Assembly: GCA_004295055.1 (NCBI GenBank)
Contig: SHNJ01000035.1
Coordinates: forward strand, 1 to 46,013
DNA: 46,013 nucleotides
Reading direction: 5' to 3'
Origin: Alphaproteobacteria bacterium
Lineage (GTDB): Bacteria > Pseudomonadota > Alphaproteobacteria > SHNJ01
Below are positions 1 to 46,013 of this stretch, piece by piece. Numbering within the stretch: the first letter of the stretch is position 1; every line of letters begins with the position of its first letter. Position numbers and translations under genes: made by a program. The notes under the pieces are model-generated. The model searched no databases and was not told the DNA's origin. It saw nothing but the letters and a program-made list of their open reading frames with translations.

Positions 1-240
1 AGTATGCCCGAAGACAGGGGAAAACTTTTATTAAGCTATTGATTAATAATATTTTTATTAAGGTAAAACCAAAGGTGTTTTTGGCTTGAAAAACAAAATA
101 TCAAACTGTGGCAATTTTATTATTGCGATCAGGAAACATCGTATAAAACACTGATATTAAATAATTTTCTGTATTACTTATGGTCAGACTTTATAAAAAA
201 CAATGCGAAACAATAGGTTAGAATAACCTAGTTTTACACA
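1..240. other. AT-rich intergenic region downstream of the lipoprotein pair
   Basis: I see no convincing gene or RNA in this AT-rich stretch. The only structure is a 7-bp inverted repeat at 214-230 (TAGGTTA, GAA loop, TAACCTA). It lies just past the stop codon of the lipoprotein gene ending at 241 and could be a weak terminator. The T-run after it on the minus strand is poor. Confidence 0.5.
214..230 (-). terminator. Possible weak terminator hairpin after the lipoprotein genes
   Basis: A 7-bp perfect stem (TAGGTTA / TAACCTA) with a 3-nt loop lies 11 nt past the last lipoprotein stop codon. The stem is AT-rich and is followed on the minus strand only by a broken T-tract (TTGTTTCGC), so factor-independent termination is uncertain. 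Confidence 0.3.
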
Positions 241-690
241 TTACGGTAAAACCGTTACGTCAATGACTTCGAATTTAGCCGTCGTAACGGTAGTTCCAAC
301 CACTAATGGAAATTCAAATACTGGCCTTTGACGCAATTCGTTTAAACCGATGGAACGTCTATATCCCTCGCCAGTTTCTGGATCGCGGGTAAAAAATATA
401 ACGCTGTCGCGATTTTGACTGAATACCAGTACGGTGGCGTATCTATTTTTTTCCTGGCCTTCAAGACCAATAACTTCCGGCGATAACGAAGTCACATCCA
501 CCCTCGTGCCGTTAACCAACATACGCACCGTGTAAACATGGGACATATCCAAATTCTGGGCGCCCATCAAGGTTTGTTGCATGTCATAAGCAGCACCGGA
601 GTCTAATCTTTCCGAGGTAAGGTTTGGGGCGGCACATGCGCTTATAACCGCCAACATTGCCAGAACTGAAACTTGATATATTCTTTTCAT
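241..690 (-). CDS. Predicted lipoprotein, paralogue of its upstream neighbour
   Basis: This is a 149-residue protein with a lipoprotein signal peptide: a basic start (MKR), a hydrophobic core and the lipobox-like ISAC near residue 19. Its C-terminal half resembles the adjacent upstream lipoprotein (738-1316). Both share an FTR-P--GEGYR core, with FFTRDPETGEGYRRSI here and LFTRNPKNGEGYRAII there, and both follow it with a PVFEFP/PQFSFP segment. I infer an old tandem duplication. It is the last gene of the minus-strand run that contains the type II secretion genes, 47 nt after its paralogue. I do not recognise the family. A role as a periplasmic or outer-membrane accessory of the secretin is inference from position only. 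Confidence 0.7.
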   Translation of the reverse strand: MKRIYQVSVLAMLAVISACAAPNLTSERLDSGAAYDMQQTLMGAQNLDMSHVYTVRMLVNGTRVDVTSLSPEVIGLEGQEKNRYATVLVFSQNRDSVIFFTRDPETGEGYRRSIGLNELRQRPVFEFPLVVGTTVTTAKFEVIDVTVLP

Positions 691-737
691 TATTTACCTC
701 TTATTTCTAATACTGCGGAATTACGGATCTACCGGCA

Positions 738-1316
738 CTACTTATCGTCCGATAAGGCTCTGGGACCAGAATCGGGCAATTCGGTATAAAATGGTTCTTC
801 TGGCGGCATCGAGCGTTGTAAATATTCGCGCAAGCCGCGAACATTATCGGCGGGGTCCGGCTTGCGAATGACGTTAACGACCTGAACCGGCAATTCTTCG
901 ATCATATTGCCTTTCAAAAAAGGAAAGCTGAACTGCGGCCAAAAATTAGCTTCTTCCAATGGAATGATGGCCCGGTACCCTTCGCCGTTTTTAGGATTGC
1001 GGGTAAATAGCAATAATTCATCTTGATTCAACGAAAAACGCATAGCCGATACCGATTTTTCATCGCCATAACCGGTGGTGGCCAAAATTAGCGGCGCGTG
1101 CGTGGTGATGCTGTAAAACTCGTTTCCAATGCGTACTTTAGCCGCATAAACGCGGTTGGCGTTGTATTTGGCCGGTTCCACCATACCTTCTTGGGTGGTG
1201 CGCGCGGCCTGCAAAGACAGCCATGTCATTTCAACGGGAGGCAATGGCGGCGTGTTTCCGCACGAGGCCAAAGACAAAATAATTATTAAGGAGAATAAGA
1301 ATGGTGCTTGTTTCAT
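738..1316 (-). CDS. Predicted lipoprotein downstream of the gspL-like gene
   Basis: This is a 192-residue protein with a clear lipoprotein signal (hydrophobic segment ending LASC, Cys at about residue 19), followed by a proline-rich stretch. The central domain (about residues 55-155) is paralogous to the next gene; the shared core is LLFTRNPKNGEGYR here. It carries a C-terminal extension of about 40 residues, rich in Pro, Glu and Asp, that the paralogue lacks. It starts 41 nt after the gspL/pilN-like gene stops, so it is probably in the same transcript. The family is not recognised. Anchoring in the outer or inner membrane facing the periplasm is predicted from the signal alone. Confidence 0.7.
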   Translation of the reverse strand: MKQAPFLFSLIIILSLASCGNTPPLPPVEMTWLSLQAARTTQEGMVEPAKYNANRVYAAKVRIGNEFYSITTHAPLILATTGYGDEKSVSAMRFSLNQDELLLFTRNPKNGEGYRAIIPLEEANFWPQFSFPFLKGNMIEELPVQVVNVIRKPDPADNVRGLREYLQRSMPPEEPFYTELPDSGPRALSDDK

Positions 1317-1357
1317 GATCGAACCTGTTTGTTATGGATCATCTTATAAGGACAAGA

Positions 1358-2344
1358 TTATGGCTGCAACGATTGTTTAGGGGTTGTGGATGATAGCGGG
1401 ACAGAAGCCAAATACCGGTTAAATTGGGGCAACGGGGTAATTTCGATGGTTGATGGATCCACGCCAAATGCGGACAGCCATTCTTTAGGATCGCGTCCAA
1501 GGCCGCTGATATTCAATCTGCCTTCTTTATATTCAACACGATCGATTGATATGCCGGGCGGCAAGGTTTGAATCAAACGGCTTAGAATTGGGAAAAACCG
1601 GCTATTTTCTTGCGCTTGAAATTTGTCAAAATCTTCCAATGTGGAACGCATCGTCTGCATTGCTTCGTAACGCTGTTTGGTATTTTGCACTTCGGTCTGC
1701 AAAGTGGCGATATCCCGCATCAACTTTTGCTGTTGCCAGTCATATTGAAATGACCAAAGCGTATAACCGACCGCCAATATCGTTACAAAAAGCAATACCA
1801 ATTTTGCAAACGCTTGCAGCACAGGCGGCAGAATACGCGTGGGCTTGGCGATTAAATCATTTGCGGCGCCAATATCGAATCTTTGCAAAAGGCCTGCCTT
1901 GATGGAATCCACATCCGCGGATGCCGGCAATACCGCCAGGGCCGGCGCGGAAATATTTTTTTGTAAAATCAACCAGTCGTTTTCAGGTAGCGCGAAAATT
2001 ACATTTTCCGCCGAATCGCCACCATCTTTAGTATAGGCAAAATGCACATTTTGTTCCGAACTGAATGGAAAAAAATCGCGGGCAATACGATTTAAATCCG
2101 CTTTGCTGGCAATTGGCATCGGACAACGGCGGCGAAACATCAACCTGGGATCGAGAAAGACCACACATTTTTGCGCCCTGGCAAAAGGAGTCATTTCAGA
2201 CTGGGATTCGATACGAATTTGACCATACCGGTCAGCTTGCCAGCGAAAATGTTTTGCCTTTCCCTGTTCGTCCAAGGCAATAATCCGCTTCGGCAAAAAA
2301 GAAAAACTTTTCGGCAATGTTCGAGTCACTGATGACGCGGCCAT
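1358..2344 (-). CDS. GspL/PilN-like inner-membrane assembly protein of the type II secretion system
   Basis: This 328-residue protein has an N-terminal cytoplasmic region (1-170, with a weak actin-like flavour), one transmembrane helix at about 179-198, a coiled coil at about 205-245 and a small C-terminal alpha/beta domain containing LPPGISIDRVEYKEGRLNIS. That C-terminal pattern is typical of PilN and the Fimbrial/GspL periplasmic domains, which join the cytoplasmic ATPase to the periplasmic scaffold. The gene starts 9 nt after the gspD stop codon. It could be called GspL by topology (cytoplasmic part plus helix plus ferredoxin-like part) or a PilM-PilN-like fusion. I see no clear ATP-binding signature in the N-terminal part. 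Confidence 0.65.
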   Translation of the reverse strand: MAASSVTRTLPKSFSFLPKRIIALDEQGKAKHFRWQADRYGQIRIESQSEMTPFARAQKCVVFLDPRLMFRRRCPMPIASKADLNRIARDFFPFSSEQNVHFAYTKDGGDSAENVIFALPENDWLILQKNISAPALAVLPASADVDSIKAGLLQRFDIGAANDLIAKPTRILPPVLQAFAKLVLLFVTILAVGYTLWSFQYDWQQQKLMRDIATLQTEVQNTKQRYEAMQTMRSTLEDFDKFQAQENSRFFPILSRLIQTLPPGISIDRVEYKEGRLNISGLGRDPKEWLSAFGVDPSTIEITPLPQFNRYLASVPLSSTTPKQSLQP

Positions 2345-2353
2345 AATTCCTCT

Positions 2354-4915
2354 TTACTGCAGTAACGGCTTATTAGCCGGTTTAATAGTGGTTTTATTGC
2401 CATCCGGTGTCGGCGATGGCGGATCGTCTGGCGCCAGCGTTGGCGGCGGCGTAGGTCTTTCCGGCACATAAGTCGCGCCTGCGGTTCCGCCATCTTCTTC
2501 ATCGGCGTCTGTTCCGCGCAAGAAAGTCGGTGGCGGCGGCGGTGGCGGCACCATCGGCGTCGTATCGGATGACATTGGTTTATTTTCCGTCTCCACGGGT
2601 TTTTCAACGAACATATCGGCCGGAGCTTTGTTTTCTTGTTCAGGCGGCTTGCCAGTCATTTTTTGTTTGGCTACCGGATCACTGGTGACTGGACTGCGCA
2701 GATCGGGATCGGGGGCCTGAGAGGCGCGCATAACATCCGGATTGATGCTGGCAAGACCGGACAAGGATTCGCTGACCAATTTCGCCGAAATTTCATCGAC
2801 GATTAAATATGGAGTCATGAATATAATCAATTCGGTGCGTTGATCCTGGTCATCGGTATTGGCAAATGCTTGGCCAAAAAACGGAATGTCGCCAAAGAAC
2901 GGGACCTTAGTTTTAAGCCTGCTTGTGCTGTTGCGAATCAAGCCGCCGATCAGCAACGTTTCGCCGTTTTTGGTAACAAGTTCGGTATTAACTTCGCGAA
3001 TATTGAATCGCGGACGTTCCCCCGAAGAATCATCGTCCGCACCTTGGCGCGAATCTTGGATTTTCACCGCCATATTGACCGTTCCATCTTCGGCAATGCG
3101 CGGTGTAACTTGCAAGCTGACGCCGACTTCCTTGTCTTCGAATTCGCGCTTTGGAATATTGTCGCCGCCTTGTTGTACCGATGTAGTCAGAACCGATTTG
3201 ACGATACGAACCTGGTCGGTACTTTTGATGGTCGCGGTGGCTTTGTTTTTAACAATGACGCGCGGCCGGGACAAAACACGCAGGCTGGTTTCGCTCGACA
3301 ATAAATCCAAGGTGGCAAATGTGTTGTTGGCCAACGATACGACGCCGATGCGCGCGGCTGGCGTTGCTATGCGGCCATTGGAAAGATCGGTGGTAATATC
3401 GCCGCGCACATTGCCGGCGCGGCCTCCCAAGAACCATTCAACGCCATAAGCCAAATTGTCATTTAACTGTACTTCGACAATAGTCGCATCGATCAATAGA
3501 CTTGGCACACGATAATCTAAACGATCAATCACTTTTTTAATTTCAAAATATTGATCCGCGGTACAGGTAATCACCAAAGAATTGGTTGGAACGTTAGATA
3601 CGACTGTAATGTCCGATGCGTCCGGCAATAATCCCGGGATCAATGTCGTCAATGTCGTGCGCACATCGTCAACCACCTGATTGCGCAAGCCATAATAGAA
3701 AATTTGTTTTTGTTTTTTGCCTGGTTGATCGACTTGATTTAGATATTGCAGAACGATATCGCGCGTATCCTGTCCATCCGCGACGATCGTAACGCGTTTG
3801 GCGCCGGTAATGATCGCCGCTTCAATCTGCTTTTTACCTTCGGTGGAATTCATGCCCAATTGCTGCGGCAAGGTTTGCAATAAAGTCACCATGGCTTCGG
3901 CGCTGATATATTTTGGCGAATACACAATGATACGCTTGTCTTTGAATGTCGGCGTATCGACAGTGCGTAAAAATGCATCGATATAACGAATTTCCGGACC
4001 ACTTCCATTCACGATCAAAGTATTGTGCTTATCCAACAGCATCACGCCTTCGGAATTGGCCACAAATGGGCGCACGATCTGCATCGCTTCGGAAGCATCG
4101 ATGCTTTTTAAACGCCAAACGCCGGTAGATGTTCCTATTTCACCGCCACCAATAGTTTTGGTGCCGCTATTTTTATTGGTGATGGTGTAGATACCATCAA
4201 GACGCGATACCACCACGCCTTGAATGTCCAAAAATGTTTCAAACATTCTTTTAACTTCGGCGGCAGTGAATTCACCTTGCGCCACCCAATTCACTTCTTT
4301 GTCCACGAATTCCGAAGAAATCACATATGGTTTTTTTACATATTCTCCAAACACAAATTCGATTACCGCGCGCAGAGAAGTATTGGTAAAATTAATTTCA
4401 ACCTGACGCGGAGTAAATGGATCCGCCACCTCGTCCACAACTGGCGGCGCTTGGGTAATATTGCCGTTTTCATCGACCATCGGCGGAGCGTCTGGATTTA
4501 CCGGCGGCGTTGCGGATTTTGCCTTGGTTGATTTTGGCTTGGGCGACGGCGCTTCTTCTTCAGTTTCGGTGGAAACCCGTTTACTGTCGGGGCCGGAATT
4601 TTTACCGGACGAAACGCCAAATTCCGCTATGACCCCGCCTTCGCCCCGCGGCATCGGGCCGGTCAATGGCTGATCGTAACTGGCCATTTTATCGAGAACC
4701 GACTGGCTATGCTGTACCGCCTGGCTGCTGCGCGTATCCGGCGTGTCTTTGCGCGCCATATCTTCTTTCGTAGGCATTGGGTTGGCGATAAAATAATCGA
4801 AATCGTTTTTCTTCAGATTTTTCCAGGTTTCTTTCCATGACGAGCAAGCGGTCAATAACGCCACGCAGCTTACGGTCACAAGAATTATTTTTACGGTATT
4901 AGAGAAAGAGCGCAT
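2354..4915 (-). CDS. gspD: Type II secretion system secretin GspD
   Basis: This 853-residue outer-membrane secretin forms the channel through which folded exoproteins leave the periplasm. A lipoprotein signal ends at Cys24 (LLTAC). A low-complexity linker rich in Lys, Pro and Thr runs from about 50 to 165. The N0-type domain starts near 171 (VEINFTNTSLRAVIEFVFGE), followed by ring domains and the secretin core, with VGVSLQVTPRIAEDGTVNM and KTKVPFFGDIPFFGQAF. The core ends in a conserved strand (RTELIIFMTPYLI). The C-terminal 110 residues form a Pro-rich tail. The lipidation site may make a separate pilotin unnecessary. The secretin core is well conserved. The long linker between lipid anchor and N0, and the Pro-rich tail, are unusual. 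Confidence 0.93.
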   Translation of the reverse strand: MRSFSNTVKIILVTVSCVALLTACSSWKETWKNLKKNDFDYFIANPMPTKEDMARKDTPDTRSSQAVQHSQSVLDKMASYDQPLTGPMPRGEGGVIAEFGVSSGKNSGPDSKRVSTETEEEAPSPKPKSTKAKSATPPVNPDAPPMVDENGNITQAPPVVDEVADPFTPRQVEINFTNTSLRAVIEFVFGEYVKKPYVISSEFVDKEVNWVAQGEFTAAEVKRMFETFLDIQGVVVSRLDGIYTITNKNSGTKTIGGGEIGTSTGVWRLKSIDASEAMQIVRPFVANSEGVMLLDKHNTLIVNGSGPEIRYIDAFLRTVDTPTFKDKRIIVYSPKYISAEAMVTLLQTLPQQLGMNSTEGKKQIEAAIITGAKRVTIVADGQDTRDIVLQYLNQVDQPGKKQKQIFYYGLRNQVVDDVRTTLTTLIPGLLPDASDITVVSNVPTNSLVITCTADQYFEIKKVIDRLDYRVPSLLIDATIVEVQLNDNLAYGVEWFLGGRAGNVRGDITTDLSNGRIATPAARIGVVSLANNTFATLDLLSSETSLRVLSRPRVIVKNKATATIKSTDQVRIVKSVLTTSVQQGGDNIPKREFEDKEVGVSLQVTPRIAEDGTVNMAVKIQDSRQGADDDSSGERPRFNIREVNTELVTKNGETLLIGGLIRNSTSRLKTKVPFFGDIPFFGQAFANTDDQDQRTELIIFMTPYLIVDEISAKLVSESLSGLASINPDVMRASQAPDPDLRSPVTSDPVAKQKMTGKPPEQENKAPADMFVEKPVETENKPMSSDTTPMVPPPPPPPTFLRGTDADEEDGGTAGATYVPERPTPPPTLAPDDPPSPTPDGNKTTIKPANKPLLQ

Positions 4916-4922
4916 GTAAGAT

Positions 4923-5405
4923 TTACCTGATTTGAATATTTATCGATTGTCGTAGTTGATTGCGATTCTGATTGATATCAATTTCTTTCGTTCCCTGTGG
5001 CGTATTGATTTTAATTTGCCCCATATCGACCGATTCCAAACTGCCCCCATCGACCGATCCGCCAACAGGAACGAATTTGTTGCCAGCCATAACTCCCTTT
5101 ACTCCGGGAATATTGATAAGGCCGTTAACCTCGCCCACAACCTGCGGACCGCCGGCGCCTTTTACCTTTGGTTTACGCATCGATGCCTGCCATGTCTGTC
5201 CGCTGGGATCGAACATATTGCGGGAAATGTCCGCCATGATATCAAAATCGGAATTGGCGGCGAAATCGCTTTGCACCACAATTTCCTGGGGCTGATAAAA
5301 GAAAATTTGCAAATATGGCGCCGCGAATATCGGTAAAAACGCGCCAATCATCACAGCGCAAGACCGCAACAGCCATTTATTGATGGTCAGCCACTGCAAT
5401 TTCAT
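4923..5405 (-). CDS. GspC-like protein: membrane anchor plus HR-type domain, no PDZ
   Basis: This 160-residue bitopic protein has a membrane helix at about 13-36, then RNMFDPSGQ, which resembles the short motif after the helix in GspC, and a small beta-rich domain (about 105-155) resembling the GspC homology region that contacts the secretin N0 domain. It ends right after this domain, so the PDZ or coiled-coil end of classical GspC is absent. The start codon overlaps the preceding gspM/pilO-like gene by 4 nt, and the stop lies 7 nt before gspD, which is the usual gspC-gspD order. PilP is an alternative label. The assignment rests on position, topology and the short motif. Confidence 0.6.
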   Translation of the reverse strand: MKLQWLTINKWLLRSCAVMIGAFLPIFAAPYLQIFFYQPQEIVVQSDFAANSDFDIMADISRNMFDPSGQTWQASMRKPKVKGAGGPQVVGEVNGLINIPGVKGVMAGNKFVPVGGSVDGGSLESVDMGQIKINTPQGTKEIDINQNRNQLRQSINIQIR

Positions 5406-6037
5406 TCCGCAGCCTCCGCCAAAAATATAGCCAGACGGCCGCTGATGCTTACCTGGCGGCGCATACGATCAGTGGCGACAGACATGCTGCGCCATATCAT
5501 GCCATTTTTTCCATCCCCCAAATCCAACATCAATTTGGCCGCATCTTGAGATGAGCCTGTGGTAAAGGAAATATCTGCCAACGCCTTGCGACCGCCCTTT
5601 GGCGACAAGGCTTCACTTTCCGCAACATTGATTTTTAAATCTTCCAACGTGCCCAAATCATCGAGCCTGGCGCGCAAGGCATTTTCTATAAAAGTTTTAT
5701 CGTCGGTATTTTTATCGGTAATCAATCCCGTCAGGCCGCTGATCTTATCGGCATAGGTCGAAGCTAAATTAAAATAGGCTTTATCAATTTCCGCCTGTTT
5801 GGCCTTGAAGTTCCGCAAATCCGCGCGCGTACGGTACAAGGATGGCAATGTTTCTATCGTGGCCGGGACCGCGCCGCCAAAATCCGTCGTTGTGCCCACG
5901 GCCGAGGCGATATCTTCGGCAACCCCGCCGCCCTGGAACAAGGAAGAAATACCATGGGTATGGTCGTACCAATAAACGCCGCCCAGCACAAAAGCCGCCA
6001 GCAGCAAAAAGAATAATCTTTTATTGGGTTTTGCCAT
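5402..6037 (-). CDS. GspM/PilO-like inner-membrane protein
   Basis: This 211-residue protein has a short basic cytoplasmic start, one helix at about 7-24, a helical stretch (about 65-105) and a C-terminal alpha/beta domain. This is the layout of GspM and PilO, which pair with GspL or PilN in the inner-membrane platform. Sequence motifs for the family are too weak to read by eye, so the call comes from topology and position: first gene of the M-C-D-L group, 4-nt overlap with the gspC-like gene, start 97 nt after the histidine kinase stop. It may share a transcript with the kinase or have its own promoter in that gap. Confidence 0.55.
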   Translation of the reverse strand: MAKPNKRLFFLLLAAFVLGGVYWYDHTHGISSLFQGGGVAEDIASAVGTTTDFGGAVPATIETLPSLYRTRADLRNFKAKQAEIDKAYFNLASTYADKISGLTGLITDKNTDDKTFIENALRARLDDLGTLEDLKINVAESEALSPKGGRKALADISFTTGSSQDAAKLMLDLGDGKNGMIWRSMSVATDRMRRQVSISGRLAIFLAEAAE

Positions 6038-6134
6038 TATTATCCTTGAATTGTATAATCGTTTATTCTTAGCGGCAAACAGGCTATTTTTCCATGAAAA
6101 TCATGGCATTAGGAATGGGTTTGTGGACTGTTAT

Positions 6135-8414
6135 TCAGGCTGCCTGAATTATCTTTTCCAAGTCCCCAGCGGACAGCTTGGATTTTGAAGAAGGCCGAAT
6201 TCGGGCTGGAGATTTTGCCCCAAGATCGATCACGACATCGCATAAATATCGGCACTGATGCCACAGATGTGGCGGCAATGTATCATCTTTAGATCGGATC
6301 AATATAGTCCATGCGGAAGCATCTTCCTGTAAAATAGCTTCAAGTTCTTGATAAGTCTCTAATTCTGCGACTTCATATCCCATCGATTCAAATTTCTCGA
6401 CCAAATATTGCCTGGTACTGTTTTGTGGCAATAATAACAATATACCTTCGGCAGGTAGAGTTTCGTTATCGTTTAAAGCTTCGCTCCATGGTTCGCCGTC
6501 CACTTGTTGCAATAAGGGCAACCAGATTTTTGCGGTGGTTCCGTGGCCTGGCTTTGAAATCAAACTTAATTTTCCGCCATGCGCTTCGGTGATCAAATAG
6601 CTGATAGCAAGACCAAGACCGCCCTGCCCTTGCCCTTTGGTTGAAAAACCAGGATCGAAGGCTTTTTGCAACTGCTCTTCATTCATGCCCACGCCGCTAT
6701 CGTGGAATGAGACTAAAACGCCCTGTTGTTCTAAGTTGCTTTGAATGGATATGTTCCCGCCTTTTGGCATGGCTCGAATGGAATTTGACAGCAGGTTGAT
6801 AAACACCCGCAAGATCTGGGTAGCATCGACCTCAACACGAATATCCTTGCCAATCGCCGATGCAATCGCGATTTGTTGCGATCGCGCTTGAGGACCAATG
6901 ATCTTGGTTGCCTCTTCGATCAAATCGAATAATAAAACCGGCTTTAATGTAGGTTTATGAAAAACCTGCCCCGCCCCCAACTGGCCCAGCATTTCCTTGC
7001 CGCGTTGCGAAGCCTGATAAACCGCATCGATCGCTTGATTGGCTTCAATATCCTTTGCGCCGGAAAGTTTTTGCCGGATCACATTCAAGTGACTTTGAAT
7101 TGCCAGCATGAGATTGGAAAAATCGTGATGAATAACTTGGCTGGTTTTGTGAATGCCATGCACGCGTTCGGATAAAATCTTGCGGCGTTCTTCTTGTTCC
7201 CGCGCGCTGACATCTTCCGCCTGCAAACTGTAACCGTAAACAACCTTATCAACCATCAACGGCAAAATGGTCAGTTCGATTATTTTTTCCTGTTGCTGAT
7301 CCTTTATATTAAGCTGGTGTTTCAAGTATCTATTTTGAATCAATGCCGGATCCTGCAAAATGGTTTTTAATTCCGGCAAATAATCCGTAATAGGGCAACC
7401 TTCGGCCAAAAATTGGCCGGTGGCGTGATCGATCAACAATTCCTGCGCCGCGGGATTGAATTGTCTTAACCTCCAACCCTTGTCCAATTCCACCAAAGCG
7501 ATCGGGCTGCGTTGCATTTGATGATGGCGCAAATATTCTTCTTGGCGCAAGGCCTGATTCAGTTGGCGCAATTCCGCGATTTGTTCGCGCGCGCCGGTAA
7601 TCGATTCGGATTGTTGACCGGATTCGGCGCGGAAATTTAAGACCCCCCAAATAGACCGTTTGGGCATCAACGCATTTTGCATATACGCCATCACATCATA
7701 CGCCAGCAAAGTGACAAAGGCGGGAGCGGCCAACAAACAAAATTCTGGCCATTCCAAGCCTATGTTGATCAGGCCTTGATCATATCCATAGGTTAGAAAG
7801 GAGAATAACGGCAGAAACACCGTAATACCGGCGGCAAATCCAAATGGCAAAGTCAGCAACCGGCTGACGCGCCGCGCCAACTCGGCGCCGATGGTGCATA
7901 CAACGCCAGAAATAATCAAGCTTCCGGCCAGAGCGATCTGGGTATTGATCGGGGTAAAAAATAAACTTGGCGTTGGCGTAACATGGCCCAATGTTTCAAG
8001 AAAAAACGAATAGCCCATGCCAAAAACGGCGCCGCACACCATCACGCCCAAAAACGCGCGGGCCATGCGCACGCCATCCATCGCGTAAGTTAACGTGGCG
8101 CCAGCCAACAATGCCGGAATAATGCCCAGCAAAGCGGCGTTGATTTTATAATCTTGCCAATCCACCCACCAGCCGATTTGCACCAATTGCCAAACGAGGA
8201 AAGTCAACAAACCTCCCAATGCCAGCATCGGCGCCATGGTTATTTGGCCGCGCAATTGATGCAAGGCCATGATTAATCCGGTGGCGATAAAATAAACGCC
8301 GACAAAATATAACGGCGATGCGTATAACGCGTAATCGAATTGAGACCATACTGGCATTATGCCGGTTGCTGGCGTTATAAATTCTTCGACGTACCAGCCA
8401 ATGGAACTGTTCAT
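6135..8414 (-). CDS. Membrane PAS-domain histidine kinase with a degenerate C-terminal receiver
   Basis: This is a 759-residue sensor kinase. About seven transmembrane helices fill residues 30-248. A PAS-like domain follows (about 295-405), then the dimerisation H-box with VIHHDFSNLM (phospho-acceptor probably His430). The catalytic ATPase domain shows the N-box around Asn540-Asn544, DSGVGMN at 572 and GGLGLA at 598. The last 100 residues resemble a receiver fold but I see no acidic pocket or conserved phospho-Asp context, so it is probably a pseudo-receiver. The partner response regulator is encoded 17 nt upstream. The pair sits inside the type II secretion cluster between gspK and the gspM-like gene, which suggests it controls secretion; that is inference. 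Confidence 0.85.
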   Translation of the reverse strand: MNSSIGWYVEEFITPATGIMPVWSQFDYALYASPLYFVGVYFIATGLIMALHQLRGQITMAPMLALGGLLTFLVWQLVQIGWWVDWQDYKINAALLGIIPALLAGATLTYAMDGVRMARAFLGVMVCGAVFGMGYSFFLETLGHVTPTPSLFFTPINTQIALAGSLIISGVVCTIGAELARRVSRLLTLPFGFAAGITVFLPLFSFLTYGYDQGLINIGLEWPEFCLLAAPAFVTLLAYDVMAYMQNALMPKRSIWGVLNFRAESGQQSESITGAREQIAELRQLNQALRQEEYLRHHQMQRSPIALVELDKGWRLRQFNPAAQELLIDHATGQFLAEGCPITDYLPELKTILQDPALIQNRYLKHQLNIKDQQQEKIIELTILPLMVDKVVYGYSLQAEDVSAREQEERRKILSERVHGIHKTSQVIHHDFSNLMLAIQSHLNVIRQKLSGAKDIEANQAIDAVYQASQRGKEMLGQLGAGQVFHKPTLKPVLLFDLIEEATKIIGPQARSQQIAIASAIGKDIRVEVDATQILRVFINLLSNSIRAMPKGGNISIQSNLEQQGVLVSFHDSGVGMNEEQLQKAFDPGFSTKGQGQGGLGLAISYLITEAHGGKLSLISKPGHGTTAKIWLPLLQQVDGEPWSEALNDNETLPAEGILLLLPQNSTRQYLVEKFESMGYEVAELETYQELEAILQEDASAWTILIRSKDDTLPPHLWHQCRYLCDVVIDLGAKSPARIRPSSKSKLSAGDLEKIIQAA

Positions 8415-8431
8415 ACCCTACCCTTTTTATA

Positions 8432-9043
8432 TTAGGCCGCGTTAACTGCTGCACGGCGGTTTTCACCGCGCTTGCGGCGAATCGAGCGAATCTGCACCCG
8501 AATAGTGTGCACCGACCGGTCCAAGCGAAAAGCGATTTCTTTGTCACTGAGACCCTGGCGGATTAATTCGTAAATTTCATGTTCACGCGATGACAATGCC
8601 GTCCCGCGGGGAAACATATTCCGCGCCGGAACGAATTCCTGTGCAACGGATTCATACCATAATGGCGCCGTGGCGGGATTGGATTGCAGCAATTTTCCAA
8701 TCGCCACAATTAATTCGGAAAAATCGACAGTTTTGGCAATGTAGGCCGTCGCCCCCATACTAAGCGCGTGCAGAATATCGTCGCGATCCTGGCTGCCCGA
8801 TAACAACAAAGAATATTTTGGATAATGTCCAGCAAGCGCGGGGTCGGAAAATAATTGGCCGCCGCGTCCGTCCGGCAAGTTAATATCGATAATGGCCAGA
8901 TCATAAATTTTACTGGCCACTTTTTGTTTGGACTGGGCCAGATTGCCAGCAATTTCAATGGAACAACCCGGATACTGGCCTTTCAATGCGGCTTCCAATC
9001 CGGCGGCTACCAATGGATGATCATCAACGATTAATATTTGCAT
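8432..9043 (-). CDS. NarL/FixJ-type response regulator
   Basis: This 203-residue regulator has an N-terminal receiver with the acidic pair in IVDDH, phospho-acceptor Asp53 in IIDINLPDGRGG, and Lys in YIAKTVDFSEL. A C-terminal LuxR-type helix-turn-helix is seen as TALSSREHEIYELIRQGLSD then KEIAFRLDRSVHTIRVQI. Proteins of this family are activated by phosphorylation and bind promoter DNA as dimers. It is followed after 17 nt by the membrane histidine kinase, clearly its partner. The gene starts 126 nt after gspK, with a possible promoter in the gap, so the two-component pair may be expressed separately from the upstream pseudopilin genes. Confidence 0.9.
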   Translation of the reverse strand: MQILIVDDHPLVAAGLEAALKGQYPGCSIEIAGNLAQSKQKVASKIYDLAIIDINLPDGRGGQLFSDPALAGHYPKYSLLLSGSQDRDDILHALSMGATAYIAKTVDFSELIVAIGKLLQSNPATAPLWYESVAQEFVPARNMFPRGTALSSREHEIYELIRQGLSDKEIAFRLDRSVHTIRVQIRSIRRKRGENRRAAVNAA

Positions 9044-9071
9044 TTTACCCCTGTTTATTCCTTATTTTCCT

Positions 9072-9099
9072 AGTGTAGCGTCCCGTATTACAGATGCAA
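9072..9099 (-). promoter_or_regulatory. Possible promoter of the response regulator-kinase pair
   Basis: On the minus strand, TTGCAT (9099-9094) and TACACT (9077-9072) are separated by 16 nt in the 126-nt gap between gspK and the response regulator. The match to a housekeeping promoter is fair. No experimental start is known. Confidence 0.35.
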
Positions 9100-9169
9100 T
9101 CAGTTTTTCTTATATCGTTGCCTTTTTGGTTTATAAATATCTTATTGATATACAATAAAAATATGGTCT

Positions 9170-10348
9170 TTACTGCATGTACACATCCAATATTTTCTTT
9201 CTTTCCGGCAAATAATCGGCGTGCAATTCGATTTTTTTACCCTTAAGCACAACATGCACCGGTTGGTCTTGCGAAGCGCTGTCGGTGACCTTTTCATTCC
9301 ATTTTTTAGCCGAATCCGTTCCGATCAACCCAACCAAAGTCTGATTATACAATGGATCGTTTTTTTGTTTCTCATATTGCAGGGCGGCGGCCACTTCCGC
9401 AGGCTGAAGTTCCGTATAGGCGGCGATGCCTGCCGGCGTGTTGTATTTATAATTAATGCGCGCATCGGTTCCATATATTGTGAAATTGCGCCGCAGAAAA
9501 TTGATCATCGCCGCATCTATGCCCGGAATATAGGATAATTGATCGAACCGGTCGATTAAACGATTTGGGAATTTGGTGATATAACGATTATCCGATTGGA
9601 AAGGGCCTTCAGTGTTGCCAGCCAACGCATTGCGGTCTTCGTCATGAAAATCGACCAAGAACTGCGACAATTTTTCCGCAGCGCGATCTTCGATCCCGAG
9701 CCATATTAAATACCGCTCTAAATCTTCCTGATCGATGTAATTTAAATTTGGCTTGGCATTGCCTGGATATATTTCCAATATGTAATTTTCTCCATCAAAC
9801 GCGATAGTTTGCGGCGAGTTATCCAACGAATAGCGTTTTGGCAATCCAAAATTGCTTATAGTGCCGCGTTCGATGCGGACCTTTTCTTCCTGCAATGCAT
9901 TCAGCGCTTTGTTGACCTGGCTTAAATCGGGGATATTCAGTTGAAACCCCATTTGCGATAACATTTCCCGCAAATTTTCAATCGGCGCTCCGGATCCGCC
10001 AAGAGAAATCCTGGTTTGATCGACCAGCACAATTTTACGTTCCATTTCCCATCGCGCATCCACCGCCATCGGTTCGCCCTTCATTTCAAACAAGACGAAA
10101 TTGAATACGCTGCTGATTTTCTTCCAATTAATCGGATGCGCCAGGGTGCGTTCCAGCTGCGCCGGCGCCGAAGGCGCCTGCTTGAAAAAATATGCCATCA
10201 TGACCGCGCAAGCGGTCAAGATCCAGAGGCAGTAGACCAAGATAAAACCCCCGGAGCGAAAACAATTTCTTTTTTCTGTCCGGCCTGATGATAAGTCAAC
10301 CGGGCTAAAGGAGGCATCATCTTTTTGTCGTTCCATTGATTGGACCAT
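9170..10348 (-). CDS. gspK: Type II secretion minor pseudopilin GspK
   Basis: This is a 392-residue protein of GspK size, the tip pseudopilin of the secretion pseudopilus. The membrane segment (FILVYCLWILTACAVMMAYF, about 36-55) follows a Gly-Gly cleavage context. It lacks the Glu+5 of major pseudopilins, as GspK usually does. The helical insertion domain is visible as DFHDEDRNALAGN and NLNYIDQEDLERYLIWLG, and YIPGIDAAMINFLRRNF is also typical. The start is unusual: in this frame the only ATG, GTG or TTG codons ahead of the membrane segment are ATGs at 10348 and 10336. The gene therefore overlaps gspJ by 121-133 nt and the leader is more than 30 residues long. Confidence 0.85.
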   Translation of the reverse strand: MVQSMERQKDDASFSPVDLSSGRTEKRNCFRSGGFILVYCLWILTACAVMMAYFFKQAPSAPAQLERTLAHPINWKKISSVFNFVLFEMKGEPMAVDARWEMERKIVLVDQTRISLGGSGAPIENLREMLSQMGFQLNIPDLSQVNKALNALQEEKVRIERGTISNFGLPKRYSLDNSPQTIAFDGENYILEIYPGNAKPNLNYIDQEDLERYLIWLGIEDRAAEKLSQFLVDFHDEDRNALAGNTEGPFQSDNRYITKFPNRLIDRFDQLSYIPGIDAAMINFLRRNFTIYGTDARINYKYNTPAGIAAYTELQPAEVAAALQYEKQKNDPLYNQTLVGLIGTDSAKKWNEKVTDSASQDQPVHVVLKGKKIELHADYLPERKKILDVYMQ

Positions 10349-10836
10349 CTTTTTTTACCGTCTTCCCAATACTCAAATTCCGCACTATCAATTCCGCTAA
10401 ACGCCGTCAACTCCATAGAAAACTTCCCGCCATACTGCCGCCAGGAATCTATTTGCGCGGTATATTGCTGCTGGCTGTCATCCCACCACGGCGGAATGGT
10501 AACTTCGTGATATTGGATAATTTTCAAACCGGAATTATAGCGATAGGTAACCAATACCGGCTGGCCATTATGCCCAAATTGCGCGCTATTGCGGCTGATG
10601 AAAGACAGGCGGTCGTTCCTGGCATCGACTGCGGAGAAATAATTATTCAGCCCGGCGTCGATCGCTTCGAACTGCAAGCGTAAAAAATATTGGGTGCCCC
10701 ATTCTTTATTGGTGCTTAGCGCGCGTTGCCCAACCTTACGAACCGTATCATAGATATTCGAGGCCATAATAATCAATGCGCTGGCCAAAGCGACGCTAAG
10801 TAAAATTTCGAGCAAAGTGAATCCGCGCTGATTCAA
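10216..10836 (-). CDS. gspJ: Type II secretion minor pseudopilin GspJ
   Basis: This 206-residue prepilin-like protein has a very short leader (MNQRG) followed by FTLLEILLSVALASALIIMA, the classic class III signal with Glu at position +5. GspJ is a minor pseudopilin of the tip complex with GspI, GspK and GspH. The globular domain begins after the N-terminal helix; its length fits GspJ. The start overlaps gspI by 4 nt and its 3' end is overlapped by gspK, so the I-J-K order is intact. The family label GspJ rather than another minor pseudopilin rests on length and order. Confidence 0.85.
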   Translation of the reverse strand: MNQRGFTLLEILLSVALASALIIMASNIYDTVRKVGQRALSTNKEWGTQYFLRLQFEAIDAGLNNYFSAVDARNDRLSFISRNSAQFGHNGQPVLVTYRYNSGLKIIQYHEVTIPPWWDDSQQQYTAQIDSWRQYGGKFSMELTAFSGIDSAEFEYWEDGKKRWSNQWNDKKMMPPLARLTYHQAGQKKEIVFAPGVLSWSTASGS

Positions 10837-11309
10837 TTGGTTCTGCCTTTCACCGCAACCGGCGAATCCGGATTCGGCAACAATCCCGGCTGCAACAAAC
10901 GCACCGCAAAATCGCCATCGCCGCCGAAATCGAACACCTGGAAAGGCGAAAACGCCACCGTCATCGGCACATCCACGTCTTCGTATTTATAATTATTTAC
11001 CTTTATTTTTTTCTCTTTGCCTTCTTCGTCGGTACGGCTGACCAGCAATTCTTTTTCCGTAAGACGCGCGCTTACTTCTTTCCATTTAATAGCCGAGAGC
11101 ATATTGGCTTCGTTCAAACTTTGCGCCACTAGCGCTTGTTTGGCCAACGAACGTTCGGAATATTTCATTATGGTATATAGCTGCTGCAACATCACCGTCG
11201 CCCCCAAAGTCAGAACGGTAAAAGCAATCAATACCTCAAGCAGGGTAAATCCCCTGCGATTTTGTTTGCACAGAAAGCAAAATCGCAAGCGGGATAAAAT
11301 TGGAAACAT
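10833..11309 (-). CDS. gspI: Type II secretion minor pseudopilin GspI
   Basis: This 158-residue prepilin-like protein has a basic leader of about 20 residues ending RRG, then FTLLEVLIAFTVLTLGATVM with Glu at +5. After processing by a prepilin peptidase the protein would join the pseudopilus tip with GspJ and GspK. The LEVLIAFTVL pattern is typical of GspI. It begins 8 nt after the dockerin-repeat gene stops and overlaps gspJ by 4 nt, so translation of I and J is probably coupled. The needed peptidase GspO is not encoded in this window. Confidence 0.85.
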   Translation of the reverse strand: MFPILSRLRFCFLCKQNRRGFTLLEVLIAFTVLTLGATVMLQQLYTIMKYSERSLAKQALVAQSLNEANMLSAIKWKEVSARLTEKELLVSRTDEEGKEKKIKVNNYKYEDVDVPMTVAFSPFQVFDFGGDGDFAVRLLQPGLLPNPDSPVAVKGRTN

Positions 11310-11317
11310 TTACCAAA

Positions 11318-12019
11318 TTATTGGGTGGTCGAAGAAGACGACGAAGTGGAACTGCGTAAACGGGACGAACTATTCAATGCCTTGATTGCATTGATCACGT
11401 CGCGGGTATTAACCAAACCGTCGCCATTAACATCCGCATCCGCATTCGGACGGGCCGAGCCTAATTCCGCTTTGATCGCATTGATATCGGCCTGGTTAAA
11501 TACGCCATCGCCATTGACATCGTAAGTTTCATTAACGGTCCCATCGCCACCATCACCGCCGCCATTCCCGCCGCTGCCGCCGGAAATAAGCGTACCGATG
11601 GTTGGATTCAAAGAAAAACGGGATGGGAATGGAAAAGTTCCGCTATACGGAAAGGAAACCGGCGAACCGTTGCTGGTTAATTGATAAGTGGCATTGCCTT
11701 TTTTCAGCAACGCGGTCAGCGTGGTGCCATTGAAACTTTGAGTTTTGGCCATATCGACAAAATATGTGCCGTCAGACGCAATAACCGATCCTTGGCCTTC
11801 GGTGCGATTGAGGCTGGTTGGCTGAACAATTAAAATAATGTCGTTCACGGCTGGGGACACGCCGCCAGCGCCAGTAATCGTTCCAACAACTTGCAAATTA
11901 GACGGCACTTCTTGAGCAAAAGCGGGGGAAGCAACCATACCGCCTACCGTCAACATCGACACTATCAGCAAAGCTTTTGTTATAAGGGATGGAATCGTCG
12001 GCATCTTTGATAAAAACAT
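11318..12019 (-). CDS. Exported protein with a type I dockerin-like Ca2+-binding repeat pair
   Basis: This 233-residue protein has a cleavable signal peptide (hydrophobic core about 14-34, ASPAFAQ cleavage context), a beta-rich N-terminal domain (about 38-145), a Gly-rich linker (about 148-162) and two dockerin-type loops, DVNGDGVFNQADI and DVNGDGLVNTRDV, each followed by an INAIKAxL helix. Loops of this form bind calcium, and dockerins dock onto cohesin domains. The tail is a Ser/Thr-rich stretch ending in TTQ. The gene lies between gspF and gspI, 8 nt from gspI, with its own promoter-like sequence upstream. I infer either a substrate of the secretion system or a structural accessory. No cohesin is encoded in the window. 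Confidence 0.85.
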   Translation of the reverse strand: MFLSKMPTIPSLITKALLIVSMLTVGGMVASPAFAQEVPSNLQVVGTITGAGGVSPAVNDIILIVQPTSLNRTEGQGSVIASDGTYFVDMAKTQSFNGTTLTALLKKGNATYQLTSNGSPVSFPYSGTFPFPSRFSLNPTIGTLISGGSGGNGGGDGGDGTVNETYDVNGDGVFNQADINAIKAELGSARPNADADVNGDGLVNTRDVINAIKALNSSSRLRSSTSSSSSTTQ

Positions 12020-12060
12020 ACACCCAACCTCGAACGATTGATTAATTAACGAATAATCCG

Positions 12061-12089
12061 CCTATACCCAATAATGAGTATATTATCAA
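12061..12089 (-). promoter_or_regulatory. Possible promoter of the dockerin-repeat gene
   Basis: On the minus strand, TTGATA (12089-12084) and TATAGG (12066-12061) are spaced by 17 nt in the 148-nt gap after gspF. The predicted leader is about 35 nt, with a GAGG Shine-Dalgarno near the ATG at 12019. This suggests the dockerin gene and gspIJK can be transcribed apart from gspHGEF. Confidence 0.45.
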
Positions 12090-12167
12090 GTCTTAACCTT
12101 TGAATATTTGCAGTTTTTTCTTACAATTCACAATTAATACCTGAAATACGGCCCAATTATGGACAAT

Positions 12168-13349
12168 TTATTGCGGAGCCAGATCGGTTAAGGAATAAAC
12201 CGCTACCAGCATGGATATCACAATAAAGGCGATTACCAATCCCATCACCAAAATAATAAGCGGCCCTAACAAATTAGCCATGGTTTTTGCTTTTAATGTC
12301 ACCTCATCGCCGATTTGCTGTCCGGCTTTTTCCGCCATGCTGTCCAGCTTGCCGGTTTCTTCGCCAATGGCCAGGAACCTTACCGCCAATGTTGGAATTC
12401 CCGGAAAATTATTCATCGCCAGACTGAGATTCCGTCCGCGCCGCACTTCGTTTTGAATATCCATCATGCGTTGCTGAATCACTATATTCGATGTGGATTT
12501 TGTTATAAGTTCCAGCGCCGACACCAGTGGCACGCCATTCCGTAATTGCACCGCCAACAAAGACATGACTTGGGCGGTATAAATTTTAGATAGGAAACTT
12601 CCTGCAAATGGCAAACGCAGAATAATTTGAGACCACCAAGAACGAAAAAATTGCGACTGCCTGATATAATATTGCAGTCCGACGACAGTCAGAATAATTG
12701 TGCCGAGAATATACCATCCATAAGCCATCAACAAATCGCTGAAAGCAAAAATGAATCGCGCATTCCAGGACAGCATATTAACTTTATCCTGAAACAAATC
12801 CTTAAATGTCGGAATAACATAGATTCCAAGGATAATGATCGATACCAAACTTAATACCACCAATACTATCGGATATAACAATGCGCCCTGAATATCCGCG
12901 CGCATTTTACGCGACCGGTCATAATGAATTTCCAGCGTTTGCATGACTTCAGCCAACTGGCCGCTGGCCTCGCCAGCGCGGATAACGGTAATAGCCAGGG
13001 GATCGATTGCGCCCATGGATTCCAGGGCTTGCGATAATTGCTGACCTCGCTTTACGCTTTCGCGCAATTGGCCGGCAAAATTCGACAATGTTTTATCGGC
13101 GCTGTCTTCGCCTATGATTTGCAAGGCGCGATCAATAACAATGCCACTATTCAAAAGCGGACTTAGTTGACCGATCAGACGCGCCAGCAAGCTGCGTTTT
13201 AAACGCGGCAATTTAGCTTCCTTGCTTTCAACCAGAATTAATTTGCGTTGTTTTAAACGGCGCTCTAATTCTGCCGAATTCTGCGCATATTCCTGGCCTT
13301 GCTGTTGCTGACCGTCGCGGGCATAAGCGGTATATTGATAAACCGGCAT
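12168..13349 (-). CDS. gspF: Type II secretion inner-membrane platform protein GspF
   Basis: This 393-residue polytopic protein begins MPVYQYTAYARDGQ, the usual GspF start. It carries two repeated cytoplasmic domains (about 60-160 and 265-365) and three membrane helices near 165-190, 210-230 and 365-390. The motifs VIRAGEASGQLAEVMQTLE and LAIGEETGKLDSMAEKAG are the paired family signatures. GspF contacts the ATPase GspE and the GspL-like protein in the assembly platform. Its start codon shares a base with the gspE stop codon at 13349, which indicates tight coupling. Length and motifs fit the family fully. Confidence 0.95.
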   Translation of the reverse strand: MPVYQYTAYARDGQQQQGQEYAQNSAELERRLKQRKLILVESKEAKLPRLKRSLLARLIGQLSPLLNSGIVIDRALQIIGEDSADKTLSNFAGQLRESVKRGQQLSQALESMGAIDPLAITVIRAGEASGQLAEVMQTLEIHYDRSRKMRADIQGALLYPIVLVVLSLVSIIILGIYVIPTFKDLFQDKVNMLSWNARFIFAFSDLLMAYGWYILGTIILTVVGLQYYIRQSQFFRSWWSQIILRLPFAGSFLSKIYTAQVMSLLAVQLRNGVPLVSALELITKSTSNIVIQQRMMDIQNEVRRGRNLSLAMNNFPGIPTLAVRFLAIGEETGKLDSMAEKAGQQIGDEVTLKAKTMANLLGPLIILVMGLVIAFIVISMLVAVYSLTDLAPQ

Positions 13350-14962
13350 CAGCCCACCACGCGCAAGATTTCTTCGATAGTGCTTTCACCGGCTAAGACA
13401 CGGCTGAATCCATCTTGCAACATGGTTATGTAGTCGCTGCCGGCCGCATTCGAAATATTTTCCGGTGTCGGTTCCGATAAAATGGAACTGCGCACAGATG
13501 CATTGATGCCCAGAAACTCTGAAATCGGCAACCGCCCCTTATAGCCGATTTGTCCGCATTCGGGGCAACCTTTGGCATTATAAATTCTGGCGCCTGGCGC
13601 AAATCCATATTTTTTTACATGAACTTCGCTAACCACGCCTGGACTTCTGCAATGTGGGCACAGTTTACGCACCAAACGCTGGCCAGTGACCGCAATCAAA
13701 GAGCTTGCAAGCAAATAATCGGCAACGCCCATATTCAACAAACGGCCGATGGCGCCAACCGCGCTGTTGGTGTGAACGGTGGATAAAACCAAGTGGCCCG
13801 TCAGGGCGGCCTGCACCGCAATTTCCGCGGTTTCACGGTCGCGAATCTCGCCCACCAAAATTACATCGGGATCATGCCGCAAAATCGAACGCAGAGTGTT
13901 GGCAAATGTAACGCCAATTTCCGCATTCACCGGAATTTGCGAAATTCCTGGGATATCGTATTCCACCGGATCTTCGACGGTGATAATTTTTTTATGGCCA
14001 TCGACAATATCGCGCAGACCGGAATAAAGCGTGGTGGTTTTTCCAGAACCGGTCGGGCCGGTTACCAAAATCAAGCCATGGCTTTTATTTAGAACTTCGC
14101 GGAATTGCGTAACCATGCGCGGACTGACACCCAACGCGCCCAGCGACAATAATTGTTTTTTCTGATCCAGCAAACGCAACGCCACGTCTTCGCCGAAATT
14201 GGTCGGGATCGTGGAAACACGGACATCCACGTCCTTGCCGCCGGTTTTAACCGAAAAACGGCCATCTTGCGGCAGGCGGCGTTCGGCAATATCCAATTGC
14301 GACAGAATTTTAATGCGGCTGACGATCGCGGGATATTCTTCGACCGTTGGCGCGGGCCGCGCATGCAACACGCCATCGACACGATAGCGCAATTCAATTT
14401 TATTCCGCATCGGTTCCATATGAATATCCGACGCGCCAACCTTGATACCGGATAAAATCATGTCGTTGACATAACGGATGATTGGCGCTTCCAACGCCAA
14501 ATCTTTTAAATGCTCGATATCGGAAATGTAAGAATCGGAGGTGCTGGATTCGCCATCGATATGAAAATGATTTTCCAAACGAAATTGAATTTCGCGTTCT
14601 GGCGCGATGGCAATTTCCGCCTGCGGCAACAAGCGTTGCAACATATCCACCAGCCCGTCATCCTCGGGATGGGCAATGACCACCGTCAATTTATCTTCCG
14701 AATGCACCGGCAGGACGCGATTGAATAGCAAGAAATCCTGGCTTAAATTGGATACATCGCTGACTTCGCCACGGCCATTCCAAACCTGCAAACCGGACAG
14801 GGTTGCGTAAATCGAATATAACTGCTCATCGCTGAACACGCCCATGTCAAGCAAGGTTGCGCCAAGACCGCGGCCGGTTTTCTGCGATAATTTAGTAGCC
14901 TCGCTGATAATTTCCGGCGAGACCGAATCATTTTTTTCAAGATGTTCGCGCAATTGACGCAT
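13349..14962 (-). CDS. gspE: Type II secretion ATPase GspE
   Basis: This 537-residue cytoplasmic hexameric ATPase powers pseudopilus assembly. An N-terminal MshEN-like domain fills about 1-135. The core shows Walker A GPTGSGKTTT (302-311), the Asp box around ITVEDPVEYDIPG, Walker B DPDVILVGEIRD (364-375) and the His box around STVHTN. Four cysteines (Cys435, Cys438, Cys466, Cys469; CPHC and CPEC) form the zinc module typical of GspE and PilB. It lies 8 nt after gspG and abuts gspF. All catalytic motifs are intact. Confidence 0.96.
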   Translation of the reverse strand: MRQLREHLEKNDSVSPEIISEATKLSQKTGRGLGATLLDMGVFSDEQLYSIYATLSGLQVWNGRGEVSDVSNLSQDFLLFNRVLPVHSEDKLTVVIAHPEDDGLVDMLQRLLPQAEIAIAPEREIQFRLENHFHIDGESSTSDSYISDIEHLKDLALEAPIIRYVNDMILSGIKVGASDIHMEPMRNKIELRYRVDGVLHARPAPTVEEYPAIVSRIKILSQLDIAERRLPQDGRFSVKTGGKDVDVRVSTIPTNFGEDVALRLLDQKKQLLSLGALGVSPRMVTQFREVLNKSHGLILVTGPTGSGKTTTLYSGLRDIVDGHKKIITVEDPVEYDIPGISQIPVNAEIGVTFANTLRSILRHDPDVILVGEIRDRETAEIAVQAALTGHLVLSTVHTNSAVGAIGRLLNMGVADYLLASSLIAVTGQRLVRKLCPHCRSPGVVSEVHVKKYGFAPGARIYNAKGCPECGQIGYKGRLPISEFLGINASVRSSILSEPTPENISNAAGSDYITMLQDGFSRVLAGESTIEEILRVVG

Positions 14963-14970
14963 GAAGTTCC

Positions 14971-15420
14971 TTACCAGTTGCCGATATCGGCTGCATCCCC
15001 ATCGCCGCCCGGCTTACTATCGCTGCCAAGCGAATATAAATCGTAGTCGATGCCGTGCGATGGCGGCTTAGCATAGATGTAATCCGCCCCCCATGGATCT
15101 TTCGGCACTTGCCGTTTGCTTAAATATGGGCCGCCCCAGACCGATACGCCTTGAGGCTTTTCAATCAAAGCGCGCAGTCCTTCGCTTTGCGATGGATAAC
15201 GTCCCGTGTCCAAACGGAAAGAATCGAGAGCGCGGGACAATAGTTCAATCTGCGCCTTGGTCGCTTTAATCTGCGAAGAGGATACTTGGCCGAACAAGCG
15301 CGGTGCAATCAACGCCACCAACAAAGCGATAATCGCCATAACCACCAATAATTCCACCAAGGAAAAACCGGATTCCGATTTTGATCCTGGACGGCGCTTA
15401 TATAAAGTATGTTCGGTCAT
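14971..15420 (-). CDS. gspG: Type II secretion major pseudopilin GspG
   Basis: This 149-residue major pseudopilin has a 17-18-residue hydrophilic leader, then GFSLVELLVVMAIIALLVAL with Glu at +5. After the N-terminal helix come GGPYLSKRQVPKDPWGADY and the C-terminal calcium-site loop LGSDSKPGGDGDAADIGNW, both hallmarks of GspG. It would form the pseudopilus shaft after leader removal and N-methylation. It is 9 nt after gspH and 8 nt before gspE, in an H-G-E-F order rather than the usual E-F-G-H. Confidence 0.95.
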   Translation of the reverse strand: MTEHTLYKRRPGSKSESGFSLVELLVVMAIIALLVALIAPRLFGQVSSSQIKATKAQIELLSRALDSFRLDTGRYPSQSEGLRALIEKPQGVSVWGGPYLSKRQVPKDPWGADYIYAKPPSHGIDYDLYSLGSDSKPGGDGDAADIGNW

Positions 15421-15429
15421 AAAATCCTC

Positions 15430-15891
15430 TTACGGGAAAGCATAGGCTATTTCGGAATGAAACGGATTAATCTGTATTTTATACAAGATCGCGGTGGGAT
15501 AGCCAGTTTTTTTCTGCACCACCCGGAATTCCGACGCAATTCCGGTTCCATCACTGTAAAAAATGGCCAATAATTGTTTGCCCAAATAACCGGTTGGCGC
15601 AGGCCGATTGATTTCGAGTATTATATCTTTATCCAGGGTTAAAGTTTGCCCGCCGGGTTCGGCAACGATATTCGGCGCCTGCCAATAAATGAATCTTGTT
15701 TTACCTTCGTTTAAAGCGGCGTTCTGTTGCTGCTGCAAAAAAGCGACCATGGCCGGTACCGGCGGTTTAGCCGGCAAAGACAGACTGGGCACGATCATTG
15801 CGGTCAATAGTGCAATAATACCAAGCACTAATAGCATTTCCAGCAGCGTAAAACCGGAATTATGGCGACAAAAAGGCATATGGTTATTCAT
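15430..15891 (-). CDS. gspH: Type II secretion minor pseudopilin GspH
   Basis: This 153-residue prepilin-like protein has a 13-residue leader (ending HNSG), then FTLLEMLLVLGIIALLTAMI with Glu at +5, and a C-terminal beta-rich domain. Length and position beside gspG fit GspH, the minor pseudopilin that bridges the shaft and the tip complex. It is the first gene of the minus-strand secretion run. The 77-nt gap to the divergent gene at 15969 must hold its promoter, but I see no strong consensus there. Confidence 0.82.
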   Translation of the reverse strand: MNNHMPFCRHNSGFTLLEMLLVLGIIALLTAMIVPSLSLPAKPPVPAMVAFLQQQQNAALNEGKTRFIYWQAPNIVAEPGGQTLTLDKDIILEINRPAPTGYLGKQLLAIFYSDGTGIASEFRVVQKKTGYPTAILYKIQINPFHSEIAYAFP

Positions 15892-15968
15892 CTTATCTTT
15901 ACTTTTTAGTGAAAAAATAGACTAATATCCAGAGTACAATTTATCCCTTTTCCTCATCCGAGGCTGTT

Positions 15969-16313
15969 ATGCGAATTTATCTTTATCTTGCCGGTTTTTG
16001 TGTAATCCTATTATTGGCGTTTTCCGATAAGCTGGTTTATGCCCAGGCGATCCCGTTTAATTTTGTCAAACAATGGGAAGCTATCCCATCGGAATCGCTG
16101 GCGAGTTTAATCGCGCGTCCGGAAATTCATTTTGTCGGCAGCGATGTCGGAAAAATCGACGACGGCATGATGGTCAATGTAACGTATCTCGAAAATACCG
16201 GTACACCCAAAGCATTGTATCGTTGCGTGGAATATGTTCGGGAATGGCAATTTGAAACCATCCAGACAAATTGTTATATGGCGATCACGCCGCAATCGAC
16301 GGTAAAGCGATAA
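15969..16313 (+). CDS. Small exported protein of unknown function
   Basis: This 114-residue protein has a signal peptide (MRIYLY, hydrophobic core, cleavage near VYAQA). The mature part, about 90 residues, has two cysteines (in YRCVEYV and TNCYMAI) that could form a disulfide in the periplasm. I do not recognise the family. It is divergent from the secretion operon at gspH and is followed by a strong bidirectional terminator shared with the convergent secreted-repeat gene. The divergent arrangement does not show that it belongs to the secretion system. Confidence 0.7.
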   Translation: MRIYLYLAGFCVILLLAFSDKLVYAQAIPFNFVKQWEAIPSESLASLIARPEIHFVGSDVGKIDDGMMVNVTYLENTGTPKALYRCVEYVREWQFETIQTNCYMAITPQSTVKR

Positions 16314-16334
16314 AAAAATTATCGGCACAAACAA

Positions 16335-16360
16335 AAAGGGCGGGAAATTTCCCGCCCTTT
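16335..16360. terminator. Bidirectional rho-independent terminator
   Basis: This is a perfect 26-bp palindrome: GGGCGGG and CCCGCCC arms flanked by AAA and TTT with an AAATTT centre. It sits between two convergent genes (15969-16313 and 16387-16953). It has A-tracts on one side and T-tracts on the other, so it can work on both strands. Confidence 0.85.
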
Positions 16361-16386
16361 CGCATTTTAAAATCAGCTTCTAAAAA

Positions 16387-16953
16387 TTAGTGAGCTGGTT
16401 TTGGAGCCGGAGCTGCTGGCAAAGCCGAAGCTACCGACCAACCTGGGATCGAAGCGCCGTTCAGATCGCCTGGTTTTTTGTCCATGCTGTAGGTGTACAG
16501 CGGGCTGCCGTTGAAAGCCCATTGGTTGCCGTTGATCACGGTGAATGGACCAACTGGTTTATCGCTGCTGCTTGCTGCCAAAGCTGGCCACATTTTCGCG
16601 CATTCGCCAGAGCAATTCGATTTGCCCGAGCTGTCTTTGCTGTAGGTATATATGGTCATACCGGAAGCGGTGGTGAAATATTCACCTTTTGGGCCGGTTG
16701 CTTTTTTCACGCCGGCTGGCAAAGTTGCTTGCATAGCTTGCATCGTTGTGCCAGTGGTTGCAGATGGGGTAGTACCAGTTGCAGTTGTGTTGGTCATGCC
16801 GGTGGTAGTTTCAGTATTGCTGCTTGCAGATGCTGGGGCAGATTTGGTAGTTTCCGATTTCATCGAGCCGTGTGACGAGGTAGCGGATTCATTTGCCAAA
16901 ACCGGGCCAGCAACAAAAGCTGCCAACGCGGCAATGATCAATAGCTTTTTCAT
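16387..16953 (-). CDS. Exported protein with secreted repeats of the PF03640 (COG4315) family
   Basis: This 188-residue protein has a signal peptide (MKKLLIIAALAAFVAGPVLA), then a Ser/Thr/Ala-rich linker (about 22-75), then two repeats of the family. The first contains MTIYTYSKDSSGKSNCSGEC and AKMWPAL; the second contains PLYTYSMDKKPGD and ends GWSVA. The family occurs in exported bacterial proteins; its function is not established. The two Cys of CSGEC are conserved in the family as I know it. A strong Shine-Dalgarno (AGGAG) precedes the ATG. It ends at the shared terminator and is divergent from chvI, so it may share regulation with that operon. Confidence 0.85.
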   Translation of the reverse strand: MKKLLIIAALAAFVAGPVLANESATSSHGSMKSETTKSAPASASSNTETTTGMTNTTATGTTPSATTGTTMQAMQATLPAGVKKATGPKGEYFTTASGMTIYTYSKDSSGKSNCSGECAKMWPALAASSSDKPVGPFTVINGNQWAFNGSPLYTYSMDKKPGDLNGASIPGWSVASALPAAPAPKPAH

Positions 16954-17198
16954 ATTTTTCTCCTAAAGAATTAAAAAGCGAGTTAATTAATGAGCTTATT
17001 TAAAGCCGATTTTTCAGGCAAAAAAAAGGCTTTTCTACAGTTTTCTGCCGAAATTTTGGAAAACGCCTTGGCCTGTGGAATAGTTTGCCAATTGCGGCGG
17101 AAATGTGGCATGGTGCTTTTACTAATGGCAAAACACCGCCACAATATTGCTGAAATTAAGTAGTTATAATGGGTTATTACCAATTTTGGAGTTAGGCA
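16954..17198. promoter_or_regulatory. Divergent regulatory region between the secreted-repeat gene and chvI
   Basis: This 245-nt non-coding region contains a perfect -10 hexamer TATAAT at 17165-17170 on the plus strand and a GGAG Shine-Dalgarno at 17188-17191 for chvI. Upstream of the -10 lies an imperfect palindrome, TGTGGCATGGTG at 17104-17115 and CACCGCCACA at 17134-17143. It could be an operator or a hairpin. No good -35 is seen at 17 nt, which would fit a promoter that needs an activator. Confidence 0.45.
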
Positions 17199-17918
17199 AT
17201 GGCAGCAAAAGTAGCACTAGTGGACGATGATCGTAATTTTTTGACCTCTTTATCGATGGCTTTACAGGTCGAAGGGTTCGACGTATCGACGTATTCAGAT
17301 GGCGAAGAAGCCCTGAAAGGCCTTTCCGGCAAACCGGCGGATATCGCCATCCTGGACATTAAAATGCCGCGCATGGACGGCTTCGAACTACTGAACAAAT
17401 TGCGCAAGCAAACCGGTATGCCGATTATTTTCCTGACTTCCAAAGACGAAGAGATCGACGAAGTGATCGGATTGCGTTCCGGCGCGGATGATTATATCCG
17501 CAAACCTGTGCCACAACGCGTATTGCTAGAACGCATTCGCGCCTTATTGCGCCGGCAGAATTTAAGCAAGGAACAAGCGCTAAAACAACCGGCAAGCAAA
17601 GAATCGCAATTGACGCGCGGCAGTCTATCGCTTGACTCGGAACGCCATTCCTGCACATGGAAAGGTCAGGAAGTGGATTTGACCGTGACCGAATTCTTAT
17701 TGCTGCAAGCATTGGCATCGCGCCCCGGCATCGTGAAAAACCGCGACAAACTGATCGATGCGGCTTATGGCGAAAATATTTACGTCGATGACCGTACTAT
17801 CGACAGCCACATCAAACGGATGCGGCGCAAGTTCCGCGAAATCGATAATGACTTCAATTATATTGAAACTTTGTACGGCGTGGGCTATCGCTATAAGGAC
17901 GAAAATACCAAGTCCTAA
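17199..17918 (+). CDS. chvI: ChvI-type OmpR-family response regulator
   Basis: This 239-residue regulator has a receiver with the acidic pair in LVDDDR, phospho-acceptor Asp53 in [11 protein letters not shown], Thr/Lys signalling residues in [12 protein letters not shown] and IRKP, and an OmpR-type winged helix at about 145-235 ([38 protein letters not shown]). The [16 protein letters not shown] and [20 protein letters not shown] stretches match ChvI. In alphaproteobacteria ChvI with ChvG controls the response to acid and cell-envelope stress. The next gene, the kinase, starts 2 nt after its stop. Confidence 0.92.
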
Positions 17919-17920
17919 TC

Positions 17921-19633
17921 GTGTCCGTACCCATTTCTAAATCTTCCAAGCCAATACCGTCGCTGTGGTGGCGCGGCCGCGCGTTTTGGCGTAAAAAAAA
18001 TTCATCGAATGCAAAAAAAATAATTTCTCCGCTTACCCGCCGGGTGTTGGCGGTTAACAGCATTCCATTAATCGTATTGCTGGCGGGATTGTTGTATATG
18101 GATCAATACCGCGAAAGCCTGCTGCAGGCGGAAATTCAAACTTTAAAGATTCATGCCAGTATTTTCGCCGATACGCTGGGCGAACTTGCCGTCGAATCGA
18201 TGCCGGATGGGCAAGATGGATTGCTGATCCAACCGGCGCGCGATGTCATTCGCCGCATTGTGCCGCCAACCCGCACCCGTGTGCGTTTATATGATACTAG
18301 CGGAAAGTTGGCGATCGACAGCCGCGTTCTGGGCGGCCGCAAAGGCAAGATAAACAGCATGGTGCAGATCCAGGATTTGGACAAAAACAGCGAGAAAAAA
18401 ACTTTTTCGCTTAGCAAATCTATTGGAAACTTCTTGGACGATGTCGGCATGCATACATCCAGATCCTGGCATAAATTGCCGGAATACCAAGAAAACAGCG
18501 ATCAAAGCGCGCGCGATTATCCCGAAGCGGTCGCAGCATTGGATGGCGATTCCGGCAGCATGGTGCGCCGTTTGGAATCCGAAGGCGATTCCGATTTAAT
18601 TATCACCGTCGCAGTGCCCGTACAACATTATCGTCATGTGTTGGGCGCATTGGTTGTATCGAAAACCAGCGAAGATATCGAAAAGATTATGGAAGATGTT
18701 TGGTCTTCTATTCTCAAGGTGTTTACGATGGCGCTGGCGGTGACATTATTGCTTTCCGCCTATTTAGCACGCACTTTATCGCGGCCGATGCTGCGTCTGG
18801 CGGACGCTGCCAACCGCATGCGGATTTCCAAAAACCGCAATATCATTATTCCAGACTTGTCCGGCCGCAATGACGAAATTGGCGACTTATCAATGGCGAT
18901 GCGTGAATTAACCGAAGCATTGTGGAACCGTTTGGATGCGATCGAGCGGTTTGCCGCCGATGTGGCGCACGAAATTAAAAATCCGCTGAACAGTTTACGC
19001 AGCGCGGTTGAAACCGTAGTACGATTGCAAGATCCGCAAAAACAAAAACAGTTACTACAAATTATTTTCGATGATGTGCAACGCTTGGACCGTTTGATCA
19101 CCGATATTTCCGAAGCTTCGCGCGTTGACTCCGACATATCCAAATCCCCTACCAAGCCAATTGATGTGATCAAATTGCTGGCGCCGTTGGTCCAGGTGTA
19201 CAGCCAGCAATATCGTCCGGAAAATATCACCATTGATTTATTTGTCGATCCGACTTTGCAATTCTACGTGCTCGGCATTGAAAGCCGCATTATTCAAGTC
19301 ATGCGCAATTTGCTGGATAACGCGATTTCCTTTAGTCCCAAAGATGGCACGGTCGGCGTTCATATTCATAGCGACCGCAACCACATTGAAATTTGCGTCA
19401 CAGATCAAGGCCCTGGCATCCCGCCGAACAAGCTGGATAAAATTTTTGAACGATTTTACACCGACCGCCCGGATGGCGAAAAATTCGGCCAGCATTCCGG
19501 CCTTGGCTTGAGCATCAGCCGCCAAATTGTAATGGCCATGGGCGGAAATCTGACTGCCACCAATATATATAATGAAAAAAACAAGGTTATTGGGGCCAAA
19601 TTCTGCCTGTCCTTGCCAGCCACCCGCCCTTAG
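17921..19633 (+). CDS. chvG: ChvG-type membrane sensor histidine kinase
   Basis: This 570-residue kinase starts at GTG 17921. The layout is a cytoplasmic start rich in Arg/Lys, helix 1 (about 43-60), a periplasmic sensor (about 62-262) containing PPTRTRVRLYDTSGKL, helix 2 (about 264-284), HAMP, an H-box FAADVAHEIKNPLNSLRSA with His350, and an ATPase domain with NLLDNA, DQGPGIP and GLGLSIS. It fits ChvG/ExoS, the partner of ChvI. In many alphaproteobacteria hprK follows directly. Here the PTS EIIA gene follows after only 69 nt, so hprK is absent from this position. Confidence 0.92.
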   Translation: MSVPISKSSKPIPSLWWRGRAFWRKKNSSNAKKIISPLTRRVLAVNSIPLIVLLAGLLYMDQYRESLLQAEIQTLKIHASIFADTLGELAVESMPDGQDGLLIQPARDVIRRIVPPTRTRVRLYDTSGKLAIDSRVLGGRKGKINSMVQIQDLDKNSEKKTFSLSKSIGNFLDDVGMHTSRSWHKLPEYQENSDQSARDYPEAVAALDGDSGSMVRRLESEGDSDLIITVAVPVQHYRHVLGALVVSKTSEDIEKIMEDVWSSILKVFTMALAVTLLLSAYLARTLSRPMLRLADAANRMRISKNRNIIIPDLSGRNDEIGDLSMAMRELTEALWNRLDAIERFAADVAHEIKNPLNSLRSAVETVVRLQDPQKQKQLLQIIFDDVQRLDRLITDISEASRVDSDISKSPTKPIDVIKLLAPLVQVYSQQYRPENITIDLFVDPTLQFYVLGIESRIIQVMRNLLDNAISFSPKDGTVGVHIHSDRNHIEICVTDQGPGIPPNKLDKIFERFYTDRPDGEKFGQHSGLGLSISRQIVMAMGGNLTATNIYNEKNKVIGAKFCLSLPATRP

Positions 19634-19702
19634 TTCCGCCCTAGGCGAACTGATTTAGATTTGCTATATAGACAGTCTCTTATTTTACCAATGAGTTTTT
19701 TT

Positions 19703-20107
19703 ATGATCGGTGTTGTCCTTGTTGCCCATGGCAACCTTGCCCAAGAATTTATCAATGTGCTCGAGCAAATCGTCGGTCCGCAAGAGCGGATTTTGGCTGT
19801 CGGCATGGCGCCTAATGATAACATGGAATCGCGCCGTACCGAAATTATGGATAAAATAAAACAAACCGATACCGGCCAAGGCGTTATTGTCATGACCGAT
19901 ATGTTCGGCGGCACGCCGTCGAACCTTGCGATTTCGTTGCTTGATAAAACCGGCATCGAAGTAATCGCCGGATTCAATCTGCCAATGCTGATTAAACTTG
20001 CCAGCGCACGTAAAACCATGGCGATTAAAGACGCTGTTTTAGAAACCCAGGAAGCCGGCAGACGGTATATTCACGTAGCCTCGCAGATCCTTGCGGCAGA
20101 TGCATAA
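19703..20107 (+). CDS. PTS EIIA component of the mannose family (regulatory PTS)
   Basis: This 134-residue protein starts at ATG 19703, giving the family start MIGVVLVAHG. Upstream in-frame TTG and ATG codons (19661, 19691) would add residues without family support, and a GAG at 19693 gives the chosen ATG a Shine-Dalgarno. The phospho-acceptor is His9 (VAHGNLA), and MTDMFGGTPSN is the family signature. With HPr it would form a regulatory phosphorelay, not sugar import, since no EIIB or EIIC gene is present. It is 3 nt from the HPr gene. Confidence 0.9.
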   Translation: MIGVVLVAHGNLAQEFINVLEQIVGPQERILAVGMAPNDNMESRRTEIMDKIKQTDTGQGVIVMTDMFGGTPSNLAISLLDKTGIEVIAGFNLPMLIKLASARKTMAIKDAVLETQEAGRRYIHVASQILAADA

Positions 20108-20110
20108 TCC

Positions 20111-20410
20111 ATGGCCGCCGTTACAATTCAAACCGGTGCCTTAGGCATAAAGAAAAAAGTACTTGTTACCAATGCCCGTGGCTTGCATGCCCGCGCCGCC
20201 GCCAAAGTCGTCAAGTTATCGGAACAATTTCAATGCGATATCACGGTGCGGCATGGCGATCAGTCCGCATCCGGCAAATCCATGCTGGATTTATTGATGT
20301 TGGCGGCAACGCCAGGCAGCGAGATTGAAATCGAAGCCCACGGCGCGGATGCCGTCAACGCGGTCGATGCGTTGGCCGCCCTGGTGACGCGTAAATTCGA
20401 CGAAGAATAA
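20111..20410 (+). CDS. ptsH: PTS phosphocarrier protein HPr
   Basis: This 99-residue HPr has a 10-11-residue N-terminal extension compared with the usual form. The active His26 lies in NARGLHARAAAK, and Ser57 in SGKSMLDLLML corresponds to the regulatory Ser46 of classical HPr. The Ser is the target of HPr kinase in many alphaproteobacteria, but hprK is not at this locus. It lies 3 nt after the EIIA gene; the next gene, ahcY, starts 91 nt downstream. It probably carries phosphate from EI-Ntr to the EIIA. Confidence 0.92.
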   Translation: MAAVTIQTGALGIKKKVLVTNARGLHARAAAKVVKLSEQFQCDITVRHGDQSASGKSMLDLLMLAATPGSEIEIEAHGADAVNAVDALAALVTRKFDEE

Positions 20411-20501
20411 TTATATACAGCCCGTCTAAGATACTGGCCCTGATAATGGGATTTTGCTATATATTGGCCATAATTACTTATCTGATGAAAGGATTCCCAC
20501 C

Positions 20502-21815
20502 ATGTCCCCCACAGCCCCAAAAGCCGTTTCCCAAGATTACAAAGTCGCCGATATCAAATTGGCCGAATGGGGACGCAAGGAAATTAAAATCGCGGAATCC
20601 GAAATGCCAGGCTTGATGGCGCTGCGTTCGGAATATGGAAAATCGCAGCCATTAAAAGGCGCGCGGATTGTCGGCTGTTTGCATATGACCATCCAAACCG
20701 CCGTTTTGATTGAAACATTGCAGCATCTGGGCGCGACTATTCGTTGGTCGTCTTGCAATATTTTCTCGACCCAGGACCAGGCTGCGGCCGCGATTGCCGC
20801 AACCGGCACGCCAGTATTCGCTTGGAAAGGCGAAACCGAAGAAGAATATGAATGGTGTATCGAGCAGACTATTCAAGGCCCCAACGGCTGGACACCGAAT
20901 ATGATTCTGGACGATGGCGGCGATTTGACCAAAATCATGCATGAAAAATATCCGCAGATGATGAAAGACGTTCGTGGCGTATCCGAAGAAACCACCACCG
21001 GCGTGCATCGTTTGTACGAGATGGAGAAAAAAGGCAAACTGGTGGTCCCGGCAATCAATGTCAATGATTCGGTGACCAAATCCAAATTCGACAATCTATA
21101 CGGTTGCCGTGAATCTTTGGTCGACGGCATCAAACGCGCCACCGATGTGATGATGGCCGGCAAAATCGGCGTTGTCGCCGGTTTTGGCGACGTGGGTAAA
21201 GGTTCGGCGGCATCCATGCGCAGCCAAGGCGCCCGGGTCATTGTTACCGAGATCGATCCGATTTGCGCGTTGCAAGCCGCGATGGAAGGATATCAGGTTA
21301 TGACCATGGATCAGGCCGCGTCTATCGGCGATATTTTCGTTACCGCCACCGGCAACGTCGATGTCATCACCCTCGATCACATGCGTAAAATGAAAGACCG
21401 CGCCATTGTTTGCAATATTGGCCATTTCGACAACGAAATCCAAGTTGGCGCCTTGCAAAATTTGAAATGGGAAGAAGTAAAACCGCAAGTCGACGAAGTG
21501 GTATTCCCGGATGGCAAACGCCTGATCATCTTGGCCAAAGGCCGTTTGGTCAATTTGGGTTGCGGCACCGGCCATCCAAGCTTTGTTATGTCCACATCCT
21601 TTAGCAACCAGGTTCTGGCGCAAATCGAATTATGGAACAATCATAAGCAATATCAGAACAAGGTCTATAAATTGCCGAAACACCTCGATGAAAAAGTGGC
21701 AAGATTGCACTTGGACAAACTTGGTGTACAATTAACGCAATTGACCCCTGCCCAAGCCGAGTATCTTGGTGTAAAACAAGAAGGTCCTTTCAAAACAGAC
21801 GCATATCGTTATTAA
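20502..21815 (+). CDS. ahcY: S-adenosylhomocysteine hydrolase
   Basis: This 437-residue NAD-dependent enzyme splits S-adenosylhomocysteine into adenosine and homocysteine, keeping the methyl cycle running. The start at 20502 (MSPTAPKAV) is chosen because AAAGGA precedes it by about 8 nt; the frame is open upstream to 20454. Signatures include the Rossmann loop [13 protein letters not shown], the substrate region [20 protein letters not shown], and the C-terminal KTDAYRY whose Lys/Tyr complete the NAD site of the neighbouring subunit. I saw no SAH riboswitch in the 91-nt leader. The DivL-type gene starts 3 nt after the stop. Confidence 0.97.
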
Positions 21816-21818
21816 TCC

Positions 21819-24227
21819 ATGCCCCTTGCGGTAGATCCATTTCACTTGCTCATCGGCGGCGCATTGGGCGCCAGCGCGTCTGGGCTGGTTTTTTGGGCCG
21901 CCTACCGCATGACGCTGAAGCCAAAATTAAAATCCGCGCGGGCACGGGCGGCATATTTGGAAAAATCCGCCCGTCTGTTAGAAGCTTCGATCAACCAAAA
22001 CACCGAGGCGGTGTTGTTATGGCCGGCCGACAGCACCGAAGAAGTCGCTTCCGCCCAACTGCACGAATTGTTAAATATCCCATCGCAAATCCGCAAAGTC
22101 GGATTGATTGACGTTCTAAATTTATTCGAAGGTTCCGCGCGCGGCGAACTGGATTCTTTCTGCCGTGGACTTCGGTCGAATGGCGAATCTTTCCGGCTGA
22201 ATTTAAGCAGCGCGCGATTAAAAAGAACTTTCGGCATTCAAGGCACAAGATTGCTAAGCGACAAAGGATTGTATTTGGGCGATGTGCTGCGCATCCGCGA
22301 CCGGACCGAAGAATTGAACGAAATCGGCCGGTTGAGTCAGGAAGTCAAAACACTGGGTGTCGACGCGCGCCGGTTGCGCGATGTTCTGGATGCGATTCCC
22401 GTACCGATTTGGCTGCGCACACAGGATCTGGCGATTGCGTTCTGCAACAAAGCCTACAAAAATGCGGTCGAAGGCGATCCGACACAGGCCGCCGCCGCAA
22501 GCGCCAAAAAATTTGAAATCGGCGCTGGCGCCTTGGGATCGGATGGCCGCGGCCTTGCGCAAAAAGCGGTTAACAATAACCGCCCCATGGCCGAACGGCA
22601 TCATATTGTGATGGGCGGCAATCGGCGCTTGGTCGAATTGCACGAAATTCCAATTATCGCCGGCAGCACGGTTGCCAGCATCGCCGGATGCGCGTTGGAT
22701 TATTCCAACTTGGATGAAACACGCCGCGAATTGGACCGCCAGGAAAAAGCGCAGGGCGATTTGCTGGAATCGCTCGATTCATCGATTGCTATTTTCGGCA
22801 CCGACCGCCGTTTGCGATTTTACAATACCGCTTTTGCCGAACTGATGAAATTGGAAGCCACCTGGCTGAATACCAAGCCGGATTTAGGCGAATTGATGGA
22901 AGCGATGCGCGACCGTCGCTTATTGCCCGAAGTCGCCAATTTCCCGGAATTCAAGAAAAGCTGGATGGAATTATTTTCGACATTGCTAGATTCCAAGGAC
23001 GAATTGATGCATTTGCCGGATGGCCGCACCTGGCGCATGCTGACAACCCCGCATCCTTTGGGCGGTCTTGTATTCGTATTCGAGGACGTGTCCGACCGCT
23101 TTAAACTGGAAGCTTCGCATCACATGCTGTCCCAGGTTCAGCGCGAAACCATCGACAACCTTTATGAATCCATCGCGGTGTTCGGCGAAGACGGACGATT
23201 GAAATTGTACAATCCGGAATTCGCCAAGTTGTGGAAACTGGACGAGAAAAAGCTGCAAGCCGAGCCGCATTTGACCGATATTACCGATTGGACCAAAGGA
23301 TTTTTCGAAGGCGAGAAACGTTGGACCGAATACCGGCAAAAATTGATCCAATCGCATTCCACGCGCGCCCGCGAAGCGGGGCAGATGGGCCGCAGCGATG
23401 GATCGACGCTGGATTATTCCATCGTTCCCCTGCCCGACGGCGGATCGCTGTTTTCCTATGTCGATGTAACCGACAGTGTCCGCGTCGAAAAAGCCTTGCG
23501 GGAACGCACCGAAGCGCTGGAAGCCGCCGATCAATTGAAATCCGAATTCGTCGCCAACGTATCGTACGGTTTGCGCGCGCCATTGACTTCGATCATCGGA
23601 TTCGGCGAAATTCTGAACAACAATTATTTCGGCAAGCTGAACGACAAACAAAAAGAATATACCAAGGGCATTCTGGACGCTTCGCAAAAGCTTTTGACCC
23701 TGATCAACGACATTCTGGATCTGGCCACCATCGAAGCCGGGTACATGACTTTGCAATACAGCAATTTCGATGTCCAGCCGATGTTGGCGTCGGTTATCAA
23801 CTATGTGCGCGATCGCGCGGCGGCGCAGGGCCTTACCATTGATTTCGATTGCCCGATCGATGTGGGCAAAATCACCGCCGACGAACGGCGTTTGCGCCAG
23901 GTATTGTTCAATTTGCTGACCAACGCGATGAATTTCACCCCGTCCGGCGGCAAAGTCGAATTGAAAGGCGAGCGCAAAGGTAAGGAAATATGGATTACGG
24001 TTGCCGATAACGGCGCCGGCATTCCCGCCGAAGATCAGGCGCGCGTATTTGAAAAATTCGAACGCGGATCGGGGAAAAAATCCGGCGCGGGACTTGGATT
24101 GTCGCTGGTTAAATCACTGGTCGAACTGCATGGCGGCAAAGTGGAATTGGATTCCGCCGCCGGCAAAGGCACCACGGTGATTTGCAAATTGCCGGTCAAG
24201 GCAACCGAAACCAAAGCCAAGAAATAA
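21819..24227 (+). CDS. divL: DivL-type PAS-domain pseudo-histidine kinase
   Basis: This 802-residue protein has an N-terminal membrane helix (about 8-28), four PAS-like regions (about 55-160, 185-295, 312-425, 440-555), a coiled linker and a kinase core. The H-box reads VANVSYGLRAPLTSIIGFGE, so Tyr583 replaces the phospho-acceptor histidine, the hallmark of DivL. The ATPase domain is intact by eye: NLLTNAMNF, DNGAGIP, GAGLGLSLVK. In Caulobacter DivL works as a partner of CckA and DivK in cell-cycle control and does not act as a normal kinase. The ahcY-divL adjacency also occurs in related genomes as I know them. Identification rests on the Tyr and the PAS layout. Confidence 0.88.
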   Translation: MPLAVDPFHLLIGGALGASASGLVFWAAYRMTLKPKLKSARARAAYLEKSARLLEASINQNTEAVLLWPADSTEEVASAQLHELLNIPSQIRKVGLIDVLNLFEGSARGELDSFCRGLRSNGESFRLNLSSARLKRTFGIQGTRLLSDKGLYLGDVLRIRDRTEELNEIGRLSQEVKTLGVDARRLRDVLDAIPVPIWLRTQDLAIAFCNKAYKNAVEGDPTQAAAASAKKFEIGAGALGSDGRGLAQKAVNNNRPMAERHHIVMGGNRRLVELHEIPIIAGSTVASIAGCALDYSNLDETRRELDRQEKAQGDLLESLDSSIAIFGTDRRLRFYNTAFAELMKLEATWLNTKPDLGELMEAMRDRRLLPEVANFPEFKKSWMELFSTLLDSKDELMHLPDGRTWRMLTTPHPLGGLVFVFEDVSDRFKLEASHHMLSQVQRETIDNLYESIAVFGEDGRLKLYNPEFAKLWKLDEKKLQAEPHLTDITDWTKGFFEGEKRWTEYRQKLIQSHSTRAREAGQMGRSDGSTLDYSIVPLPDGGSLFSYVDVTDSVRVEKALRERTEALEAADQLKSEFVANVSYGLRAPLTSIIGFGEILNNNYFGKLNDKQKEYTKGILDASQKLLTLINDILDLATIEAGYMTLQYSNFDVQPMLASVINYVRDRAAAQGLTIDFDCPIDVGKITADERRLRQVLFNLLTNAMNFTPSGGKVELKGERKGKEIWITVADNGAGIPAEDQARVFEKFERGSGKKSGAGLGLSLVKSLVELHGGKVELDSAAGKGTTVICKLPVKATETKAKK

Positions 24228-24263
24228 CAATCGCTTACAATACAACAGCTTATTTATTCCGGA

Positions 24264-24292
24264 TTGACAATGGTCCGAGGTAATCTTACCCT
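24264..24292 (+). promoter_or_regulatory. Possible promoter of the 175-residue gene
   Basis: A perfect TTGACA (24264-24269) is followed after 17 nt by TACCCT (24287-24292). The -10 is poor. The predicted start would lie within the Shine-Dalgarno region, leaving almost no leader, so I hold this with low confidence. Confidence 0.3.
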
Positions 24293-24310
24293 AAGCCAAA
24301 AGGTATGAAT

Positions 24311-24838
24311 ATGATTGACCGGAAAACATTAATTGCAGACAGAATTGAACGGCACCGTCGGCGCAGCGGCGTGCAATTGTCCCCGCGCGCCTATGTCATG
24401 GCGGTGCAAACCATGCCTTTGCACGGCAATGCGGACATGGAAGCCGTTTATTTGAAAAGATTTATCAACCGGCGCGAGCGCGCTGGCCGTAAGGCGTTGC
24501 GCGCAGCCAAACTCGCGGCGCAACACGGCAACCGCCAAGAATTTCTTGCATCCATGCAGGCCGTCGTAAGTGTTTTGAATGACGGCATCGGTGCATCCCG
24601 TTTTGGGTCTTCCATGCTGGAATTGCGGGGCTTGACCTTGGGCTTGGTTTCCGAACCAAAAGGCATAAGATGCTCTTTCCAAGTTTTTGGTTTTGGCAAT
24701 CTGTCGGTTCTGACGCATCTTAAAACGCCACCGAATAAACCATGCTTGACCAGCCACGAAAAGAGCGAACGGGAATTGGCCGAATGGCGCGCCAGGCTGG
24801 CAGCCAAATTAAAAAGTTCGGCAGAACGGGTTTACTAA
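24311..24838 (+). CDS. Hypothetical protein, 175 residues, Arg/Ala-rich
   Basis: No family is recognised. The start at ATG 24311 is preferred over ATG 24305 because an AAAAGG Shine-Dalgarno (24298-24303) is 7 nt from it. The protein is basic, with an Arg-rich helical stretch (FINRRERAGRKALRAAKLA, about 50-70) and a helical C-terminus (SERELAEWRARLAAKLK). The middle contains GFGNLSVLTHLKTPPNKP. There is no signal peptide or membrane helix. It overlaps the convergent ferredoxin reductase gene by 4 nt at their stop codons. It separates divL from tsaE, which are neighbours in several related genomes, so it may be a lineage-specific insertion. Confidence 0.7.
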   Translation: MIDRKTLIADRIERHRRRSGVQLSPRAYVMAVQTMPLHGNADMEAVYLKRFINRRERAGRKALRAAKLAAQHGNRQEFLASMQAVVSVLNDGIGASRFGSSMLELRGLTLGLVSEPKGIRCSFQVFGFGNLSVLTHLKTPPNKPCLTSHEKSERELAEWRARLAAKLKSSAERVY

Positions 24839-25851
24839 GCCGCTTTATCCGCCCCCGGCACGCCCTTGGTGGTCGAATATTCGAAATGCAATTCCTGATT
24901 CGGATTGATGATTTTATACGCGGCGTGCGCGGCGATCGCACCTTCGGCGAAACCGGTTAAAATCAATTTCAATTTACCCGCATATTTGGCGATATCGCCG
25001 ATGGCGAAAATGCCCGGCTGATTGGTGGCTGCCGTGGCCGGGTCGACCGCAATATAATTGTGATCCAGATTCAAACCCCAGTTCGCAATCGGTCCCAATT
25101 CCATCGACAAGCCGAAAAACGGCAGTAAACAATCGGCCTCTAACTTGCGTTTTTGTCCATCCAAAGTTTCCAGAATCACATTTGAAATCTGGCCGTTCGC
25201 GCCTTCGAGCGCGGATAATTGATATGGCACAACCAATTCGATTTTCCCGGCATCGGTCAGTTGTTTCAACCGCGCTACCGATTCCGGTGCGCCACGGAAT
25301 TTATCCCGCCGGTGAACCATATAAATCTTTGCGGCTATATCATGCAACGATATCGCCCAATCCAGCGCCGAATCGCCACCACCGGCAATCACAATACGAC
25401 GCCCACGGAAATCTTCGCGGGCGCGGACCATATAATGCACCGATTTGCCTTCATACTTCTCGATCCCCTCCAGCGGTGGGCGATTGGGGCCAAACGCCCC
25501 GCAACCGGCGGCGATAATAATCGTCTTACATTCAATTTTGGTGCCTTTGGATGTTTCGATTTGCCAGCCATCTCCCACACGGGTCAATTTCTGTACTTGC
25601 TGGCCCAAATGAAATGTTGGCGCGAACGGTGCAACTTGTTGTTCCAGATTCTTGATCAAATCCGCCGCCATCACCTGTGGAAAGCCTGGAATATCGTAAA
25701 TCGGCTTTTCCGGATAAAGCGCGGTGCATTGCCCACCGGTCATATCCAGGGCATCGATCACATGGCATTTCAAACGCACCATGCCGCATTCAAAGACCGC
25801 AAATAAGCCAACTGGCCCGGCGCCAATAATCGCCACATCCGTTTTATGCAT
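24835..25851 (-). CDS. Ferredoxin--NADP+ reductase of the thioredoxin-reductase-like (YumC) type
   Basis: This 338-residue FAD enzyme moves electrons between NADPH and ferredoxin or flavodoxin. The FAD loop VAIIGAGPVGLFAVFECG is at the start, TGGQCTALYPEKPIYDIPG follows, the NADPH loop is IVIAGGGDSALDWA, and the C-terminal FAD site is FAIGDIAKYAGK. The redox-active CxxC of thioredoxin reductase is absent, which separates this YumC-type FNR from TrxB. It is divergent from tsaE with a gap of only 37 nt and convergent with the 175-residue gene. The neighbours do not point to a partner. Confidence 0.9.
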   Translation of the reverse strand: MHKTDVAIIGAGPVGLFAVFECGMVRLKCHVIDALDMTGGQCTALYPEKPIYDIPGFPQVMAADLIKNLEQQVAPFAPTFHLGQQVQKLTRVGDGWQIETSKGTKIECKTIIIAAGCGAFGPNRPPLEGIEKYEGKSVHYMVRAREDFRGRRIVIAGGGDSALDWAISLHDIAAKIYMVHRRDKFRGAPESVARLKQLTDAGKIELVVPYQLSALEGANGQISNVILETLDGQKRKLEADCLLPFFGLSMELGPIANWGLNLDHNYIAVDPATAATNQPGIFAIGDIAKYAGKLKLILTGFAEGAIAAHAAYKIINPNQELHFEYSTTKGVPGADKAA

Positions 25852-25888
25852 TTTTATCCCTTAGATCCTATGCTATGACTTGATAATA

Positions 25889-26350
25889 ATGGACAATATA
25901 ACGTCTTTTTCGAATTTATCACTAGCGGAATTAGAAAGCTTGGCGGCAAGGCTGGGCGCTATTTTACGCGCTGGCGATACTATTGGGCTTTCGGGCGATT
26001 TGGGCGCCGGAAAATCGACCTTTACCAGGGCTTTGTTGCGTGCACTGGGTATTACCGAAGACATTCCCAGCCCTACTTTTACCCTGGTTCAATCTTACGA
26101 AACCCCAAAAGGCGCGGTTTATCATGCCGATTTGTACCGGTTGAACGACCCGCGCGCTTTATATGAAATCGGCCTGTTGGACGATATGGACGCGAATATC
26201 CGCATTGTCGAATGGGCGGAAAAAGCTGGCGGCATGTTGCCGGACAATGCCCTGTGGTTAAAGCTGGACTTTACAGATAATACCGAGCAGCGTAATTTAA
26301 CCGCCAGCTTCAATCAAGATTGGGCCGCGCGCCTGAAGAATATTCAATGA
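25889..26350 (+). CDS. tsaE: tRNA t6A biosynthesis ATPase TsaE
   Basis: This 153-residue P-loop ATPase is part of the TsaBDE complex that adds threonylcarbamoyl to A37 of ANN-decoding tRNAs. Walker A is GDLGAGKSTFTRALLRALG, followed by PSPTFTLVQSYE and YHADLYRLNDP, and WAEKAGGMLP; these are the family signatures. The start is ATG 25889 (MDNITSF); a TTG 9 nt upstream is in frame but unlikely. Its stop overlaps the start of the kinase gene (ATGA at 26347), so they are translationally coupled. Confidence 0.93.
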   Translation: MDNITSFSNLSLAELESLAARLGAILRAGDTIGLSGDLGAGKSTFTRALLRALGITEDIPSPTFTLVQSYETPKGAVYHADLYRLNDPRALYEIGLLDDMDANIRIVEWAEKAGGMLPDNALWLKLDFTDNTEQRNLTASFNQDWAARLKNIQ

Positions 26351-27357
26351 CAATAACCCGCGATCAACAAATTCATAAATTTCTGCATGATGCCGGATGG
26401 GCCGATGCCAAGCGTGTTCCGATGCGCGAAGATGCCAGTGCGCGCAAATATTACCGTCTGCAAAAACAAACGCAAAGCGCCGTATTGATGGATGCCGCGC
26501 CGCCATTCGAAGAAGTCGGAGAATTCGCCCGCAAAGCGGCAATTTTTTCATCTTATGGATTGTCCATTCCCAAAATCTATGCGCGCGACGATGCGCACGG
26601 ACTTTTATTGATCGAAGATTATGGCGAGATCAGTTTTGCCAACGCGATCCGCAGCGGTGAAAATGGCGGCGGATTATACCGCGATGCGATTGCGGCATTG
26701 ACGCATATGCACAGCCAGGCCGATATCCAAGCGCGCAAATTGCCGCCATTGGACGATGGCCGCCTGATTTATTTGGTCAGCTGGATTATCGAATGGTATA
26801 TCCCATTGATACAGCCGCAAACATTGTCGCGCACCATCCGCGAGAAATTTTTTGAACTATGGACGGACACATTCAAAATCATGCGCGCCGTTCCGCATCA
26901 CGCGATTCATTTGGATTATCAATTCCACAATTTGATGTTATTGCCGGGCAAAGCGTCTTATGGGCGTTGCGGCATTTTGGATTTTCAGGACGCTTGTTAT
27001 GGCCCCGTCAGCGCGGATTTAGTGATGCTATTGCAAGACGCGCGCGAAGACGTGCCGGACAATATTGTTAAAACCGGCCTGGATCAGTATTTACACGCCT
27101 TTCCAAAAATTAATCGCGACGATTTTATGGCATCTTACGCCGCCTTTGCCGCGCATAACGCCGCACGAATTCTGGGATTATTTGCCCGGCTTAAAATACG
27201 CGACGGCAAGGGCCAGTATTTATGCCATATCCCGCGCAATCTAAAATATTTTGAGGATAATTTGCGCCATCCCGCGCTGGCCCCGATCAAGCAATGGTTC
27301 GATACCCATGTTCCGGCCGAAAAACGGCTGGCGATTCCGGACTTGAAGGCGGCTTAG
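26347..27357 (+). CDS. amgK: AmgK-type MurNAc/GlcNAc anomeric kinase (APH fold)
   Basis: This 336-residue member of the aminoglycoside-phosphotransferase fold has the Brenner-type catalytic stretch HAIHLDYQFHNLMLLPG (catalytic Asp, then Asn) and the metal-binding GILDFQDACYGP. With the adjacent MurU-like uridylyltransferase it fits the AmgK-MurU peptidoglycan recycling route: AmgK makes MurNAc-1-phosphate, and MurU makes UDP-MurNAc, bypassing fosfomycin-sensitive steps. Substrate is inferred from context. It begins inside the tsaE stop codon (ATGA). The start at 26347 is chosen over an upstream in-frame codon because of this overlap. Confidence 0.82.
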   Translation: MTITRDQQIHKFLHDAGWADAKRVPMREDASARKYYRLQKQTQSAVLMDAAPPFEEVGEFARKAAIFSSYGLSIPKIYARDDAHGLLLIEDYGEISFANAIRSGENGGGLYRDAIAALTHMHSQADIQARKLPPLDDGRLIYLVSWIIEWYIPLIQPQTLSRTIREKFFELWTDTFKIMRAVPHHAIHLDYQFHNLMLLPGKASYGRCGILDFQDACYGPVSADLVMLLQDAREDVPDNIVKTGLDQYLHAFPKINRDDFMASYAAFAAHNAARILGLFARLKIRDGKGQYLCHIPRNLKYFEDNLRHPALAPIKQWFDTHVPAEKRLAIPDLKAA

Positions 27358-27372
27358 CCGCCCTGCTACAAT

Positions 27373-27394
27373 AAACCTGCACAAAAACAGGTTT
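27373..27394 (+). promoter_or_regulatory. Hairpin that covers the murU ribosome-binding site
   Basis: AAACCTG (27373-27379) and CAGGTTT (27388-27394) form a 7-bp stem with an 8-nt loop. The right arm contains the only plausible Shine-Dalgarno (AGG) of murU, 7 nt before the ATG at 27398. The hairpin could lower murU translation relative to amgK. The TTTTCT after it is too short for a confident terminator call. Confidence 0.4.
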
Positions 27395-27397
27395 TCT

Positions 27398-28117
27398 ATG
27401 TCCCAAACCATTACCCAAGCGATGATTCTCGCGGCCGGATTCGGCACGCGGTTGCGCCCCATCACCGATACTGTTCCAAAGGCGATGGCGATGGTGGATG
27501 GCAAGCCATTGTTGGATTATGCCATGGGCCATGCGGTCAGCGCGGGAGCCAGAAAAATAATCGTCAACACCCATTATTTGCCGCAGGTAATCGAACAACA
27601 TCTGCAACGCCGCCCGGTGACCATCAGCCATGAAACCGAAATTCTGGAAACCGGCGGCGGGGTTAAAAATGTTATCACCCAATTCGATGATAAAGAATTT
27701 TATGTCATCAATGCGGATTCTTTGTGGTTGGACGGAGCAAATCCGTTATTGAACCAGTTGGCAAAAAAATGGGATAGCGGGAAAATGGATGCGTTATTGG
27801 CGCTGATCCCGAACAAAGGCCAATATCCGGATTTACAAGGCGATTTCGACTTGTCGCCCGATGGACGATTGCAGCGTCACGGCCAATCCAAGCCGTTGCC
27901 ATATCATTTCATGGGCGTACAGATTTTACATCCGCGTTTATTTGATAAATCTCCAACCGGGCGGTTCAGTTTAAATATTTTATACGACCAAGCGGAAGGC
28001 CAGCACCGTTTGTACGGCCATATCGCCGAAGGCATCGAATGGTTTCACATCTCGACACCGCAAGATCTGCAAAAAACCAATGTTTATTTCGCGGATAAAA
28101 ACCAAATTGCCCCATGA
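27398..28117 (+). CDS. murU: MurU-type nucleotidyltransferase (MurNAc-1-phosphate uridylyltransferase)
   Basis: This 239-residue sugar-nucleotide transferase carries the signature MILAAGFGTRLRPITDTVPK, then GKPLLDYAM. Other family stretches are VINADSLWLDG and LEtGGGVKNV (as TGGGVKN). It follows the AmgK-type kinase, the expected partner in the recycling pathway that turns MurNAc into UDP-MurNAc. Substrate is inferred from context; generic NDP-sugar pyrophosphorylases share the motif. The 40-nt gap to amgK holds a hairpin over the Shine-Dalgarno. Its stop overlaps the addB start (ATGA at 28114). Confidence 0.85.
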   Translation: MSQTITQAMILAAGFGTRLRPITDTVPKAMAMVDGKPLLDYAMGHAVSAGARKIIVNTHYLPQVIEQHLQRRPVTISHETEILETGGGVKNVITQFDDKEFYVINADSLWLDGANPLLNQLAKKWDSGKMDALLALIPNKGQYPDLQGDFDLSPDGRLQRHGQSKPLPYHFMGVQILHPRLFDKSPTGRFSLNILYDQAEGQHRLYGHIAEGIEWFHISTPQDLQKTNVYFADKNQIAP

Positions 28118-30993
28118 ATCTGTACAATCTTCCCGCGCACTATCCGTTTTTAAAATCGCTGGCGGCGGGGATTATGCGGCAATCTGCGGACAATGAAATT
28201 CCGTTGCATGATTTTACGGTATTGCTTCCAAACCGCCGCGCCTGCCGCAATTTACAGCAAGAGTTCTTGCAGTTAACGGACGGTAAAGCATTATTGTTGC
28301 CGCGCATATCGCCAATTGGCGATATTGACGAAGAAGAATTGATTTTACAGGGCGCGGGTATGGAATCATTGCCATCCGCCATTCCCGCCTTACAGCGTCA
28401 GGCTTTGTTATCAAATCTGATCGGCAATTGGTATAAATCCAAAAAATTTATCGATTTAAGTTTCCTGCAAAGCTGGTCGATGGCTGGCGACCTGGCATCC
28501 TGGATCGATCAAATTCATATCGAACAATTGGATTTCAGCCAGATTAAAAACCTGGTGCCGGAGAATTTTGCCATGCATTGGCAGGAAGTGACCGAATTCC
28601 TGTCGATCTTCAGCGTTGAATGGCTGCCCATACTGCAACAACGCGGCGTGGTGGACGAATCGGCGCGGCGGGTTGCGTTATTAAATTTACAGGCTGAATA
28701 TTGGCGCAACAACCCGCCCAAAAACCCTATCATTATCGCTGGATCGACCGGCAGTATGCGCGCCACCGCCCAATTGATGCAAGCGGTTGCACAAATGAAA
28801 ATGGGCGCGGTAATTATGCCAGGATTGGATCAGAGTTTGGACGATGATTTCTGGAAAGCATTGGATACAACCCACCCGCAATTTTTTATGCGCGAACTGA
28901 TGGGGCGGCTGGACGTTAAACGCGGCGATATTAAGACCTGGCCTTATGCGCCGGCGTTAAAGAATCATGGCGCCGATCAATTATGGTCCGACACGCTGCG
29001 CCCCGCCAAAGGCGTTGGCGAATGGCGCGGCGTGAAAATTGATTCCGCCGCCACGCAAAATTTGCAATTGATTGACTGTGCTCATACGGACGAAGAATCC
29101 CGAGTGATTGCCGCCTTAATGCGGGAAGCCTTGGAAACTCCGGGAAAAACCGCTGCCCTTATCACGCCAGACCGCAATTTAACCCGGCGCGTGATGTCGC
29201 AATTGCGCCGGTGGAATATTGCCGTGGATGATGGCGCCGGTTTTACGCTGAATCGTACATTGCATGGGCAATTTTTATTGTTGTTGGCCCGGACGATCGA
29301 AAGTAATTTCCACCCCGATCCATTATTCGCTTTGTTGAAACACCCATTTACCGCATTGGGCGCCGCACCATCACAAGCCAGATTCGCGGTTTATGCCATC
29401 GAAATAGCATTGCGGCAAAATGACGATTTCATATATTCGCCGGCGCTGGGCCTGGAACAATATGCAAGATTCCTGACAGAACCTGCGCAGAAAACGTTTT
29501 TAGAAAAATTCTTATCGGTCGTGGCGAAGATTCAATCGCGATTTTCTTTCGACGAATTTTTACAGGCGGCGGAATCATTATCGGCGAACGATAAACTATC
29601 GGGCGCTGACGTTCTATGGTCCGATGAATCGGGCGATGCGGCGGCGAAATTAATGGCCGACATAATGGCCCTGCCCGATTTGCCGCCATTATCCTGGCCG
29701 GATGTGCCGGATTTCCTGAATTATTGCTTTGAATCGGTGACGGTGCGTAAACCGTATGATTCCCATCCGCGCCTGAAAATTTGGGGATTGTTGGAAGCGC
29801 GATTGCAACATGCCGACCGGATCATACTGGCGGGATTGAATGAAACCGTATGGCCGCCAGCGCCCGATGGCGACCCGTGGATGAGCCGCCCGATGCGCGA
29901 TCAATTCGGCCTGCCTTCGCGCGAACGACGCATTGGCCAGACCGCGCACGATTTAACGCAACTCGCCTGCCAACAAAGCGAGATTTTTATAACCCGCAGC
30001 AACCGCGACCAAGGATCTCCTTTATTGGCCTCTCGTTTCTGGGTGCGGCTGGAAACCTTGTTGCATGCAAAAAACAGGCTGGATTCGGTTAAAACCGCGG
30101 CGCCATATTATAAACATTTGGCGCAATCCCTGGATCACGCGGAAGAAACCATATCCATCGCCGCGCCTCGCGCCAATCCGCCGGTGGATTCAAGGCCGCG
30201 GCAATTTTCCGCGACATCGATTGAATTATGGATGCGCGATCCATACGCATTTTATGCCAAGTATATTCTGCGATTACACAAGTTGGATGAACTGGAACGT
30301 AAATTCGAACATTTGTCACGCGGCAATTTATTGCATAATATTTTGGAAGAATTCGTTCAATCATCTCCAACCAGCAATGGACACGATATCATCCGCAAAC
30401 TGGCGGAAGAAAAATTGCGGCCCTGGCTGCATGATCCTTATGTTGCCGAAATGTGGTGGCCGCGTTTGTGCAATATTTTGGATTGGTTTGTCGATATCGA
30501 ACAACAGCGCCACGCAGCGGTTGCACAAAGCATTACCGAAACCAAGGGCCAAATCCAATTTGCGATTAACGGATATGATTACCAATTATCGGCCACCGCC
30601 GACCGGATTGATATGCACAAAGACGGCAGCGTATCCATTATTGATTATAAAAGCGGCAAGGCGCCAACCGGCCCCGAAATCGAATCGGGCCTTAACCCCC
30701 AATTACCGCTAGAGGCTGCGATATGTAACGGCAATGGATTTGCAAATGTACGCGGGAAAATTGGCAGTATAGAATTCTGGGAATTAAGCGCGCAAAATAT
30801 TCGCGTCTACAGCAAGAATCTGGAAAAACTGTCCGAAGACGCATTGGCCGGATTGCAACGTTTGATCGAACATTATCAGAATTCCAACCAATCCTATGCA
30901 TCGACGCCGCATGGCGTGAAATATGCGCGCAACAAAGACTATCACCATTTATCCAGAATCGCCGAATGGGGCGATTCGGGCGAGGCGTCATGA
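28114..30993 (+). CDS. addB: Double-strand break repair protein AddB
   Basis: This 959-residue protein is the alphaproteobacterial AddB subunit, an inactivated helicase-like protein with a RecB-type nuclease domain. The N-terminal region has FTVLLPNRRACRNL in place of a strong P-loop, as usual for this AddB type. The nuclease domain is C-terminal: RQFSATSIELWMRDPYAFYA, RGNLLHNILEEF, and VSIIDYKSGKAPTG with catalytic Asp and Lys. AddB with AddA resects broken DNA ends and loads RecA. It overlaps murU and addA by 4 nt each. I saw no iron-sulphur cysteine set by eye. Confidence 0.92.
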   Translation: MNLYNLPAHYPFLKSLAAGIMRQSADNEIPLHDFTVLLPNRRACRNLQQEFLQLTDGKALLLPRISPIGDIDEEELILQGAGMESLPSAIPALQRQALLSNLIGNWYKSKKFIDLSFLQSWSMAGDLASWIDQIHIEQLDFSQIKNLVPENFAMHWQEVTEFLSIFSVEWLPILQQRGVVDESARRVALLNLQAEYWRNNPPKNPIIIAGSTGSMRATAQLMQAVAQMKMGAVIMPGLDQSLDDDFWKALDTTHPQFFMRELMGRLDVKRGDIKTWPYAPALKNHGADQLWSDTLRPAKGVGEWRGVKIDSAATQNLQLIDCAHTDEESRVIAALMREALETPGKTAALITPDRNLTRRVMSQLRRWNIAVDDGAGFTLNRTLHGQFLLLLARTIESNFHPDPLFALLKHPFTALGAAPSQARFAVYAIEIALRQNDDFIYSPALGLEQYARFLTEPAQKTFLEKFLSVVAKIQSRFSFDEFLQAAESLSANDKLSGADVLWSDESGDAAAKLMADIMALPDLPPLSWPDVPDFLNYCFESVTVRKPYDSHPRLKIWGLLEARLQHADRIILAGLNETVWPPAPDGDPWMSRPMRDQFGLPSRERRIGQTAHDLTQLACQQSEIFITRSNRDQGSPLLASRFWVRLETLLHAKNRLDSVKTAAPYYKHLAQSLDHAEETISIAAPRANPPVDSRPRQFSATSIELWMRDPYAFYAKYILRLHKLDELERKFEHLSRGNLLHNILEEFVQSSPTSNGHDIIRKLAEEKLRPWLHDPYVAEMWWPRLCNILDWFVDIEQQRHAAVAQSITETKGQIQFAINGYDYQLSATADRIDMHKDGSVSIIDYKSGKAPTGPEIESGLNPQLPLEAAICNGNGFANVRGKIGSIEFWELSAQNIRVYSKNLEKLSEDALAGLQRLIEHYQNSNQSYASTPHGVKYARNKDYHHLSRIAEWGDSGEAS

Positions 30994-33900
30994 TTCAATC
31001 CGCCGCGCAGAAAATTCCAACGCCGCGTCCGCAATTTACGGCGGCGTCTCCCGATTATTCTATTTGGGTCAACGCGTCCGCCGGCACTGGCAAAACCAAT
31101 ATCTTAACCCAGCGCGTTTTGGGATTGTTATTGCACGGCGTGCGGCCGGAACGAATTTTATGCCTCACTTATACCAAGGCGGCGGCGGCGGAAATGTCCG
31201 CCCGCATTCGCGCGCGACTGGGGAAATGGGTAGCGCTGGATGATGCGGCGTTGTTGGCCGATCTGGAATCCATCATCGGCGACGATGTCGATGACAAAAT
31301 GATCGCGCTGGCGCGGCTGTTATTCGCGCAATGCCTGGATACGCCGGATGGATTGAAAATCCAAACCATTCATGCGTTTTGCCAATCTATTTTGCAGCGC
31401 TTTCCGTTGGAAGCAGGCCTGTTGCCGCGATTCCAAGTATGCGAGGAACGCGAAGCTGCGCGATTATTGCGCCAATCCATTCATCATGTATTGCGCCGGA
31501 AAAACAAGCAAGCCCCCTTATTAAACGCGATCCATTTATTGTCGGAAATACTGTCGCAAGAAAGCCAGTTGGAATTATTATTGTCTAAAATAATTTCCAA
31601 GCGCGGTTGGATGGCGCAGGGATTGGCGCGGCATAAATCGGTGGAATCTATGCTGGCAAAAATGGCGGAATTATCCGGCATGGATGGGCCATTATCCAAA
31701 GACGAATTCATGGCGCAATTGTGCGATGATGAATATTTTTCCAGTTCCAATTTGCGTGGCGCCTGCGCGGCATTGGCGTCAGGGACAGAGGCGGAATCGC
31801 GCCGCAGCCTGGAAATTCAAAACTGGCTGGATGCATCGATCGATCAGCGCGTTAAAAACTGGTCCAATTACGCGGAAATATTTTTAACCGGCGAGGGCGG
31901 AATCCGCGCCAAATTGATCAATCCTAAAACTGCGGAAAAATATCCGCAGGCGCCGGGCGCCCTGCATCAAGAAGCGCAACGCATCATCGCCGCGCAGAAC
32001 ACCCTGAAAACCCTTGATTTACTGGCTTATAATCAGGCGGCGTTGACCCTGGCGATTGAAGTATCCGCCGATTATACTAACGCCAAGCACCATGTTGGCG
32101 CCTTGGATTATGACGATTTGATTCAATATACGTTATCATTATTGCAGAAACCGGGTATCGCCCCGTGGATTTTATTCAAACTGGATGGCGGCATCGATCA
32201 TTTGCTGATCGACGAGGCGCAGGATACCAGCCCCGATCAATGGCAAATTATCCGTCTTTTAACCGAGGAATTTTTTGCCGGAACCGGCTCCAAGCAACGC
32301 CCAACATCGGTATTCGCCGTCGGCGATCCAAAACAATCGATTTATAGTTTCCAGCACGCCGATCCGCGCGGATTTTCCATCATGCAGGGCCATTATACCA
32401 AGGCCGCGTTCGAAACCCGCCAAACATTGCAAATTATCCCGCTGCATTATTCTTATCGTTCTACCACCGATGTTTTACGCATCGTCGATTCGGTGTTCAC
32501 GTTGACCGAGGCAAAACGCGGAGTGAGTTTTTTTACCGCCGCCGAGGAACAAAAGAAATTGCTGCAAAATCAGGCATTGATTGAACATATCGCGATGCGC
32601 CAGGATGCGCCAGGGCTTGTCGAGATCTGGCCGCTGGCGACCGATAGCGAGAAACGGAAAATCCAACCCTGGCACATCCCTGACAGCCGCCAAGAATCAT
32701 TTTCGGCGCAGGAAAAACTGGCTGGCGCTATTGCCCATCAAATTGAAGAATGGCTTGTCCATGGCGAAGTTTTGCCGTCCAATCCATATACCAGACGCGA
32801 CATGCGCAAAATTCAGCCAGGCGATATTATGATCCTGGTGCGGCGGCGGAATGAATTTGTCGATTTACTGACGCGCGCCCTGAAAAATAAAAATATTCCG
32901 GTTGCCGGCGTCGACCGTTTAATCCTGTCCGAACATATCGCGATCATGGATTTGCTGGCACTGGCAAAATTTTTGTTATTGCCGGACGATGATTTGAATT
33001 TGGCGGTTGTTTTAAAATCGCCATTATTGGATCTACCGCCAGATAAAACTGAATCGCTATTGTTCGAATTATGCGCCAAACGCGGACCAAAAAGCCTGTG
33101 GCAACAATTGCGCGAAACCAATAATCCGGCATTAATACCGGCAAGGGATTATTTGACGGATTTATTGGGACGGTATTCGTTTTTATCGCCGTTTGAATTG
33201 TTCAGCGATATTCTGAATCGTCTTGGCGGCCGTAAAAAAATGGTTGAACGGCTTGGCGCGCAATCGATCGATCCTATCGATGAATTCTTGAATCTTTGCG
33301 CCAATACCGCAACTCAAACCATGAGCTTGCAGGAATTTGTATCGTTCATGAACAGCGATACAATCGAAGTCAAACGGGATCTGGAAGCCGGTGAACGCGG
33401 CGAAGTGCGCATTATGACCGTTCATGCCGCCAAAGGATTACAGGCCCCTATCGTATTTCTGCCCGATACCGCGCGGCTGCCGAAACCGCAATCGACGGTC
33501 GCGGAATTATTGTTTGACGAGCAAGAGCATATTTTATTATGGCCCGTCAAACGCGACTGGCTGCAAGGATACAGTGAACAATTGCGCGTCCGCGCCGAAC
33601 AAGCCACTGTCGAAGAATACCGCCGGTTGTTATATGTCGCCCTGACCCGCGCCGAAGACCGCTTATATATCGGCGGCTATGGCGCAGCGGAACCCGATAG
33701 CTGGTATTCCTATATCGCGCAAGCGGCGTACGATATGACGCAAAATGACAGCGCACAAAGCGTCGATTTTGACTTCGCCGCCCAAGGATATACGGATTGG
33801 CAAGGCGGCGGATGGCGCATTGGCAATTTGCCAAAATTAAAGTTTCAATTGAAAGATACGCCAGAGAAAGCAAAACCAATTATTATTCCCGATTGGTTGC

Positions 33901-34502
33901 ATCAATCCGCGCCGAACGATCCAACACCGCCCAAACCATTAAGCCCATCGAAACCGGCGGCGGAGCCGGCAATGATATCCCCATTGCGCCAGAAAAATGA
34001 GCGCAGCCAGAGTATTTTGCGGGGATCCGTCATTCACCGTCTGTTGCAAAGTCTGCCTAATATAGAACCTACAAGACGATTGCCTGCAATGCAGAATTTT
34101 ATGAAATCCTATTTCGGACAAATAACGCCGGAAGAAATTGCAGAAATCATCGCCGAAGTTCAAACCTTGCTGCAAAATCCAGAATTCGCAGAATATTTAG
34201 GCTTGGATTCCCGCGCCGAAATCCCGATCAGCGGCATTATCGGCAACCAAGCGATCGTCGGACAGATTGACCGCATGGTAATCGGCAAGAATCACATTAA
34301 GATTCTGGATTTTAAAACCAACCGCCCACCGCCTGCCGATGCCGCCCAGACGCCAGAAGCCTATTTGCGGCAAATGGCGGCCTATGTGGCATTATTGGAA
34401 AAAATCTATCCACAATACCGTATCGAAGCGGCCTTATTATGGACCAATATCGCCAAACTTATGCCCTTGCCAGCGGAGATTCTGGCGCGGTATAAACCCT
34501 AG
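30990..34502 (+). CDS. addA: Double-strand break repair helicase-nuclease AddA
   Basis: This 1170-residue UvrD-family helicase has a RecB-like nuclease domain. The start at 30990 (MIQSAAQK) overlaps the addB stop as ATGA; an upstream in-frame codon at 30966 is less likely. Motifs: Walker A WVNASAGTGKTNILTQR, motif Ia LCLTYTKAAAAEMSARI, motif II DHLLIDEAQDTSPDQW, motif III VGDPKQSIYSFQHADP, motif V VRIMTVHAAKGLQAP, motif VI YVALTRAEDRLYIGG. The nuclease near the end has QIDRMVIGKNHIKILDFKTN. AddA with AddB replaces RecBCD in this lineage. All helicase motifs appear intact. Confidence 0.95.
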   Translation: MIQSAAQKIPTPRPQFTAASPDYSIWVNASAGTGKTNILTQRVLGLLLHGVRPERILCLTYTKAAAAEMSARIRARLGKWVALDDAALLADLESIIGDDVDDKMIALARLLFAQCLDTPDGLKIQTIHAFCQSILQRFPLEAGLLPRFQVCEEREAARLLRQSIHHVLRRKNKQAPLLNAIHLLSEILSQESQLELLLSKIISKRGWMAQGLARHKSVESMLAKMAELSGMDGPLSKDEFMAQLCDDEYFSSSNLRGACAALASGTEAESRRSLEIQNWLDASIDQRVKNWSNYAEIFLTGEGGIRAKLINPKTAEKYPQAPGALHQEAQRIIAAQNTLKTLDLLAYNQAALTLAIEVSADYTNAKHHVGALDYDDLIQYTLSLLQKPGIAPWILFKLDGGIDHLLIDEAQDTSPDQWQIIRLLTEEFFAGTGSKQRPTSVFAVGDPKQSIYSFQHADPRGFSIMQGHYTKAAFETRQTLQIIPLHYSYRSTTDVLRIVDSVFTLTEAKRGVSFFTAAEEQKKLLQNQALIEHIAMRQDAPGLVEIWPLATDSEKRKIQPWHIPDSRQESFSAQEKLAGAIAHQIEEWLVHGEVLPSNPYTRRDMRKIQPGDIMILVRRRNEFVDLLTRALKNKNIPVAGVDRLILSEHIAIMDLLALAKFLLLPDDDLNLAVVLKSPLLDLPPDKTESLLFELCAKRGPKSLWQQLRETNNPALIPARDYLTDLLGRYSFLSPFELFSDILNRLGGRKKMVERLGAQSIDPIDEFLNLCANTATQTMSLQEFVSFMNSDTIEVKRDLEAGERGEVRIMTVHAAKGLQAPIVFLPDTARLPKPQSTVAELLFDEQEHILLWPVKRDWLQGYSEQLRVRAEQATVEEYRRLLYVALTRAEDRLYIGGYGAAEPDSWYSYIAQAAYDMTQNDSAQSVDFDFAAQGYTDWQGGGWRIGNLPKLKFQLKDTPEKAKPIIIPDWLHQSAPNDPTPPKPLSPSKPAAEPAMISPLRQKNERSQSILRGSVIHRLLQSLPNIEPTRRLPAMQNFMKSYFGQITPEEIAEIIAEVQTLLQNPEFAEYLGLDSRAEIPISGIIGNQAIVGQIDRMVIGKNHIKILDFKTNRPPPADAAQTPEAYLRQMAAYVALLEKIYPQYRIEAALLWTNIAKLMPLPAEILARYKP

Positions 34503-34562
34503 ATATATTTCTGGAACGTCCTATATTTAGGCAACCGGCAACTTTTAACGATAGGTGAATAC

Positions 34563-34886
34563 ATGGGTACGATTGAAATCAGCGATCAAAATTTTGATGA
34601 CAAAGTTTTAAAATCATCTGGCCCGGTATTGGTCGATTTTTGGGCGGATTGGTGCGGCCCATGCAAAATGATCGCGCCAGTTTTGGAAGAACTCGCCAAC
34701 GATTTTAACGGCCGCGTTACAATCGCCAAAGTCAATATCGACGAAAGCCCGATGACCCCAGGCAAATACGGCGTGCGCAGCATTCCAACCTTGATGCTGT
34801 TCAAAGACGGCAAATTGGTTGACAGCCAATTAGGCGCGCAGCCAAAAGGCAAATTGTCCGCCTGGATTGAAAGCAAAATCGCCTAA
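34563..34886 (+). CDS. trxA: Thioredoxin
   Basis: This 107-residue thioredoxin carries the active site DFWADWCGPCKMIAP (Cys31, Cys34) and the cis-Pro loop RSIPTLMLFKDGK. Length and motifs are those of TrxA, the cytoplasmic disulfide reductase. A good Shine-Dalgarno AGGTGA precedes the ATG. It follows addA by 60 nt, the usual alphaproteobacterial order, and is convergent with the exported-protein gene ending at 34899. Confidence 0.96.
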   Translation: MGTIEISDQNFDDKVLKSSGPVLVDFWADWCGPCKMIAPVLEELANDFNGRVTIAKVNIDESPMTPGKYGVRSIPTLMLFKDGKLVDSQLGAQPKGKLSAWIESKIA

Positions 34887-34898
34887 TATTCTACGCTT

Positions 34899-35297
34899 TT
34901 ATTGACGCATTCGCCTGGCAGCGGCCAATCCGGCCAGGCCTGCGAGCATGGTCAAACTTCGAGCGACCGGCCAACCGGATTCGGCGGAATCGTATTTTAC
35001 TGGCGAATTTATTGCCCATCCCTGCGGGGCAATGGCGAATTTTACCAATACCGTTGCGCCAATTGGCTCTAGACTGTCAAACATTGGAGATTGCGTTTTA
35101 GAACTTTCGACAGCAAACGCACAGTCTTTGTCCGTATCAGAATTTTGAAGGACATACACTACATTTCGCACCGCCGGGGACGCGCGCGCGGGTTCCGTGG
35201 TATATGACGATATTTTGGGCAAAAATGTTTGGCTGGCCGTCATAAAGGCAAGCCCACATAACAACTTGGTGCCCAACATACTTTGATGATAAGGCAT
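34899..35297 (-). CDS. Exported protein with a C-terminal sorting-signal-like tail
   Basis: This 132-residue protein has an N-terminal export signal (hydrophobic stretch LLCGLAFMTASQTFL; start ATG 35297 with GAGGG upstream, internal Met 35279 possible) and a small domain. It ends in a hydrophobic Gly/Ala/Leu stretch with an Arg cluster, TMLAGLAGLAAARRMRQ. This tripartite end resembles PEP-CTERM or related sorting tails, but the VPEP motif is not seen. No exosortase gene is in the window. A single pair of cysteines could be structural. The function is unknown. A promoter-like pair lies in the very AT-rich gap upstream. Confidence 0.65.
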   Translation of the reverse strand: MPYHQSMLGTKLLCGLAFMTASQTFLPKISSYTTEPARASPAVRNVVYVLQNSDTDKDCAFAVESSKTQSPMFDSLEPIGATVLVKFAIAPQGWAINSPVKYDSAESGWPVARSLTMLAGLAGLAAARRMRQ

Positions 35298-35324
35298 AGT
35301 ACCCTCGTAATTTTATTTTTACAA

Positions 35325-35353
35325 ATATTACCATAAATATTATATAACAGCAA
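35325..35353 (-). promoter_or_regulatory. Possible promoter of the exported-protein gene
   Basis: On the minus strand, TTGCTG (35353-35348) and TAATAT (35330-35325) are 17 nt apart in the very AT-rich gap after folC. Any AT-rich stretch yields such matches easily. Confidence 0.35.
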
Positions 35354-35394
35354 TATTTATTTTAATAAAATTACATTATTATAATATAATTATA

Positions 35395-36708
35395 TTATTG
35401 GTGAGCGCTCAAAATACGCCCCGCCAGATACAACGAGCCTGCGATCAAAATTCGAACCGGTTCGGGGTGATGTTGTTCAATCTGTTGAACCGCCGTTATT
35501 AAATTCTCGCAAGGGTGAGCGGGGATCGATAAGATTTTGGCTGTGACGCAAAGATCTTGCGGGGTGGCGGATTTTTCTTCGCCATCAATCGGAATCGTAT
35601 AAAGCGTTTTTATTTTATTTTTCAGCGGCGACAAAAATCCGGCGGCGTCTTTATTTTTTAACATGCCCATAATTACAATCCAGGGCTTATCATTTTTACG
35701 ATCGATGTAATCGGCGACGATATCTCCGGCGGCGGGATTATGTCCGCCATCCAGCCATAATTCATCGCCCGATTTCAAATGCGCGAATGCGGGCCCTGAT
35801 TGCAAGCGTTGCATTCGCGCCGGCCAGTCGGCGCCAAGCAACCCATCTTTAATATCATCCAGCGTAATATGAAATCCGTGCAATTGTTCGATGGCGGCAA
35901 TGGCGGTCGCTGCATTGTAAATTTGATGAGCGCCGGGTAAAATCGGTGTTGGCAAATCGTAATCTTCGACGCCTTCATACCAGAACCCATTTTCCATCGG
36001 CCGGACATTCCAAAAAACCCCGTGCGGGAATGGTTTGGAATGAACCGACAGCCCATAATCCAAAATCACTTTGGCCGCGCGCGGATCTTGCGGACCAACA
36101 ATAGAAACGGCATTGTGTTTCTGAATCGCCGCCTTTTCATAGGCTATCTTTTCAATCGTATCGCCCAGAAATTCCATGTGATCCATCGATATAGGCGTGA
36201 TAATGGTCATGATTGGATTGGGAATGACATTAGTGGCATCGAACCTGCCGCCCATGCCGGTTTCCAGAAGGACAATATCGGCCGGCGTTTGCGCGAAGGC
36301 CAGAAATGCGGCTGCTGTTGTCAGTTCAAAAAATGTAATTGGCTTGTCATTATTGGCGCGTTGTACCGATTCGATTAATTTAATCAGATAATCGTCTTCG
36401 ATCAATTCTCCGGCCAGACGAATCCGTTCATTAAACCGCACCAAATGCGGCGACGTATAAGCATGCACGCGGTATCCGGCCGATTCCAAAATCGCCCGTA
36501 GATAGGCGACGCAAGATCCCTTGCCATTGGTACCAGCGACATGAATGACCGGCGGCAACTTCAAATGCGGATCGCCCAGTGCCGCCAGCAATTGCGTCAT
36601 GCGCGATAAATCGAGATCGATTTGCTTTGGGAAAATGGTCTGCAATCGCGCCGCCAATTGGCCCAGCCGTGATTGAATGGGGTCCGATATATCGAGTCCG
36701 ATCGTCAT
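35395..36708 (-). CDS. folC: Dihydrofolate synthase / folylpolyglutamate synthase
   Basis: This 437-residue Mur-ligase-fold enzyme adds glutamate to dihydropteroate and folates. P-loop VIHVAGTNGKGSCVAYL, the FolC signature LETGMGGRFDATNVI, the metal-binding ISMDHMEFLGDTIEKIAYEK, and the C-terminal WLDGGHNPAAG are all present. It starts 4 nt after the accD stop and is the last gene of the ihfB-lapA-pyrF-accD-folC run. In many alphaproteobacteria folC is next to trxA; here they are convergent with one small gene between. Confidence 0.95.
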   Translation of the reverse strand: MTIGLDISDPIQSRLGQLAARLQTIFPKQIDLDLSRMTQLLAALGDPHLKLPPVIHVAGTNGKGSCVAYLRAILESAGYRVHAYTSPHLVRFNERIRLAGELIEDDYLIKLIESVQRANNDKPITFFELTTAAAFLAFAQTPADIVLLETGMGGRFDATNVIPNPIMTIITPISMDHMEFLGDTIEKIAYEKAAIQKHNAVSIVGPQDPRAAKVILDYGLSVHSKPFPHGVFWNVRPMENGFWYEGVEDYDLPTPILPGAHQIYNAATAIAAIEQLHGFHITLDDIKDGLLGADWPARMQRLQSGPAFAHLKSGDELWLDGGHNPAAGDIVADYIDRKNDKPWIVIMGMLKNKDAAGFLSPLKNKIKTLYTIPIDGEEKSATPQDLCVTAKILSIPAHPCENLITAVQQIEQHHPEPVRILIAGSLYLAGRILSAHQ

Positions 36709-36712
36709 GGAA

Positions 36713-37594
36713 TTAATATCTTGGCAAGGCCGTTGCCGCCGGTTTTTTATTGTACAGCAACAAGCCGATCAATTTCGACAATTCCGATTTCATGTCTTTG
36801 CGCGCAACAACCATATCCACCATGCCGTGTTCCATCAAATATTCGGCCTTTTGGAATCCTTCCGGCAATTTTTGGCGGATGGTTTCTTCGATCACGCGCG
36901 CACCGGCAAAACCGATCACCGCGCCGGGTTCCGCCATGGTAATATCGCCGACCATGGCGAACGAAGCCGACACGCCGCCCGTGGTTGGATCGGTCAAAAT
37001 TACGATATAAGGCAAACCTGCTTCTTTAATACGGCGCGCGGCGATGATGCTGCGCGGCATTTGCATCAACGATAAAATACCTTCTTGCATTCGGGCGCCG
37101 CCCGATGCCGGAATTGCGATTAGCGGCGCGCGTAACATCAGCGCGCGATCGGATGCCAATACCAGACCTTCGCCAACCGCCGTGCCCATCGATCCGCCCA
37201 TAAAACTGAAATCGAACGCGGCAATAACCACATCCATTCCATCTATTTTGCCCTCGGTCACCAAAATCGCATCATGCGTGTGGCCTTTGGCATGCGCGTC
37301 GCGCAAACGGTCGGAATAACGTTTTTTATCTTTAAATTTTAGGGGATCGACCGGAACTGGCGGTACCGGCGTAATTTGATACTGACCGCCATCATACAGC
37401 ATTTGCAAACGGCGCTTGATAGCGATCCGGAAATGATAGCCGCATAGCGGACAAACTTGGGTATTTGCCTCGACGTCTTTTTGAAAAAGCATCTGGCCGC
37501 AGCCATTGCACTTCAACCAAAGATTATCCGGCACTTCTTTCGCGCCGACTAAAGCGCGGATTTTTGGGCGGACAAGGTTGGTAAGCCAATTCAA
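36713..37594 (-). CDS. accD: Acetyl-CoA carboxylase carboxyltransferase subunit beta
   Basis: This 293-residue AccD carries an N-terminal zinc ribbon (LKCNGCGQML and QVCPLCGYHF, four Cys) and the carboxyltransferase core SGGARMQEGILSLMQMPRS and VILTDPTTGGVSASFAM. With AccA it transfers the carboxyl group from biotin to acetyl-CoA, the first step of fatty-acid synthesis. It lies 24 nt after pyrF and 4 nt before folC. In many relatives trpFBA precede accD; they are missing here. Confidence 0.97.
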   Translation of the reverse strand: MNWLTNLVRPKIRALVGAKEVPDNLWLKCNGCGQMLFQKDVEANTQVCPLCGYHFRIAIKRRLQMLYDGGQYQITPVPPVPVDPLKFKDKKRYSDRLRDAHAKGHTHDAILVTEGKIDGMDVVIAAFDFSFMGGSMGTAVGEGLVLASDRALMLRAPLIAIPASGGARMQEGILSLMQMPRSIIAARRIKEAGLPYIVILTDPTTGGVSASFAMVGDITMAEPGAVIGFAGARVIEETIRQKLPEGFQKAEYLMEHGMVDMVVARKDMKSELSKLIGLLLYNKKPAATALPRY

Positions 37595-37618
37595 GGGGAA
37601 TTTTCCAAATTTTGATAA

Positions 37619-38353
37619 TTACAATACCGCGCCGATTTCCTGCACAATGCGTTTAGCGGCATCGACAGGGTCTTTTGCGCGAGTGATCGGGCGGCCAACA
37701 ACCAGATAATCGGATCCGGCTTTGATCGCATCGGCCGGTTCCAGCGTGCGTTTCTGATCATGCGCATCGGCCGACCAGCTGGGACGAATACCTGGGGTTA
37801 CCAACAGGAAATCCTTGCTGCGCTGGTCTTGCAATAAGTTCAATTCGCGGGCGGAAGCGACAACGCCGTTCAAGCCGCATAATTGCGCCATTTCCGCCAA
37901 ACGGCGGACACGGTCCGTGGCTTTTTGCTTATATCCAAGCTCGGTCAGGTCTTCGTCATCCAAGCTGGTCAATACCGTAACGCCCAGCAATTTTGGCGGT
38001 TCAATTTTCATTTTTGCGGCGGTTTCCATCGCTGCATCGGCCGCCTGGCGCATCATATCGCTGCTGCCGCCCGTATGAATCGTCATCATAGCCACATTCA
38101 GCTTGGTGGCTGCCCTGACCGCGCCAGAAACCGTATTCGGAATATCGTGGAATTTCAGATCCAGCATAATTGGCATGCCGATGCCTTGAATTTTGGCAAT
38201 GCCCTGCGGACCATGCGATGTAAAAAACTCGAGACCCAATTTAAATCCGCCGACATGATCTTTTAAATCCTTGGCCAATTTACTGGCAAAGTCGATGTCA
38301 TCCGTATCGATGGCGCATATTACTCGGTTTTTAGCGGTTATTTGTTGGGGCAA
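37619..38353 (-). CDS. pyrF: Orotidine 5'-phosphate decarboxylase
   Basis: This 244-residue OMP decarboxylase makes UMP. Family motifs: VICAIDTDDIDFASKLAKDL at the start, GGFKLGLEFFTSHGP, the catalytic Asp-Lys-Asp set in MLDLKFHDIPNTVSGAV, VTPGIRPSW and YLVVGRPITRAKDPVDAAK. It is between lapA (21 nt) and accD (24 nt) in one minus-strand operon. Confidence 0.96.
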   Translation of the reverse strand: MPQQITAKNRVICAIDTDDIDFASKLAKDLKDHVGGFKLGLEFFTSHGPQGIAKIQGIGMPIMLDLKFHDIPNTVSGAVRAATKLNVAMMTIHTGGSSDMMRQAADAAMETAAKMKIEPPKLLGVTVLTSLDDEDLTELGYKQKATDRVRRLAEMAQLCGLNGVVASARELNLLQDQRSKDFLLVTPGIRPSWSADAHDQKRTLEPADAIKAGSDYLVVGRPITRAKDPVDAAKRIVQEIGAVL

Positions 38354-38374
38354 ATCAATCCTACCTTTTTCTAT

Positions 38375-38659
38375 TTATACCTTTGGTATAATTTCTTTTT
38401 CTAATTTATCCAATTGTCTTTTTTGTGACGCGTTTTCCGCGCGTAAATTCAATAGCTTGGCACAATTCCGTAAACATCCGGCGATGAATCCGACCGCCAG
38501 CAATAAAATCACCAGCACACTTTGCGGCGCGGCGATTTCGTATGGCAATGGCCATAAATTGATCGCCACCAGCGCAGGGTTGTAAATGGTGAACGCAATC
38601 AGCCACAGAACCAGCAATGGCAGAATGAAAAAACGGAATATGGATCCGATGAAATTCAT
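38375..38659 (-). CDS. LapA-domain small membrane protein
   Basis: This 94-residue protein has two membrane helices (about 7-30 and 45-65) and a C-terminal coiled coil (ENASQKRQLDKLEKEI). This layout and the NLWPLPYEIAAPQSVLVILL stretch fit the LapA (YciS) family, linked in other bacteria to lipopolysaccharide homeostasis. In alphaproteobacteria it usually sits next to ihfB, as here (22 nt downstream of it). Confidence 0.8.
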   Translation of the reverse strand: MNFIGSIFRFFILPLLVLWLIAFTIYNPALVAINLWPLPYEIAAPQSVLVILLLAVGFIAGCLRNCAKLLNLRAENASQKRQLDKLEKEIIPKV

Positions 38660-38681
38660 ACAAACTCAAGATGATAGCGGA

Positions 38682-38978
38682 TTAGTTGGATCCGCCATCC
38701 TTTTTATTGAGACGCGCCCGCAATTCCTTGCCAGTGCGGAAGAAAGGAACTTTTTTCTCCGCAACATGCACGGTTTCGCCAGTGCGTGGATTGCGTCCCG
38801 TGCGTGCGCGACGGGCTTTGGTGCCAAAAGTGCCAAAGCCGCGCAATTCAACGCGGTGACCTTTTTCAAGCGCGATAGTGATCGATTCAAACATGCAATC
38901 GATAATACGTTCGATATCATGCTGCAAAAGATGCGGATGGGTACCGGATAAATGTTGGATCAATTCCGAACGTGTCAT
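38682..38978 (-). CDS. ihfB: Integration host factor subunit beta
   Basis: This 98-residue DNA-bending protein of the HU/IHF fold begins at ATG 38978 (MTRSELIQ), chosen because AGAGG precedes it and the family starts there; the frame is open 33 nt further. The DNA-binding arm shows [20 protein letters not shown] then [20 protein letters not shown]. It acts with IhfA in nucleoid structure and promoter architecture. First gene of the operon continuing to folC; it has a possible promoter at 39041-39069. Confidence 0.94.
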
Positions 38979-39040
38979 GGAATAAAACCTCTCTGTCAAA
39001 TCATTAGACAATCTTTATCTTGAACCCAGCCGATTTGAGA

Positions 39041-39069
39041 CTAATAGATTCAATGACTTAGATCATCAA
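39041..39069 (-). promoter_or_regulatory. Possible promoter of the ihfB operon
   Basis: On the minus strand, TTGATG (39069-39064) and TATTAG (39046-39041) are separated by 17 nt, about 60 nt upstream of ihfB. The hexamers are fair matches. Confidence 0.4.
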
Positions 39070-39181
39070 CCCCAGAGTGCCAGAATACGCCAACCCCGTC
39101 AAGTAATTGAATATTAAGGAATTTACTTTAATAATTATCTAAGCTATTGATAATAAACAATAAAGTTATCCAAGGTAAGAA

Positions 39182-39210
39182 TTGTCAAGGACTTTATACT
39201 CTATTATATT
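39182..39210 (+). promoter_or_regulatory. Probable promoter of the GNAT acetyltransferase gene
   Basis: TTGTCA (39182-39187) and TATATT (39205-39210) are spaced by 17 nt, with the ATG at 39247. No clear Shine-Dalgarno is visible, so initiation may be weak. Confidence 0.5.
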
Positions 39211-39246
39211 CGCCGCCAATCGAAACGAATCAATGGCCATAACAAT

Positions 39247-39714
39247 ATGAGTTTGATTTCATTACGTCCCGCCGTGCTGGAAGATGCGTCGTTTGTCGAC
39301 CGCCTGACACGGTTGGTTATGCAATCTTATGTGGAACTAACCTGGACCGAGACGTCGGACATTGAAGCCTATTTTTATAAAAACAGATTCAACCTTGCGA
39401 CCACAAAAATTATTCAATTGGATGGCAAGGATATTGGCCGCGTATCCGTATTAATCAACGAGAATAAAATTTCGATCGACAATATTCATATTCTGCCGGA
39501 ATATCAAAATAAAGGCATCGGATCGGGCATTATCCAAAAAGTAATTGATGAAGCCGATATCAGAAATCTGCCGGTGGTCCTGCATGTATTAAAAGTAAAT
39601 CCCGCCAAAAAATTATATTACGCGCTGGGATTTAACATCGAAGAAGATGAAATACATCGCTATTACTTAAAACGCCCGTCGCAGAACGAAGCGGCGTTAG
39701 AATCTGCCGCCTGA
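39247..39714 (+). CDS. GNAT-family N-acetyltransferase
   Basis: This 155-residue acetyltransferase has the acetyl-CoA site in motif A, IDNIHILPEYQNKGIGSGII (Q-N-K-G-I-G loop), and a C-terminal YYALGFNIEEDEIHRYYLKR typical of the family. The substrate cannot be inferred from sequence. It lies between ihfB and rpsA, which are close neighbours in relatives, and it meets the SGNH hydrolase gene end to end with no gap. The C-terminal tail (about 10 residues, Ala/Glu-rich) is outside the fold. Confidence 0.85.
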   Translation: MSLISLRPAVLEDASFVDRLTRLVMQSYVELTWTETSDIEAYFYKNRFNLATTKIIQLDGKDIGRVSVLINENKISIDNIHILPEYQNKGIGSGIIQKVIDEADIRNLPVVLHVLKVNPAKKLYYALGFNIEEDEIHRYYLKRPSQNEAALESAA

Positions 39715-40641
39715 TTATAGTGCCCGTCCGCGCCGAACATATTCTGCCACTATTTTTCGTCCAGCACTATTGGCCGATATTTTTCTTAACGCTTTCTGTG
39801 CCACACCAGAAACAGCGTCGGCCCATCCTTCATACATCAATCCCGAATAATGAATGCCGTCTTTGGCAAATAAATTTGGATCTGGCGCACCATTCACTGT
39901 CGCTTCTTGCCGCGTCATTTTAGTAAGATCGACATACTGAACACCCTCGCGATTTCTTTTCGATGGTTCTTTATTTATTTCCCGTATCACACCCCTGGCA
40001 GCGCGGTTGAATGAATCAATCCCAGCGGCGATACCGGTCTGACGGTTATAGGCCCTGGCCGCTTTAATTTGACGCTGTACAGTGTGCGCATTTTTTGAAA
40101 CAGTGACTGTCCGACTAGAAATCCGCAGATTACGGATAGCAACGCCAATCGATCTCATGCGTTGCCGGACGAGAGCATATTTACCCTGGCGGAATTTTAA
40201 TCCGCCTTTGCCATGCACGGACGGCGACGCATCCCACGCCGGAATAGACAGCACCACAACCCGCGAACGGTCATCCTTGGCAAAACGGATCGCGCGGCGC
40301 AATAATTCGCGGAAATGATGTTTATAATGTTCCACCGACATGCCGCGAAAAAAATCATTAACACCAATCGATAGCACCACCAAATCATAATCGCCCTTGC
40401 GATGATTCGGGTCTTCCGGATTGGATTGTGGTTCCGCCGTATCCAGCGCCCCAAGCAAATGAGTCGTCGTATGTCCATCCACCGCATATAATTTTGGTTT
40501 GCGCAAACGCAATTCGACTTCCCTTAATCTTTCCATCAATTGAAATGGAAATGCCTGACGTTCCAATCCCTTACCAAGACCGGTGCCGACGGTAAAAGAA
40601 TCGCCCAAAAATAACGATTTAAGTGGCCTGCGTTTTGCCAT
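39715..40641 (-). CDS. SGNH/GDSL-type hydrolase
   Basis: This 308-residue hydrolase of the SGNH fold has block I SLFLGDSFTVGTG (nucleophile Ser), block III VLSIGVNDFFRG (Gly, Asn) and block V DGIHYSGLMYEGWADAV (catalytic Asp and His). The SGNH set is complete. No signal peptide is seen, so it is probably cytoplasmic. It is rich in Arg. Esterase or lipase activity on acyl or acetyl groups is the family expectation; the substrate is unknown. It lies after the rpsA terminator and its own stop abuts the GNAT stop. Confidence 0.85.
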   Translation of the reverse strand: MAKRRPLKSLFLGDSFTVGTGLGKGLERQAFPFQLMERLREVELRLRKPKLYAVDGHTTTHLLGALDTAEPQSNPEDPNHRKGDYDLVVLSIGVNDFFRGMSVEHYKHHFRELLRRAIRFAKDDRSRVVVLSIPAWDASPSVHGKGGLKFRQGKYALVRQRMRSIGVAIRNLRISSRTVTVSKNAHTVQRQIKAARAYNRQTGIAAGIDSFNRAARGVIREINKEPSKRNREGVQYVDLTKMTRQEATVNGAPDPNLFAKDGIHYSGLMYEGWADAVSGVAQKALRKISANSAGRKIVAEYVRRGRAL

Positions 40642-40660
40642 GCTTATACCCCCTTATAAA

Positions 40661-40698
40661 AAAAGCGGTGAATCAGTTTGAACCAATTCACCGCTTTT
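40661..40698 (-). terminator. Rho-independent terminator of rpsA
   Basis: The 13-bp arms AAAAGCGGTGAAT (40661-40673) and ATTCACCGCTTTT (40686-40698) have a 12-nt loop and are followed on the minus strand by T residues. It sits 18 nt past the rpsA stop codon. Confidence 0.85.
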
Positions 40699-40716
40699 AT
40701 ATTTTACATCAAAAAA

Positions 40717-42516
40717 TTACTCGGCTGTATCCGAAGATTCAGCTTTTTCTTTTTTCTTCTTTGCGGCTTTCGGTTTTTCTTCCGAGGCGGCTTCGGATTT
40801 GCGTCCTAAAGCTGCGCCCAAGATGTCGCCCAAACGCGCGCCGGAATCGGTCGAACCATATTCTTCCATCGCTTGTTTTTCCTCGTCAATTTCACGGGCT
40901 TTGACCGACAGAGTGACTTTGCGGGTCGCTTTGTCCATGCCCGTGATTTTGGCGTCGATTTTTTCGCCAACCGCAAAACGGTCGCTGCGTTGTTCGCTGC
41001 GGTCGCGGGATAAATCGCCCTTGCGGATGAAACCGGTAACGCCTTCGACGACGGTGACTTCAAGACCGGCATCAACCACCGAAGTGATGGTGCAGGTAAC
41101 GACATCGCCTTTCTTGATTTTCGACAAAGCGCCTTCGAACGGATCGCCGGTCAATTGCTTGATACCAAGCGCTACACGTTCTTTTTCCGGATCGATATCT
41201 AGAACTTTTACTTTGACTTTGTCGCCCTTTTTGTAATTTTTCAGGGCTTCTTCGCCAGAAGCGTTCCAATCGATATCGTTGGCGTGCACCAAACCGTCAA
41301 CATCGCCGATGAGGCCAATGAACAAACCGAAATCGGCGACGTTTTTAATTTCGCCTTCGAATTCGGCGCCGGATGGGAATTGTTCTTTAATTTGATCCCA
41401 TGGATTCGCCATGCATTGTTTCAAGCCGAGCGAAATGCGGCGTTTGGCCAAATCCATATCCAAAACCATGACTTCGACTTCTTGGCTGGTCGATAGGATT
41501 TTGCTTGGGTGAACGTTTTTCTTGGTCCAGCTCATTTCGGACACGTGCACCAAACCTTCGACGCCCGGTTCGATTTCAACAAACGCGCCATAATCGGCGA
41601 TGTTGGTCACGCGGCCTTTCAATCTGGTTTGCGGCGGATATTTCGCCTGAACCGCTGCCCATGGATCTTGTTCCAATTGTTTCATGCCCAAGGAAATGCG
41701 GCCATTTTCCTGGTTGAAGCGGATGACCTGCACTTTAACTTGCTGGCCGACCGATAAAACTTCGGATGGATGGTTGACGCGTTTCCAGGAAATGTCGGTG
41801 ACGTGCAACAAACCGTCGATGCCGCCCAAATCGATGAACGCACCGTAATCGGTGATGTTTTTCACGGTGCCGGTCAAAATCTGGCCTTCGGAAATATTGC
41901 TGACGAGTTCGTTGCGCGCTTCCGCTCTCGATTCTTCTAAAATCGCGCGGCGGGAAACAACGATGTTGCCGCGCTTGCGGTCCATTTTCAAAATCTGGAA
42001 CGGTTGCGGGGTGTTCATCAACGGGCCAACATCGCGCACTGGGCGGATGTCAACTTGCGAAGCCGGCAAGAAAGCAACGGCGCCGTTCAAATCGACGGTG
42101 AAACCGCCTTTGACTTTGCCGAAAATAACGCCGGTAACGCGTTCCTGGCTTTGGTGAGATTTTTCCAAAACTGTCCAGGATTCCTCGCGTTTCGCGCGTT
42201 CGCGCGATAACACGGCCATGCCGTCGCGGTCTTCATAACGTTCGATGTACACATCGATCGAATCGCCCGCTTTGATTTCCGGCGCCTGGCCGGACAAAGC
42301 GAATTCGCGAAGCGGGATGCGGCCTTCGGATTTCAATCCGACGTCCACGGTGGCGTAATCGCCATCGATGGAAACGATCAGGCCTTTTACGACCTTACCT
42401 TCGCTTGCAACGCGGGTATCATAAAAATCTTTTAACAGAGAGGCGAAATCTTCGCCGCCGGTAGTAGATGTAGATGGTGTGGTTTCTTTTTTTGCCACTG
42501 CACTAGTCCTTGCCAT
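40717..42516 (-). CDS. rpsA: 30S ribosomal protein S1
   Basis: This 599-residue protein carries six S1 RNA-binding repeats, e.g. GTVKNITDYGAFIDLGGIDG, GRVTNIADYGAFVEIEPGVE and GEIKNVADFGLFIGLIGDVD. It binds mRNA leaders at the ribosome. The start at ATG 42516 (MARTSAVAKK) has GAGGA 8 nt before it; the in-frame TTG at 42531 overlaps this Shine-Dalgarno and is unlikely. The C-terminal 35 residues are Lys/Glu/Ala-rich and disordered. It follows cmk by 127 nt, the conserved cmk-rpsA order. Confidence 0.96.
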   Translation of the reverse strand: MARTSAVAKKETTPSTSTTGGEDFASLLKDFYDTRVASEGKVVKGLIVSIDGDYATVDVGLKSEGRIPLREFALSGQAPEIKAGDSIDVYIERYEDRDGMAVLSRERAKREESWTVLEKSHQSQERVTGVIFGKVKGGFTVDLNGAVAFLPASQVDIRPVRDVGPLMNTPQPFQILKMDRKRGNIVVSRRAILEESRAEARNELVSNISEGQILTGTVKNITDYGAFIDLGGIDGLLHVTDISWKRVNHPSEVLSVGQQVKVQVIRFNQENGRISLGMKQLEQDPWAAVQAKYPPQTRLKGRVTNIADYGAFVEIEPGVEGLVHVSEMSWTKKNVHPSKILSTSQEVEVMVLDMDLAKRRISLGLKQCMANPWDQIKEQFPSGAEFEGEIKNVADFGLFIGLIGDVDGLVHANDIDWNASGEEALKNYKKGDKVKVKVLDIDPEKERVALGIKQLTGDPFEGALSKIKKGDVVTCTITSVVDAGLEVTVVEGVTGFIRKGDLSRDRSEQRSDRFAVGEKIDAKITGMDKATRKVTLSVKAREIDEEKQAMEEYGSTDSGARLGDILGAALGRKSEAASEEKPKAAKKKKEKAESSDTAE

Positions 42517-42643
42517 TATATTAGTCCTCAACTTTCAACAAAATAGCGGAGGCATGGCAAACTCTCCCGGCAAAAGGAGATGCTTTGTCCTGCCCCTACT
42601 TTTTGGATTGCCTGATTTCGGTCATACCGGAATAAATCGACGG

Positions 42644-43300
42644 TTAACTTACTGGCAATCCTTGGGTTTTTTGTTTGATATAATCCAACGCCTTGATCAA
42701 AACATCATCGGCGGTAAGACTGGTAGTATCCAGGTGATACGCATCCGGTGCCATTTTCAACGGAGCCGTTTTGCGGCTGCTGTCGCGGTCATCGCGTTGT
42801 TTTAAATCATCAAAAACCTGGGTCTGTATAGCCTCTATCCCTTGATTTTGCAACTCTTTTAGCCTTCGTTCGGCGCGCACGGCCGGATCGGCTGTGACAT
42901 AAAGTTTTACCTGGGCTTTGGGGCACACTACTGTGCCAATATCGCGGCCATCCAGTACTACCCCGGCCTGGCCAGCAGACGGGTTTTGCGCAAAATCCCT
43001 TTGTAAAGGCAGAAGAATTTGGCGAACGGACGGGTAAATCGCAACCTTGGACGCAGCTTGGGAGACTTCTTCGTTGCGTAACAATTCGGCTTGCAAATCT
43101 TCGATACGCACCTGGCGCGCCGCCCAGGCACAATCGTCCTCGACTGCAATATTTTTATTATTTTTCAATGTGATATAAGCTGTTTGGCGATATAACAGCC
43201 CCGTATCGAGATACGCAAAGCCCAGTTTTTCCGCCAATTTACGGGCCAAAGTGCCCTTGCCGGATGCGCTGTCGCCGTCGCTTGCAATAATAATGGTCAT
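42644..43300 (-). CDS. cmk: Cytidylate kinase
   Basis: This 218-residue (d)CMP kinase has the P-loop SDGDSASGKGTLARKLAEKL, then FAYLDTGLLYRQTAY, the CMP-binding VVLDGRDIGTVVCPKAQVKL, and RDDRDSSRKTAPLKMAPDA. The start at ATG 43300 (MTIIIASDG) follows the family, but CAACCTCC precedes it and no Shine-Dalgarno is seen; an in-frame ATG at 43327 is an alternative. It is upstream of rpsA and divergent from the FYDLN-domain gene; aroA, its common neighbour, is absent here. Confidence 0.93.
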   Translation of the reverse strand: MTIIIASDGDSASGKGTLARKLAEKLGFAYLDTGLLYRQTAYITLKNNKNIAVEDDCAWAARQVRIEDLQAELLRNEEVSQAASKVAIYPSVRQILLPLQRDFAQNPSAGQAGVVLDGRDIGTVVCPKAQVKLYVTADPAVRAERRLKELQNQGIEAIQTQVFDDLKQRDDRDSSRKTAPLKMAPDAYHLDTTSLTADDVLIKALDYIKQKTQGLPVS

Positions 43301-43443
43301 GGAGGTTGTTGTTATTGACCGCGCCATTAAATGTCAAGGCTTCGGGATAAATATAGTCTGCTTGACTTTCTATCCCAAATTTGGCAAATGGCGCGCATTC
43401 CTGAATTGGGGTCTTCATCCCTATTACACCATCAAAGGCACCT

Positions 43444-44052
43444 ATGGCGAAAAGCAAATCCAAAACAAAATCGACCAGTAAAAAAACCGATAAACCAGCC
43501 AAAGCGGTAAAAAAACCGGTAAAGCCAGCCGCAAAGCCGGCAAAAGCCGCGCCGGCGAAACCGGCCAAAGCGGTAAAAGAAGTGGCCAAGGCGCCAGTTG
43601 GAAAATTGCCCCAAAAAACGCTGGGCGGCAAAGCGCCGGCGCCGATCAAAAAACCGGCCAGCAGCATTTTAAGCCTGGCGGCGGGAAGCAAGCCGGAATG
43701 GGGCGTAAAGCGCATTTGCCCGTCCTGTTCGGCGCGTTTTTACGATATGAAAAAAGATCCGATCATTTGCCCGAAATGTGAAACCGAAATCGATCCGGAA
43801 GCCATTACCAAAAGCCGCCGGGGACGCGGTGCCGCCGCCGCAGAGGCAGCAGCGGCCGAAGCTGAAAAACTGAAAAAGAAAAAACTGGCCGCCGCCAGCG
43901 ACGATGACGAAGATATTGAAATAGACGATTTGCCGGATATCGAGGATGCCGAAGACGACATCGATGAGGAAGCCAGCGATGAAGTCATCGAAGACACCGA
44001 CGATTTGGGCGAAGAAGAAGCCGAAATCAGCGCGGTGATCGAGGAAGATTAA
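43444..44052 (+). CDS. TIGR02300-type FYDLN acid-domain protein
   Basis: This 202-residue protein has three parts: a Lys/Ala/Pro-rich basic repeat region (1-75), a zinc-ribbon-like centre (about 95-125) with KRICPSCSARFYDMKKDP and ICPKCETEIDP, and an Asp/Glu-rich acidic tail (about 155-202). The centre plus acid tail match the family known as FYDLN acid domain, common in alphaproteobacteria and of unknown function. The motif here is FYDMKK, a variant. The N-terminal Lys/Ala/Pro repeat is longer than usual. It is followed by tRNA-Ala, as in related genomes. Confidence 0.88.
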   Translation: MAKSKSKTKSTSKKTDKPAKAVKKPVKPAAKPAKAAPAKPAKAVKEVAKAPVGKLPQKTLGGKAPAPIKKPASSILSLAAGSKPEWGVKRICPSCSARFYDMKKDPIICPKCETEIDPEAITKSRRGRGAAAAEAAAAEAEKLKKKKLAAASDDDEDIEIDDLPDIEDAEDDIDEEASDEVIEDTDDLGEEEAEISAVIEED

Positions 44053-44160
44053 GCGGTGGACGGTGGACAGGGAACGATGGACGGTTAATCCGTAATATTG
44101 TTCATTTAATCCGTCATTTCAAAGGTTTCCGACAACAGCGCGGCGTCATAAAAACATATA

Positions 44161-44189
44161 TTGTGTTTTGCATGGGGAGTTTGTATAAA
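44161..44189 (+). promoter_or_regulatory. Promoter of tRNA-Ala
   Basis: TTGTGT (44161-44166) and TATAAA (44184-44189) are 17 nt apart; the tRNA begins 25 nt later. An 11-nt palindrome GTCCATTGGAC lies at 44201-44211 between them. Confidence 0.55.
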
Positions 44190-44214
44190 TCCCACTCTCT
44201 GTCCATTGGACAAG

Positions 44215-44281
<67 letters not shown>

Positions 44282-44290
<9 letters not shown>

Positions 44291-44330
44291 GCCTTCGCCG
44301 TAAAAAATAAACATAAGTGAAGGCTGCCAC
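44282..44330 (+). repeat. Palindromic repeat, copy 1, starting in the tRNA-Ala 3' end
   Basis: Copy 1 starts with GGTCCACCA, the tRNA 3' end, and runs into an imperfect palindrome with 10-nt arms (CAGCCTTCGC at 44289-44298 and GTGAAGGCTG at 44317-44326) and an 18-nt loop. The first 25 nt are identical to copy 2 at 45959, and the similarity continues through the right arm with a few changes. Confidence 0.85.
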
Positions 44331-44388
44331 GTCGTAGCCGCAGGCGAAGACGGGCTGTTGCGGTTAAAAGCTTCGGCTCGGCAAGCCA

Positions 44389-44988
44389 TTAGGTTTTATA
44401 GCCGTCATAAAAAGAATTTATAACGAATATTTCCCCTATTTTTTTATCTTTATTCAAAATCACCCAAGATATTTTATAGTATTGATGATCTCTCACACGA
44501 TCACCTAACTGGACTTTTACCGTTACCTTCTGAATACCCGCATTAGTATTACTAGCTTGCATCTCTAACGGGCAATCTTCAATTATATGTGCGTATAATT
44601 TAAGAAACCTAGTCCAATCATCCAAAGATTCATTAATTCCAGGCAATCCATTTTGTTCCAAAAAACTACTTAACTCTTCTTTAAGAAGATTCATACTAGA
44701 TATTTTTTCAATCTGATTTCTTAGATCTGTAGGCAATGAGCCTATTTCTATATGGTTTTTTAAAATCACATTAGCCTCATCAAATTGCTTAAGAATTTTC
44801 TGAGCAATTGAGTTCGTAAGCCTTGAGTGTAAGGCCCAATCGCAATAAAATTTTAAATGCTTATATTTATCGCTATCATCGATTTCTAAGATTTTTCTGA
44901 CCTGTGCCATCAAATAAACGACTTGGATCTCACTTATGATCCCTTTTTTAATCTCAACGTCTAATTTCTCAATAATACTTGGTCTCAT
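44389..44988 (-). CDS. Hypothetical protein of an AT-rich two-gene module, 199 residues
   Basis: No function is recognised. The ATG at 44988 is preferred; an in-frame TTG precedes it. The protein is mostly helical in the first 150 residues. A stretch YKHLKFYCDWALHSRLT (about 42-58) looks like the conserved core of a helical family that I cannot name. A C-terminal beta segment (VTVKVQLGDRVRDHQYYKIS) follows. Base use differs from the neighbours: AT-rich, with many AGA and ATA codons, which suggests transfer. The 51-residue gene lies just upstream (16 nt), so the two are probably co-transcribed. Confidence 0.75.
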   Translation of the reverse strand: MRPSIIEKLDVEIKKGIISEIQVVYLMAQVRKILEIDDSDKYKHLKFYCDWALHSRLTNSIAQKILKQFDEANVILKNHIEIGSLPTDLRNQIEKISSMNLLKEELSSFLEQNGLPGINESLDDWTRFLKLYAHIIEDCPLEMQASNTNAGIQKVTVKVQLGDRVRDHQYYKISWVILNKDKKIGEIFVINSFYDGYKT

Positions 44989-45004
44989 CAATCACCCAAT
45001 AAAT

Positions 45005-45160
45005 TTACAAACTGTTTAAAATATTTAGCAATTTGCCAGCCCTTTTTGAATCCTGCACCGTATCACCCGGCAATTCAAGAAATACCCGGCCTTTGCCGTC
45101 GGTAATTAGGATAATAATTCTTTCGCTGTAAAAATATTTCTGCTTCTTTTTGTGACTCAT
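45005..45160 (-). CDS. Hypothetical small protein, 51 residues, partner of the 199-residue protein
   Basis: This short reading frame starts MSHKKKQKYFYSERIIILIT and ends KLLNILNSL. A charged Lys-rich start is followed by a beta-like IIILITDGKGRVFLELPG segment. No family is recognised and no signal peptide or membrane helix is seen. It is in tandem with the 199-residue gene, with 16 nt between them, in the AT-rich segment downstream of tRNA-Ala. A small protein plus larger protein pair is a layout shared with toxin-antitoxin or defence modules, but nothing in the sequence proves this. Confidence 0.6.
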   Translation of the reverse strand: MSHKKKQKYFYSERIIILITDGKGRVFLELPGDTVQDSKRAGKLLNILNSL

Positions 45161-45273
45161 GGTTGCCGCCTTTGTTGCCGAACATATTGTAACGGAATCC
45201 GGCTAGGTTGCAGTTCACTATATAGGACAAAAAATAGGCGTCCACGAACCCACAGTACGAGTTTTGCCAAATA

Positions 45274-45297
45274 AAAATCCCCCTTTCGGGGGATTTT
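45274..45297. terminator. Bidirectional rho-independent terminator
   Basis: AAAATCCCCC and GGGGGATTTT form a 10-bp stem with a TTTC loop. It lies 51 nt past the DUF305 gene stop (minus strand) and upstream of the two-gene module, so it insulates the module from the DUF305 transcript. Confidence 0.8.
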
Positions 45298-45308
45298 CAT
45301 TTCTAAAC

Positions 45309-45340
45309 TGTCATCCCGAACCTTTGGGTGAGGGATGACA
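45309..45340. repeat. REP-like palindrome between the terminator and the DUF305 gene
   Basis: The 9-bp arms TGTCATCCC (45309-45317) and GGGATGACA (45332-45340) have a 14-nt loop. Elements beginning TGTCATCCC are common dispersed intergenic palindromes in proteobacteria. Only one copy is seen in this window, so repetition in the genome is inferred. Confidence 0.5.
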
Positions 45341-45348
45341 AGACCGAA

Positions 45349-45798
45349 TTAATTCGCCTTCGACGGATTCTTATCGTGCGATTTCAGCCAAGCTTTCATT
45401 TGCGCGATTTCTGTTTCCTGGGCTGCGATAATACCTTGCGCCAGTTTTTTGATCTCGGCGTCTTTGCCATATTGCAAAACCACTTTGGCCATATCGATCG
45501 CGCCTTGGTGATGCGGGATCATGCCGCGCACAAAATCGACGTCGGCGTCGCCGGTGTATGCAATCATCATTTCGGAATGCATTTCAGCGGCGGCTTTTTC
45601 AAATGCCTGGGTCGATGCGGATTGGGATGCTGAGTTTACAGCGTGGCCGGAATGAGAATCGCCGGTTTTCTGCATTTTCTCCGCCGGGGCCGTTGGCAAC
45701 GGAGCTTTTTCCGCTTTTGCGGCAACTTCGGCGGCCATAACGGGCGCGGATAAAAATGCCGCAACAGCCAATATCAGAATCGTATATTTTGTTTTCAT
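45349..45798 (-). CDS. Exported DUF305-family protein
   Basis: This 149-residue protein has a signal peptide (MKTKYTILILAVAAFLSAPV, then MAAE), a Lys/Ala/Pro-rich linker, and the DUF305 helical domain: FVRGMIPHHQGAIDMAKVVL (His-His-Gln core), KKLAQGIIAAQETEIAQMKA. The family is helical, and members have been tied to metal handling, copper among others; I do not claim a substrate here. The start at ATG 45798 has a GGAGAG Shine-Dalgarno; the frame is open to 45861 but the longer form lacks support. A promoter-like pair lies at 45846-45874. Confidence 0.9.
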   Translation of the reverse strand: MKTKYTILILAVAAFLSAPVMAAEVAAKAEKAPLPTAPAEKMQKTGDSHSGHAVNSASQSASTQAFEKAAAEMHSEMMIAYTGDADVDFVRGMIPHHQGAIDMAKVVLQYGKDAEIKKLAQGIIAAQETEIAQMKAWLKSHDKNPSKAN

Positions 45799-45845
45799 GA
45801 AAATCTCTCCGGTTAAATGTGGTGGCAACATCAATAGGCGCAATA

Positions 45846-45874
45846 ACCATATAAAAACCAAGCTTAAAAAGCAA
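45846..45874 (-). promoter_or_regulatory. Possible promoter of the DUF305 gene
   Basis: On the minus strand, TTGCTT (45874-45869) and TATGGT (45851-45846) are separated by 17 nt, about 48 nt before the ATG at 45798. The -10 is a partial match. Confidence 0.4.
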
Positions 45875-45958
45875 TATTGCCTTTTACATATAATCCTTTA
45901 AATTCAGCACATTCTAAACATAAAGGTTAACAATCGTGCTTAAAAATATTATCTGTCC

Positions 45959-46013
45959 GGTCCACCAGCCTTCGCCGTAAAAATCCAACATAAGCGAAGG
46001 CTGCCGCGCCGAA
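45959..46013 (+). repeat. Palindromic repeat, copy 2, with a tRNA 3'-end sequence but no tRNA
   Basis: Copy 2 starts GGTCCACCA without a tRNA body before it. The palindrome arms CAGCCTTCGC (45966-45975) and GCGAAGGCTG (45994-46003) are a perfect 10-nt match. The first 25 nt equal copy 1 and the element runs off the window end, so its right limit is unknown. Confidence 0.85.

Follow-up and report, generated by a model that had tools for sequence, protein, structure and literature searches.

Dockerins and the Type II Secretion System

Type I dockerins (PF00404) are known mainly as the modules that plug into cohesins in cellulosomes. They are found on cellulosomal enzymes and also in non-cellulosomal dockerin-like proteins, and in cellulosomal scaffoldins a beta-sandwich X-module is followed by a dockerin (XDoc). 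A different set of accessory proteins, comprising the pilotins GspS/AspS as well as GspA/B and GspN, accompanies some type II secretion systems (T2SS) only, and to our knowledge none of them has a dockerin. Genes for T2SS substrates are usually scattered or lie at operon ends. The minor pseudopilins of the T2SS form a tip complex, within which GspK/XcpX binds Ca2+ (PMC6211770), and in type IVa pili the soluble protein PilY1 forms a tip complex with the minor pilins (PMC7541494).

The alphaproteobacterial gene X described here brings these subjects together, as it encodes an exported dockerin-type protein and lies inside a gsp operon. No description of a dockerin gene in such an operon is found by title or abstract in the open-access papers searched. 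X is probably an undescribed part, or a dedicated client, of the T2SS rather than a cellulosome-style enzyme anchor.

The gsp Operon Around X

The window, meaning the whole stretch of 46,013 nucleotides that was analyzed, carries a near-complete T2SS operon on the minus strand in the order gspH-G-E-F-X-I-J-K-(LuxR-type regulator, histidine kinase)-M-like-C-like-D-L-like-lipoproteins. Pfam identifies gspG, E, F, and D clearly, while the names of the divergent genes H, I, J, K, C, M, and L rest on position and motif:

15430-15891, minus strand, gspH-like minor pseudopilin (N_methyl; TIGR01708, 8.5e-08, below cut-off)
14971-15420, minus strand, gspG, major pseudopilin with the C-terminal loop DLYSLGSD...DI.NW (T2SSG, 2e-38; alignment to solved GspG chains)
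13349-14962, minus strand, gspE (T2SSE, 3e-131)
12168-13349, minus strand, gspF (T2SSF, 6e-51)
11318-12019, minus strand, gene X, exported dockerin-type protein of 233 aa (open reading frame; Dockerin_1; orthologues at the same spot in loci L001 and L011)
10833-11309, minus strand, gspI-like minor pseudopilin with a distinctive C-terminal motif (N_methyl, 1.2e-07; position and prepilin motif)
10216-10836, minus strand, gspJ with prepilin motif, overlapping gspI by 4 nt (open reading frame and Pfam)
9170-10348, minus strand, gspK (T2SSK_1st, 5.5e-05; NF037980, 8.8e-06, below cut-off)
4923-6037, minus strand, gspC-like (4923-5405) and gspM-like (5402-6037) genes (by position; no family match above cut-off)
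2354-4915, minus strand, gspD secretin (Secretin, 4.6e-43; 40% identity to the secretin of the X locus in genome G033)
1358-2344, minus strand, gspL-like (weak PilN match; by position)

The gspI product scores 15.7 against the NCBIfam GspI model, far below the cut-off of 44.35. GspK of the window aligns too poorly to E. coli GspK for the calcium sites to be compared. The gspM-like product resembles that of a gene in the G033 locus (E 4e-06). X begins 148 nt past the end of gspF and ends 8 nt before the ATG of gspI at 11309, and these coordinates bear out the original prediction of a gene between gspF and gspI, 8 nt from the latter. A promoter-like sequence of its own had also been claimed for X, but 1.1 kb of sequence holds four promoter-like sites against 2.4 +/- 1.8 in shuffles, which is not above chance. 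Recent horizontal insertion of X was considered and rejected, because its GC content (0.494) equals that of the neighboring genes, orthologues occur in distant genomes, and there is no plasmid or phage match; a scan of viral contigs matched the dockerin stretch only.

Several neighbors of these genes are recorded as separate observations. Between gspK and the gspM-like gene, the operon includes genes for a LuxR-type response regulator and a membrane histidine kinase (6135-9043, minus strand), and a LuxR-type regulator likewise adjoins X in L001 (4357-5487). Small lipoproteins sharing the motif FTRxPxxGEGxR follow gspD and gspL in the window (241-690 and 738-1316, minus strand) and follow gspD in G033 (L011, 1-438). 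Pfam gives no match to them, nor does any NCBIfam match reach its cut-off, and they are candidates for pilotin-like or other T2SS lipoproteins. Near the operon, 16387-16953 (minus strand) encodes an exported protein that combines a Ser/Thr/Ala-rich linker with repeats of the YTYxKDxxGKSNC type and has a counterpart at the same place in genome G001 (L012, 4541-5161).

Architecture of X

The frame of X opens with an ATG, 8 nt downstream of a Shine-Dalgarno-like GAGG (12028-12031), and is divided as follows:

11915-12019, minus strand, Sec signal peptide, residues 1-35, cleavage AFA↓QE (basic N-end and hydrophobic core evident in the sequence; no lipobox)
11582-11908, minus strand, N-terminal beta-sandwich, residues 38-146, tentatively transthyretin/Ig-like (AlphaFold2, weak Foldseek matches, identity to L001)
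11522-11581, minus strand, Gly-rich linker, residues 147-166 (sequence; low pLDDT)
11486-11521, minus strand, dockerin Ca-binding loop 1, DVNGDGVFNQAD, residues 167-178 (Pfam, motif)
11399-11434, minus strand, dockerin Ca-binding loop 2, DVNGDGLVNTRD, residues 196-207 (Pfam, motif)
11321-11371, minus strand, Ser/Thr-rich tail, residues 217-233 (alignment; tail not kept in G033)

The signal peptide, linker, and tail agree with the exported protein that had been predicted. X shares with the GspI-GspJ-GspK (XcpVWX) complex its gene neighborhood and a link to calcium, which in the tip is bound by GspK. It differs from these proteins in having an ordinary Sec signal peptide in place of the class III prepilin signal (G↓FxxxE) and hydrophobic helix of pseudopilins, and has no Pfam N_methyl match. 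Lacking the prepilin motif, X is not itself a pseudopilin. Like the known accessory proteins it is an extra protein that occurs with some T2SS only, but it differs from them in that it is not a lipoprotein, and none of the NCBIfam models matches it.

The N-terminal domain was modeled alone with AlphaFold2, as the full-length model was too poor for the dockerin (pLDDT 52.6). The resulting nine-strand beta-sandwich (pLDDT 78.7) upholds the predicted beta-rich character of this domain. Its nearest solved folds in Foldseek are transthyretin-like and Ig-like (CnaB, S-layer, and pilin domains), with E no better than 3e-3; because no match falls below E 0.001, the name given to the fold is tentative. 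The domain of the G033 homologue has a weak Pfam match to an Ig domain (Big_6, E 0.012). A transthyretin/Ig-like fold is likely.

Homologues of X at Other gsp Loci

A scan of genome contigs yielded the homologue of L001, and searches of 59 relatives and of 385 Alphaproteobacteria genomes (a sample of the class) yielded those of G033 and G001. A sample of 398 Pseudomonadota genomes was covered as well, and most of the genomes are drafts. Whole-protein homologues occur in three genomes beyond that of the window (G000), namely G385 (locus L001), G033 (L011), and G001 (L012). All four X-bearing genomes have X at a gsp locus, a position conserved across lineages as for an accessory T2SS component. 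The original prediction would have failed if homologues of the N-terminal domain were never beside gsp genes, and the opposite was found, since all homologues adjoin them. The link between X and the T2SS is real and conserved. Because X occurs in four genomes only, it is dispensable to the T2SS in general.

The homologue in L001, from a groundwater Proteobacteria MAG, is 48% identical to X overall (54% in the N-terminal domain) and has the same layout. Here gspH, G, E, and F run in the opposite direction. The next gene after X encodes a prepilin, and its ATG falls within the final part of X. L011 has the order X, gspI, M-like gene, short C-like gene, gspD, lipoprotein, with the frames of X and gspI overlapping or abutting. 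In this incomplete genome X and gspI stand together even though gspJ and gspK are absent from that locus. One comparison of the G033 and window N-terminal domains gave E 1e-11. The contig of L012 ends inside X, leaving the N-terminus at the contig edge, and X adjoins gspF as it does in the window; this genome, likewise incomplete, is a family mate of G000, and its GspF is 58% identical to that of the window.

No further X was found in the remaining sampled Alphaproteobacteria among the 385 genomes, nor in the other members of the order to which G385 belongs (23 genomes). Among the 398 sampled Pseudomonadota genomes there is no X outside G000, and matches cover the dockerin alone. Matches in G348 and G124 were rejected as X, as they cover only the dockerin part, within longer frames, and were read as unrelated proteins. 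Those in genomes of other classes in the phylum sample were rejected on the same ground of dockerin-only coverage in longer frames. As a separate observation, the G348 and G124 loci (L018 and L019) encode very long dockerin proteins and have a gene content atypical of the class, which suggests contaminating contigs.

The Dockerin Module and the Question of a Cohesin

The two-loop dockerin claimed for the C-terminus of X is well supported. Pfam Dockerin_1 matches at E 4e-10 (40.2 bits, against a gathering threshold of 22.9), DVNGDGVFNQAD from residue 167 and DVNGDGLVNTRD from residue 196 both fit DxNxDGxxNxxD, and not one of 200,000 shuffled versions of X carries such a pair. X thus has the two D-x-N/D-x-D/N-G...D Ca-binding loops of a type I dockerin, and the pair is kept in the three complete homologues (window, L001, and L011). 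All three have intact Ca-ligand positions in both loops and loop starts 29 residues apart, and Dockerin_1 gives 31.5 bits for L001 and, for L011 as protein, 21.4, just under the cut-off. From the intact ligand residues, we infer that X binds calcium.

X therefore shares with type I dockerins the two F-hand loops and all acidic ligands. It differs from them in its 29-residue loop spacing, in having no attached enzyme, in the lack of a detected cohesin in the genome, and in being encoded in a T2SS operon. It also lacks an ST/SS-type recognition pair such as cellulosomal dockerins have. The order of beta-sandwich and dockerin recalls XDoc, but X has no scaffoldin or cohesin context, and its weak match to such a chain (2b59_B, E 0.1) lies in the dockerin part only.

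In a classical role, X would bind a cohesin displayed by the cell surface or by the secretin and thereby hold secreted proteins in place. The loops themselves speak for this, as both are canonical and align by sequence to solved cellulosomal dockerins (6kg9 and 2y3n). This explanation is nevertheless improbable. No Pfam cohesin (PF00963) is found in G000, G001, G033, or G385, a search that diverged cohesins could escape and that covers G001 and G033 as incomplete genomes; G000 encodes no dockerin besides X, and GspD of the window has no cohesin domain by Pfam. The lack of a Pfam cohesin in four genomes and the single dockerin in G000 thus disfavor the surface-anchoring factor that had been proposed. 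Dockerins are rare in the class, occurring in 9 of 385 sampled Alphaproteobacteria genomes, and in the dockerin-bearing stretches inspected only X adjoins gsp genes. The fixed place of a dockerin gene next to gspI in several T2SS loci, in genomes where no cohesin could be detected, suggests that the module serves another function.

X, a Variant GspI, and a Proposed Role at the Pseudopilus Tip

X is tightly placed against gspI in three loci, with a gap of 8 nt in the window, a start codon inside X in L001, and overlapping or abutting frames in L011. The adjoining GspI is a variant with the motif N-F/Y...VP...SPxQ. A profile of three GspI sequences finds full-length matches only in G000 and G033 among the 385 genomes; the other 38 genomes with a match are matched mainly in the common prepilin helix. 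The match in G001 is also short, and G385, the source of the third sequence, carries X too. As the profile was built from sequences of the same X-bearing genomes, these counts are not independent proof, but they are suggestive of variant GspI and X traveling together in this sample.

There is about an even chance that X serves a T2SS variant of a few alphaproteobacterial lineages as an accessory component, a Ca2+-stabilized periplasmic or tip factor acting with GspI. In this proposal, X would be exported by Sec and would fold in the periplasm into a beta-sandwich and a Ca2+-loaded two-loop dockerin. Its link to the tip complex of minor pseudopilins would be the variant GspI, and by analogy to PilY1 it may cap the tip, prime it, or present cargo. 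The dockerin would then serve as a calcium-dependent folding or docking module that uses no classical cohesin. The Sec signal, the Ca ligands, the gene order, the calcium of the tip in GspK, and the PilY1 analogy together point to X sitting on or priming a GspI-containing tip, or being dedicated cargo; its contact with GspI, site of action, and role are inferred.

The likeness to PilY1/PilC of type IVa pili is that of a soluble, Sec-exported, Ca-binding protein (binding being predicted for X) encoded with minor pilins, and the tip location of X is proposed by this analogy only. X differs from PilY1, which is large and has a beta-propeller domain, in its 233 aa and its beta-sandwich and dockerin, and has no Pfam match to the propeller.

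A dedicated substrate would yield much the same gene order if kept in the operon for co-expression. X would then leave the cell through GspD as an exoprotein that perhaps binds a surface or the matrix. Its Sec signal peptide without a lipobox, flexible Gly linker, and Ser/Thr-rich tail look like features of secreted proteins, its beta-sandwich resembles Ig-like domains of adhesins and pilins, and a Ca2+-binding fold is expected from the intact ligands. A review describes calcium as stabilizing Sec-dependent T2SS cargo (PMC10128026), which also counts for this role. However, each of the three complete loci has X directly before gspI, in two of them with frames that overlap or abut, and within the sample the variant GspI next to X is limited to genomes that carry X. 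A substrate role is less likely than the component role but is its main rival. The dedicated substrate and the calcium-dependent tip adaptor of the original prediction are both plausible, with the adaptor slightly favored.

The tight coupling to gspI, together with the kinase and regulator genes of the operon, would also suit a role in the periplasm as calcium sensor or chaperone, with X either delivering GspI or reporting envelope calcium to this two-component system (8432-9043 and 6135-8414). Nothing ties X to the kinase, and the stretch of the G033 locus that was read has no kinase/regulator pair, making such a role the most improbable of those considered.

Within the preferred reading of X as an accessory tip factor, a stronger version may be put forward only tentatively, namely that X is an undescribed T2SS subunit, a calcium-loaded non-pilin tip protein on a co-evolved GspI, replacing or supplementing parts of the GspJ-GspK tip. 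If true, this would provide a secretion machine with a PilY1-like protein and a dockerin with a cohesin-independent use. More broadly, X suggests a calcium-linked part of a well-studied secretion machine that has gone unrecognized, and is a testable candidate for how a T2SS might cap or prime its tip or match it to cargo.

A further observation comes from another locus of the X-bearing genome G033. L060 encodes two tandem proteins (136-1119 and 1129-2178) whose N-terminal hydrophobic segment is pilin-like (GFAIGLILLAVVLI...) and which have dockerin-like pairs of EF-hands (weak PF00404). In a genome that has X, they connect dockerin-like loops with pilin-like proteins for a second time.

Follow-up and report, generated by a model that had tools for sequence, protein, structure and literature searches.

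An unnamed, scattered bacterial protein family with a conserved helical core, found beside a tRNA-Ala gene and behind individual restriction operons

A rare family in distant bacteria

The 199-residue protein encoded at positions 44389-44988 on the minus strand of the window (the whole 46,013-nucleotide stretch of the alphaproteobacterial contig SHNJ01000035.1 analyzed here) belongs to an unnamed family that is rare and widely scattered in bacteria, and the link of this family to restriction-modification (R-M) genes is real in single operons and modest as an enrichment. The gene begins with an ATG at 44988 and ends with a stop codon at 44389-44391. Homologues span several phyla at strong E-values, which places the frame beyond chance, and both this frame and the adjacent frame for a 51-residue protein are probably real genes. 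The 199-residue protein has no convincing match in Pfam, NCBIfam or PHROGs and no significant match in PADLOC, and a named-family match is absent for the 21-23 members tested, which supports the view of an earlier note on this DNA that the protein is undescribed. Additionally, no paper describing the family is among those listed by literature searches on HEPN proteins with R-M systems or in Patescibacteria. The PADLOC matches to PDC-M02B (0.0016) and AbiEi (0.012) were dropped as weak and as present in only one of 21 members, the 199-residue protein of the window.

Members were collected by scanning genome_contigs (84,980 species) with the back-translated core motif, which returned 37 stretches; 20 were kept as family, and the other 17 were set aside because their translations read as short frames with no relation to it or as a different protein. 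The resulting 31-row alignment consists of the window protein, these 20 members and 10 members found by profile. It includes L097, a weak second match in genome G830 that is outside the neighborhood set described below, and leaves out L002, the truncated relative from genome G001 that lacks the motif region. Two partial matches, L087 and L088 (E 7.2e-5 and 2.5e-4), were rejected as response-regulator-like proteins.

Most of the aligned members come from Patescibacteria, Acidobacteria and Bdellovibrionota; these phylum labels are those of the centre loci. Profile searches reveal the family in all 19 genomes that supplied the pattern loci, with one copy each, which is also the usual number for the family. 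In the samples of whole phyla, a member is present in 10 of 286 Patescibacteria genomes (two already known), in one of 247 Acidobacteriota genomes (the query's own) and in one of 398 Pseudomonadota genomes, namely that of the window; four of 191 Bdellovibrionota genomes have a match (two strong, one being the query's own genome). Among 190 relatives, one other genome carries the family, which is from the same taxonomic family as the window and has its copy truncated at a contig end. This patchy spread is a pattern typical of a mobile accessory gene. Searches with tblastn using the 199-residue protein gave no match in plasmids or phages, nor did the plasmid searches with L095 and L043, and profile and single-protein scans of viral contigs yielded no confirmed relative. 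A pattern scan of the viral contigs returned 18 stretches, all of which were judged to be unrelated frames.

Conserved core and predicted structure

The 199-residue protein consists of a helical domain, which contains the sequence FYC-D-WALH (residues 47-54) and the pair R31-K32, and a C-terminal beta module (residues 154-194). The most conserved stretch of the family in the alignment is the core YKHLKFYCDWALHSRLT, the same segment that had been called conserved-looking from the single sequence. R31 and K32 are each present in 30 of the 31 rows, and the acidic residues of helix 2 are E or D at position 35 in 29 rows and E20 in 26 rows, neither of which lies in an Ex3[KR] pattern. At the positions that the DNA pattern itself required (Y48, C49, N/D/H50, W51 and H54), where only the 11 rows outside the 20 pattern-selected ones count because those 20 were chosen by a fixed motif, H54 is invariant (31/31), W51 is found in 30/31, residue 50 is limited to N, D or H (14, 12 and 5 rows) and position 49 is Cys in 27/31, with G, S and L once each and R once. 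Within the 11 rows, which are the window protein and the 10 profile matches, H54 is present in all, residue 50 is D or N in all, and C49 is present in seven, the remainder having G, S, R or L. The single arginine at position 49 belongs to the profile-found member L095, which reads RDWACH at the motif and carries G in place of R31; this one sequence shows an apparent relocation of an arginine between helix 3 and helix 2.

The AlphaFold2 model, computed with 19 alignment rows (pLDDT 86, pTM 0.82), contains helices at residues 2-14, 20-37, 40-53, 60-78, 87-97, 100-112 and 122-137, followed by three strands. In the model, the C-[NDH]-W-x-x-H motif closes helix 3 (40-53), H54 opens the loop to helix 4 (60-78), and both R31 and E35 lie within helix 2 (20-37). 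In the HEPN survey by Anantharaman et al. (2013; PMC3710099), the Rx4-6H motif of the RNases is placed where helix 3 gives way to the loop before helix 4, its R is mostly followed by N, D or H, and helix 2 contributes an acidic residue; the survey also describes clades that keep the His without the Arg and links at least 16 HEPN clades to R-M systems. In HEPN proteins, this acidic residue is typically part of Ex3[KR]. H54 matches the place described for the catalytic His, and the polar N/D/H after the Arg position is present in all rows, whereas an Arg five positions before the His is absent in 30 of 31 rows.

The family appears to resemble R-M-linked HEPN RNases such as PrrC, AbiF/AbiD, AbiU2 and MAE_28990 (PMC3710099) in its predicted helical core, in a catalytic-type His that closes helix 3 and is preceded by N/D/H, in a conserved acidic residue of helix 2 (E/D35, outside an Ex3[KR] pattern) and, for some members, in being encoded singly within or next to R-M operons. 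It differs from them in that neither the sequence nor the fold gives a significant match, in the replacement of the Rx4-6H arginine, with an arginine in helix 2 instead, and in an unrelated C-terminal beta module. The clades Parep1/8 and c2405, as far as they are described there, likewise have a conserved His without the motif Arg, and for Parep1/8 other conserved basic residues have been proposed to take over from the Arg; Parep1/8 is archaeal and c2405 is fused to AbiTii, unlike the present family (PMC3710099).

The comparison with known profiles and folds gave no decisive match. Among 23 members searched with an E cutoff as loose as 10, none matches a HEPN family of Pfam, and Foldseek finds no PDB match below E 0.001 with either the whole model or its helical part. 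The best VIA Z scores, 3.6 for the whole model and 3.2 for the helical part, are not significant. With the helical part, the best 50 Foldseek rows include HEPN toxin chains, but at E values of 2.8-4, and the HEPN chain 8yuf_A (VIA Z 2.5 over 75 residues, rmsd 3.7) is tied with 14-3-3 and other unrelated bundles; with the whole model, no HEPN chain is among the Foldseek and VIA matches listed. MenT3/TglT (Z 2.3-2.9) and CinA/CinB (Z 3.6) were rejected as chance-level matches of the whole-model comparison. The HEPN fold is a four-helix core built from two helical hairpins; since the fold comparison speaks neither for nor against it, the domain is termed HEPN-like here as a working name and not HEPN.

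Restriction and STAND-type genes as neighbors

The neighborhoods of 28 other members were compared; the wider surroundings of L033 were left out, and L126, the truncated locus of G001, was excluded from the neighbor counts. In four of the 28, a restriction enzyme gene or a giant nSTAND-like gene on the same strand ends 5-12 nt ahead of the family gene, and the operon types differ. The family gene is last behind type III Mod-Res in L121 (gap 12 nt), behind a methyltransferase (MTase) and MvaI/BcnI in L124 (gap 5 nt) and behind an EcoRI-like MTase and GmrSD/HNH in L116 (gap 8 nt), and in L107 it follows a gene for a 1606-residue nSTAND-like protein (gap 8 nt) with an MTase nearby. Looser arrangements are an MTase 54 nt ahead in L106, an Mrr-like nuclease 104 nt ahead in L120 and a GmrSD gene three genes upstream in L105. 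A defence context, which the earlier note had raised as one option, is likely.

Forty stretches taken elsewhere from member-bearing genomes served as controls; by phmmer, methylase genes are found near 5/28 members and in 2/40 controls (Fisher p 0.12). A broader count gives 9/28 against 2/40 (p 0.005) and is circular, because the queries were taken from the members' own neighborhoods. In PADLOC, type II methylase models are matched in four of 108 neighbor frames among the matches listed, and no methylase is among the 25 families listed for 76 control frames; the latter represent 19 of the 20 first-round controls, as L143 yielded no control neighbors. With the queries used, about two thirds of the 28 neighborhoods contain no R-M or defence gene. 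The window copy has no R-M gene alongside among the frames listed for 40000-46013, and no family member stands behind the EcoRI-like MTase-GmrSD operon of L170.

Several neighbors are worth recording in their own right. The EcoRI-type methylase and GmrSD/HNH pairs of L116 (5846-7988) and L170 (9901-12001), from two Patescibacteria genomes, are closely related. The giant proteins at 6415-11235 of L107 (1606 residues) and 1521-5450 of L104 (1309 residues) adjoin family members, have weak nSTAND3 matches and are candidate STAND-type defence proteins. Additionally, small related proteins (phmmer E 7.6e-6) with a membrane-anchor-like N-terminus adjoin family members at 7308-7694 of L126 (G001) and 5204-5695 of L112 (genome G569), with an orientation to the family gene that differs between the two.

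The 51-residue protein and the question of pairing

The 51-residue frame occupies 45005-45160 on the minus strand (start 45160, stop 45005-45007) and is separated from the 199-residue gene, on the same strand, by 16 nt, so that the positions and spacing first read from the sequence are correct. Conservation at the protein level is evident from two paralogues in the same genome (E 2.6e-5 and 9.9e-4); no DNA-level match between the gene and these paralogues is found at E 1e-5, and similarity in protein but not in DNA points to a real coding sequence. The core of this lineage-specific family is [KR]-x-Y-x-[FY]-[DS]-E ... G-x-V-x-x-E-L, followed by a C-terminal tail. The two further intact copies in the window genome stand alone, with no homologue of the large gene alongside, and decayed fragments are also present. 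A 183-bp repeat, 97% identical between its copies at 6738-6920 and 8443-8624 of L127 (G000:C7, about 176.7 and 178.4 kb), holds the final codons of one paralogue.

The 51-residue gene is real, yet it is not a regular partner of the 199-residue gene. No member of its family is found in the other 189 relatives searched, and a scan of viral contigs gave no confirmed relative. A profile of the family run against six-frame translations of the 28 member neighborhoods gives no relative (best E 4.2), which is the observation named beforehand as one that would speak against the two-gene module proposed in the earlier note, and the module is not supported. The profile finds no relative in L126 of G001 either, with the reservation that this locus, the only one from the same taxonomic family as the window, breaks off at a contig end exactly at the expected place of the small gene. 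The arrangement in the window resembles toxin-antitoxin modules such as HEPN/MNT in that the gene for a larger putative effector is immediately preceded by a small one; unlike HEPN/MNT-type modules, the small gene has no match to known antitoxin families and is not a constant companion of the large gene.

Possible role of the family

We tentatively regard the 199-residue gene as a mobile, defence-type accessory gene for a HEPN-like effector, with the arginine moved to helix 2, that would form a second line behind nuclease systems. The N-terminal helical domain may work like the metal-independent ribonuclease domain of HEPN proteins, with a small residue (in most members Cys) at the position of the motif Arg and R31 of helix 2 acting in place of that Arg. 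Partner sensing or binding would fall to the variable C-terminal beta module. By analogy with PrrC and PrrI, the protein would remain inactive next to a restriction or STAND-type nuclease system until this first line fails, at which point it would attack RNA. In the window genome, the gene would sit by itself on a small cassette next to tRNA-Ala, with the 51-residue protein as a locally recruited, non-obligate neighbor and possibly a regulator. The family itself, its motif and distribution, the missing pairing in other genomes, the R-M operon links of several members and the tRNA site flanked by repeats are observed directly. RNase activity, HEPN homology, the back-up role and the function of the 51-residue protein are what we infer from these comparisons, and the caution expressed here reflects an arginine swap seen in one sequence and the lack of a decisive fold match.

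An explanation that appears less likely is that the protein has no catalytic activity and serves restriction and STAND-type nucleases as an adaptor or regulator, in which the conserved helical hairpin binds an element common to them (DNA, a nucleotide or a nuclease surface) and the likeness to HEPN is convergence in a helical bundle. In favor of this are the lack of a HEPN profile match and of a significant fold match, the Cys that 27 of 31 rows have at the position of the catalytic Arg, and the place of several members as last genes of R-M operons; an invariant His with N, D or H four residues earlier, at the very place used in HEPN, is hard to reconcile with a purely structural role. That the family has no defence role at all is improbable. 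The tRNA site and genomic islands would gather foreign genes, with the R-M genes as fellow travellers, and both the many neighborhoods without an R-M or defence gene and the non-significant methylase count agree with this; the four members placed 5-12 nt behind restriction or STAND-type genes, on the same strand and in different operon types, do not, nor does the deep conservation of the putative active site.

A true toxin-antitoxin pair, with the 199-residue protein as toxin, the 51-residue protein as a locally recruited antitoxin and partners swapped between lineages, also has a low probability. Besides the close, same-strand spacing in the window, unrelated small frames closely precede some members (HTH_17 in L103, 18 nt ahead; DUF4160 in L113 and a 61-residue frame in L125, both overlapping), and in L101 the family gene is closely followed by a gene for a Phd/YefM antitoxin. 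In most members, however, a small upstream gene of this kind is absent, and the 51-residue family is found near none of the 28 other members and by itself at two other sites of its genome.

The HEPN-like effector can be extended to a bolder and rather unlikely proposal: a cross-phylum clade of HEPN-type RNases, chiefly in Patescibacteria, in which the catalytic arginine has left helix 3, where the motif is C-[NDH]-W-x-x-H, for helix 2 (R31), and which act as portable back-up effectors docking onto type II, type III, GmrSD and nSTAND operons. If the HEPN-like reading is right, the family joins the abortive-infection repertoire of bacteria with reduced genomes, and the best-known HEPN catalytic motif can be rebuilt with an arginine from another helix, in which case motif-based searches would miss such families. 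If it is wrong, there is nonetheless a conserved family without a name, clearly invariant in its core, whose members annotation pipelines label as hypothetical.

The tRNA-Ala site

The GC content of the 199-residue gene is about 31-32% compared with about 50% in its surroundings, and a tRNA-Ala (GGC) gene at 44215-44290 on the plus strand is convergent with the gene pair, its 3' end pointing toward it; the AT-richness of both frames and the neighboring tRNA noted earlier are confirmed. On the other side, a bidirectional hairpin resembling an intrinsic terminator (45278-45293) lies between the 51-residue gene and a DUF305 protein gene (45349-45798, minus strand; the start is an internal ATG picked by eye). 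The strong terminator said to insulate the pair is thus present as a hairpin, but because it divides the pair from a gene on the same strand, it may simply be the terminator of the DUF305 gene. A weak promoter-like site at 45217-45244 (minus strand), 57 nt ahead of the 51-residue gene, is at chance level (5 found compared with 4.6 expected in shuffles).

Two copies of a 56-bp repeat, 88% identical, enclose the 199-residue, 51-residue and DUF305 genes. The left copy (44279-44334, plus strand) comprises the last 12 nt of tRNA-Ala and a palindromic tail; the right copy (45956-46011, plus strand) carries GGTCCACCA from the 3' end of the tRNA without a tRNA gene. The pair resembles the attL and attR sites of an insertion at tRNA-Ala, as judged from the repeats, and the 199-residue gene was probably acquired next to the tRNA. 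No integrase frame is seen between the two copies, the right one of which coincides with the end of the contig. The tail, similar to CCAGCCTTCGCC...GCGAAGGCTG, comes immediately after the CCA end at five tRNA genes of the window genome (Ala, Leu, Pro, Val and Pro, including those of L138-L141), and the copy at 45956-46011, with the last nine bases of tRNA-Ala, is the sixth.
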